From Actinomycetes bacterium (GTDB taxonomy: Bacteria > Actinomycetota > Actinomycetes > Propionibacteriales > Nocardioidaceae): a stretch of 38,449 nt of DNA. The notes below the pieces were generated by a model. The model was not told where the DNA came from, did not search any database, and worked only from the letters and a program-made list of their open reading frames with translations. The stretch spans positions 1 through 38,449 of the forward strand of contig JAUILS010000007.1 in NCBI GenBank assembly GCA_030432975.1, read 5' to 3'. A program made the translations under genes and the position numbers. This document shows, piece by piece, positions 1-38,449 of this stretch (position 1 is its first letter; every line of letters starts with the position of its first letter).

Positions 1-540
1 GAGCACCTCGTGGGCGGCGCGGATCTGCCCCGGGTCGGCGTTGGACAGGCCGACCATGGCGACCTTGCCGGAGTCCGCGATCTCCCGGAGCGTGCCCAGC
101 ACCTCGTCGTAGGGCACCTTCGGGTCCGGACGGTGATGCTGCCACAGCGCGATCCGGTCCACCCCGAGCCGCTTCAGGCTGTGGTCGACCGCTTCGTGGA
201 GGTGGGAGGCCGAGCTGTCGGTGTCCCAGCCGCCCCCCTCGGTCCGCACGTGGCCGCCCTTGGTGGCCAGCAGCACCTGGTCGCGCACCCCCAGCTCGTC
301 GAGCAGGCCGGCGACGAGCCGCTCGTTCTCGCCCTGCGCATCGGCGCCGCGCTCCTCGCCGGGACCGTAGGCGTCGGCGGTGTCGAAGAGGGTGACGCCG
401 GCGTCGAGTGCCGCGCGGACCGTGTCGAGCAGCTGCTCGCGGGGCTGGGTGCCGGTCTGGTCGAAGGTCATCAGGCCGAGTCCGACCGCGCCCACCTCGT
501 GGCGGCCGACCCGGTCGTTGCCGAGGTTTCTGGTGTGCAT
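1..540 (-). CDS. Aldo/keto reductase, partial (C-terminus beyond window)
   Basis: The first 180 residues of an NAD(P)H-dependent aldo/keto reductase, a TIM-barrel enzyme reducing aldehydes or ketones. The family tetrad is visible: Asp53 and Tyr58 in DTADAYG, Lys94 in ATKGG, and His136 in QHHRPD. The VGLSNADP segment near the end matches the barrel strand that follows the active site in family members with about 300-330 residues. The gene runs off the left edge, so the C-terminal cofactor-binding part is not seen. The ATG at 540 lies six bases after a TACCGT hexamer and has no Shine-Dalgarno sequence, which suggests a leaderless mRNA. The substrate cannot be told from sequence. The family call is secure. 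Confidence 0.9.
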   Translation of the reverse strand, partial: MHTRNLGNDRVGRHEVGAVGLGLMTFDQTGTQPREQLLDTVRAALDAGVTLFDTADAYGPGEERGADAQGENERLVAGLLDELGVRDQVLLATKGGHVRTEGGGWDTDSSASHLHEAVDHSLKRLGVDRIALWQHHRPDPKVPYDEVLGTLREIADSGKVAMVGLSNADPGQIRAAHEVL

Positions 541-546
541 GCCGCG

Positions 547-552
547 ACGGTA
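547..552 (-). promoter_or_regulatory. -10 hexamer TACCGT of the aldo/keto reductase
   Basis: TACCGT followed by CGCGGC and then ATG. The transcript would begin at or beside the start codon. No clear -35 box is seen. Confidence 0.5.
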
Positions 553-585
553 CCCACCCGCCCCGGCGTCACGCCCCGATGCTGG

Positions 586-1371
586 TCACTCGCGCTCGGC
601 GGCGCCGAGGAACACCCGGAGCGCCGAGACGAACGCCTCGGGCTGCTCGGAGTGGACCCAGTGGCCGGCACCCTTGATGGTGACCGCGGTGGTGCGGGGG
701 AAGAGCCGCTTCATGTCGTCGGCGTGCTCGTCCTGGACGTACGGCGACCGGTCGCCCGCGACCCACAGCACCGGGTGGTCGAAGCTGCCCTCGAGGTCGG
801 GGAACCCGCCGATCGCGGCGAGGTCGCGGCGCAGCAGGGCGAGGTTGGCCTGCCAGGTGAAGCCGTCGGTGGCGGTGCGGAGGTTCTGCAGCAGGAAGCC
901 GCGCACCCGGTCGTCGGGGATCGCCGCGGCCAGCGCCTCGTCGGCGTCGGAGCGGCGGGTCAGCGCGGCCAGGTCGAGACCGGCCAGGCTGTCCAGCAGG
1001 TGCGCGAACTCGCCGGCGCCCTCGCTCTCGGCGGGCGAGATGTCGACCACGACGAGGCGCTCGACCAGCTCCGGGTGGCGCAGGGCGAGCAGCATCGCCA
1101 CCTTGCCGCCCATCGAGTGCCCCACGACGTGGGCCGGCTCACCGGCGTACCGCTCCTGCAGCGTCGCGGCGACCGCGTCGGCCATGCCTTCGTAGCTGAC
1201 GGCGTCGGTCCACGGCGAGCGGCCGTGGTCGGGCAGGTCCACGAGGGCGGAGCGGTAGTCGGGCGTCAGCGCCTTCGCGATCTGGGAGAAGTTGCGGCCC
1301 TGCCCGAAGAGCCCGTGCAGGAACACGATGCGAGGACCGGTCTCCCCGACCTCCAGGACGTGCAGCGCCAT
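586..1371 (-). CDS. Alpha/beta hydrolase (YbfF-like esterase)
   Basis: A 261-residue single-domain alpha/beta-hydrolase, probably cytosolic since there is no signal peptide. The oxyanion-hole HG lies at 19-20 in VFLHGLFG, the nucleophile elbow GHSMGG places Ser86, GDRSP near 206-210 supplies the probable acid, and GAGHWVH places the catalytic His237. The short lid and overall length resemble YbfF and other small esterases acting on acyl thioesters or aryl esters, but the substrate is not known. The ATG at 1371 follows a TAGTCT hexamer by six bases. A 40-residue gene ends 23 bases upstream on the same strand, so read-through from it is possible as well. Confidence 0.88.
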   Translation of the reverse strand: MALHVLEVGETGPRIVFLHGLFGQGRNFSQIAKALTPDYRSALVDLPDHGRSPWTDAVSYEGMADAVAATLQERYAGEPAHVVGHSMGGKVAMLLALRHPELVERLVVVDISPAESEGAGEFAHLLDSLAGLDLAALTRRSDADEALAAAIPDDRVRGFLLQNLRTATDGFTWQANLALLRRDLAAIGGFPDLEGSFDHPVLWVAGDRSPYVQDEHADDMKRLFPRTTAVTIKGAGHWVHSEQPEAFVSALRVFLGAAERE

Positions 1372-1377
1372 GGCAGG

Positions 1378-1383
1378 AGACTA
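1378..1383 (-). promoter_or_regulatory. -10 hexamer TAGTCT of the alpha/beta hydrolase
   Basis: TAGTCT, then CCTGCC, then ATG at 1371. It lies in the 23-base gap after the small upstream gene and would give the hydrolase its own leaderless transcript. Confidence 0.5.
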
Positions 1384-1394
1384 GAAGACCCCCG

Positions 1395-1517
1395 TCAGTC
1401 GCGGTCGTGCCGGTCCGCGACCCACGACCCGTGGTCGCAGTGGTAGACGTGACCGCCACCGTGGCCAGCGGGACGCTGGCAGGTCAGCGAGCCGCCGTTG
1501 AGCCTGGACTCACACAT
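1395..1517 (-). CDS. Cys/His-rich small protein, 40 residues, unknown function
   Basis: A short open frame of 40 codons plus TGA, not recognised as a known family. It begins MCESRLNGG and contains three cysteines (2, 13, 27) and six histidines (19, 23, 26, 29, 37 and the one implied in the HVYHCDHG stretch at 23-30), grouped as QRPAGHGGGHVYHCDHGSW. That density could bind one metal ion. A purine-rich AGAGGAG element lies about nine bases before the ATG, with a second GGAG immediately before it, giving a plausible ribosome site. It ends 23 bases before the alpha/beta hydrolase and diverges from the metalloprotease-like gene. Support is the ribosome site, composition and intact frame; expression is not shown. 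Confidence 0.55.
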   Translation of the reverse strand: MCESRLNGGSLTCQRPAGHGGGHVYHCDHGSWVADRHDRD

Positions 1518-1736
1518 CTCCACCACTCCTCTCTTCCCTTGAAGGACCTCCGGGGGCGTTCTCTGATACGACGCCCGGCGGCCTCGGTCGGTTGCCTCGA
1601 GGACGCTTCCAGTGGAACGCGCCCCGACGCGCCGCGGGCAGGAAAGGCCCGAGATGACCCCAACGGGCTACGACCACACCGCCCGCGCGGCCGGGCGGAT
1701 TCCCCCGTTCCGCCACGAGGCCCGGCGGGTCGCCTT

Positions 1737-1742
1737 TACTCT
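1737..1742 (+). promoter_or_regulatory. -10 hexamer TACTCT of the HExxH membrane protein
   Basis: TACTCT, then CGCGGC, then ATG at 1749. It fixes the start downstream of a longer in-frame open frame that reaches back to 1407. Confidence 0.55.
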
Positions 1743-1748
1743 CGCGGC

Positions 1749-3362
1749 ATGAGTCAGTTCGGGGGACCTCCGCCTGGGCAGGTGCCGGAGCCGCAGGGCG
1801 ACCCGGTGCCCCTGCCGCCGCCCGACGCCGCGCCGGGCTACGCCCCGGCGTACGCCGCTCCGGGCGGCGCGTACCCTCCCCCGCCGGGGTACGTCGGCCC
1901 CGGAGGTCGCCCGCCGCAGGACGACAGCGGCGTGCCGCTGTGGGCGCTGGGGGCGCTGTTCGTCCTGCTCGTGGCGATGCTCGGCGCCACCGTCTACCTC
2001 GTGCTGCCCAGCGGCTCCTCCGGGGACGAGCGGGCCCATCCCGACGTCTGGGACCCCCGGATCGCGCCCTACGTGAAGATCGCCGAGAAGAAGCGCGGCC
2101 TGAAGTTCCAGCACCCCGTGGAGGTGCGCTTCCTGTCGGCCAAGGAGTTCGAGAAGACCGTCACCACCGACGACGCCGAGCTCACCGACGACGACCGGGC
2201 CGAGATCGAGCGGATGACCGGCCAGATGCGCGCCCTGGGCCTGCTCACCGGCGAGGTCGACCTCGCGGGCGCGATGAACGACGCCCAGAGCGGCGGCGTC
2301 CTGGCCTACTACTCATTGGACGACGAGACGATCACGGTGAAGGGCACCAAGGTGCGCCCCGAGGTCCGCTCGACCCTGGTCCACGAGCTGGTGCACGTGC
2401 TGCAGGACCAGAACTTCTCGCTCGGCGCGAAGTACGCCCGGCTCCAGGGGGAGGAGGACTCCCCCGACTCCACCGCCTCGTCGGTGCTCCGCGCGATCGC
2501 CGAGGGCGACGCGGAGCGGATCGAGGCGAAGTACCGCGACTCGCTGTCTGCGAAGCAGCGCGCCAAGCTCGACCGCGGCCGGTCCCAGGAGGGCAAGAAG
2601 GCGACCAAGCGCCTCGACGACGTGCCGGAGGTGCTGGTGACGCTGCTCAGCTCGCCGTACGCCCTGGGGTCGGCCCTGGTGGCGGCCGCCGCGGCGGACG
2701 GCGGCAACGACGCCGTCGACGACCTGCTCCGCGACCCGCCCCGGCACGACCTCGCACTGCTCCGGCCGCTCGACGCGCTCTCCGGCGCCGCCGAGGTCTC
2801 CGATGTCGACGTGCCGAGCACCAAGAAGGACGAGAAGAAGTACTCCTCCGGCGAGCTGGGTGCGCTGACGTGGTACCTCATGCTGTCGGAGCGGATGTCG
2901 CCGGCGAAGGCGCTGAGCGTCGTCGACGGCTGGGGCGGCGACTCCTACGTCGCCTTCGACCGCGACGGCACCTCCTGCGTCAAGGCGACGTACGCCGGCC
3001 GCACCGCCCGGGACACCGCCTCGATGCAGCGCGCCCTCAAGCGTTGGTCGCGCGCGGCCCCCGAGGCCGGCACCAAGGTCCGCCGGGAGGGCGACGTCGT
3101 GGCGCTCAGCACCTGCGACCCCGGCACCGCGGCCGCCGTCGGGTCGGACTCGTCGGCCCGGGCGCTGGAGCTCGCGATGACCCGCGCCTACGTCGGCGTC
3201 ACCATCGTGAAGTCCGGCGTGGAGAGCCGCGTCGCCTCCTGCATCTCCGACCGGCTGGCCGAGATCTACCCGGTGAGCTCGTTGCGCGACCCCTCCTTCG
3301 GGGTCGGCGACCCGGCGGTGCAGCAGCGGGTGAGCGCGGTGGCGGCCACCTGCCGGCGCTGA
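1749..3362 (+). CDS. Membrane-anchored HExxH metalloprotease-like protein
   Basis: A 537-residue protein. Residues 1-60 are a Pro/Gly/Tyr-rich cytoplasmic segment, about 63-86 form one transmembrane helix (PLWALGALFVLL...), and the rest would lie outside the membrane. The zinc-protease signature HELVH is at 212-216 (VHELVHVLQDQ), followed by an AEGDAERIEA segment near 251-260 whose glutamates could supply a third ligand. The frame can be extended upstream to 1407, but the added part is unlike protein, and the ATG at 1749 is six bases after TACTCT. The HELVHVLQDQ arrangement recurs in uncharacterised actinobacterial proteins. Protease activity is inferred from the motif alone and the substrate is unknown. 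It converges on the next gene with a six-base gap. Confidence 0.8.
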   Translation: MSQFGGPPPGQVPEPQGDPVPLPPPDAAPGYAPAYAAPGGAYPPPPGYVGPGGRPPQDDSGVPLWALGALFVLLVAMLGATVYLVLPSGSSGDERAHPDVWDPRIAPYVKIAEKKRGLKFQHPVEVRFLSAKEFEKTVTTDDAELTDDDRAEIERMTGQMRALGLLTGEVDLAGAMNDAQSGGVLAYYSLDDETITVKGTKVRPEVRSTLVHELVHVLQDQNFSLGAKYARLQGEEDSPDSTASSVLRAIAEGDAERIEAKYRDSLSAKQRAKLDRGRSQEGKKATKRLDDVPEVLVTLLSSPYALGSALVAAAAADGGNDAVDDLLRDPPRHDLALLRPLDALSGAAEVSDVDVPSTKKDEKKYSSGELGALTWYLMLSERMSPAKALSVVDGWGGDSYVAFDRDGTSCVKATYAGRTARDTASMQRALKRWSRAAPEAGTKVRREGDVVALSTCDPGTAAAVGSDSSARALELAMTRAYVGVTIVKSGVESRVASCISDRLAEIYPVSSLRDPSFGVGDPAVQQRVSAVAATCRR

Positions 3363-3368
3363 CCCGGC

Positions 3369-3812
3369 TCAGTCCCAGCGCACGGTCAGCGGCCAGGCCG
3401 CGTCGAACCACGGCCGCAGGTGGGTGCGGAGCGGCTCGTCGAGGTGGGCGTCGGCGGCCCGCACCCAGCAGCGGGCGACCGCCTCGGCCTGCCCGGTGCC
3501 GTCGGGCTTGAGATAGACGCACCCGATGACGGTGGTGGTGTCGGACGGGTCGAGGACCGTCCACGCGAAGTCGAGGCCGCGCTCGTGGTGGTCGCGGTGC
3601 TCGACCAGGTCGGCGAGGTTCTCCTCGAGGGTGTAGACCCGCTCGGGCCACCCATCGGGGCGGAAGCCCTGCGTCGCGTGGATGTGGTCGATCGAGGCCG
3701 ACCAGGCGGCCAGGTCGCTCTCGTTGTGCTCCGGCCCCAGCACCTCGAAGACGAACGCGGCGTGCGACGGGGGCACCGGCGCGGTGAAGCCGGGCGGAAG
3801 CTCGATCGGCAC
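3369..3812 (-). CDS. GNAT-like N-acetyltransferase family protein
   Basis: A 147-residue cytosolic protein with a GNAT-like ending: a Val-Ile-Gly-Cys-Val-Tyr-Leu strand typical of the core beta sheet, then an Ala-Arg-Cys-Trp-Val-Arg strand. The classical acetyl-CoA loop (Q/R-x-x-G-x-G/A) is not obvious, so it is a divergent member and may not be an active acetyltransferase. GTG at 3812 is preferred because it follows TAGGGT by six bases; a GTG at 3818 in the same frame would add two residues. It is downstream of the PadR/DUF1707 pair on the same strand. No substrate can be suggested. Confidence 0.65.
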   Translation of the reverse strand: MPIELPPGFTAPVPPSHAAFVFEVLGPEHNESDLAAWSASIDHIHATQGFRPDGWPERVYTLEENLADLVEHRDHHERGLDFAWTVLDPSDTTTVIGCVYLKPDGTGQAEAVARCWVRAADAHLDEPLRTHLRPWFDAAWPLTVRWD

Positions 3813-3818
3813 CGCCAC

Positions 3819-3824
3819 ACCCTA
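3819..3824 (-). promoter_or_regulatory. -10 hexamer TAGGGT overlapping the DUF1707 stop codon
   Basis: The TAG of TAGGGT (3822-3824) is also the stop codon of the upstream DUF1707 gene. Six bases later lies GTG 3812. Confidence 0.5.
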
Positions 3825-4271
3825 GCGGCGCAGCACGGGGGCGGCCCCGGCACACGACCGGCGACGACCCACGCGGGTCAGCACCACGAACGCCAGCAGC
3901 CCGAGCAGGATCCACGGCAGGTGCGTCAGGACCAGGACGACCAGCAGCAGCGCCGCGAGGACCTTGAGCACCGGTGGCACGCCGGCCCGGGGAGGCGGGC
4001 GGCGCGGGGCGTGGCCGGCGTACCCACCCGGCGGCCAGGTGCGGGACGGAAAGGCCGCCGGTCGCGGCGGCGGCACGGGAGCGCTCCACGGCGAGCCGCC
4101 CGGGAGGTCGGCAAAGAGCGGCGGCAGCTCGCCGCGGGTGCGCGCGGCGTAGGCCGCGTCGGTGCGCTCGTCGTGCTCGGCCGGCGTCAGCCGCCCGGCG
4201 GCGTAGTGCTCGCCCAGGAGGCGGGCGGCCTCGTCGCGCTCGGCGTCGCTGAGCCGGAGCTGCTCGCTCAT
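3822..4271 (-). CDS. DUF1707 (SHOCT-like) membrane protein
   Basis: A 149-residue protein. Residues 4-58 are a DUF1707 domain (LRLSDAERDEAARLLGEHY, then the conserved GRLTPAEHDERTDAAYAARTRGEL pattern and a closing LFADLP), a small helical module common at the N-terminus of actinobacterial membrane proteins. A Pro/Arg-rich linker follows at 60-100, then two closely spaced hydrophobic helices at about 101-116 and 119-133 and a basic tail. Its ATG overlaps the TGA of the PadR gene as ATGA, so translation is probably coupled and the two share PadR control. The role of DUF1707 is not established. It may assist a membrane complex or bind protein partners. Confidence 0.85.
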   Translation of the reverse strand: MSEQLRLSDAERDEAARLLGEHYAAGRLTPAEHDERTDAAYAARTRGELPPLFADLPGGSPWSAPVPPPRPAAFPSRTWPPGGYAGHAPRRPPPRAGVPPVLKVLAALLLVVLVLTHLPWILLGLLAFVVLTRVGRRRSCAGAAPVLRR

Positions 4272-4936
4272 TCGGCCTCGCCGTCCGCGAGCAGGCCGTA
4301 GAGACGGCGCCGGGTCTCGGTCAGCAGCTCGACCGCCTCGCGGCGCTGCTGGTCGGTGCCGGTGGTGACGATCTGCCAGACGGCGTTCATCAGCGCGCCG
4401 ATCTCCGGCTTGAGGCTGGCGTAGCCCGCCGGGTCCTCGGCGGGCTCCGAGGCGTCGAACGGCGCCCAGACCGCCTCGAGCTCCTCGGGGTGGTCCCCGA
4501 CGTAGGTCTCCCCCGCCGCCGTCAGCCGGAGGGTACGCCGGCCCTCGGCGGCGTCGGCCTCCACCAGGCCCTCGTCCTCCAGCTGCGAGACCGTCGGATA
4601 GACCGAGCCGGGGCTGGGCCGCCAGGCCCCGCCGCTGCGCTCCTCGATCTGCTGGATGACCTGGTAGCCGTTGCGGGGGCCGGTGCGCAGCACGTCGAGG
4701 ATCGCCGCGCGGACGTCGCCGCGCCGGACCTTGGGCCCGCTCCCCTGCATGCCCTGGGCCAGCCCGAACAGGCCGGCCACCCACGGCGGCGGGCCGCCGC
4801 GGCTGTGCCCGCTGCCGCTCCCCCAGCCCGGCCCGCCGCCCCAGCCGGCCCCCCACGAGCCGCGGTCGCCGCGCCGTGGGTGGTGGCACCAGGCGCCGTC
4901 GTCCGACCCTGCTCCGAACCCGAACGAGCCCCTCAT
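4268..4936 (-). CDS. PadR family transcriptional regulator
   Basis: A 222-residue regulator. Residues 1-65 are unusual, very rich in Gly, Trp and His (for example WGAGWGGGPGWGSG). The PadR winged helix covers about 72-146, with the typical RRGDVRAAILDVLRTGPRNGY helix and recognition segment SPGSVYPTVSQLEDEGLV; a C-terminal helical dimerisation region ends the protein. The Gly/His-rich N-terminus is known in some actinobacterial PadR proteins and might bind metal. GGAGGT lies four bases before the ATG. The promoter carries two overlapping palindromes (4962-4976), so autorepression is likely. It forms an operon with the overlapping DUF1707 gene. The effector is unknown. Confidence 0.9.
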   Translation of the reverse strand: MRGSFGFGAGSDDGAWCHHPRRGDRGSWGAGWGGGPGWGSGSGHSRGGPPPWVAGLFGLAQGMQGSGPKVRRGDVRAAILDVLRTGPRNGYQVIQQIEERSGGAWRPSPGSVYPTVSQLEDEGLVEADAAEGRRTLRLTAAGETYVGDHPEELEAVWAPFDASEPAEDPAGYASLKPEIGALMNAVWQIVTTGTDQQRREAVELLTETRRRLYGLLADGEAE

Positions 4937-4961
4937 GTCGACCTCCGTCGCGACCTATTGC

Positions 4962-4976
4962 CGATATATCGCGATA
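4962..4976. promoter_or_regulatory. Probable PadR operator, overlapping palindromes
   Basis: CGATATATCG (4962-4971) and TATCGCGATA (4967-4976) are both perfect 10-bp palindromes and share five bases. They form an AT-rich island in very GC-rich DNA, 26 bases before the PadR start, where they would cover the PadR promoter. The divergent CAP gene begins 77 bases away. Confidence 0.65.
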
Positions 4977-5039
4977 GTACACCGATGGTCGGAATGGTCA
5001 AGGCTCGGCCAATCCGGCCCGTCGCCACCAGGACCCGCC

Positions 5040-5045
5040 TACCCT
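5040..5045 (+). promoter_or_regulatory. -10 hexamer TACCCT of the CAP protein gene
   Basis: TACCCT, then GGGCGCC, then ATG at 5053. No ribosome site is present. Confidence 0.5.
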
Positions 5046-5052
5046 GGGCGCC

Positions 5053-5571
5053 ATGGTCTCGGCCCGTCGTACGTCCCTGCCCGTGTCCGCGCTGGTCGCG
5101 GTCGTCGCCCTGATGGTGGCGCTGCTTCCGGCGGGCACCGCCTCCGCGACCCCCGCTCCCCCGGCGGAGCGGCAGCCGGCGGCCACCGCCCGGACGGTGA
5201 CGCTCAAGCCCGCCCTGCAGAACGTCCTGAAGCGGGTCAACAAGGTGCGCCGCAACCACGGCCGCAAGCCGCTGCGGGTGACCCACTGCCTGACCAAGAA
5301 GGTCGCCCAACCCTGGGCGCGGCACATGGCCGACACCGGCGACTTCGCGCACCGCGACCTCAGCAAGGTCTTCAAGATCTGCCCCTCGCTGACCATGGTG
5401 GGCGAGAACATCGCCGCCGGCCAGCCCACGGCCAAGGCCGTGATGAAGGCCTGGATGGGCTCGAAGGGACACCGCCGCAACATCCTCAACAAGCGCTACC
5501 GCAAGATCGGGCTGGGGCTGGCCCGCGACGCCGACGGCCGGCCCTACTGGGTGCAGAACTTCGGCCGCTGA
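5053..5571 (+). CDS. Secreted CAP-domain (SCP/PR-1-like) protein
   Basis: A 172-residue exported protein. Residues 1-33 are a Sec-type signal peptide (VSARRTS, hydrophobic core, then TASATP with probable cleavage after an Ala). The mature part is a bacterial CAP domain (YkwD type): a helix with VNKVRRNHG, the conserved HMADTGDFAHR carrying a metal/active-site His, MVGENIA, WMGSKGHRRNIL with the second His, and a closing GLGLARDADGRPYWVQNFG. Two cysteines (in THCLTKK and KICPS) can form a disulphide. Bacterial CAP proteins are extracellular; their biochemical activity is mostly undefined. It appears monocistronic, with a terminator-like hairpin three bases after the stop. Confidence 0.92.
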   Translation: MVSARRTSLPVSALVAVVALMVALLPAGTASATPAPPAERQPAATARTVTLKPALQNVLKRVNKVRRNHGRKPLRVTHCLTKKVAQPWARHMADTGDFAHRDLSKVFKICPSLTMVGENIAAGQPTAKAVMKAWMGSKGHRRNILNKRYRKIGLGLARDADGRPYWVQNFGR

Positions 5572-5573
5572 CC

Positions 5574-5593
5574 CGGCCCGGGCGGCCCGGCCG
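5574..5593 (+). terminator. Hairpin after the CAP gene
   Basis: CGGCCCGGG and CCCGGCCG pair as an eight-base-pair stem with one bulged C and a CGG loop. There is no T-tract. Confidence 0.45.
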
Positions 5594-5605
5594 CGTCGAC
5601 TGGGC

Positions 5606-5627
5606 GGTATCTCATATCTGAGATACC
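5606..5627. promoter_or_regulatory. Perfect inverted repeat abutting the XRE-MurA start codon
   Basis: GGTATCTCA, four-base centre TATC, TGAGATACC: perfect nine-base arms. The right arm ends at the base before GTG 5628, and the element contains TATCTG/GATACC sequences that could serve as the -10 box. The next gene encodes an XRE-type DNA-binding domain, so this is the likely autoregulatory operator. Confidence 0.75.
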
Positions 5628-7163
5628 GTGATCGGCATGACGGAGGACTACAAGGACCGGATCGGCAACCTGATCCGTGACGCGCGCAAGCACCGCGGCC
5701 TCACCCAGGCCCAGCTGGCCGACCTCCTGGCCACCAGCCAGAGCGCCATCAACCGCATCGAGAAGGGTCACCAGAACCTCTCCCTGGAGATGCTGGCGCG
5801 GATCGGCGCGGCCCTCGACAGCGAGATCGTGGCGCTCGGCGCCGGGCCGACCCACCTGCGCGTGACCGGACCGACCCGGCTGTCCGGCAGCATCGACGTC
5901 AAGACCTCCAAGAACGCCGGGGTGGCGCTGCTCTGCGCGTCGCTGCTCAACCGCGGCCGGACCACGCTGCGCAAGGTGGCCCGGATCGAGGAGGTCAACC
6001 GGCTGCTCGAGGTGCTCAACTCCCTCGGCGTGCAGACCCGCTGGCTCAACGACGACAACGACCTGGAGATCGTGCCGCCCCGCGAGCTCGACCTCGACCA
6101 CATCGACGAGGACGCCGCGCGGCGCACCCGCTCGGTGATCATGTTCCTCGGCCCGCTGATGCACCGCACCGACACCTTCGAGCTGCCCTATGCCGGCGGC
6201 TGCAACCTCGGCACCCGCACCGTCGAGCCGCACATGGCCGCGCTGCGGCCCTTCGGCCTGGAGGTCAAGGCCACCGACGGCAGCTACCACGCCACCGTCA
6301 ACCGAGCGCTCGAGCCGGCCCGCCCGATCGTGCTCACCGAGCGCGGCGACACCGTCACCGAGAACGCCCTGATGGCCGCGGCGCTGCACCCCGGCACCAC
6401 CGTGATCCGCAACGCCTCGTCCAACTACATGGTCCAGGACCTCTGCTTCTTCCTGCAGAAGCTCGGCGTGCGGGTCGAGGGGGTCGGCAGCACCACGCTG
6501 TCCGTGACCGGCCTGGAGACCATCGACGTCGACGTCGACTACGCCCCGAGCGAGGACCCGATCGAGGCGATGTCGCTGCTGGCGGCCGCCATCGTGACCC
6601 AGTCGTCCATCACGATCAGCCGGGTGCCGATCGAGTTCCTCGAGATCGAGCTGGCGCTGCTGGAGGAGATGGGCTTCGAGTACACCCGCTCCGAGGAGTA
6701 CCTCGCCCGCAACGGCCAGACGCGGCTCGTCGACCTGACGACCCGCCCGTCCGAGCTCCACGCGCCGCTGGACAAGATCCACCCGATGCCGTTCCCCGGC
6801 CTCAACATCGACAACCTGCCGTTCTTCGCGGTGATCGCGGCGGTGGCCGAGGGGCAGACGCTGCTGCACGACTGGGTCTACGAGAACCGCGCGATCTACC
6901 TCACCGAGCTGACCAAGCTGGGCGCCCAGGTCAAGCTGCTCGACCCGCACCGGGTGATGATCGAGGGCCCGACGCACTGGTCCGGCACCGAGATCGTCTG
7001 CCCGCCGGCGCTGCGGCCGGCCGTGGTCATCCTGCTGGCGATGCTGGCCTCCAAGGGCACCTCCGTGCTGCGGTCGACGTACGTCATCCACCGCGGCTAC
7101 GAGGACCTCGCCGAGCGGCTCAACCACCTCGGCGCCCAGATCGAGCCCTTCCGCGACATCTGA
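5628..7163 (+). CDS. XRE helix-turn-helix fused to MurA-like enolpyruvyl transferase
   Basis: A 511-residue two-domain protein. Residues about 12-66 form a Cro/CI-type helix-turn-helix (IRDARKHRGLTQAQLADLL, SQSAINRIEKG). Residues 76-508 are a full EPSP-synthase/MurA fold, which in MurA transfers enolpyruvate from PEP to UDP-N-acetylglucosamine in the first committed step of peptidoglycan synthesis. The known active-site residues of E. coli MurA have counterparts: Lys95-Asn96 (SKN), Arg168 (TRS), catalytic Cys192 and Arg197 (GGCNLGTR), an Asp in NIDNLPFF, and arginines in ENRAIY, ALRPAV and HRGYED. It is therefore probably catalytic, perhaps a second MurA. GTG 5628 is chosen because it directly follows the operator; ATG 5637 is possible. 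A GNAT gene follows after 11 bases. Confidence 0.88.
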   Translation: MIGMTEDYKDRIGNLIRDARKHRGLTQAQLADLLATSQSAINRIEKGHQNLSLEMLARIGAALDSEIVALGAGPTHLRVTGPTRLSGSIDVKTSKNAGVALLCASLLNRGRTTLRKVARIEEVNRLLEVLNSLGVQTRWLNDDNDLEIVPPRELDLDHIDEDAARRTRSVIMFLGPLMHRTDTFELPYAGGCNLGTRTVEPHMAALRPFGLEVKATDGSYHATVNRALEPARPIVLTERGDTVTENALMAAALHPGTTVIRNASSNYMVQDLCFFLQKLGVRVEGVGSTTLSVTGLETIDVDVDYAPSEDPIEAMSLLAAAIVTQSSITISRVPIEFLEIELALLEEMGFEYTRSEEYLARNGQTRLVDLTTRPSELHAPLDKIHPMPFPGLNIDNLPFFAVIAAVAEGQTLLHDWVYENRAIYLTELTKLGAQVKLLDPHRVMIEGPTHWSGTEIVCPPALRPAVVILLAMLASKGTSVLRSTYVIHRGYEDLAERLNHLGAQIEPFRDI

Positions 7164-7174
7164 GCGGGCCGGGG

Positions 7175-7633
7175 GTGGAGATCCGGCGCGACGACCCGCT
7201 GCGCGCCGACGTGCTGGCGCTCCTCGAGGAGCACCTGATGGAGATGCGCGCCATCAGCCCGCCCGAGAGCGTCCACGCGCTCGACGCCGCGGCGCTCACG
7301 GCTCCGTCGGTCACCTTCTGGACGCTGCGCGAGGGCGGCCTGCTGCTCGGCTGCGGCGCGCTCACCGAGCTCGACCACACCCACGGGGAGGTCAAGTCGA
7401 TGCGCACCACGCCGGCCGCTCGCGGGCGAGGCGTGGCCACCACCCTGCTGCGGCACGTGCTCGACGAGGCGCGCGGGCGGGGCTACCGGCGGGTCAGCCT
7501 CGAGACCGGCAGCCAGCCGCACTTCGCTCCCGCACGCCGGTTGTACGCGCGGCACGGCTTCCTGCCGTGCGGGCCGTTCGGGGACTACGGGCCGGACCCG
7601 CACAGCGCGTTCTTCACGCTGGCGCTCTCGTGA
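7175..7633 (+). CDS. GNAT family N-acetyltransferase
   Basis: A 152-residue GNAT acetyltransferase. The acetyl-CoA-binding loop is clear: KSMRTTPAARGRGVATTLL, with the RGRGVA pyrophosphate loop followed by the helix LRHVLDEARGRGY, then strand VSLETGSQ and the ARRLYARHGF motif. This arrangement resembles the PhnO/YjhQ-like cytosolic enzymes with small-molecule substrates; the actual substrate is unknown. GTG 7175 begins 11 bases after the XRE-MurA stop, so the two are probably co-transcribed. This could hint at an amino-sugar or cell-wall link but does not prove one. A strong hairpin follows the stop. Confidence 0.88.
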   Translation: MEIRRDDPLRADVLALLEEHLMEMRAISPPESVHALDAAALTAPSVTFWTLREGGLLLGCGALTELDHTHGEVKSMRTTPAARGRGVATTLLRHVLDEARGRGYRRVSLETGSQPHFAPARRLYARHGFLPCGPFGDYGPDPHSAFFTLALS

Positions 7634-7635
7634 GA

Positions 7636-7654
7636 CTCAGGCCGCGGGCCTGAG
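7636..7654. terminator. Bidirectional hairpin between convergent genes
   Basis: CTCAGGCC, loop GCG, GGCCTGAG: a perfect eight-base-pair stem two bases after the GNAT stop codon and four bases beyond the stop of the convergent zinc-ribbon gene. Confidence 0.65.
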
Positions 7655-7658
7655 CCGC

Positions 7659-7916
7659 TCAGTCGAAGAGCGTCTCGACCCAGCCGCGAGGCGAGGGCGG
7701 CAGCGGCGGCGCGGTCATGTCGGCGGTGATCCTCGGCAGCCGGGCCGTGTCGTGCACCGAGCGCTCGTGCCAGTCGGTCTCGGCCTCGACGAGCGCGCCG
7801 AGGTCGGCCCGCTCGAGGAAGACGCCGTGCCCCTCGGGGCAACGGCTCACCCGGGCGTCTCCGATGCTGCGCTCGGTCATCTCGGCTCCACAGCGAGGGC
7901 ACGTCAAGGCGTCCAT
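7659..7916 (-). CDS. TFIIB-type zinc-ribbon protein
   Basis: An 85-residue protein with a zf-TFIIB-like ribbon at the N-terminus: CPRCGAEM at 6-13 and a second knuckle RCPEGHGVFLERADLGALVE, where Cys and His (CPEGH) complete the site. The remainder is a short linker and a Pro-rich tail ending WVETLFD. Such proteins are widespread and uncharacterised. The frame runs back to 8033, but ATG 7916 follows TACCGT by exactly six bases and starts directly before the ribbon, so it is preferred. It diverges from the MFS transporter gene. Confidence 0.78.
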   Translation of the reverse strand: MDALTCPRCGAEMTERSIGDARVSRCPEGHGVFLERADLGALVEAETDWHERSVHDTARLPRITADMTAPPLPPSPRGWVETLFD

Positions 7917-7922
7917 GCTCCG

Positions 7923-7928
7923 ACGGTA
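7923..7928 (-). promoter_or_regulatory. -10 hexamer TACCGT of the zinc-ribbon gene
   Basis: TACCGT, then CGGAGC, then ATG 7916. It supports the short start over the longer open frame. Confidence 0.5.
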
Positions 7929-8044
7929 CGCCTCCTCCGCGGCCGACCCGACCCGGCACGCCGGTCGCGACACGCGGCCACCTGGGTACGCGAGCCCATG
8001 ACCCGGGGGCGGTGCGGCAGCCATACTGAGCACGCTTCACGGGT

Positions 8045-8058
8045 GTGAGCCGGCTCAC
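8045..8058. promoter_or_regulatory. 14-bp perfect palindrome in the MFS leader
   Basis: GTGAGCCGGCTCAC, 42 bases before the MFS start and about 20 bases after a CATACT -10-like sequence. It may be an operator, or a small hairpin in the 5' leader. Confidence 0.4.
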
Positions 8059-8100
8059 CGGCCGGCGTTGCCCCCGTCGCCACCGAGAAAGGGACGAGCC

Positions 8101-9501
8101 ATGAGACCCTCCGACGCTCCGCCGCCGGACGGCGTCGCCAACCTGCAGCCGCTCTGGGAGTCTCGGAAGAAGGAGCAGAAGGCCTGGTACTGGTACGACT
8201 GGGCGAACTCCGCCTACGTCACCACGATCGCCACGGTGCTGCTGGCGCCGTACCTCATCTCGGTCGCCGAGCGCGACGCCTGCGGCTTCGTCAGCGACGA
8301 GGCCACCAAGTGCACCGCCGACCTGAGCCTCTTCGGGCTCGCCGTCTCGCCGGGGTCGCTGGCGGCCTACACCGTGGCCGCCGCCACCGTGTTCTCCGCG
8401 TTCGTCCTCCCCATCGTCGGCGCGGCCGCGGACCGGTCGGCGAAGAAGAAGAACATCATGGCCGGCTTCGCGTGGGCGGGCAGCATCGCCGCCGCGATGC
8501 TGTTCTTCGTCACGGGCACCAACTGGCAGCTCGGCGTGGCGATGATGTTCATCGCCAACCTCTGCCTGGGCGCCTCACTGGTGGTCTATGACGCGATCCT
8601 CTGCGAGATCGCCGGCCCCGACGAGCGCGACCAGGTCTCGTCCCGGGGCTGGGCGCTGGGCTACCTCGGCGGCGGGCTGCTGCTCGCGGTGAACCTCGCC
8701 CTGGTGACCCTGCTCCCCTTCGGCCTCGACACCGCGATGGCGGTGCGGATCAGCATGCTGTCGGCGGCGATCTGGTGGGCGGCGTTCACGATCATCCCCT
8801 ACCGCGGCATCCGCAACCACGAGCCGCGCGCGGTCGAGCGGGAGCCGGGTGGGCTGGTGCGCCAGAGCTTCGGCCAGCTGTTCGCGACGCTCGGCGACAT
8901 GCGCAACTACCCGCAGACGCTGACCTTCCTGGTCGCCTACCTGTTCTACAACGACGGCATCCAGACCGTGATCACCCAGGCGTCGACGTACGGCGAGAAG
9001 CAGCTCGGCTTCGAGACCAGCGTGCTCATCGGGACCATCCTGCTCGTGCAGTTCGTGGCCTTCGGCGGCGCGCTGCTGTTCGGGCGCGTCGCGGCACGCC
9101 TCGGCAGCCACAAGGTCATCCTCGTCGGGATCGGGATCTGGTCGCTGATCGTGATCGTCAGCTTCTTCCTGCCCGAGAAGAACATCGGGCTGTTCCTGCT
9201 GCTGGCCGTCGGCATCGGCATCGTGCTGGGCGGCACCCAGGCGCTGTCGCGGTCGTTCTTCAGCCAGCTGATCCCGCCCGGCCGCGAGGCGGAGTACTTC
9301 TCGCTGTACCAGGCGGCCGAGCGCGGCACGAGCTGGTTCGGCGCGGTCGTGTTCGGCATCGTCCACCAGGTCACCGACTCCTACCGCCCGGCGATCCTCG
9401 CGCTGATCGTCTTCTTCGTCCTCGGCGGGCTGCTGCTGGTCAAGGTCGACCCCAAGCGGGCCATCCAGGAGGCCGGGAACCCGCTCCCCCAGGTGGTCTG
9501 A
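8101..9501 (+). CDS. MFS transporter of the Atg22/UMF1 type
   Basis: A 466-residue membrane protein with about 12 hydrophobic helices. The segment WYWYDWANSAYVTTIATVLL near residue 28 is the hallmark opening of the UMF1/Atg22-like branch of the major facilitator superfamily, whose eukaryotic members export amino acids from vacuoles. Other features are ADRSAKKKN in the loop between helices 2 and 3 and GGTQALSRSFFSQLIPPGREAEYF in the second half, also typical of this branch. ATG 8101 has GAGAAAGGGACGAG upstream, so the 11-codon upstream extension is rejected. The bacterial substrate is not established. A GC-rich hairpin lies 45 bases after the stop. Confidence 0.85.
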   Translation: MRPSDAPPPDGVANLQPLWESRKKEQKAWYWYDWANSAYVTTIATVLLAPYLISVAERDACGFVSDEATKCTADLSLFGLAVSPGSLAAYTVAAATVFSAFVLPIVGAAADRSAKKKNIMAGFAWAGSIAAAMLFFVTGTNWQLGVAMMFIANLCLGASLVVYDAILCEIAGPDERDQVSSRGWALGYLGGGLLLAVNLALVTLLPFGLDTAMAVRISMLSAAIWWAAFTIIPYRGIRNHEPRAVEREPGGLVRQSFGQLFATLGDMRNYPQTLTFLVAYLFYNDGIQTVITQASTYGEKQLGFETSVLIGTILLVQFVAFGGALLFGRVAARLGSHKVILVGIGIWSLIVIVSFFLPEKNIGLFLLLAVGIGIVLGGTQALSRSFFSQLIPPGREAEYFSLYQAAERGTSWFGAVVFGIVHQVTDSYRPAILALIVFFVLGGLLLVKVDPKRAIQEAGNPLPQVV

Positions 9502-9545
9502 GTCACACCGTCACGGTCGCGACACGCCGGACGCCGCGCGGCGCC

Positions 9546-9575
9546 GCCCGCCGGGAATCATTCGGCCCGGCGGGC
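9546..9575 (+). terminator. Perfect 10-bp stem hairpin after the MFS gene
   Basis: GCCCGCCGGG, ten-base loop, CCCGGCGGGC. It lacks a T-tract and overlaps the -35 box and spacer of the putative rbpA promoter. Confidence 0.5.
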
Positions 9576-9580
9576 CGTTG
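9553..9580 (+). promoter_or_regulatory. SigR/SigH-type ECF promoter upstream of rbpA
   Basis: GGGAAT (9553-9558), an 18-base spacer, then GTTG (9577-9580) match the thiol-stress sigma consensus GGAAT...GTT. rbpA is a known SigR target in Streptomyces. Transcription would start about 90 bases before the rbpA ATG. Confidence 0.65.
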
Positions 9581-9679
9581 AAGAAATCTGAAAGGTCTAG
9601 ACGTTTTTTGCGTCATGGACGTCGACCCCGAGCGTCACATCACCGTTAGCGGGGGATCAACACCAACGGGAGGTGGCTC

Positions 9680-10063
9680 ATGGCAGAGCGCACACTGCGC
9701 GGCGCCCGGCTTGGCGGCCAGAGCTTCGAGGACGAGCGCGGCATCGAGTTCGCGGCACGCCAGCAGGTCGGATACAAGTGCCCCGAGGGGCACGAGTTCG
9801 AGATCACGATGTCCATGGAGGCCGAGGTGCCGGCCGTCTGGGAGTGCCCGCGCTGCGGCGCCGAGGCGCTGAGCACGACGGGCATCAAGCCGGAGTTCAA
9901 GGCGGAGAAGCCGGCGCGGACGCACTGGGACATGCTGCTGGAGCGGCGCAGCGTCAAGGAGCTCGAGGACATCCTCAAGGAGCGCCTGGACCTGCTGCGC
10001 GGGGGCGAGATCGGTCCCGCGCACCTGCACCGCGCCAACGCGAAGAAGCGCAAGGTCTCCTGA
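9680..10063 (+). CDS. rbpA: RNA polymerase-binding protein RbpA
   Basis: A 127-residue actinobacterial transcription factor that binds RNA polymerase and the principal sigma factor and stabilises the open complex. The N-terminal tail MAERTLRGARLGGQSFE matches the family, followed by the core domain with KCPEGHEFE (Cys34, His38) and WECPRCGAE (Cys56, Cys59), a possible zinc site. A basic linker (KPARTHWDMLLERR) and the sigma-interacting helix SVKELEDILKERLDLLR come next, and the protein ends in a basic tail. GGGAGG lies six bases before ATG 9680. It appears monocistronic, with a stress-sigma-type promoter upstream. Identification is firm. Confidence 0.97.
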   Translation: MAERTLRGARLGGQSFEDERGIEFAARQQVGYKCPEGHEFEITMSMEAEVPAVWECPRCGAEALSTTGIKPEFKAEKPARTHWDMLLERRSVKELEDILKERLDLLRGGEIGPAHLHRANAKKRKVS

Positions 10064-10100
10064 CCGCACGCCGGTCGCGGCCCCACGGGCGCGCGGCCGG

Positions 10101-10122
10101 CGCTTCGACGTCCCGCGAAGCG
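10101..10122. terminator. Hairpin between rbpA and the convergent fxsA gene
   Basis: CGCTTCG, eight-base loop, CGAAGCG. It is 37 bases after the rbpA stop and seven bases past the stop of the opposing gene, so it may serve both. Confidence 0.4.
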
Positions 10123-10129
10123 GACGGGA

Positions 10130-10630
10130 TCAGTCGACCACGTCGCCCCGGACCACGGGCCCATCGTCGGGCCCCGGTCCGGGGCGACGCGTGCTGTCCG
10201 GACCGAAGCCCGGGCCGGGACCGAAGCCCGGGCCGGGACCGATCACGACGAGGCGCCGGGACACGACCTGGGCCAGCATCCGCCGGGCGACCGGGCGCGT
10301 GAATGGCAGCACGACCAGGGCGCCCAGCACGTCGGTGACAAAGCCGGGCGTGAGCATCAGCGCGCCGCCGACGAGGATCAGCGCGCCGTCGGCGAGCTCG
10401 GTCGCCGGCATCCGGCCGGAGGCGAGCGCCTCGTTGAGCGCCCGCCAGGCCCGCCCGCCCTCGCGCCGGACGATCCAGGCGCCCAGCATGCTGTCGACGA
10501 CGAGCAGCAGGATCGTCGGCCACGCGCCGATCACCTGGCCGACCTGGATCAGCACGTAGATCTCGACCAGGGGCATCACCACGAAGGCCAGGAACAGCGC
10601 CCAGAGCGAGAGCCGGCGGCGGCGGGTCAT
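10130..10630 (-). CDS. fxsA: FxsA family membrane protein
   Basis: A 166-residue integral membrane protein of the FxsA (suppressor of F exclusion of phage T7) family. Hydrophobic helices lie near 9-28, 33-50 and 80-108. Family motifs are PLVEIYVLIQVG, the charged VRREGGRAW loop and the LMLTPGFVTDVLG segment, which is nearly diagnostic. The C-terminus is a Gly/Pro/Phe-rich tail partly made by an 18-bp tandem duplication. Its ATG overlaps the ppm1 stop as ATGA, so it is the last gene of the lnt-ppm1-fxsA operon. Its biochemical role is not known. Confidence 0.88.
   Translation of the reverse strand: MTRRRRLSLWALFLAFVVMPLVEIYVLIQVGQVIGAWPTILLLVVDSMLGAWIVRREGGRAWRALNEALASGRMPATELADGALILVGGALMLTPGFVTDVLGALVVLPFTRPVARRMLAQVVSRRLVVIGPGPGFGPGPGFGPDSTRRPGPGPDDGPVVRGDVVD
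10201..10242. repeat. 18-bp tandem repeat within fxsA
   Basis: Two exact copies of GACCGAAGCCCGGGCCGG and a partial third. They encode a repeated Gly-Pro-Gly-Pro-Gly-Phe unit in the FxsA tail, so copy number may vary between strains. Confidence 0.85.
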
Positions 10631-11406
10631 CGGCGCCACCTCCGGGCCAGCCCGGCGACCTGGGCCCGACGCTCGCGCAGCCCCCACACCGTGATCCGGC
10701 GCAGCGACTCGGTGGCCACGTCACGGCTCATCTTGGAGTCGCCGCGCACCCGCTCGACGAACTCGATCGGCACCTCGCGCACCCGCAGACCGGCACTGAG
10801 CACCCGGTAGGCGAGGTCGGTCTGGAAGACGTAGCCGGCGGAGCGCACGGTCTCCAGGTCGATCGCCTCCAGCGCGGCGCGGCGGAAGACCCGGAAGCCG
10901 GCGGTCGCGTCCCGCACGGGGATGCCGAGCAGCAGCCGGACGTAGAGGTTGCCGCCGCGGCTCAGGAGCTCGCGCGAACGCGGCCAGTTGACCACCGAGC
11001 CTCCCGGCACCCAACGCGAACCGATCACCAGGTCGGCGTCGAGCAGCGCGTCGAGCAGGAGGTGCAGCTGCTCGGGCTGGTGGGAGCCGTCGGCGTCCAT
11101 CTCCCCCACGACGTCGTAGCCGCGCTCGAGGGCCACCGCGAAGCCGTGGAGGTACGCCGCCCCGAGCCCGGCCTTCTCGGTGCGGTGGACGACGCTCACC
11201 TGGTCGTCCCCGGCGGCCAGCTCGTCGGCGATCCGGCCGGTGCCGTCCGGCGACCCATCGTCGACGACGAGCACGTCGACCTCGGGCTGCGCTGCCCGCA
11301 CCCGTCCGACGATCCAGGCCAGGTTGTCGGCCTCGTTGTAGGTCGGCACCACCATGACCACGCGGCCGAGGCCGGTCGCCTGCTGCCCCTCGGTCGCCTC
11401 AGGCAC
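10627..11406 (-). CDS. ppm1: Polyprenol monophosphomannose synthase
   Basis: A 259-residue GT2 glycosyltransferase that moves mannose from GDP-mannose to polyprenyl phosphate on the inner face of the membrane; the product feeds protein O-mannosylation and lipoglycan assembly. Motifs: VPTYNEADNL near the start, DDGSPDGT for nucleotide binding, the metal site GEMDADGSHQPE, and GSRWVPGGSV, all typical of dolichyl/polyprenyl-phosphate mannose synthases. There is no C-terminal membrane domain. In mycobacteria this domain is fused to Lnt in one Ppm1 protein; here the two are separate genes overlapping by eight bases, GTG 11406 lying before the lnt TGA. It overlaps fxsA by four bases. Confidence 0.93.
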   Translation of the reverse strand: MPEATEGQQATGLGRVVMVVPTYNEADNLAWIVGRVRAAQPEVDVLVVDDGSPDGTGRIADELAAGDDQVSVVHRTEKAGLGAAYLHGFAVALERGYDVVGEMDADGSHQPEQLHLLLDALLDADLVIGSRWVPGGSVVNWPRSRELLSRGGNLYVRLLLGIPVRDATAGFRVFRRAALEAIDLETVRSAGYVFQTDLAYRVLSAGLRVREVPIEFVERVRGDSKMSRDVATESLRRITVWGLRERRAQVAGLARRWRR

Positions 11407-13027
11407 GTCCGGCTCCGGTCAGCCGCGTCTCGCCGGCGGTGAGGTCCTGCGGGAGCGGCGGCAGCTCGTCGGTGCGTCGTGGCCGACGGAGCAGCCCGAG
11501 GAGGAGCAGCACCACCGTGGCGGCCACGGCGCCTCGTCCGACCCACGGACCCAGCCGGACCCCCGGGGTGACCCCGGAGGCGAGCTGCACACTCTCGACC
11601 AGCACCGCCTGGGTGCGGGGGTCGGCGCTGGCGACAACGCGACCCTGGGCGTCGATGATGCCGGTGACACCGTTGGTGGCCGCCACCACGACCGAGCGCC
11701 GGGTCTCGATCGCGCGCAGCCGGGTGATGGCGAACTGCTGGGCGATCTGGTCGGTGTGGATGAACGTCGCGTTGGAGGTCTGCACCACCAGCATGCGGGC
11801 GCCGTTCTGGAGCTGCACGCGGAGGCCGTCGTCGTAGGCGATGTCGAAGCAGATCGCGTCGGCGACCGGCACCCCGGCGATGGTGAGCGGCTCGGTCCGG
11901 GTGCCGCTGAGCATGTCTCGCTGCACCAGCGCGAGCTGGCCGAAGTTGCTCTGGAACACCTTGTCGCGCCAGGGGATGTACTCCCCGAACGGCACGGGGT
12001 GCTTCTTGGTGTAGCGGTCCCCGGGACCGGACTGCGGGTCCCAGACGATCCCCTGGTTGAGCACGTCGCCCGGACGCGGAGCGTCCGCGATGACGCCGAC
12101 GAGGATCGGGACCCCGATCGCCTCGGCCGCGGTGTCGAGCTCGAGGTTGATCTCGGCGTCGCGGAACGGGTCGACGGCGGTGGAGTTCTCCGGCCAGACC
12201 ACGAAGTCGGGGGCCGGCTGCCGCCCGGCGGCGACATCGGCCGCGAGCGCCACGGTGGCGTCGAGATGGTTGCGGGTGACCTGACGGTGGTCGAGCAGGA
12301 TGTCGGAGCCGTCGCCGGGCACGTTGCCCTGGACCGCCGCGACGGTGGCGGAGCCGTCGTCCGGCAGGGTGTACGCCGCTTGGCCGGGGACCGCCACGAG
12401 CGCCACCGCGGCCGCCGCCATGGCCGCCACGACGACCGGCCGCCGCCAGCCGCCGACCAGCGTCCAGGCCAGCCCGGTGCCCATCAGCGCGAGGGCCAGG
12501 CTGACCCCGTTGGCGCCGATCCACGGCAGCGCGTCGGCGACCGGGGTGTCGGCCACCGCGAACGCCAGCCGGCCCCACGGCATCCCGCTGAACGGCCACT
12601 GGCCGCGCCAGACCTCGGCGGCCACCCAGGCCAGCGCCGTCCACAGCGGCCACCAGCGGCGGCGCAGCAGCAGCGCGGTCACCGAGCCCAGGACGCCGAA
12701 GAACAGCGCCTCGAACCCCGCCAGCGCGAGCCAGGCGTCGGGGCCCACCGCCCGCATCCAGCCCAGCAGGAGCAGCTCGTAGCCCAGCCCGAACGCCAGC
12801 CCGGGGATCCACGCCAGCCGCGGGCCCACGCCGCGCACGCACAGCACGAACGCGGTCACGCCGAGGGGGGCGAGGAACGCCCAGGCCACCGGCTCGAAGG
12901 CGAGGGTCGTCAGCGCACCGGCGCCGGCCGCAGCCGCACTCCGGACGGCCAGCCGGGCCGCCCCGGCGCGCCGCGGAGCCCGCGGTGCGGGCGTCGGCGC
13001 CACGGTGGCGACGGAAGGGGCGGTCAC
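11399..13027 (-). CDS. lnt: Apolipoprotein N-acyltransferase
   Basis: A 542-residue enzyme that adds the third acyl chain to the N-terminal cysteine of lipoproteins. The N-terminal half has about six to seven membrane helices, with GQWPFSGMPWGRLAFA typical of Lnt. The C-terminal carbon-nitrogen hydrolase domain carries the triad Glu280 (WPENST), Lys341 (YTKKH, then VPFGEYIP) and Cys393 (ICFDIAYDD); spacing agrees with E. coli Lnt. The open frame reaches back to 13153, but GTG 13027 is six bases after a TATTTT hexamer and is preferred. It is the first gene of an operon with ppm1 and fxsA. Lipoproteins that could be substrates include the FKBP protein encoded here. Confidence 0.94.
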   Translation of the reverse strand: MTAPSVATVAPTPAPRAPRRAGAARLAVRSAAAAGAGALTTLAFEPVAWAFLAPLGVTAFVLCVRGVGPRLAWIPGLAFGLGYELLLLGWMRAVGPDAWLALAGFEALFFGVLGSVTALLLRRRWWPLWTALAWVAAEVWRGQWPFSGMPWGRLAFAVADTPVADALPWIGANGVSLALALMGTGLAWTLVGGWRRPVVVAAMAAAAVALVAVPGQAAYTLPDDGSATVAAVQGNVPGDGSDILLDHRQVTRNHLDATVALAADVAAGRQPAPDFVVWPENSTAVDPFRDAEINLELDTAAEAIGVPILVGVIADAPRPGDVLNQGIVWDPQSGPGDRYTKKHPVPFGEYIPWRDKVFQSNFGQLALVQRDMLSGTRTEPLTIAGVPVADAICFDIAYDDGLRVQLQNGARMLVVQTSNATFIHTDQIAQQFAITRLRAIETRRSVVVAATNGVTGIIDAQGRVVASADPRTQAVLVESVQLASGVTPGVRLGPWVGRGAVAATVVLLLLGLLRRPRRTDELPPLPQDLTAGETRLTGAGRA

Positions 13028-13033
13028 CGGGTC

Positions 13034-13039
13034 AAAATA
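13034..13039 (-). promoter_or_regulatory. -10 hexamer TATTTT of the lnt operon
   Basis: TATTTT, then GACCCG, then GTG 13027. It is the most AT-rich of the leaderless -10 boxes here and removes 42 doubtful codons from lnt. Confidence 0.55.
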
Positions 13040-13098
13040 CCCAACCGGACCACAGCGCTGGCCGGGCGACCGCCCTCGGCGAGGTCGCATCTCGCAGG

Positions 13099-13190
13099 GA
13101 CGGAGGGGCCCCCGGGGCTTCGGACCAACCCGGTGCCGACCGGCTGCCGACACCGAGGCTGTTGTCTACGGCACCGGGGTCCCCTCCGTC
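13099..13190. other. Nested inverted repeat, candidate structured RNA
   Basis: Outer arms GACGGAGGGG (13099-13108) and CCCCTCCGTC (13181-13190) and inner arms CCCGGTGCCG (13129-13138) and CGGCACCGGG (13169-13178) are both perfect 10-bp pairings. A 20-base bulge lies on one side, two bases on the other, with a 30-base loop. It is 72 bases before lnt on the minus strand. It matches no riboswitch class I recognise. Confidence 0.5.
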
Positions 13191-13380
13191 ACCGTCCTCG
13201 CGGGAGCGCCGCCGACGTGGTGTCCGGTCGGGAGACGGCTGGTCGCCTGCCCCCGATCCGGCCAGCCCGTGAGCCGCGCAGCGACCGCGCACTGCATGGA
13301 CGAATCCGGGATACCTTGACTCCGGAACCCCTCGATGTCAACCGCCTCGTGACCTGCGCAGATGCGAGAACCTGCAGGTC

Positions 13381-13405
13381 AGCGGGGTGACGGCGGTCAC
13401 CCGCT
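13381..13405 (-). terminator. Hairpin downstream of the lysine operon
   Basis: Seven paired bases (GGGTGAC with GTCACCC) around a GGCG loop, then one bulged G and three more pairs. It lies about 120 bases past the kal stop codon and is the best terminator candidate for kdd-kamD-kamE-kal. There is no T-tract. Confidence 0.4.
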
Positions 13406-13470
13406 GTTTGCCCCTCGTTCGCCAGTCGGACGGCGTGTCGCGGACGACACGCCGCGCGGTCTCCGGCGAG

Positions 13471-13526
13471 GCGTCGCGGATGTCGCGCTGACGCGTCGCA
13501 GATGTCGCGACGAGGCGTCGTGGATG
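13471..13526. repeat. Three imperfect direct repeats at 22-bp spacing
   Basis: GCGTCGCGGATGTCGCG at 13471, GCGTCGCAGATGTCGCG at 13493 and GCGTCGTGGATG at 13515. The starts are exactly 22 bases apart, about two helical turns. The last copy ends one base before the kal stop codon. Confidence 0.6.
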
Positions 13527-13527
13527 C

Positions 13528-13920
13528 TCAGCCGGCCGGGGGGACGACGACGGTGCCGACCGCCGTGGTGGCCAGCAGCGGCTCCCCCAGCACGGTCGCG
13601 GCGCCGGGCCTCTCGGGGGTCGCGGCGCCGCGCGCGACGACGTACACCGCGAATGCGAGCTCTCGGGAGCGGCTGCCGACCCGGGTGATCTCGCAGGTGA
13701 TCTCGAGGACGTCGCCGGCCCGCACCGGCTCGCGGAACTGCACGTCGGAGTACGACGCGAAGAGGCCCTCGTCGCCGTCGGTGAGGATGCACATCTCGGT
13801 GGCGACGTCGCCGAACAGGCCGAGCGAGTAGGCGCCGTCGACGAGGTTGCCGGCGTAGTGGGCGTGGGAGTAGGGCACGTAGCGGCGGTGCACGACGCGG
13901 GTGCCGACGGTGGCGGTCAC
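13528..13920 (-). CDS. kal: 3-aminobutyryl-CoA ammonia-lyase
   Basis: A 130-residue hotdog-fold enzyme. It removes ammonia from 3-aminobutyryl-CoA to give crotonyl-CoA, the last specific step of fermentation-type lysine breakdown. The SHAHYAGNLVDGAYSLGLFG and GDVATEMCILTDGDEGLFASY regions agree closely with clostridial and fusobacterial Kal as I remember them, including the HAHYGGNLVDGA and DGDEGLF blocks. GTG 13920 overlaps the kamE TGA as GTGA, so translation is coupled, and it closes the kdd-kamD-kamE-kal operon. The substrate is inferred from family plus operon. A generic acyl-CoA thioesterase is the only serious alternative. Confidence 0.9.
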   Translation of the reverse strand: MTATVGTRVVHRRYVPYSHAHYAGNLVDGAYSLGLFGDVATEMCILTDGDEGLFASYSDVQFREPVRAGDVLEITCEITRVGSRSRELAFAVYVVARGAATPERPGAATVLGEPLLATTAVGTVVVPPAG

Positions 13921-14702
13921 GACGCCATCCTGCCCGCATCGGGACCGGACGCCAGCCGGTGCACGAGATAGCTGGCCACCTCGGCCGGGGTGGTCCCGCG
14001 CGAGAAGACCCGGTCGACGCCGAGCTCGCCGGCCATCGTCTCGTCGAAGCGCGGGCCGCCGACGATCAGCAACGGCCGCCGCTCGGCGGGGTAGGCCTCG
14101 CGGAAGGCGGCGGCCATCTCGCGGGTGTTGAGCAGGTGGGCGTCGCGCTGGGTCACGACCTGCGACACGAGCACGGCGTCGGCCTTCTCCGCCTGCGCGC
14201 GGGCCACCAGGTCCGGCACCGAGACCTGGGCGCCGAGGTTGACCACCTTGAGCTCGCGGTAGTACTCCAGGCCCTTCTCCCCCGCGAAGCCCTTGATGTT
14301 GAGGATCGCGTCGATGCCCACGGTGTGGGCGTCGGTGCCGATGCAGCCGCCGACGACGACCAGCCGCCGACGCAGCGACCGGCGGACGGCGGCGTTGACC
14401 TCCTTGGGCGTCAGCAGCGGGTAGTCGCGCTCGACCACCTCGACCTGCGAGAGGTCGACCAGGTGGTTGACCCGGCCGTAGACCACGAAGAACGTGAAGC
14501 CCTCCCCCATCGGCTTGGCGTGCACGACCATCGCCGGCTCGATGCCCATCTTGTGGGCCAGCTGGGCGGCCGCGCCCTCCGCGGCCTTGGAGTGCGGGAT
14601 CGGGAGCGTGAAGGAGACCTGCACCATCCCGTCGCCGGTGGTGTCGCCGTAGGGCCGCACCAGGTGGCTGGTGCCCCTGGGCTCACGCGGCTGCTCGGCC
14701 AT
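13917..14702 (-). CDS. kamE: Lysine 5,6-aminomutase, beta (B12-binding) subunit
   Basis: A 261-residue subunit. With KamD and the cofactors adenosylcobalamin and PLP it moves the terminal amino group of beta-lysine (or D-lysine) to the neighbouring carbon. The cobalamin motif Asp-x-His-x-x-Gly is present as GTDAHTVGIDA with the cobalt-ligand His126. Lys137 in LNIKGF corresponds to the PLP lysine of the known enzyme; the 11-residue distance equals His133-Lys144 of the clostridial protein. A Rossmann-like B12 domain covers the C-terminal half (DAVLVSQVVTQRD, LLIVGGPRF). ATG 14702 overlaps the kamD TGA by one base (TGATG), suiting the two chains of one complex. Confidence 0.95.
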   Translation of the reverse strand: MAEQPREPRGTSHLVRPYGDTTGDGMVQVSFTLPIPHSKAAEGAAAQLAHKMGIEPAMVVHAKPMGEGFTFFVVYGRVNHLVDLSQVEVVERDYPLLTPKEVNAAVRRSLRRRLVVVGGCIGTDAHTVGIDAILNIKGFAGEKGLEYYRELKVVNLGAQVSVPDLVARAQAEKADAVLVSQVVTQRDAHLLNTREMAAAFREAYPAERRPLLIVGGPRFDETMAGELGVDRVFSRGTTPAEVASYLVHRLASGPDAGRMAS

Positions 14703-16288
14703 CAGTCCCCCTCCAGGATCTCGGTCGCCGGGTTGTAGTACGCCGACGACGTGCGGGCCACCCCGTCGAGGCCCTTGCCGGCGTCGGCGGGACGCTTCAT
14801 CAGGCCGAAGGTGCCGTCGGCGATGGCGGCCAGCAGCGGCGCGTGACCCGCGTCGTCGGTGTCGAGGGCGATGTCCTCGAGCAGCTCGATGGTCTCGGTC
14901 AGCACCTGCCGGGCCCGCCGCTCGATGAAGCCGTCCTTGGCGGGCCGGAAGTCCTCGTGCAGGTTGCCCGCGGCGTTCATGACGTAGCGGACGTTCTGGA
15001 GGGCGAGGTCGCGGTCGGAGATCCACGGGGTCACGACGGCCTCGGTCATCATGCCGACGAGCAGGATGCCCTGCCCGGTCAGCGCTCCGACGAGGTTGAA
15101 GAACCCGTCGAGGAGATAGCCGCGGAAGACGTCGCCGGTCATGTGCCGGGTCGGCGGCATCCACTTCAGCGGCGCGTCGGGGAACAGGTCGCGCGCCAGC
15201 ATGGCGTGGGCCAGCTCGAGCCGGAACGAGTCGGGCACGTCGGGGTCGATCTCGAAGGCGTGGCCGAGCCCCAGCTGCCAGTCCTCCAGGCCGGCCTCCT
15301 TGGCGAAGTACTCGTTGAGGAGCTGGCTGGTGGTGACGGTGTGGGCGGCCTCGACCGCGTCGGCGGTGGTGAGGTAGTTGTCCTCGCCGGTGTTGATGAT
15401 GATCCCGGCCCGGGCGTGCACCTGACGGCTGAACCGCTGGTCGACGAAGGTGCGGATCGGGTTGATGTCGCGGAAGAGGATGCCGTACATCGAGTCGTTG
15501 AGCATCATGTCGAGCCGCTCGAGCCCCGCCATCACCGCCATCTCGGGCATGCACAGCCCGGAGGCGTAGTTGGTCAGCCGGACGTAGCGGCCGAGCTCCT
15601 TCGACGTCTCGTCGAGCGCGGCCCGCATCAGCCGGAAGTTCTCCTGGGTGGCGTAGGTGCCGGCGAACCCCTCGCGGGTCGCGCCCTCGGGGACGTAGTC
15701 GAGCAGCGACTGGCCGGTCGAGCGGATCACCGCGATCACGTCGGCGCCCTCGCGGGCGGCGGCCTGGGCCTGCGGGATGTCCTCGTAGATGTCGCCGGTC
15801 GCGACGATGAGGTAGATCCACGGCTTGCGCGGCGCATCGCCCACCCGGGCGATCATCCGCTCGCGCTCGCGCCGTCGGGCGTCGACCTTCTTGAGGCCGC
15901 TGTGCACGGCCCGGCGGGCCTCCGACCGGGCCCGGGTCGCCTCGCGGCCCTCGGGCATCTCGAAGCGCACCGACCCGGCGGCGGCCTTCTGGGCCAGCTC
16001 GTCGAGCGTGGCCGCCTCACCTCGCCGCAGGGCGTCCCACACCGGCAGCGAGACGCCGTGCTCCAGCCCGACGTCGCCGCGCACGCAGTCGACGAGCCGG
16101 TTGACCCACGGGATCCCGTCGACGTCGGCACCCGCCAGCCCGGCGAGCCGCAGCGTCGCGCGCTCGACGGAGACGGTGGTGTGCTGCTTGGCGACCTTGA
16201 CGATCGGCTTGCCGACCTGGCGCGCGAGGCGCCGCGCCTGGCGCACCTGGTCGCGGTCGAGCTCGAGACGTCCGACGCTCTTGCTCAT
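14702..16288 (-). CDS. kamD: Lysine 5,6-aminomutase, alpha subunit
   Basis: A 528-residue large subunit forming the TIM-barrel that binds PLP and the substrate. Typical blocks include a long N-terminal helical part, PWIYLIVATGDIYEDIPQAQ, VIRSTGQSLLDYVPEGATREGF, YASGLCMPEMAVMAGLERLDMMLNDSMYG in shorter pieces, and TGEDNYLTTADAVEAAHTV. Length agrees with clostridial KamD (about 515). ATG 16288 overlaps the kdd stop as ATGA, and its own stop overlaps the kamE start. Activity requires adenosylcobalamin; no reactivase (KamBC-like) gene is in the window. Identification is firm. Confidence 0.95.
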   Translation of the reverse strand: MSKSVGRLELDRDQVRQARRLARQVGKPIVKVAKQHTTVSVERATLRLAGLAGADVDGIPWVNRLVDCVRGDVGLEHGVSLPVWDALRRGEAATLDELAQKAAAGSVRFEMPEGREATRARSEARRAVHSGLKKVDARRRERERMIARVGDAPRKPWIYLIVATGDIYEDIPQAQAAAREGADVIAVIRSTGQSLLDYVPEGATREGFAGTYATQENFRLMRAALDETSKELGRYVRLTNYASGLCMPEMAVMAGLERLDMMLNDSMYGILFRDINPIRTFVDQRFSRQVHARAGIIINTGEDNYLTTADAVEAAHTVTTSQLLNEYFAKEAGLEDWQLGLGHAFEIDPDVPDSFRLELAHAMLARDLFPDAPLKWMPPTRHMTGDVFRGYLLDGFFNLVGALTGQGILLVGMMTEAVVTPWISDRDLALQNVRYVMNAAGNLHEDFRPAKDGFIERRARQVLTETIELLEDIALDTDDAGHAPLLAAIADGTFGLMKRPADAGKGLDGVARTSSAYYNPATEILEGD

Positions 16289-17373
16289 CGGCCCTCCTCC
16301 GCGGCGACGGCGGCGAGCCGCCGCTCGAACAGCGAGCGTACGCCGGGCGTGGCCCGCAGCAGGTCCAGGGCGTACGCCGCATGGCCGGGGACGTAGCCGT
16401 TGCCGACCAGCATGGTGACGTCGGCCGCCAGCCCCTCCGCGCCCAGCGCCGCGGCAGCGAAGGACGTGGCCATCGAGAAGAAGATCACCGTCCCGCCGTC
16501 GGCGGTGGCGAGGATCGCCCCGCCCTCGCAGCCGGGCACGTCCACGCAGACGACCGTCAGGTCGGCCGGCCCACCGGCGGCCAGCACCGCGTCGCGCAGC
16601 GCGATCGGGTCGCGGGCGTCGGCCACGACGACCCGGTCCGCCAGCCCCGCCTCCTCCAGCAGCGCCGCCTCGCTCGCGTGCGGGACCACGCCGACGGTCT
16701 GCCGGGCGCCGGCCGCGCGGGCGGCCGCGAGACTGAGCGAGCCGGACTTGCCCGCTCCGCCGACGACGGCGACCGTCACCCCGCCGGGCCGGTCGGCGAC
16801 GTAGCGCTCGACCACGCGGGCGGTGAGCGCAGGGGCGCCGCACACGTCCATCACCGAGAGCGCCAGGTCGGGATCGAGGTCGTCGGGCAGCACCGCGGCG
16901 ATCGACCGCCCGAACAGGACGGCGTACCCGTCGCAGGGGACCTGCTCCCCCCGGCCGTCCCAGCGCGCGAGCCCGTCCTCGATGACCAGGGGCGTCAGGG
17001 TCAGCGAGACCAGGGTCGCAACCCGGTCCCCCACCGCCAGCCCGAGCGGCGACGCCGGCCCGACCTCCTCGACCACGCCGATCAGCATGCCGCCGGAGCC
17101 GGTCACCGGGTTCTGCATCTTGCCGCGCGCCGCCACGATGTCGAGGACCGCCTGCCGCACCGCGGCGCCGTCGACTCCCCCGCCGGGTGCCTGGTGGGCA
17201 CCCTCGAGCTGGCGGTACGACGCCGCGTCGAGGTTGAGCTTCTCCACCCGGATCCGCACCTCGTCGGGCCACAGCTCACGCCTGGTGTCGAGGCGCTCGG
17301 CGGCCTGCGGGAGCACGACGGGACGGTCCAGCACCCGGTGCAGTCCGGTGGGGTCGGCCGTGACCTGGCTCAC
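16285..17373 (-). CDS. kdd: L-erythro-3,5-diaminohexanoate dehydrogenase
   Basis: A 362-residue NAD-dependent dehydrogenase with a medium-chain-dehydrogenase fold. It oxidatively deaminates 3,5-diaminohexanoate to 5-amino-3-oxohexanoate. An N-terminal barrel-like domain contains KMQNPVTGSGGMLIGVVEEVG and GLAVGDRVATLVSLTLTPL; the Rossmann region near 200 has VAVVGGAGKSGSLSLAAAR, the GxGxxG-type cofactor loop. These blocks are characteristic of Kdd. GTG 17373 is chosen because AAGGGAGGA lies seven bases before it. An ATG at 17421 would add 16 residues but lies without a ribosome site. It is first in the operon and divergent from kamA. Confidence 0.92.
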   Translation of the reverse strand: MSQVTADPTGLHRVLDRPVVLPQAAERLDTRRELWPDEVRIRVEKLNLDAASYRQLEGAHQAPGGGVDGAAVRQAVLDIVAARGKMQNPVTGSGGMLIGVVEEVGPASPLGLAVGDRVATLVSLTLTPLVIEDGLARWDGRGEQVPCDGYAVLFGRSIAAVLPDDLDPDLALSVMDVCGAPALTARVVERYVADRPGGVTVAVVGGAGKSGSLSLAAARAAGARQTVGVVPHASEAALLEEAGLADRVVVADARDPIALRDAVLAAGGPADLTVVCVDVPGCEGGAILATADGGTVIFFSMATSFAAAALGAEGLAADVTMLVGNGYVPGHAAYALDLLRATPGVRSLFERRLAAVAAEEGR

Positions 17374-17545
17374 AACTATCCTCCCTTGAGATCCGACACG
17401 CACAGCAAATCCTTCGCTCATGTATTGGACTCACCGGACGTTCTACGCCTACTCTGTCAGAAGCGGCGGTGCCGACACAACCGACACGGCTGCCCCCGAC
17501 CCACCCGCCGGTCCCGCACCGGCCCGCCCAGCCCTGGAGGCTCCG
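17374..17545. promoter_or_regulatory. Divergent control region of kdd operon and kamA
   Basis: 172 bases between the two lysine transcripts. For kamA a TTGGAC (17425-17430) and a TACTCT (17450-17455) could be -35 and -10, although the 19-base spacer is long. For kdd the strong AAGGGAGGA ribosome site is clear, but no convincing promoter is seen. It is the natural place for binding by the nearby Lrp/AsnC regulator. I saw no cobalamin-riboswitch box. Confidence 0.4.
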
Positions 17546-19039
17546 ATGAGCGTCGACATCGCCGCCCTCGCCCACACCCCGCATCTGTCCGTCCCGTCCC
17601 GCGACGAGACCGGCGGCGGGCAGCCCTACGCCTACCGTCGGGTCGAGCTCGTGGAGCCCGACTGGACGCGCTTCCCCGGCTGGCGCGACGTGACCGCGGA
17701 CGACTGGGCCTCGGCCCAGTGGCAGCGCGCCCACTGCGTCAAGAACGTCAAGCAGCTCCGTGAGCTGATGGGCGACCTCCTCGACGACCGGTTCTATGCC
17801 GACCTCGAGAAGGACCAGGCCGAGCGGGCGACCATGTCGATGCTGGTGCCGCCGCAGATGATGAACACGATGGCCCCCGCGGTCCTCCCCGGCGGGCCCG
17901 GCTCCCTCACCGAGGCGTTCTACGCCGACCCGGTGCGCCGCTACATGATCCCCGTCTTCTCCGACCGACGCACCGACTGGGCCAGCCACCCGCACGCCAC
18001 CCGCGACTCGCTGCACGAGCACGACATGTGGGTCGCCGAGGGCCTCACCCACCGCTACCCGACCAAGGTGCTCGCCGAGCTGCTGCCCACCTGCCCGCAG
18101 TACTGCGGTCACTGCACCCGGATGGACCTGGTGGGCAACTCCACCCCGGTCATCGACAAGCTGAAGTTCGTCGGCAAGCCCAACGACCGGCTGGGCGACA
18201 TGCTCGACTACCTGCGACGCACCCCCCAGGTCCGCGACGTGGTCGTCTCCGGCGGCGACGTCGCCAACATGCCCTGGCCGCGACTCGAGGCGTTCCTGAC
18301 CGAGCTGCTCGAGATCGACAACATCCGCGACGTGCGGCTCGCCACCAAGGCGCTCATGGCGCTCCCCCAGCACTGGCTGCAGCCCGAGGTGGTCGACGGC
18401 ATGGGCCGGGTGGCCTCGCTGGCCCGCACCCGCGGGGTGTCGCTGGCGATCCACACCCACGTCAACCACGCCAACTCGGTGACGCCACTGGTCGCCGACG
18501 CCACCCGCGCGATGCTCGAGGCCGGTGTCCGCGACGTGCGCAACCAGGGTGTGCTGATGGACGGCGTCAACGCCGACGAGCACGACCTGCTCGACCTCTG
18601 CTTCGCCCTGCTCGACGGCGCGCAGATCATGCCCTACTACTTCTACATGTGCGACATGATCCCGTTCTCGGAGCACTGGCGGGTCTCGGTCGCCGAGGCG
18701 CAGCGGCTGCAGCACCAGATCATGGGCTACCTCCCCGGCTTCGCGACCCCGCGCATCGTGTGTGACGTCCCGTTCGTCGGGAAGCGTTGGGTCCACCAGC
18801 TGGCGGCCTACGACACCGAGCGCGGCATCTCCTACTGGACCAAGAACTACCGCACCTCGATCGAGGCCGAGGACCCCGAGGCCCTGGGGCGCGCCTACGA
18901 GTACTACGACCCGATCCACACGCTGCCCGCCGCCGGCCAGGCCTGGTGGGAGGAGCACGGCCGTCTGGACGAGTCCGCCCTCAAGGCCGCCGAGGTCGCC
19001 GAGGCCTCGCGCCGGATGGCTGCCCTCCAGGCCCACTAG
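17546..19039 (+). CDS. kamA: Lysine 2,3-aminomutase (radical SAM)
   Basis: A 497-residue radical SAM/PLP enzyme converting L-lysine to L-beta-lysine. The iron-sulphur motif is Cys183-Cys187-Cys190 (CPQYCGHC). Substrate-binding aspartates of the clostridial enzyme have counterparts Asp370 (YMCDM) and Asp407 (VCDVP), and the PLP lysine corresponds to Lys413 (PFVGK), one residue closer than in the clostridial GGGGK loop. HTHVNHANSVTP and NQGVLMDGVN are shared family blocks. It is about 80 residues longer than clostridial KamA and lacks its C-terminal zinc-site cysteines, so it belongs to a divergent actinobacterial branch. GGAGG lies five bases before ATG 17546. Context supports lysine as substrate. 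Confidence 0.9.
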   Translation: MSVDIAALAHTPHLSVPSRDETGGGQPYAYRRVELVEPDWTRFPGWRDVTADDWASAQWQRAHCVKNVKQLRELMGDLLDDRFYADLEKDQAERATMSMLVPPQMMNTMAPAVLPGGPGSLTEAFYADPVRRYMIPVFSDRRTDWASHPHATRDSLHEHDMWVAEGLTHRYPTKVLAELLPTCPQYCGHCTRMDLVGNSTPVIDKLKFVGKPNDRLGDMLDYLRRTPQVRDVVVSGGDVANMPWPRLEAFLTELLEIDNIRDVRLATKALMALPQHWLQPEVVDGMGRVASLARTRGVSLAIHTHVNHANSVTPLVADATRAMLEAGVRDVRNQGVLMDGVNADEHDLLDLCFALLDGAQIMPYYFYMCDMIPFSEHWRVSVAEAQRLQHQIMGYLPGFATPRIVCDVPFVGKRWVHQLAAYDTERGISYWTKNYRTSIEAEDPEALGRAYEYYDPIHTLPAAGQAWWEEHGRLDESALKAAEVAEASRRMAALQAH

Positions 19040-19043
19040 GTCG

Positions 19044-19060
19044 CCCGCGTCGGACGCGGG
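19044..19060 (+). terminator. Hairpin after kamA
   Basis: CCCGCGT, loop CGG, ACGCGGG: a perfect seven-base-pair stem four bases past the kamA stop. A TACTTC (19064-19069) six bases before the next ATG may restart transcription there. Confidence 0.5.
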
Positions 19061-19075
19061 TCATACTTCGGGGCG

Positions 19076-20257
19076 ATGACCACGCCCGCGGAGCGGATCC
19101 CTCGCGAGATCTGGATCCTGATCGCCTCCACCTTCCTGATCGCCGTCGGCTTCGGCCTGATCGTGCCGGTGCTGCCGCAGTTCGCCAGGAGCTTCGGCGT
19201 GGGCGCGACGGCGGCGTCGGTCGTGGTCAGCGCGTTCGCGTTCTTCCGGCTGGTCGCGGCGCCGGCCGGCGGCCGGCTGGTGGCCCGCCTGGGTGAGCGA
19301 CCGGTCTATCTCGCCGGGCTGCTGCTGGTGTCGGGCTCGACCGCGGCGACCGGGTTCGCGCAGAGCTACACCCAGCTGCTGGTCTTCCGCGGCCTGGGCG
19401 GGATCGGCTCGACGATGTTCACCGTCTCCGCGCTCGCGATGATCGTGCGCCTCGCGCCACCCGCGATCCGGGGCCGGGTGTCGGCCGCCTGGGCGTCCAC
19501 CTTCCTGGTCGGCGCGATCCTGGGGCCGGTCCTCGGCGGCCTGCTCGGAGGCTTCGGGCTGCGCGTCCCCTTCCTGGTGTACGCCGGCATGCTGCTGCTC
19601 GCCGCCCTGGTGGTCGCGACCTTCATCCCCGCGACCGGACGGCCCGCCGCCGACGACGGCTCTGCGCTGCCGCCACTGACGGTCCGCGAGGCGCTCGGCG
19701 ACAGCGCCTACCGCGCCGGCCTCGCCTCGGCGTTCGCCAACGGCTGGTCCAACTTCGGGGTCCGCAACGCCATCATCCCGCTGTTCGCTGCGGCGGTGGT
19801 GAGCGAGGAGCCCTGGGTGGCGGGAGCGGCGCTCGCGTTCTTCGCCGCCGGCAACGGCGCGGGCCTCACCGCCGCCGGTCGGTTGACCGACAAGGTGGGC
19901 CGCCGCCCCTTCGTGCTGGGCGGGCTCGCGGTGAGCGGTGTGGCGACCGCGGCCACCGGCTGGGCCTCCCTGCTCGTCCCCCTGCTGGCGCTGTCGGTGG
20001 TGGCGGGGCTGGGCGCGGGCGCCCTGAACCCCGCACAGCAGGCCGCGATGGCCGACGTCGTCGGGCGCGAGCGGTCGGGCGGACCCGCCCTGGCGGCGTA
20101 CTCGATGTCGCAGGACGCGGGCATGATCGTCGGCCCGGTGCTCGCCGGGCTGCTGGTGGACCACGGGTCCTACCCGCTCGCCTTCATGGTCACCGGCGCG
20201 GTGTCGCTGCTGGCGATGCTGCCCTGGCTGGTCGCCCGGGAGACGGTCAGCCGGTGA
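19076..20257 (+). CDS. MFS transporter (drug/metabolite efflux type)
   Basis: A 393-residue major facilitator protein with 12 predicted helices. It starts with a short cytoplasmic tail and a helix containing GFGLIVPVLPQFARSFG, a typical DHA1-family opening, followed by GGRLVARLGERPVYLAG (loop motif between helices 2 and 3), GPVLGGLLGGFG in helix 5, and a second copy of the loop motif at GRLTDKVGRRPFVLGG. The substrate cannot be read from sequence. Its place 36 bases after kamA, on the same strand, makes transport of lysine, beta-lysine or a related amine possible, but generic drug efflux is equally likely. Its 3' end overlaps that of the convergent Lrp gene by 11 bases. Confidence 0.85.
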   Translation: MTTPAERIPREIWILIASTFLIAVGFGLIVPVLPQFARSFGVGATAASVVVSAFAFFRLVAAPAGGRLVARLGERPVYLAGLLLVSGSTAATGFAQSYTQLLVFRGLGGIGSTMFTVSALAMIVRLAPPAIRGRVSAAWASTFLVGAILGPVLGGLLGGFGLRVPFLVYAGMLLLAALVVATFIPATGRPAADDGSALPPLTVREALGDSAYRAGLASAFANGWSNFGVRNAIIPLFAAAVVSEEPWVAGAALAFFAAGNGAGLTAAGRLTDKVGRRPFVLGGLAVSGVATAATGWASLLVPLLALSVVAGLGAGALNPAQQAAMADVVGRERSGGPALAAYSMSQDAGMIVGPVLAGLLVDHGSYPLAFMVTGAVSLLAMLPWLVARETVSR

Positions 20258-20687
20258 CCGGCCGGTTCTCGTAGGGCGTGGACAGCACGATCGTGGTGCG
20301 CGTCGACACGTTGGCGGCGGAGCGGATCCGGGCCAGGAGCTCCTCCAGGTCGGCCGGCGTCGGGACCCGCGCCTTGAGGATGTAGGACTCCTCCCCCGCG
20401 ACCGACCAGCACGACTCGATCTCGGCGATGTCGGCCAGCCGCTGGGGGTAGTCGTCGGGCTCGGACGGGTCGATCGGCGTGATCGAGACGAAGGCCGTCA
20501 GCGGGAGACCGAGCTGGTCGTGGTCGATGGTGGCGCCGTAGCCCTTGATCAGCCCGCGCTTCTCCAGCCGCTTGACCCGCTGGTGCACGGCGGACGTGGA
20601 GAGCCCGGTGGCCTTGCCGAGGTCGGTGAAGGACATCCGGCCGTCGGCGGCCAGCAGGGTGAGGATCTTGCGATCGGTCTCTTCCAC
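20247..20687 (-). CDS. Lrp/AsnC family transcriptional regulator
   Basis: A 146-residue regulator. An N-terminal helix-turn-helix occupies about 3-60 (DRKILTLLAADGRMSFTDLG, then LSTSAVHQRVKRLEKRGLIKGY), followed by the RAM ligand-binding domain with GEESYILKARVPTPADLEELL, which in this family binds amino acids and forms octamers. GTG 20687 is six bases after TAGGGT. The gene lies one gene away from kamA and opposite to it, so control of lysine catabolism by lysine or a product is a reasonable guess, though members of the family often act at a distance. The ligand is unknown. Confidence 0.92.
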   Translation of the reverse strand: MEETDRKILTLLAADGRMSFTDLGKATGLSTSAVHQRVKRLEKRGLIKGYGATIDHDQLGLPLTAFVSITPIDPSEPDDYPQRLADIAEIESCWSVAGEESYILKARVPTPADLEELLARIRSAANVSTRTTIVLSTPYENRPVTG

Positions 20688-20693
20688 GACAGC

Positions 20694-20699
20694 ACCCTA
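20694..20699 (-). promoter_or_regulatory. -10 hexamer TAGGGT of the Lrp/AsnC gene
   Basis: TAGGGT, then GCTGTC, then GTG 20687. Confidence 0.5.
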
Positions 20700-20751
20700 G
20701 ACCGTGCGGAGCCGCACGGACAGGACGTTCCGCCGTGCGAGGATGACCGGC

Positions 20752-21693
20752 GTGACGTCCTCGCAGCGGCTGATGGTGCTCGACACCGCGTCCATGTACT
20801 TCCGCGCCTTCTACGGCGTGCCCGACAGCTTCCGTGCGCCGGACGGCACGCCCGTCAACGCGGTGCGCGGCCTGGTCGACTTCATCGCCCGGCTGGTCGG
20901 TGAGTACCACCCGACGCACCTGGTCTGTGCCTGGGACAACGACTGGCGTCCGCAGTGGCGAGTCGATCTGATCCCGTCCTACAAGGCCCACCGCGTGGAG
21001 GCCGTCACGGGGGCGGGCTCGCCCGACATCGAGGAGGTGCCCGACCCGCTCGAGGTCCAGATCCCCGTGATCCTCGAGGTGCTCGAGGCGCTCGACATCG
21101 CGGTCGTCGGCGCCGACGGCTACGAGGCCGACGACGTCATCGGCACGATCGCGACCGGGGCGGAGATGCCCGTCGACGTCGTCACCGGCGACCGCGACCT
21201 GTTCCAGCTGGTCGACGACGAGGCCGGCGTCCGCGTGCTCTACATCGCCCGCGGGGTGGGCCGGCACGAGCGGGTGACCGCGTCGGTGGTGCGCGAGAAG
21301 TACGCCGTCGAGCCCCACCAGTACGCCGACTTCGCCACGCTGCGCGGCGACGCGTCCGACGGGCTTCCCGGGGTGGCCGGCGTGGGCGAGAAGACCGCGG
21401 CCACCCTGCTCCAGCGCTTCGGCGACATCGCGGCCATCGTCGCCGCGGCCGACGACCCCGACTCCGACATGGGTCCCGGGCCGCGCGGCAAGATCAAGGC
21501 CGCGCGTGACTACCTCGCGGTCGCGCCGCAGGTCGTCGCCGTGGCGCGAGACCTCGACCTCGGGTCCTTCGACGCCACCCTGCCCACGACCCCGCCCGAC
21601 CACGAGCGGGTGATGGAGCTCAGCGAGCGCTGGGGGCTCGACTCGCCGCTGGCGCGGGTGGTCACCGCGATGGCGGAGCCACGAGACGACTGA
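20752..21693 (+). CDS. 5'-3' exonuclease (PolA N-terminal type)
   Basis: A 313-residue stand-alone flap/5'-3' exonuclease. The metal-binding acidic residues of the PIN-like fold are visible: Asp11 in VLDTAS, Trp-Asp in CAWDNDWRPQWR, GYEADDVIGT and VTGDRDLFQLV. The helix-hairpin-helix DNA-binding part is GDASDGLPGVAGVGEKTAATLL. It lacks the polymerase domain of DNA polymerase I and probably acts in primer removal or repair. GTG 20752 is preferred because GAGG lies nine bases before it; ATG 20743 sits directly on that site and would be poorly spaced. It is divergent from the Lrp gene and convergent with helY, 12 bases apart. Confidence 0.92.
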   Translation: MTSSQRLMVLDTASMYFRAFYGVPDSFRAPDGTPVNAVRGLVDFIARLVGEYHPTHLVCAWDNDWRPQWRVDLIPSYKAHRVEAVTGAGSPDIEEVPDPLEVQIPVILEVLEALDIAVVGADGYEADDVIGTIATGAEMPVDVVTGDRDLFQLVDDEAGVRVLYIARGVGRHERVTASVVREKYAVEPHQYADFATLRGDASDGLPGVAGVGEKTAATLLQRFGDIAAIVAAADDPDSDMGPGPRGKIKAARDYLAVAPQVVAVARDLDLGSFDATLPTTPPDHERVMELSERWGLDSPLARVVTAMAEPRDD

Positions 21694-21705
21694 CGTGGCC
21701 GCGCG

Positions 21706-24513
21706 TCAGTCCAGCGACGAGTAGGCCACGACCCCGCGGCGCAGCGCGGCGACGGTGTCGCGGGCGGTGCGCCGGAGCGGGGAGTCGCCTGCTGCGTCGG
21801 CCACCTGGCCGGCGAGGTCGACCAGCTGCTTGACCCAGCGCACGAAGTCGCCGGCCGCCAGGTCGGTGCCGAGCAGCACGTCGTCGAGGTCGTCACCCAA
21901 CGCCCAGCGCCAGGCGGCCCACGCGAAGCCGGGATCGGGCTCGCGGAGGAACTCCAGGTGGTGCTCGCGCTCGACCTCCGCGAGGTCGCGCCACAGCCGG
22001 ACCATCTCCTCCATCACCGGACGGGTCCGCCCGCCGGGCCACCGGGGGCTGGCGTCGTCGGTGCGTCGCGCTTCGAAGACCAGCAGCGACAGCACCGCCG
22101 CGAGCTCCGCCGGGTCGAGGCCGCGCCACAGGTCGTGCCGGATCGACTCGGCGGCGAGCAGGTCCATGTCGGAGTAGAGGCGCATCAGGTGCCGGCCCCG
22201 GTCGGTCACCTTCTCGGCGCCGTCGCTGAGGTAGCCGAGACCGGTGAGCACGTCGCAGACCCGGTCGAAGGTGCGGGCCACGGTGTTGGTGCGTCGCTCC
22301 ACCCGGCGCTCGAGGGTCGCCGCGTCGCGGGAGAGCTTGAACCACCGGTCGGCCCACCGCGCGTGGTCCTCGCGGTCGGGGCAGCCGTGACACGGGTGCG
22401 CCTTCAGCTCGGCTCGCAGGTCGGCGATCTGCGCCTCGGTAGCCGCGTCGAGGCCCCCGCCGCCGCGCCGGCGACGGCGCCCGTCCGGCGGCTCGAGGTG
22501 ACGGGTGCGCTCGCGCAGGGCGGAGGCGAGGTCGCGTCGCGACTGCGGGTTGCGGCCGTTGAAGCTCTTGGGCACCCGCATCCGCAGCTGGGCGCTCACC
22601 GGGCGGTCGAAGTCGGGCAGTGCCAGCCGCCGGGCCTGCCGCTCGACGGTGAGCACCGAGGGGCGGGGCTCGTGGCCGGCGAGGCCCGGGTCGATCACCA
22701 CCGCCCAGCCCGCGAACCGGCCCGAGGGCACGTGGATGACGTCGCCGGGCTTCAGCGCCTCCAGCGAGTCGCGGATCTCGTCGCGGGCGTCGGCCTTGCG
22801 GGCCTTGGCGGCGCCCTTCTCCACCTCGGAGATCCGCCGCCGGAGCCGCGCGTACTCCAGGAAGTCGCCGCGGTCGCACGCGGCGGCGTCGGCGTAGCCG
22901 TCGAGAGCCTCGTGGGCCTTGCGGAGCTGGCGGGCCAGCCCCACGACCGCCTTGTCGGCCTGGAACTGCGCGAACGACGCCTCCAGCAGCTCGCGGGCGC
23001 GGGCCCGGCCGAACTGGTGCACCAGGTTGACGGCCATGTTGTACGACGGCCGGAACGACGACCGCAGCGGGTAGGTGCGCGTCGACGCGAGCCCCGCCAG
23101 CTCGCGGGGGTCCATCCCCGGCTGCCAGAGCACGACGGCGTGCCCCTCGACATCGAGGCCGCGCCGCCCGGCCCGCCCGGTGAGCTGGGTGTACTCCCCC
23201 GCCGTGATGTCGGCGTGCGTCTCGCCGTTGAACTTGGTGAGCTTCTCGAGCACCACCGTGCGGGCCGGCATGTTGATGCCGAGCGCGAGCGTCTCGGTCG
23301 CGAACACGGCCTTGACCAGCCCCCGCACGAACAGCTCCTCCACCACCTGCTTGAAGGTCGGCAGCAGTCCGGCATGGTGCGCGGCGACGCCGCGGGTGAG
23401 CCCGTCGACGAAGTCGTGGTAGCCCAGCGCGCCGAGGTCGTCGTCGTCGAGGTGGCGGCACTCCGACTCCACGAAGGCGAAGATCTCGTCGCGCTCCTCG
23501 GGGGTGGTGAGCCGCACGTTGGCGTCGAGACACTGCTTGACCGCGGCGTCGCAGCCCGCCCTGCTGAAGATGAAGACGATGGCGGGCAGCAGTCCGTCCC
23601 GCTCCAGCCGCTCCAGCACCTCGACCCGGCCCGGGATCCAGACCCGGCGGCCGTTGCCCACGCTGCGGGGGTTCTTCGAGGAGCCGGGCCGGCCCTTGCG
23701 CGGGGAGCGGCGGTCGCGCATCAACCGGCTGCTGGCCCAGTCGTCGCGCGCCACCCGGACCAGCTGGTCGTTGACCGGGGCCCCCTCGCGCACGAAGCCG
23801 GCCGAGGCGTCGACGTCGGAGGAGGCGAACAGGTCATAGATCCGTCGCCCCACCATCACGTGCTGGAACAGCGGCACCGGCCGCCGTTCCTCCACGATCG
23901 TGGCGGTCTCGCCGCGCACGGTCTCCAGCCACTCGCCGAACTCCTCGGCGTTGCTGACCGTCGCCGACAGCGAGACCACGCTGACCGACTCGGGGAGGTG
24001 GATGATGACCTCCTCCCAGACCGCCCCGCGCAGCCGGTCGGCGAGATAGTGCACCTCGTCCATCACCACGAACCCGAGGCCGAGCAGCGTCCGCGAGCCG
24101 GCGTAGAGCATGTTGCGCAGGACCTCAGTGGTCATGACCACCACCGGCGCCTCGCCGTTGACGGTGTTGTCGCCGGTCAGCAGGCCGACCCGGTCGGCGC
24201 CGTAGGCCGCCACCAGGTCGTGGTACTTCTGGTTCGACAGCGCCTTGATCGGCGTGGTGTAGAAGCACTTCCGGCCCGTGGCGAGCGCGAGGTGCACCGC
24301 GAACTCGCCGACGACGGTCTTGCCGGAGCCGGTCGGGGCGGCGACCAGCACCCCCCGGCCCTCCTCGATCTCGCGGCAGGCGCGGAGCTGGAACTCGTCG
24401 AGCGGGAAGGGGTAGCGGCCGGTGAACTCGTGCAGCAGCGGGTGGGCCCGCGCGGTGCGCATCCGCGCGTAGCCCTCGGCCGGGCTGGCCGGCTGCTCGG
24501 TGTGGTCGGTCAT
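21706..24513 (-). CDS. helY: Ski2-like DEVH-box RNA helicase
   Basis: A 935-residue ATP-dependent helicase of the Ski2/Mtr4 branch, equivalent to mycobacterial HelY and likely acting on RNA. Walker A AAPTGSGKT is at 58-66, the DEVH box at 152-155, and LSATVSN with the SAT motif at 183-185. The second RecA domain has MPARTVVLEKLTKFNG and the motif VI region QLTGRAGRRGLD. A cysteine-containing insertion (HPCHGCPDREDH) and the C-terminal DSHCT helical domain follow, with GDVIHVPSG and GLGYLSDG. Length is typical. It lies 10 bases downstream of the lipid kinase gene on the same strand and is probably co-transcribed. Confidence 0.94.
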   Translation of the reverse strand: MTDHTEQPASPAEGYARMRTARAHPLLHEFTGRYPFPLDEFQLRACREIEEGRGVLVAAPTGSGKTVVGEFAVHLALATGRKCFYTTPIKALSNQKYHDLVAAYGADRVGLLTGDNTVNGEAPVVVMTTEVLRNMLYAGSRTLLGLGFVVMDEVHYLADRLRGAVWEEVIIHLPESVSVVSLSATVSNAEEFGEWLETVRGETATIVEERRPVPLFQHVMVGRRIYDLFASSDVDASAGFVREGAPVNDQLVRVARDDWASSRLMRDRRSPRKGRPGSSKNPRSVGNGRRVWIPGRVEVLERLERDGLLPAIVFIFSRAGCDAAVKQCLDANVRLTTPEERDEIFAFVESECRHLDDDDLGALGYHDFVDGLTRGVAAHHAGLLPTFKQVVEELFVRGLVKAVFATETLALGINMPARTVVLEKLTKFNGETHADITAGEYTQLTGRAGRRGLDVEGHAVVLWQPGMDPRELAGLASTRTYPLRSSFRPSYNMAVNLVHQFGRARARELLEASFAQFQADKAVVGLARQLRKAHEALDGYADAAACDRGDFLEYARLRRRISEVEKGAAKARKADARDEIRDSLEALKPGDVIHVPSGRFAGWAVVIDPGLAGHEPRPSVLTVERQARRLALPDFDRPVSAQLRMRVPKSFNGRNPQSRRDLASALRERTRHLEPPDGRRRRRGGGGLDAATEAQIADLRAELKAHPCHGCPDREDHARWADRWFKLSRDAATLERRVERRTNTVARTFDRVCDVLTGLGYLSDGAEKVTDRGRHLMRLYSDMDLLAAESIRHDLWRGLDPAELAAVLSLLVFEARRTDDASPRWPGGRTRPVMEEMVRLWRDLAEVEREHHLEFLREPDPGFAWAAWRWALGDDLDDVLLGTDLAAGDFVRWVKQLVDLAGQVADAAGDSPLRRTARDTVAALRRGVVAYSSLD

Positions 24514-24523
24514 CGCACGCGCC

Positions 24524-25402
24524 TCACGCGAGCACCGTCAGGGCACCGGGGGCGCACTCGACCGTGAGCGGCAGCGCGCCGAACCGCTCCCCGTCGGCGT
24601 AGGACACGATCCCGGGCGCGGCCAGCGTCACCCGGTGCACCCGGTGTCGTTCGTACTGCGGGTGTGAGGTGTGGGTGCCCTTGAACAGCTTGGGGTACGT
24701 CGTGACGAGCCCCGCCTTGCTCATCGGCTTGATCAGCACCACGTCGAGCAGCCCGTCGTCCAGCTCGGCCCCCTCGGTGATCCGCAGCCCGCCTCCGAAG
24801 GACGGGCCGTTGCCGACCGCGACCAGCATCGCGTCGAGGTGACGCGTCTCGCCGTCGAGGTCGAGGGTGTAGGGCAACGGCCGGAAGGTGCGCAGCTCGG
24901 CGAGCGTCGCCAGGTTGTAGCGCATCTGGCCCCGGGGCCAGCTCATCCGGTTGGCCCGCTCGTTGACGATGGCGTCGAAGCCCGCGGCCAGCACGGTCAC
25001 GAAGTAGCGGTCGCCGCTGCGGGCGAGGTCGATGGTGCGGGTGCCCCCCGCGATCACCCGGTCGGCCGCCGCCGCGGGGTCGCGCCGAGGGATGTCGAGA
25101 TAGCGGGCGACGTCGTTGCCGGTGCCGGCCGGGATGACGCCCAGCCGGGTGGTGGTGCCGGCCACCGCCTGGGCGCCGAGGTGGCACATGCCGTCGCCGC
25201 CGACGACCACGAGGGCCTCCACCCCGTCGGCGACGGACCCGCGGGCCAGGTCGAGCGCCTCGTCGGCGTCGCGCCCGGCCAGGTTGCGGACGGTGAACCC
25301 GGCCGCGCGGAGGCGCGGCAGGGCGATGTCGCGCGCCCGAGCGCCACGGCCCTTGCCGGCGGTCGGGTTGGTGAGGAGCGCGATCTCGCGCGTGAACGGC
25401 AC
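24524..25402 (-). CDS. Diacylglycerol kinase-like lipid kinase
   Basis: A 292-residue enzyme of the DagK/YegS/sphingosine-kinase fold, phosphorylating a lipid alcohol with ATP at the membrane. It begins with TNPTAGKGRGA (nucleotide-loop region), then GGDGM at 68-72 and VIPAGTGNDVARYL, the signature motifs of the catalytic domain. The C-terminal beta-sandwich includes GPSFGGGLRITEGAELDDGLLDVV in parts, ending with a YADGE block. In actinobacteria homologues may recycle diacylglycerol or make phosphatidate. GTG 25402 follows TAGTCT by six bases. The preceding gene's stop codon lies within that hexamer. Confidence 0.9.
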   Translation of the reverse strand: MPFTREIALLTNPTAGKGRGARARDIALPRLRAAGFTVRNLAGRDADEALDLARGSVADGVEALVVVGGDGMCHLGAQAVAGTTTRLGVIPAGTGNDVARYLDIPRRDPAAAADRVIAGGTRTIDLARSGDRYFVTVLAAGFDAIVNERANRMSWPRGQMRYNLATLAELRTFRPLPYTLDLDGETRHLDAMLVAVGNGPSFGGGLRITEGAELDDGLLDVVLIKPMSKAGLVTTYPKLFKGTHTSHPQYERHRVHRVTLAAPGIVSYADGERFGALPLTVECAPGALTVLA

Positions 25403-25408
25403 GAGGCG

Positions 25409-25414
25409 AGACTA
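25409..25414 (-). promoter_or_regulatory. -10 hexamer TAGTCT made from the preceding stop codon
   Basis: TAGTCT, then CGCCTC, then GTG 25402. Its TAG (25412-25414) is the stop codon of the unknown gene coupled to tatC. Confidence 0.5.
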
Positions 25415-25810
25415 GCCGCCCGTGCGATCCCCCAGGCGCAGCAGCACGGCGTAGTGGTCGGGCGCCGCACCGACCGCCCTGGCCAGCCTCTCGATGGCGT
25501 CGAGCACCGTCTCGGCGGTGAAGTCGCGGCCGGGGACGGCCAGCGTCGGACGGCCCTCGTGCTCGACCAGGTGGACCTGACCGTGTCGCCACGCCTGGTG
25601 GCTGTGTCGGCGTGAGGCGTCGTCGGCGACGGGGGTGGGATAGGCCTCGTCGACGGCCAGCAGGTCGCACGGCACCGACTGCTCGCCGTCGGTGAGCCGC
25701 CCGTGGACCAGCGCGCTGCCCGCGATGGCCCCCTGGGGCTCCCAGGTGACGTCGCCCTCGCCCAGCCAGGCGGGGAGGTCGAACGGGTCGAGGTCGGCGA
25801 GGTCGCTCAC
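25412..25810 (-). CDS. Hypothetical protein translationally coupled to tatC
   Basis: A 132-residue acidic protein not recognised as a named family. It begins MSDLADLDPFDLPAWLGEGD and ends DHYAVLLRLGDRTGG. It has no signal peptide or membrane helix. The middle is a beta-rich stretch (ALVHGRLTDGEQ, CDLLAVDEAYPTPVAD) with HSHQAWRHGQVHL, followed by a C-terminal helix (AETVLDAIERLARAVG). GTG 25810 overlaps the tatC TGA as GTGA, so it is made with TatC and might support Sec-independent export, but the link is only positional. The longer frame back to 26014 overlaps tatC and is rejected. Confidence 0.8.
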   Translation of the reverse strand: MSDLADLDPFDLPAWLGEGDVTWEPQGAIAGSALVHGRLTDGEQSVPCDLLAVDEAYPTPVADDASRRHSHQAWRHGQVHLVEHEGRPTLAVPGRDFTAETVLDAIERLARAVGAAPDHYAVLLRLGDRTGG

Positions 25811-26634
25811 GCCTGCGTGGCCCCTCCCAGGAGCTCGTCGCGGTCGCGAGCCCGGCGCCGGTCGTTGGCACGGGCGATCACCTCGCTGACGAAGAACAGC
25901 AGCACCATCGGGATCGCCATGAAGCACATGGTGAACGGGTCGGTGGACGGCGTGACGATGGCGGCGAAGACGAAGACCCCCAGGATGATCCAGGCGCGGT
26001 GCGCGCCCAGCCACGCGCCGGTGACGACACCGGCGAGGTTGAGCAGCACGATGAAGACGGGGATCTCGAAGGCGATGCCGAAGACCAGCAGGGTGCGGGA
26101 GAAGAAGGAGAGGTACTCCTGGAACTCCACCAGGTTGGTGAAGTTGTCGGGGGTGAACCCGATCAGCACCTCGAGCCCCTTGGGGAGGGTGAGGTAGCCG
26201 ACGACCACGCCGATGATGAACAGCGGGCCGGCGATCGAGGCGAACACCCGCGACCAGCGCCGCTCGTGGGGGTGCAGCCCCGGGAGGATGAACGCCCAGA
26301 TCTGGTAGAGCCAGTAGGGGCTGGTGAGCACCACGGCGGCGAGACCGCAGAGCTTGAAGTAGAGCAGGAACGGCCCGCCGGCCCCCGAGATCACTGCCTG
26401 GGTCACGCCGGTGCCGAGGGACTCCTGCGCCTGGAGGTAGGGGCCGGTGACGATCTCGAGGATCGGGTCGTAGAAGAACAGCGCCGCGACGAAGCTCAGC
26501 GTCATCGCCAGCGCGACCCGCATCAGCCTGCCGCGCAGCTCGCGGAGGTGGTCGGACAGGGCCATCCGACCGTCGGCACCCACCGGATGGACCGGCTTGC
26601 CGGAGAACAGGCGCAGCAGCCCGGTGCCGATCAC
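25807..26634 (-). CDS. tatC: Twin-arginine translocase subunit TatC
   Basis: A 275-residue polytopic membrane protein that recognises twin-arginine signal peptides of folded exported proteins. The cytoplasmic N-terminus carries ALSDHLRELRGRL, followed by six membrane helices. Conserved features include the FFYDPILEIVTGPYL first periplasmic region, LYQIWAFILPGLHPHERR between helices 2 and 3, the FGIAFEIPVF helix 4 with the functional Glu, and VTPSTDPFTMCFMAIP near helix 5. GTG 26634 starts 18 bases after the tatA stop. The next gene overlaps by four bases. Identification is firm. Confidence 0.96.
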   Translation of the reverse strand: MIGTGLLRLFSGKPVHPVGADGRMALSDHLRELRGRLMRVALAMTLSFVAALFFYDPILEIVTGPYLQAQESLGTGVTQAVISGAGGPFLLYFKLCGLAAVVLTSPYWLYQIWAFILPGLHPHERRWSRVFASIAGPLFIIGVVVGYLTLPKGLEVLIGFTPDNFTNLVEFQEYLSFFSRTLLVFGIAFEIPVFIVLLNLAGVVTGAWLGAHRAWIILGVFVFAAIVTPSTDPFTMCFMAIPMVLLFFVSEVIARANDRRRARDRDELLGGATQA

Positions 26635-26652
26635 GTCCGTCGTCGGGTCGGG

Positions 26653-26925
26653 TCAGGCGGTGGTGTCGTCGGGGCGCTGCTCGCGAGCGCGCTCCGTCTC
26701 AGCCTGGGCCTCGGCCCGCCGGGCCTCGATCTCCCGCTGCTCGGGCGTGGTCGTGTCGTCGTCGTCGCTGGTCAGGCCCTTCGTCTCGTCCTTGAAGATG
26801 CGCAGCGCCTGGCCGCTGCCGCGGGCCAGCTCGGGCAGCTTCTTGGCGCCGAACAGCAGCACGATCACCAAGACGATGACGATGAGCTCCCATCCCCCAG
26901 GGACGGCTACGAGCGGAGTGGTCAT
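26653..26925 (-). CDS. tatA: Twin-arginine translocase subunit TatA
   Basis: A 90-residue pore-forming Tat subunit: a short periplasmic end, one membrane helix at about 12-24 (WELIVIVLVIVLL), the hinge Phe25-Gly26 with GAKKLPELARGSGQ, then an amphipathic helix and an acidic, flexible tail. GGW replaces the polar residue often found before the TatA helix. Lacking TatB features, it may serve as TatA alone. GAGGAAACC precedes ATG 26925, and a TACCAT -10 lies 30 bases upstream, so unlike many neighbours it has a leader. It forms an operon with tatC. Confidence 0.95.
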   Translation of the reverse strand: MTTPLVAVPGGWELIVIVLVIVLLFGAKKLPELARGSGQALRIFKDETKGLTSDDDDTTTPEQREIEARRAEAQAETERAREQRPDDTTA

Positions 26926-26954
26926 GGTTTCCTCATCTCGGGTGTGTGCTGACC

Positions 26955-26977
26955 ATGGTACGGCGGCACTGGTGCCG
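26955..26977 (-). promoter_or_regulatory. tatA promoter with adjacent palindrome
   Basis: TACCAT at 26955-26960 is a -10 candidate. CGGCAC-TG-GTGCCG (26964-26977) is a perfect 6-bp-arm inverted repeat just upstream, which could be an operator or a weak terminator for pafC, whose stop is 27 bases away. Confidence 0.4.
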
Positions 26978-27004
26978 GGTCATGCGCGAGGCGTGTCGGC
27001 CCGG

Positions 27005-27994
27005 TCATGTGTACCACCTGAGCGCGTCCCGAGCGGCCTCGACGTGCGACGTCGCGAGCTCCGGCGGGTCGAGCACGCTGGCGTGCGGGGTGAGCCGCAG
27101 GAGGAAGCGCTCGAGCCAGCGCGGGTCGGCCACCCGCATGGTGACCTCCAGGACGCCCTTGGCGCGGCGGCGGACGGACTCCATGGGGTAGTAGTCGGGC
27201 ACCCAGCGCGCCTGGGGCTCCAGCCGGAGCCGCACCAGCCTGGTGTCGCCCGCGGGCAGCAGGAACCCGTCGCCGACCTGGCGCGGCGCGGCCGGCTCGG
27301 TCACCGGGGTCTCCAGCAGCTCGGCCCGGTGGATGCGGTCGAGCCGGAAGAGCCGCGGCGCCTCCGCGCTGTGACAGAAGGCGTCGAGGTAGTCGAAGCC
27401 GCCGGCCGCCACGAGCCCGCGCGGGTCGACGACCCGCTCGGACTCCTCGTCGCGGCTGGGGACGTAGTAGGTCAGCCGCAGCTGCCGCTGCCGGCGTACG
27501 GCGTCGGTGAGCGTGGCGCGCAGCTCGGCGTGGCGGTCGGTGGTGTCCCCCACGTCGATCCGGCCCGCCGTGTCACCCGCGGCCGCGGCCGCCTCCAGCT
27601 TGGCTAGCGCCCGGTCGACGACCTCGCGGGTCTCCTCGGAGGCCTCGCTGCGCAGCGCCCGCAGTGCCACGATCAGCGCACTCGCCTCGGTGGCGGTGAG
27701 TCGCAACGGGCGGGCGAGGTAGTCGGCGTTGGACACCCGGATGACGCCGTCGCCCTCGGGGTCCTCCAGCGCGTCGAGGTCGACGTCGATCAGGTCGTCG
27801 GGGAACCCGCCGGGGAGTCCGCACATCAGCAGCACCCGCAGGTCGCGCAGCAGCAGCGCCGGAGCCAGACCCAGCTCGCGGGCGGCCTCCTCGAGGTGCA
27901 CCTCGCCCCGCGAGTGGAGGTAGGGCACCAGGGTCAGCAGCCGCGCCACCTGCTCCTTGGCGCCGCTGGGCACCGCTCGTGACGGGGCGCTCAT
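27005..27994 (-). CDS. pafC: WYL-domain transcriptional regulator PafC
   Basis: A 329-residue partner of PafB. An N-terminal winged-helix region (VARLLTLVPYLHSRGEVHLEE... LGLAPALLLRDLRVLLMCG) is followed by a WYL domain at about 150-235 (LRLTYYVPSRDE, VDPRGLVAAGGFDYLDAF, RLFRLDRIHRAELL) and the WCX C-terminal extension with ARWVPDYYPME and VADPRWLERFLLRLTPHASVL. In mycobacteria the PafBC heterodimer activates the RecA/LexA-independent DNA-damage genes, with the WYL domain as sensor. ATG 27994 overlaps the pafB TGA as ATGA, consistent with equal amounts of both proteins. Confidence 0.93.
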   Translation of the reverse strand: MSAPSRAVPSGAKEQVARLLTLVPYLHSRGEVHLEEAARELGLAPALLLRDLRVLLMCGLPGGFPDDLIDVDLDALEDPEGDGVIRVSNADYLARPLRLTATEASALIVALRALRSEASEETREVVDRALAKLEAAAAAGDTAGRIDVGDTTDRHAELRATLTDAVRRQRQLRLTYYVPSRDEESERVVDPRGLVAAGGFDYLDAFCHSAEAPRLFRLDRIHRAELLETPVTEPAAPRQVGDGFLLPAGDTRLVRLRLEPQARWVPDYYPMESVRRRAKGVLEVTMRVADPRWLERFLLRLTPHASVLDPPELATSHVEAARDALRWYT

Positions 27995-28953
27995 CCGGCC
28001 GCCTCCACGGTCGCCCGCAGCCGGTCGACGACCTGGCTGCGCAGCCACGCGGGTCCCTCGACGTAGGCGTCGCCGGCGTAGGACAGCACCTCGTCGGCGA
28101 GGTCGCCGCGGCGCAGCACCAGGCGGTCCCAGCCGGAGGTCCCGTCGGGGCCGGTGACCCCGGGCTCGACCTGCTCGGCCTTGCGGCGCAGCCCGTGACC
28201 GGTGCCTTGCCGCACCAGGACGTGTGCCGGCTCGGTCAGCGGCGGCGGGGCGAGCCGTCGCGCGACCTCGCGGACGTCGGTGCCGGCCGGGACGTCGTAG
28301 GAGCCGGGCTCCCCGTCGGCCCGCGGCAGCCCCTCCACCCGCGAGAGCCGGAAGATGCGCTCGTCGCGTCGGTCGGTGTCGTAGCCGACGACGTACCACC
28401 GCCCGGAGTAGCGGACGACCCCCCACGGCTGGAGGTGGCGGGTGGCGACCGGGTTGGCCGCCCGGCGGTAGTCGAAGGCGACCGGGGTGCGCTCGAGCGT
28501 GGCCTCCCAGAAGACGTCGAAGGCCGGCTCGTCGGCCAGCAGCCGCGGCTGCACGAGGTCCAGCGCGGACTCGTCGACGGGGACGCCGGCCGCGGTCAGC
28601 TTGCGGACGGCGTCGGACGTCGCCTCCGCCAGCCGCGCGTGCTCCCAGACCTTGGCCGCCACGCCCAGCACCGCGGCCTCGTCGGCCTCCAGCGACACCT
28701 CGGGCAGCGCGAACTCGTCGGGACGGATGCGGTAGCCGGGCTCGTCGTCGAAGAAGGCGTCCATCTGACCGACCTCGATCGGGACGCCGAGGCTGCGCAG
28801 CTCCTCCTTGTCGCGCTCGAACATCTTCTCGAACGCGTCGGTCCCCTGGTCGGGGTAGAGGATCTCGCGGATCCGCTCCTTGGCCACGAACCGGCGCTGG
28901 ACGAGCAGCATGATGAGCAGGTTGAGCAGGCGCTCGCTCTTCTGCACGGGCAT
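27991..28953 (-). CDS. pafB: WYL-domain transcriptional regulator PafB
   Basis: A 320-residue regulator starting MPVQKSERLLNLLIMLLVQRR, the usual opening of PafB. It has a winged-helix DNA-binding domain (1-65) with FERDKEELRSLGVPI, a middle helical region, and a WYL domain near 140-215 (PVAFDYRRA, WGVVRYSGRWYVVGYD, RIFRLSRVEGL). The WCX extension ends the protein. It acts with PafC, whose start overlaps its stop. ATG 28953 has neither a good ribosome site nor a standard -10 at six bases; a CAGACT lies eight bases before it. It is 24 bases downstream of the FKBP gene and may be read from that transcript. Confidence 0.93.
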   Translation of the reverse strand: MPVQKSERLLNLLIMLLVQRRFVAKERIREILYPDQGTDAFEKMFERDKEELRSLGVPIEVGQMDAFFDDEPGYRIRPDEFALPEVSLEADEAAVLGVAAKVWEHARLAEATSDAVRKLTAAGVPVDESALDLVQPRLLADEPAFDVFWEATLERTPVAFDYRRAANPVATRHLQPWGVVRYSGRWYVVGYDTDRRDERIFRLSRVEGLPRADGEPGSYDVPAGTDVREVARRLAPPPLTEPAHVLVRQGTGHGLRRKAEQVEPGVTGPDGTSGWDRLVLRRGDLADEVLSYAGDAYVEGPAWLRSQVVDRLRATVEAAG

Positions 28954-28977
28954 GGCGGTCCAGTCTGCCGGGTCGGG

Positions 28978-29985
28978 TCAGGTGGCGGCCAGCACGTCCA
29001 CGACGAAGTACATCGTGTCGGTGCCCGCGATGCCGGCGTTCTCGTTGCCGCCCTCGCCGTAGCCGAGCTTGGGCGGGACCTGCACGATGACCCTGCTGCC
29101 GACCTTCACGCCGACCAGGCCCTGGTCCCAGCCCTTCACGACCTGGCCGCCGCCGAGGTCGAAGTCGAACGGCGTCCCGCGGGAGTAGGACTCGTCGAAC
29201 GGCTCCTCCGCCCCGGGGACCTGGCCGAGGTAGTTGACGTAGATGTGGTCGCCCTTCTTGGTGACCGGCCCGGTGCCCTGGATCAGCGTGGTGCGCTGGA
29301 ACTTGCCCGACGGGTCGGCCGCGCCGCTGAAGTCGAGGCCGGTCGGCTGGTCGTCGCCGACGATCGTGGGCGCCCAGGTGGCCCCGGCGCGCTCCGCACC
29401 GCTGGGGCCGTCGGGCAGCGCGCTGACCAGGTCGACCACGAAGACGACGCTGTCGGCGTTGCCGATGCCGAGCTGGGGGTTGCCCTCGGCGCCGAACGCC
29501 TTGTCGGGCGAGGAGATGACCAGCACCCGGGAGCCCATGGTCTCCCCGACGAGGCTCTCCTTGAGGGCCGGGATCAGCGGGTCGGAGAGGGTCAGCAGCT
29601 CCGGCTTGGCGTCGTAGGTGCTGTAGACCTGCTGCTCGGTGGCGCCGTTGCCGACCCAGAACTGGGCGAAGACACTGTCGCCCTCGCCGAGCTCCGCCCC
29701 CTTGCCGGGCGTGAGGGTCTTGCTGGCCAGGCCGGTCGCGTCGATCGCCTCGGAGAACTCGACGGTGGGCTCCTTGCCGGCGTCGCCGCTGACCTCCAGC
29801 GTGTCGAGCGCCGCGAGGTCCTCGGTCGACGGGGCCGCGTCGGAGGAGGCCGCCCCGCTCGACGCCGGAGCCGAGTCGGCGGTGGCCGTCTGGGGCTCGT
29901 CGGTGCTGTCTCCACACGCCGCGAGCCCGCCGAGCAGCGCGAGCGCGGCCACGGGCGTCAGAAGTCGGCGGGTACGTCGGGGCAT
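28978..29985 (-). CDS. FKBP-type peptidyl-prolyl isomerase lipoprotein
   Basis: A 335-residue exported lipoprotein. The signal peptide ends in a lipobox LAAC with the acylated Cys24, followed by a Ser/Asp/Glu-rich linker. Two FKBP folds follow: the first (about 75-190) is degenerate, with LVISSPDKAFGAEGNPQLGI; the second (about 220-335) is intact, with GDHIYVNYLG, FDSYSRGTPFDFDLG-like sequence, VVKGWDQGLVGVKVGSRVIV and PPKLGYGE. It probably assists folding of proteins outside the membrane. It sits between pafA and pafB, as in other actinobacteria. The ATG at 29985 has GAAGG seven bases upstream. The lipoprotein would be processed by Lgt, Lsp and the Lnt encoded here. Confidence 0.93.
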   Translation of the reverse strand: MPRRTRRLLTPVAALALLGGLAACGDSTDEPQTATADSAPASSGAASSDAAPSTEDLAALDTLEVSGDAGKEPTVEFSEAIDATGLASKTLTPGKGAELGEGDSVFAQFWVGNGATEQQVYSTYDAKPELLTLSDPLIPALKESLVGETMGSRVLVISSPDKAFGAEGNPQLGIGNADSVVFVVDLVSALPDGPSGAERAGATWAPTIVGDDQPTGLDFSGAADPSGKFQRTTLIQGTGPVTKKGDHIYVNYLGQVPGAEEPFDESYSRGTPFDFDLGGGQVVKGWDQGLVGVKVGSRVIVQVPPKLGYGEGGNENAGIAGTDTMYFVVDVLAAT

Positions 29986-30024
29986 GGGGCAACCTTCACA
30001 AGTCGTGGGGGAACGGGCTGGGCC

Positions 30025-30030
30025 ACCCTA
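30025..30030 (-). promoter_or_regulatory. -10 hexamer TAGGGT of the FKBP gene
   Basis: TAGGGT 39 bases before the ATG gives a transcript with a leader of about 30 bases and the GAAGG ribosome site. This contrasts with the leaderless neighbours. Confidence 0.4.
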
Positions 30031-30080
30031 TCCGGCCCACCTGAAGGTTCCCGGCAGCGCTCGGCCCGGTGCTCGCGGTG

Positions 30081-30161
30081 GCGGTGCGGGGGGGTCCACG
30101 GGGGGTGTCCCCCCGTGCGCTAGGCGGTGCGGGGGGTCCACGGGGGGTGTCCCCCCGTGCG
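30081..30161 (-). terminator. Tandem duplicated hairpins after pafA
   Basis: Two copies, 42 bases apart, of a unit containing CACGGGGGG-TGT-CCCCCCGTG, a perfect nine-base-pair stem with a three-base loop (30097-30117 and 30139-30159). The copies differ by one G in the flanking G-run. They begin three bases after the pafA stop. No T-tract follows either hairpin. Confidence 0.7.
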
Positions 30162-31523
30162 TTACATGCCGTCGATGAGGCGCTGGACCCGCTCGTCGGT
30201 GGCCCGGAACGGGTCCTTGCACAGGACGGTCCGCTGCGCCTGGTCGTTGAGCTTGAGGTGCACCCAGTCGACGGTGAAGTCGCGGCGCCGCTCCTGGGCC
30301 TTCTTGATGAAGTCGCCGCGCAGCCGGGCCCGCGTGGTCTGCGGCGGCACGGACTTGGCCTCGAAGATCTTCAGGTCGTTGGTGACCCGGGCGACCGCGC
30401 CCTTCTTCTCCAGCAGGTAGTAGAGGCCCCGCTCGCGGTGGATGTCGTGGTAGGCCAGGTCGAGCTGGGCGATCCGCGGGTGGCCGAGCGGGAGCCCGTG
30501 CTTGGCGCGGTAGCGGTCGATGAGCTTCCACTTGATGACCCAGTCGATCTCGCGGTCGACCAGGCCCAGGTCCTCCGACTCGACGGCCTTCAGGCCCCGC
30601 TCCCACAGGTCCAGGGACCGCTCGATCACCGGAGTCGCGAGCTCGCGGCGGTCGACGAAGTCGCGCGCGCGGGCGAGGTACTCCTGCTGGATGTCGAGGG
30701 CGCTCGCCTCCCGCCCGTTGGCCAGCCGCACCTTGCGCCGCCCGCTGACGTCGTGGGCGATCTCGCGGATCGCGCGGATGGGGTTCTCCAGGGTGAGGTC
30801 GCGCATCACGACCCCCTCCTCGATCATCCGCAGGACCAGGTCGCAGGAGGCCACCTTGAGCATCGTGGTGGTCTCGCTCATGTTGGAGTCGCCGACGATC
30901 ACGTGGAGGCGGCGGTACTTCTCCGCGTCGGCATGCGGCTCGTCGCGGGTGTTGATGATCGGCCGGCTCCGGGTGGTGGCGCTCGAGACCCCCTCCCAGA
31001 TGTGCTCGGCGCGCTGCGACACGGCGTACGACGCCCCCCGCGGGGTCTGCGTGATCTTGCCGGCGCCGACCACGATCTGCCGGGTGACCAGGAACGGGAT
31101 CAGGATGTCGGCCAGCCGGGCGAACTCGCCCTGGCGGCCGACCAGGTAGTTCTCGTGGCAGCCGTAGGAGTTGCCGGCGGAGTCGGTGTTGTTCTTGAAC
31201 AGGTAGATGTCGCCGGCGATGCCCTCGTCGTGGAGCCGCTGCTCGGCATCCTTGAGCAGGCCCTCCAGGATCCGCTCCCCCGCCTTGTCGTGGGTCACCA
31301 GCTCGGCGACGTCGTCGCACTCGGGCGTGGCGTACTCCGGGTGGGAGCCGACGTCGAGATAGAGCCGGGCGCCGTTGCGCAGGAACACGTTGGAGCTGCG
31401 CCCCCAGCTGACCACCTTGCGGAACAGGTAGCGCGCCACCTCGTCGGGGCTCAGCCGGCGCTGTCCACGGAACGTGCACGTCACGCCGTACTCGTTCTCG
31501 ATCCCGAAGATCCGCCGGTCCAC
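30162..31523 (-). CDS. pafA: Pup-protein ligase PafA
   Basis: A 453-residue carboxylate-amine ligase related to glutamine synthetase. It uses ATP to join the C-terminal Glu of Pup to lysines of target proteins, marking them for the proteasome. Conserved parts: [11 protein letters not shown] with metal-binding Glu9, [15 protein letters not shown] with catalytic Asp57, [19 protein letters not shown], and the [10 protein letters not shown] block. Length and C-terminal domain are normal. GTG 31523 follows TAGGCT by six bases. A duplicated hairpin follows the TAA stop, so pafA probably ends its own transcript. Confidence 0.97.
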
Positions 31524-31529
31524 GGATAG

Positions 31530-31535
31530 AGCCTA
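31530..31535 (-). promoter_or_regulatory. -10 hexamer TAGGCT of pafA
   Basis: TAGGCT, then CTATCC, then GTG 31523. Confidence 0.55.
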
Positions 31536-31573
31536 CGGGGCGGGTGGGCCGTCCGGGGCGCGACGTGCGTGCT

Positions 31574-31603
31574 GGGTTCTTGCTGTTTGGACCCAAACAT
31601 CAG
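31574..31603. repeat. Palindromic 30-bp repeat, copy 1
   Basis: 27 of 30 bases match the copy at 32686-32715 in the same orientation. The core TGTTTGG-AC-CCAAACA (31584-31599) is a perfect seven-base-pair stem that extends outward to 31579-31604 with one mismatch and one G-T pair. It lies 16 bases past the stop of the nuclease-like gene. Confidence 0.85.
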
Positions 31604-31618
31604 GATTTGGGGCCAGAG

Positions 31619-32575
31619 TCATGCCGTCTTCGCCCAATCGTTGAACCCCGGGTAGGCCAACCAGCGGTTGAGCAGGCGCTGGCGCCCCGTCAGGGAGTAT
31701 GACGAGAGCTCGACCTCGCGTCGCCATCTTCTGAGGCGGCTGCTCCGGTGCGGGCGGCCCAGGACCCGGTCAAGCTCCTGGAGGAGAGCCACCGGGTGCT
31801 GGAAGAGGTCCTCGGCGACGAATCCCTGCCGCTCGAGGCCGTGCTCGCTCAACAGGCGCTGCCGGCGCAGGTCTCGCACGCGCTGCGGGCGCCGGCCATG
31901 CTCCTCCCCGTCGTACTCGTGCACGACGGACGTGCCGACCACCCACAGGTCGGCGCGCGCGAGCTCGCGCCCCGCGTCGTCGCGGATCACGAGCTGCGGC
32001 TGCACCGGCACGTCGGCGAACTCGTGGAAGAGCCGGAGCAGCGACTCGTACGCCGACTCCGAGCGCCCATCGGACCATGCGTGGGCCTGACGCAGGCGTC
32101 TCGCGCCGGGCCGCGACGTTGCCATCAGCGGTGCGAGGTCGTCGGGGGTCACGTGCCCGAGGTTCAGCGCTGAGTCGAGCATGGCCACGAGGTCCAAGAG
32201 CGCGAGATCACGCGCCGCCCGCAAGAGTGTCTCCGCCGCGCTGACGACGGGGAGCCCGTCGACCATCGCAGGCTCACCCAGACCGCACAGCCTCGAGTAG
32301 GTCAGTCCCGCCCGGCGGGGGTGGGAGCTGGCCGGTCCGGCGGCGAAGACCGGCGTCAGCGACGGCATCGCGGGCGTCGCCCACTCGCGCAGCCCTGCCG
32401 CCGTGATGTGGGTGAACGCCGCCCCGGCCGGCAGCACGGCCACGTAGGCAGCCAGGTCCTCGAGATGTCGAGACCGAGGCGTGCCGGGGGTGTCCGCGAC
32501 GTAGAGCCCATGGCTGACCCGTCGATAACCCACGCGTCGCACCTGTCCACGAACGATGTCGGGCGTCTCTGCCAT
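31619..32575 (-). CDS. AbiEi/DUF559-type nuclease-like protein
   Basis: A 318-residue protein of a family common and multi-copy in actinomycetes. The N-terminal part (ETPDIVRGQVRRVGYRRVSHGLYV) resembles the winged-helix domain of AbiEi-type proteins; the C-terminal part resembles DUF559/Vsr-like PD-(D/E)xK nucleases: SESAYESLLRLFHEF, DLWVVGTSVVHEYDGEEHG with EYDGEEH as the probable metal site, and a closing basic helix. Nuclease activity and a toxin-antitoxin role are not shown. ATG 32575 is used; a GTG at 32608 would add 11 doubtful residues. Two near-identical palindromes flank the gene, and it separates prcA from pafA, suggesting an insertion. Confidence 0.72.
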   Translation of the reverse strand: MAETPDIVRGQVRRVGYRRVSHGLYVADTPGTPRSRHLEDLAAYVAVLPAGAAFTHITAAGLREWATPAMPSLTPVFAAGPASSHPRRAGLTYSRLCGLGEPAMVDGLPVVSAAETLLRAARDLALLDLVAMLDSALNLGHVTPDDLAPLMATSRPGARRLRQAHAWSDGRSESAYESLLRLFHEFADVPVQPQLVIRDDAGRELARADLWVVGTSVVHEYDGEEHGRRPQRVRDLRRQRLLSEHGLERQGFVAEDLFQHPVALLQELDRVLGRPHRSSRLRRWRREVELSSYSLTGRQRLLNRWLAYPGFNDWAKTA

Positions 32576-32685
32576 GGGGGGAGCATGCCCCTGCGCTCGC
32601 CCACACACACCTGGGCCGCGCCCCTCCTGTGGATGGCGAACGATCGACGCCCAGTGATTGTGCGAGAACTACAGGATTCCGGCCC

Positions 32686-32715
32686 GGTTTCTTGTTGTTT
32701 GGACCCAAACAGCAG
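32686..32715. repeat. Palindromic 30-bp repeat, copy 2
   Basis: Same orientation as copy 1. The stem extends from 32687 to 32720, with about 15 base pairs including G-T pairs and two mismatches. It sits between the nuclease-like gene and the prcA stop, and could terminate prcA. Confidence 0.85.
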
Positions 32716-32756
32716 AAATCGCGACCCCACCGCTGCGGGATGTCCCCCGCCGGCGC

Positions 32757-33602
32757 TCACGCCAGCGGCGGGGCGATGGGGGGCTGGTCGTCGGGGCCGG
32801 GGGTGTCGGGGCCGGGGGTGTCGGGGGCGCCGAGGGCGTCGGTGGCATCAGGCGCCCCGGCCGGGTCGGCGATCATGGAGTCGTCGGCGGCGGGCTCCTC
32901 GGGGCCCCGGTCGCCCAGGAGGGCCACCAGCCGCTCCCCCACGATCCGGGCGAACTTCCGCGGCTGGGTGCGGGTGCGGTCGAGGACCGCGACCTCGAGG
33001 TGCGCCGCGGGGATCACGCGGTCGCTGCCCTCGGTGTGGCCGAGCGCGGTGACGGCGAGGCGTAGCGCGTCCTCGAGCGACATGCCGGGGACGAACGCGC
33101 CGCGGAGGTAGGTGGCGACCTCGTCGGCGGCGCCGCCCATCACGGCGAAGCCGTGCTCGTCGGCCACCTGGCCGTCGTAGGTCAGGCGGTAGACCTGGTC
33201 GTCGTCGGCGACGTCGCCGATCTCGGCGACGAACAGCTCCACCTCGTAGGGCTTCTCCCCTCCCGAGGAGAAGATCGTGCCGAGGGTCTGGGCGTAGGCG
33301 TTGGCCAGCCCGCGCCCGGTCACGTCGCGCCGGTCGTAGGCGTAGCCGCGCATGTCGGCGAGCCGCACACCGGCGATCCGGAGGTTCTCGAACTCGTTGT
33401 AGCGGCCCACGGCCGCGAAGGCGATCCGGTCATAGATCTCGGAGACCTTGTGCAGCGCCTGGGAGGGGTTCTCGGAGACGAACAGGACGCCGTCGGCGTA
33501 CTGCACGGCCACCACCGACCGGCCCCGGCCGATGCCCTTGCGCGCGAAGTCCGCGCGGTCCTTCATCAGCTGCTCTGGAGACACGTAGAACGGCATGCTC
33601 AT
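32757..33602 (-). CDS. prcA: Proteasome alpha subunit
   Basis: A 281-residue alpha subunit that forms the outer rings of the 20S core and docks the Mpa ATPase. The N-terminal gate segment is [19 protein letters not shown], followed by the proteasome fold ([56 protein letters not shown]). The core ends near residue 235; the last 45 residues are an Asp/Pro/Ala-rich tail with a PDTPG repeat from a 15-bp tandem duplication (32791-32820). It begins 16 bases after prcB. It lacks a catalytic threonine, as expected for an alpha subunit. Confidence 0.96.
32791..32820. repeat. 15-bp tandem repeat in the prcA tail
   Basis: Two exact copies of TCGGGGCCGGGGGTG, followed by a partial third. They encode the repeated Pro-Asp-Thr-Pro-Gly unit. 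Confidence 0.85.
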
Positions 33603-33618
33603 GGTGACGACACTCCGC

Positions 33619-34452
33619 TCAGGTCAGGGCCGCGGCCGGGCCGTCGGGACGCGTCATCCGGCCGGCGATCACCCGGTCGGCGATCGCGGCCACCTCGTCG
33701 TCGGCGAGGCGGTGGCCGCCGCGCGCGGTGATCACGTGGACGACCGGGAAGATCCGGCGGGTCAGGTCGGGCCCGCCGGTGGCCGAGTCGTCGTCGGCCG
33801 CGTCGTAGAGCGCCTGGACCGTCGCGGTCACGCACTCCTCCTCGGTGAGGTCGTCGCGGTAGAGCTTCTTCAGCGACCCGCGCGCGAAGAGCGACCCGGA
33901 CCCGACGGAGTGGAACGCCGTCTCCTCGTAGCGGCCGCCGGTGACGTCGTAGGAGAAGATCCGCCCCTGGTCGGCGGCGAGGTCGAACCCGGCGAACAGC
34001 GGCACCACGGCCAGCCCCTGCATGGCCATGCCGAGGTTGGCCCGGATCAGCGCGGCGAGCCGGTTGGCCTTGCCGTCCATCGACAGGGTCGTGCCCTCGA
34101 TCTTCTCGTAGTGCTCGAGCTCGGTCTGGAACAGCCGCACCAGCTCGACGGCGAGACCCGCGGACCCCGCGATGCCGACGGCGGAGAACTCGTCGGCCGG
34201 GAAGACCTTCTCGATGTCGCGCTGGGCGATGATGTTGCCCATCGTCGCCCGCCGGTCACCGGCCATCACCACGCCGCCGGCGAACGTCGCCGCCACGATC
34301 GTGGTGCCGTGCGGCGCGAGGTCGCCGGCGTGGCCCTGGGGCACGGCCCGCCGCGAGGGCAGCAGGTCGGGCGCCTCGGCGGACAGGAAGTCGGAGAACG
34401 ACGTGGTGCCGGGTCGGAGGTACGCCGGCGACAGCCGGGGTCCGTCGGTCAC
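33619..34452 (-). CDS. prcB: Proteasome beta subunit
   Basis: A 277-residue catalytic subunit of the 20S core. Residues 1-49 are a propeptide removed autocatalytically at HG|TT, leaving Thr50 (HGTTIVA) as nucleophile. The core shows [16 protein letters not shown] with the charge-relay Asp and the Lys in IEKVFP, and [17 protein letters not shown], typical of actinobacterial PrcB. GTG 34452 starts three bases after the pup stop codon, so it is translated from the same message. It assembles with PrcA and degrades pupylated proteins unfolded by Mpa. Confidence 0.97.
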
Positions 34453-34455
34453 GGG

Positions 34456-34653
34456 CTACTCCCCGCCCTTCTGGATGAACGACTTCACGAAGTCCTCGGC
34501 GTTGGACTCCAACACCTCGTCGATCTCGTCGAGGATCGCGTCGACGTCGTCGTCCAGCGCCTCCTTGCGCTCCGCGACGTCGGTCTCGACGGACTCGTCG
34601 ACGCTCTCCTCGGCACCCGTCGACTTGCGCGGCTGCTTCTGCTCCTGGGCCAT
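34456..34653 (-). CDS. pup: Prokaryotic ubiquitin-like protein Pup
   Basis: A 65-residue, largely disordered modifier. It has the acidic central coiled-coil segment (DDDVDAILDEIDEVLESNAEDFV) that binds Mpa, in blocks known from the family, and the C-terminal SFIQKGGE. The last residue is Glu rather than the Gln of mycobacterial Pup, so it is ready for PafA without deamidation by Dop. ATG 34653 is seven bases after TAGGGT, whose TAG is the dop stop codon. It is followed three bases later by prcB. Confidence 0.97.
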   Translation of the reverse strand: MAQEQKQPRKSTGAEESVDESVETDVAERKEALDDDVDAILDEIDEVLESNAEDFVKSFIQKGGE

Positions 34654-34660
34654 GGCTCCG

Positions 34661-34666
34661 ACCCTA
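34661..34666 (-). promoter_or_regulatory. -10 hexamer TAGGGT of pup, sharing the dop stop codon
   Basis: The TAG at 34664-34666 ends dop and begins the hexamer; the seven bases CGGAGCC and then ATG follow. It would let pup-prcB-prcA be transcribed apart from dop. Confidence 0.55.
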
Positions 34667-36181
34667 TCCGGAGGACCGAGTCAGCGCGGTGAAGAGGGCC
34701 TCCGCGTCGTCGCAGCGGTCGAGCAGCGCCCCGACGTGCGCCTTGGTCCCGCGGAGCGGGTCGATGGTCGGGATGCGCTGCAGCGACTCGCGCCCGGGCA
34801 GGTCGAAGATCACGGAGTCCCAGGAGGCGGCGGCGATGCTGTCGGCGTACTGGTCCAGGCACCGCCCGCGGAAGTAGGCCCGGGTGTCCTCCGGAGGGCG
34901 GGTCACCGCGGCGGTGACCTCGTCGTCGGTGAGCAGCTGCTCGATCCGGCCGGAGCCCACCAGCCGGTGGTAGAGCCCCTTCTCCGGGCGCAGGTCGGCG
35001 TACTGGAGGTCGATCAGGTGCAGCTTGGCGTCGTCCCAGTCGAGCCCGTCGCGGTCGCGGTACTGCGTCAGCAGCTTGAGCTTGGCCACCCAGTCGAGCT
35101 CGCCGGCGCACTCCATCGGGTCACGCGCCAACCGGTCGAGCACCGACTCCCAGCGCTCGAGCACGTCGACGGTCTGCGCGTCGGCGTCGGCGCCGTAGCG
35201 GTCCTCGACGAACTTCTTGGCCTGGTCGAGGTAGTCCCGCTGGAGCTCCACCGCGGTCAGCTTGCGCCCGTCGAGGAGCGCCACCTGATGGGTCAGCGTC
35301 GGGTCGTGGGACACCGCCCGCAGCGACGCGACCGGCGTCTGCAGGCCCAGGTCATCGGCCAGGAACCGCTCCTCGATCATCGCCAGCACCAACGCCGTCG
35401 TGCCGACCTTGAGGTACGTCGACACCTCGGCGAGGTTGGCGTCGCCGATGATCACGTGGAGCCGGCGATATTTCTCCGGGTCGGCGTGCGGCTCGTCGCG
35501 GGTGTTGATGATCGGCCGCTTCAGCGTGGTCTCCAGCCCGACCTCGACCTCGAAGTAGTCGGCCCGCTGGCTGATCTGGAAGCCGTGGTCGCGGCCGTCC
35601 TGCCCGATCCCCACGCGACCGGCGCCGCACACCACCTGCCGGGACACGAAGAACGGCGTCAGGTGGCGCACGATGTCGGCGAAGGGCGTCGAGCGCCGCA
35701 TCAGGTAGTTCTCGTGGGCGCCGTAGGACGCGCCCTTGTTGTCGGTGTTGTTCTTGTAGAGCACGATCCCGCCGGCCCCGGGCACCTGCCCGGCCAGCCG
35801 CGCGGCCTCGAGCATCACCCGCTCTCCCGCCTTGTCCCACCGCACGATGTCGAGCGGGGTGGTGACCTCGGGGGTGGAGTACTCCGGGTGGGCGTGGTCG
35901 ACGTAGAGCCGCGCGCCATTGGTCAGGATGACGTTGGCGAGCCCGAGGTCCTCGTCGGTCAGCTGGCTCGGGTCGGCGACCTGCCGGGACATGTCGAAGC
36001 CGCGGGCGTCACGCAGCGGCGACTCCTCCTCGAAGTCCCAGCGGGCCCGCCGGGCGCGGGCCGTGGCCGAGGCGTAGGCGTTGACCACCTGGGAGGACGC
36101 GAGCATCGGGTTGGCGAGCGGCTGTCCCTGGACCGAGATGCCGTACTCCACCTCGGTGCCCATGACTCGCCGCACGCTCAT
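34664..36181 (-). CDS. dop: Pup deamidase/depupylase Dop
   Basis: A 505-residue paralogue of PafA that removes Pup from conjugates and, where Pup ends in Gln, deamidates it. It opens [16 protein letters not shown] with the metal-binding Glu, then has [16 protein letters not shown] with nucleophile Asp95, [19 protein letters not shown], and [19 protein letters not shown], shared with PafA. The family Dop-loop region between residues 40 and 80 ([19 protein letters not shown]) distinguishes it from PafA. ATG 36181 follows TAGGCT by six bases; the ATG at codon 7 is an alternative. Because Pup here ends in Glu, depupylation is its main role. Confidence 0.96.
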
Positions 36182-36187
36182 GGCCTG

Positions 36188-36193
36188 AGCCTA
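36188..36193 (-). promoter_or_regulatory. -10 hexamer TAGGCT of dop
   Basis: TAGGCT, then CAGGCC, then ATG 36181. Confidence 0.55.
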
Positions 36194-36232
36194 CGCGGGT
36201 CCACCGACCGCCGTCCGGCGCCGGCCCGCGCG

Positions 36233-36238
36233 TAGCCT
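36233..36238 (+). promoter_or_regulatory. -10 hexamer TAGCCT of the methyltransferase gene
   Basis: TAGCCT, then GGCGGC, then ATG 36245. It lies 40 bases from the divergent dop -10 box. Confidence 0.5.
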
Positions 36239-36244
36239 GGCGGC

Positions 36245-36886
36245 ATGGCGATCGGCGTGGCCCGGCTGTGGCGGGAGCAGGCCCTCCCCCGGCTGACCGA
36301 CGCCTCGCTGCGCGGTCACGACGTCGGCCGGCTCCGCGAGGAGACGTGCGCCGGCCTGCACGGCCGCGTGCTCGAGATCGGCTTCGGCAGCGGCCTCAAC
36401 GTGCGCTTCTACCCCGCCGAGGTCACCGCGGTCGACGCCGTCGAGCCGGCCGACGTGGCCTGGGCCCTCTCCGAGCGCCGGCGCGCGCGCTCCGCCGTGC
36501 CGGTGGCCCGCACGGGTCTGGACGGGCAACGACTCGAGGCCGACGACGCGTCGTACGACGCCGTGCTGACGACGTTCACGCTGTGCACCATCCCCGACGT
36601 CGACGGCGCGCTCGCGGAGGTACGCCGGGTGCTCAGGCCCGGCGGGCGGGTGCACTTCCTCGAGCACGGCCTGGCCCCGCAGGCCGGCGTCGCGCGGTGG
36701 CAGCGCCGGCTCGAGCCCGTGCAGCGACGCGTGGCCGGCGGGTGCCACCTGACGCGGCCCGTGCCCGACCTCCTCGAGGGCGCCGGCCTGGCGGTGGAGT
36801 CGCTCAGCGAGCAACCGCTACCGGGCCCGGCCGTCAACCGCCCCTGGAGCTGGCTCTTCCTCGGCAGGGCCGTCCGGTGCGGGTGA
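36245..36886 (+). CDS. Class I SAM-dependent methyltransferase
   Basis: A 213-residue Rossmann-fold methyltransferase. The SAM-binding motif I is VLEIGFGSGLNV near residue 40, with the acidic end of strand 2 at VDAVEPAD, motif III-like DAVLTTFTLCTIPDVDGALAEVRRVLRPGG, and RVHFLEHG. It resembles small-molecule methyltransferases of the UbiE/Coq5-like type; the substrate is unknown. It overlaps the metallo-hydrolase gene that follows, and the pair lies on the opposite strand to the surrounding proteasome genes. Confidence 0.88.
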   Translation: MAIGVARLWREQALPRLTDASLRGHDVGRLREETCAGLHGRVLEIGFGSGLNVRFYPAEVTAVDAVEPADVAWALSERRRARSAVPVARTGLDGQRLEADDASYDAVLTTFTLCTIPDVDGALAEVRRVLRPGGRVHFLEHGLAPQAGVARWQRRLEPVQRRVAGGCHLTRPVPDLLEGAGLAVESLSEQPLPGPAVNRPWSWLFLGRAVRCG

Positions 36887-37632
36887 CCTGGCTCGGGCAC
36901 GCGACCGTCGCCCTCGACCTCGGCGGGGCCAGGGTGCTGACCGACCCGCTGCTGCGCCGCCACGCCGGTCCGCTGCGCCGGGTGGGCCCGGCTCCCGACC
37001 CGGACGCCTGGGCGGGCGCGGACGCCGTCCTGGTCTCCCACCTCCATGCCGACCACGCGTCGGTGGCGTCGCTCCGGATGGTCGCCGACGTGCCGATGGT
37101 CAGCGGCCCCGCCAACGAGCGCTGGCTCGCCTCGCGGGTCGGGGCGCGGGTGTCCGAGGCCGCCGACGGCGCCTGGGTGCCGGTGGGCCGGGAGGTCGAG
37201 GTCCGCCTGGTGCGCGCCGACCACCACGCCCGCCCGATGCCCCACCGCCCCAACGACGCCCACGGCCACCTGGTCCGCGGCCCGGAAGCGACCGTGTGGT
37301 TCGCCGGCGACACCAGCCTCTACGACGACATGGCCGGGCTCCCCGCGCTGGCGGAGGGGCGGGTCGACCTCGCGCTGCTCCCGATCGGCGGCTGGGGGCC
37401 GCGGCTGTCGCCCGGCCACATGGGCCCCGCGGAGGCGGTGGAGGCCTGTCGCCGGGTGCGCCCGCGTGCGGTGATGCCGATCCACTTCGGCACGTTCCAC
37501 GCCCAGGGCATGCAGCTGGCCAGCCTCGACTGGATGACCCGGCCCGCCCGGCAGTTCCGCAAGCAGCTGGCCGCCGCGTGCCCCGACGTACGCCTGCTCG
37601 ACGTCGGACTGGGGGGCTCCGCCGACCTCTGA
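36877..37632 (+). CDS. Metallo-beta-lactamase-fold hydrolase (UlaG-like)
   Basis: A 251-residue MBL-fold protein beginning MRVTWLGHATVALDLGG, as in the UlaG/YtkL-like branch. Metal ligands lie in VSHLHADH (HxHxDH), DHHARPMPH, GDTSLY and a later MPIHFGTFH. The branch includes lactonases, phosphodiesterases and N-acyl-phosphatidylethanolamine hydrolases; LLPIGGWGPRLSPGHMGPAEA resembles the latter group. GTG 36877 overlaps the methyltransferase stop by 10 bases; GTG 36883, overlapping by GTGA, is equally possible. The two genes are surely co-transcribed. Confidence 0.88.
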   Translation: MRVTWLGHATVALDLGGARVLTDPLLRRHAGPLRRVGPAPDPDAWAGADAVLVSHLHADHASVASLRMVADVPMVSGPANERWLASRVGARVSEAADGAWVPVGREVEVRLVRADHHARPMPHRPNDAHGHLVRGPEATVWFAGDTSLYDDMAGLPALAEGRVDLALLPIGGWGPRLSPGHMGPAEAVEACRRVRPRAVMPIHFGTFHAQGMQLASLDWMTRPARQFRKQLAAACPDVRLLDVGLGGSADL

Positions 37633-37668
37633 CGTGACTCGTCGGTGCGGACGACCCAGCGGTGACCG

Positions 37669-38449
37669 TCAGAGGTACTGGCCGGTGTTGGAGACCGTGT
37701 CGATCGAGCGGCCCGGCTCGGTGCCCTGCTTGCCGGTGATGAGCGTGCGGATGAACACGATCCGCTCGCCCTTCTTGCCCGAGATCCGGGCCCAGTCATC
37801 GGGATTGGTGGTGTTGGGGAGGTCCTCGTTCTCCTTGAACTCGTCGACGCACGCCGCCAGCAGGTGCTGCACCCGCAGCCCCTTCTGCTCGTGGTCGAGG
37901 AAGTCCTTGATCGCCATCTTCTTGGCGCGGTCGACGATGTTCTGGATCATCGCGCCGGAGTTGAAGTCCTTGAAGTAGAGGACCTCCTTGTCGCCGTTGG
38001 CGTAGGTCACCTCGAGGAAGCGGTTCTCCTCGGACTCGGTGTACATCCGCTCGACGGTGGCCTGGATCATCCCGTCGACGCAGGCCTGCACGTCGCCGTG
38101 GAACTCCCGGAGGTCGTCGGCGTGCAGCGGCAGCTCGGTCACGAGGTACTTGCTGAAGATGTCGCGAGCGGACTCGGCGTCGGGCCGCTCGATCTTGATC
38201 TTCACGTCGAGCCGGCCGGGTCGCAGGATCGCGGGGTCGATCATGTCCTCGCGGTTGGAGGCGCCGATCACCAGGACGTTCTCCAGGGTCTCGACGCCGT
38301 CGATCTCGGACAGCAGCTGGGGGACGATGGTGTTCTCGACGTCGGAGGAGACGCCGGACCCACGGGTGCGGAAGAGCGAGTCCATCTCGTCGAAGAAGAC
38401 GATCACCGGCGTGCCGTGGCTGGCCTTCTCCCGGGCCCGCTGGAACACC
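37669..38449 (-). CDS. mpa: Proteasome-associated ATPase Mpa/ARC, partial (N-terminus beyond window)
   Basis: The C-terminal 259 residues of the AAA unfoldase that recognises Pup and feeds substrates into the 20S core. Visible parts are the Walker B segment [12 protein letters not shown], sensor-1 VLVIGASN, the arginine-finger region [11 protein letters not shown], the lid domain, and the C-terminal GQYL motif, whose penultimate Tyr opens the gate of the core. The N-terminal coiled coil, OB domains and Walker A are off the right edge. It precedes dop in the same direction but is separated from it by the opposite-strand methyltransferase/hydrolase pair. Confidence 0.95.

Follow-up and report, generated by a model that had tools for sequence, protein, structure and literature searches.

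A MurA-like enzyme fused to a HipB-type helix-turn-helix domain and the conserved operator through which it probably represses its own gene

MurA, the enzyme of the first committed step in building the cell wall, acts as the gate to peptidoglycan synthesis and is the target of fosfomycin; the controls known for it operate mostly at the protein level, by proteolysis or through activator proteins. A gene in the 38,449-nucleotide stretch of actinomycete DNA analyzed here (contig JAUILS010000007.1, referred to below as the window) raises the question of whether a MurA could also control its own expression. The gene encodes a MurA-like enzyme joined to a DNA-binding domain, and a perfect inverted repeat lies immediately ahead of it. 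An earlier note on this DNA, made from the letters of the window, had proposed that the enzyme is the repressor of its own gene, that the repeat is its operator and that the catalytic domain may read UDP-GlcNAc or PEP. To weigh that proposal, we consider what each half of the protein is likely to do, how the repeat is conserved and placed, and which protein is likely to occupy it.

The fusion gene, which we refer to as XRE-MurA, occupies positions 5637..7163 of the forward strand and encodes 508 amino acids plus a stop codon, as delimited by domain profiles, orthologues and an AlphaFold2 model. Residues are numbered below from ATG 5637 or from GTG 5628, the start codon of the earlier note, and each number is marked accordingly. 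The combination of an XRE helix-turn-helix with a MurA fold was described correctly in that note. The N-terminal domain (5673..5828, forward strand; residues 16-67, GTG numbering) matches Pfam HTH_3 with 49.3 bits against a cut-off of 23, and is of the kind found in HipB, Y4mF and C proteins. Its relatives in the PDB include C.BclI (E 1.6e-6), C.AhdI (2.3e-5) and HipB(Lp) (7.8e-5), with only a weak match to E. coli HipB (0.11), and its score of 60.3 bits against TIGR03070 (couple_hipB) lies below the cut-off of 71.65. From its membership of the XRE family, we take the segment TSQSAINRIE (5733..5762, forward strand) to be the region of the recognition helix. The remainder of the protein matches the EPSP_synthase/MurA profile (residues 76-506, GTG numbering), and the AlphaFold2 model and VIA-align place the MurA (UDP-GlcNAc enolpyruvyl transferase) domain at 5847..7160 of the forward strand (residues 71-508, ATG numbering). 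The suggestion that the fusion may exist in other actinomycetes also proved right. It occurs widely in the class, in 50 of a sample of 158 genomes (E <= 1e-60), and was found in 12 of 246 genomes of the phylum (E <= 1e-80), none of them labelled as outside the class.

The fusion gene is followed in the window by a gene for a GNAT acetyltransferase (Pfam Acetyltransf_1; 7175-7633), which starts 11 bases past the stop codon and is perhaps co-transcribed with the fusion gene; no GNAT neighbor was noticed in six orthologue loci scanned with a crude ORF caller. Further on lies a gene for an Atg22-like MFS transporter (Pfam ATG22; 8068-9501), and proteins that look similar by eye are encoded downstream in two orthologue loci, L001 (6124-7512) and L049 (5399-7369).

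The model of the fusion protein, built from a 45-sequence alignment, has a mean pLDDT of 88.6, and VIA-align superimposed it on MurA (1eyn) with a Z score of 46.1 over 415 residues at an rmsd of 2.0 Å. The same model gave Z 40.7 against NikO and at most 36.2 against EPSP synthases, so that MurA structures match best, most of them scoring above both. For the catalytic residues of E. coli MurA we assume the numbers K22, N23, R91, C115, R120, D305, R331, R371 and R397. The equivalents of the first five are invariant in 184 of 184 aligned XRE-MurA rows, those of D305 and R331 are present in 183 and those of R371 and R397 in 182, the remainder being gaps. In the protein of the window they include K95, N96 and C192 (GTG numbering) together with the arginines, the very residues singled out in the earlier note, and the codon of the catalytic cysteine (C189 in ATG numbering) lies at 6201..6203 of the forward strand. 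The fusion thus shares with canonical MurA (TIGR01072) the whole EPSP-synthase-type fold, at Z of about 46, and the catalytic Lys, Asn, Cys and Arg, and it differs in its N-terminal helix-turn-helix, its position in a separate clade and an altered UDP-phosphate loop. In that loop, S162-V163-G164 of the E. coli enzyme is replaced by G-D-T, and D369 is not conserved either, with P or A in its place. The score against the TIGR01072 murA equivalog model (314.4 bits) falls short of the cut-off of 392.7, and that against the broader subfamily model PRK09369 (328.6) exceeds its cut-off of 297. Because the murA cut-off is missed and both the loop and D369 are changed, the identity of the substrate is something that we infer, namely that the fusion protein would transfer enolpyruvate to UDP-GlcNAc.

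A phylogenetic tree places XRE-MurA in a clade apart from canonical actinobacterial MurA; AroA and E. coli MurA sit on long branches in this tree, and the split between those two groups is the only one that we use. The position of Cys115, the residue that fosfomycin targets, also separates the groups, since it is Asp in eight of the eight canonical actinobacterial MurAs compared (L084-L087 and L098-L101) and Cys in all 184 XRE-MurA rows. Among 118 genomes of the window's genus (taken as Nocardioides from its named relatives), no canonical MurA above the murA cut-off was found; at E <= 1e-20 each genome yields just one MurA-like gene. MurB matches were present in 40 of 40 genus genomes, 37 of them over the MurB cut-off. 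As no canonical enzyme was found in the 118 genomes, the fusion has apparently taken its place in the genus, and, as far as profile searches can recognize one, it is the sole MurA of Nocardioides, so the protein is presumably essential there unless an unrelated enzyme stands in for it. Since the fusion is the only form found in Nocardioides and the cysteine is kept, these bacteria may be sensitive to fosfomycin at the target. In the family, a match above the murA cut-off was found in 20 of 61 genomes, and the distribution suggests that canonical MurA was lost in favor of the fusion, perhaps more than once.

The repeat ahead of the gene, GGTATCTCA-N4-TGAGATACC, lies at exactly 5606-5627, where it had been reported, and its perfect arms extend by one more base on each side. 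The full element (5605..5628, no strand) therefore consists of two 10-bp arms, at 5605-5614 and 5619-5628, around an N4 center. Of 18 inverted pairs listed in the interval 5300-5760, this is the sole 100% complementary pair of at least 10 nt, in agreement with the claim that it is the only perfect long inverted repeat in the leader; the other 100% pair has arms of 8 nt that are 288 nt apart. The conserved core, TATCTCA-N4-TGAGATA, occupies 5608-5625. In 100 shuffles of the window the number of matches to the palindrome expected by chance, at up to three mismatches, was 0, and in the 3.43-Mb genome of the window the pattern occurs once at up to two mismatches. A gene for a CAP-domain (YkwD-like) protein (5053-5571) ends 36 bases before the core begins at 5608.

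Conservation of the core was assessed over 184 distinct upstream regions, which remained after removal of 15 loci (copies of the window, other genes and pattern hits) and 17 duplicates. A scan of named genomes contributed the best 80 of at least 590 relatives, at 75-90% identity, a set that leans to close relatives, and further orthologue loci were taken from searches of family, class and genus genomes. The 80 named loci come from Nocardioides, Aeromicrobium, Marmoricola, Mumia, Kribbella, Brachybacterium, Streptomyces and metagenome-assembled genomes (MAGs). Absence of the repeat upstream of orthologues had been named beforehand as the outcome that would count against the proposal, and we found TATCTCA-N4-TGAGATA, at three or fewer mismatches of 14, in 181 of the 184 regions (the window included) at nearly fixed spacing. 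The core is free of mismatches in 92 regions, and has one in 78, two in nine, three in two, four in one and seven in two. Control windows taken from the same loci numbered 1600; the best match had four or more mismatches in 1598 of them, seven being the commonest value, and no mismatch in two. These two are untraced, and five of the 80 loci have the start of the gene at another place, which left its own site unmasked. Together, the shuffles, the conservation and the control windows led us to reject a chance palindrome.

When the regions are aligned on the site, positions in the arms carry 1.2-2.0 bits of information and most flanking positions less than 0.5, and the N4 center, which is AT-rich DNA, is conserved in part (0.4-1.5 bits). 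Because the rows share common descent their bits are not independent, and the result is unchanged in the 147 rows with less than 80% identity over 78 nt. In many orthologues the two arms fail to match at one position or more, for example in 26 loci with TATCTCA on the left and TGAGTTA on the right, and one other family (f16) has mostly TAACTCA-N4-TGAGATA at the same location.

The site is also nearly private to this gene. At up to one mismatch, exactly one site was found in 55 of 61 family genomes, that of the window included, and the reversed pattern used as a control gave none. All 55 sites lie 223-242 bp upstream of the MurA domain of the XRE-MurA gene. In the six family genomes that lack a site at this stringency, the locus has two mismatches (L092, L095 and L097), three (L096), four (L093) or seven (L094). 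Across the sample of 158 class genomes (rows counted by eye), 25 of the 50 fusion-bearing genomes have the exact 16-base core at the XRE-MurA gene. Copies away from the gene number three in these 50 genomes and 17 in the other 108, which is the background level, and nothing at exact-core stringency points to a regulon. We therefore rejected a wider regulon, there being no excess of sites away from the gene either at up to one mismatch in the 61 family genomes or for the exact 16-base core in the 158 class genomes.

Placement of the palindrome relative to the predicted promoter is similarly constrained. In 179 of 181 orthologues a T lies four bases past the core and completes a TAnnnT motif whose TA is the last TA of the palindrome. 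In the window this -10 box reads TACCGT (5624..5629, forward strand), its TA being common to the right operator arm. Upstream conservation is weaker: among 147 non-redundant regions, 87 have T at -24 and 106 have G at -22, corresponding to a weak TTG 16 nt upstream of the -10 box in the family. The window has GGG instead, and its -35 position (5602..5607, forward strand; GGGCGG) contains no recognizable -35 element. An in-frame ATG or GTG follows the palindrome by 9-13 nt in 180 of 181 orthologues (by 11 nt in 124 of 181), and a Shine-Dalgarno-like 4-mer lies between palindrome and start in 18 of 180 gaps. A TANNNT motif about 12 bp upstream of the start codon is a mark of leaderless genes and is frequent in Actinobacteria, according to the available part of the source (PMC3160421).

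From this spacing and the scarcity of Shine-Dalgarno-like sequences, ATG 5637 (5637..5639, forward strand) is most likely the true start codon and also the transcription start of a leaderless mRNA. The GTG at 5628 given as the start in the earlier note overlaps the -10 box, and an in-frame GTG or TTG is found at that place in 58 of 181 orthologues; we rejected it in favor of ATG 5637. The conserved core ends 11 bases before this ATG and covers the promoter spacer and the first two bases of the -10 box. The promoter and transcription start at this locus are predictions from these patterns. Because the left arm lies outside the -10 box, promoter function alone does not account for the conservation of the arms.

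If the fused helix-turn-helix reads the palindrome, changes in one would be expected to accompany changes in the other. The recognition helix carries the motif [ST][ST]Q in 182 of 184 proteins, and the two exceptions, MDEGAV (L094) and MTEQDI (L135), are also the only two loci without the palindrome (seven mismatches each). The two loci come from different families by their search labels, and the losses are probably two events. In L094 the left arm is gone and the right half, GAGATACCGT, which is needed as promoter, is kept. In L135 (genome G113) the helix-turn-helix is rewritten, the operator is missing and the open frame is 394 aa long, with the match ending at residue 386 of 508; this gene is possibly broken or split. 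In an Aeromicrobium locus (L057) the helix reads TTQSVV and the operator is changed on both arms, to TATCGCA-N4-TGCGATA. Among 49 genomes of that genus, a site of this type at zero mismatches was found only in the L057 genome, and one other genome has a one-mismatch match on a different contig from its XRE-MurA. The helix of L179 is altered (SQNVVS), yet its operator is unchanged, and two loci with TSQGAVTR differ from each other, L093 having a blurred site with four mismatches and L133 a symmetric variant. Taken together, L057, L094 and L135 argue for covariation of helix and operator, L179 argues against it, and L093 and L133 are mixed, suggesting a relationship that is not one-to-one.

The site also has a known counterpart. 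E. coli HipB represses its own operon and has the operator TATCC-N8-GGATA, as described in the accessible portion of PMC3920265, and the XRE-MurA site, TATCT-N8-AGATA, has the same architecture. XRE-MurA therefore resembles HipB-type XRE repressors (TIGR03070 Y4mF/couple_hipB, HipB, and the restriction-modification controllers C.BclI and C.AhdI) both in its class of helix-turn-helix and in the operator plan TATCY-N8-RGATA. It differs from them in that its helix-turn-helix is fused to a metabolic enzyme and scores under the TIGR03070 cut-off.

The best reading of these data, strongly supported by comparative genomics and one that we hold with considerable confidence, is that XRE-MurA is a dedicated autorepressor enzyme with a single target. 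The enzyme-as-repressor proposal of the earlier note thus stands as regards the fusion, an operator at 181 of 184 loci, its single copy and its loss together with the helix, and falls as regards the start at GTG 5628. What the genomes themselves show is the fusion with its catalytic core residues, a conserved and unique palindrome placed just ahead of the gene, the loss of that palindrome together with the helix, and no other MurA that we could find; dimer formation, DNA binding, repression and catalysis are what we predict from them. We propose that a leaderless TAnnnT promoter drives the gene, with TATCTCA-N4-TGAGATA occupying its 16-nt spacer. The gene's own product would bind this palindrome through a dimer of its HipB-like XRE domain and block RNA polymerase, repressing the gene and holding the level of MurA constant by negative autoregulation. 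In Nocardioides, where the fusion is the only recognizable MurA, the same protein would also have to perform enolpyruvyl transfer. We further speculate, rather tentatively, that DNA binding could be altered by substrate occupancy or by the open or closed state of the MurA domain, with UDP-GlcNAc, PEP and fosfomycin as candidate ligands.

Such a ligand switch is established in the trigger enzymes BirA, PutA and NadR, each of which is an enzyme with its own DNA-binding domain that controls genes of its own pathway. XRE-MurA resembles them in uniting enzyme and DNA-binding domain in one protein. It is unlike them in fold and pathway and in having, at the stringency searched, one operator only, at its own gene. 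Self-repressing enzymes are thus known as a kind, and an example within peptidoglycan synthesis is a new variant.

Other readings of the operator fit the data less well. The site could belong to another regulator, either a separate XRE- or HipB-like protein or a global factor, with the fused helix-turn-helix acting elsewhere or not at all, and the Streptomyces orthologue does have other regulators acting upstream of it, as reported in the available parts of PMC4125116 and PMC8346170. We consider this quite unlikely, since there is one site per genome at the stringency tested, and it lies at the XRE-MurA gene; a separate regulator would need to have a single target in genome after genome. The site is moreover lost with the fused recognition helix at two loci and changed with it at one, and a HipB-type operator suits a HipB-type helix-turn-helix. 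Alternatively, the bound domain might activate, in the manner of MerR, by aiding RNA polymerase across a short 16-nt spacer, which would explain why the palindrome fills the gap between a weak, poorly conserved -35 region and the -10 box. XRE proteins at such promoter positions usually repress, the site overlaps the TA of the -10 box, and domain-profile searches found no MerR domain, making activation very unlikely. That a perfect inverted repeat near a start codon might work as an RNA hairpin in the leader, as an attenuator or in translational control, is extremely improbable, since, with the TAnnnT overlapping the last bases of the palindrome and the start codon at +1, the transcript of this promoter would leave the palindrome out; the AT-rich conservation of the N4 center as DNA and the 18 Shine-Dalgarno-like sequences in 180 gaps argue against it as well.

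A different doubt concerns the enzyme half, which might be an enolpyruvyl transferase that, like NikO, has diverged to use some other acceptor, in which case the helix-turn-helix would control that other pathway. The changes in the UDP-phosphate loop and at D369 and the separate clade agree with this, and NikO also fits the fold. We nevertheless regard it as unlikely, since most MurA structures score above NikO and the EPSP synthases, the catalytic residues are invariant, and the genus has no other recognizable source of UDP-GlcNAc-enolpyruvate although MurB is present.

The autorepressor reading has a bearing on Streptomyces, where the XRE-MurA gene of S. shenzhenensis (L070; 76% identical, operator with one mismatch) adjoins the gene for the AcnA aconitase. 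In S. coelicolor, SCO5998 (murA2) adjoins SCO5999 (acnA), as stated in the available part of PMC12161575, and by synteny we regard Streptomyces murA2 (SCO5998 / SVEN_5810 / vnz_28735) as the orthologue. The sections of the literature available to us describe a second MurA in S. coelicolor and murA2 as a predicted target of DmdR1 (PMC12161575), a BldM-WhiI target (PMC4125116) and a gene whose promoter depends on SigB, a SigB-type sigma factor (PMC8346170), and report that overexpression of murA2 fails to reproduce the phenotype of whiI overexpression (PMC11005364). Since other regulators act on the Streptomyces orthologue, autorepression cannot be the whole story there. The parts of these four papers that we had contain no mention of the helix-turn-helix of murA2 or of an operator of its own, and the corresponding parts of PMC12565409, PMC3920265, PMC3897704, PMC4255298 and PMC3160421 contain no description of a helix-turn-helix-MurA fusion or its operator. 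Among the matches listed in a literature search, judged by titles and the starts of abstracts, no paper dealt with such a fusion or its operator.

For Streptomyces, murA2 would gain an operator that goes unmentioned in the available parts of the papers on its regulation (PMC4125116, PMC8346170, PMC12161575 and PMC11005364). Nocardioides, as an entire genus, appears to depend on a MurA equipped with a repressor domain and with an operator reserved for it. Enzyme, repressor domain and operator would together form a minimal homeostatic circuit open to direct testing, which might double as an internal sensor that responds to UDP-GlcNAc or to inhibition of MurA.
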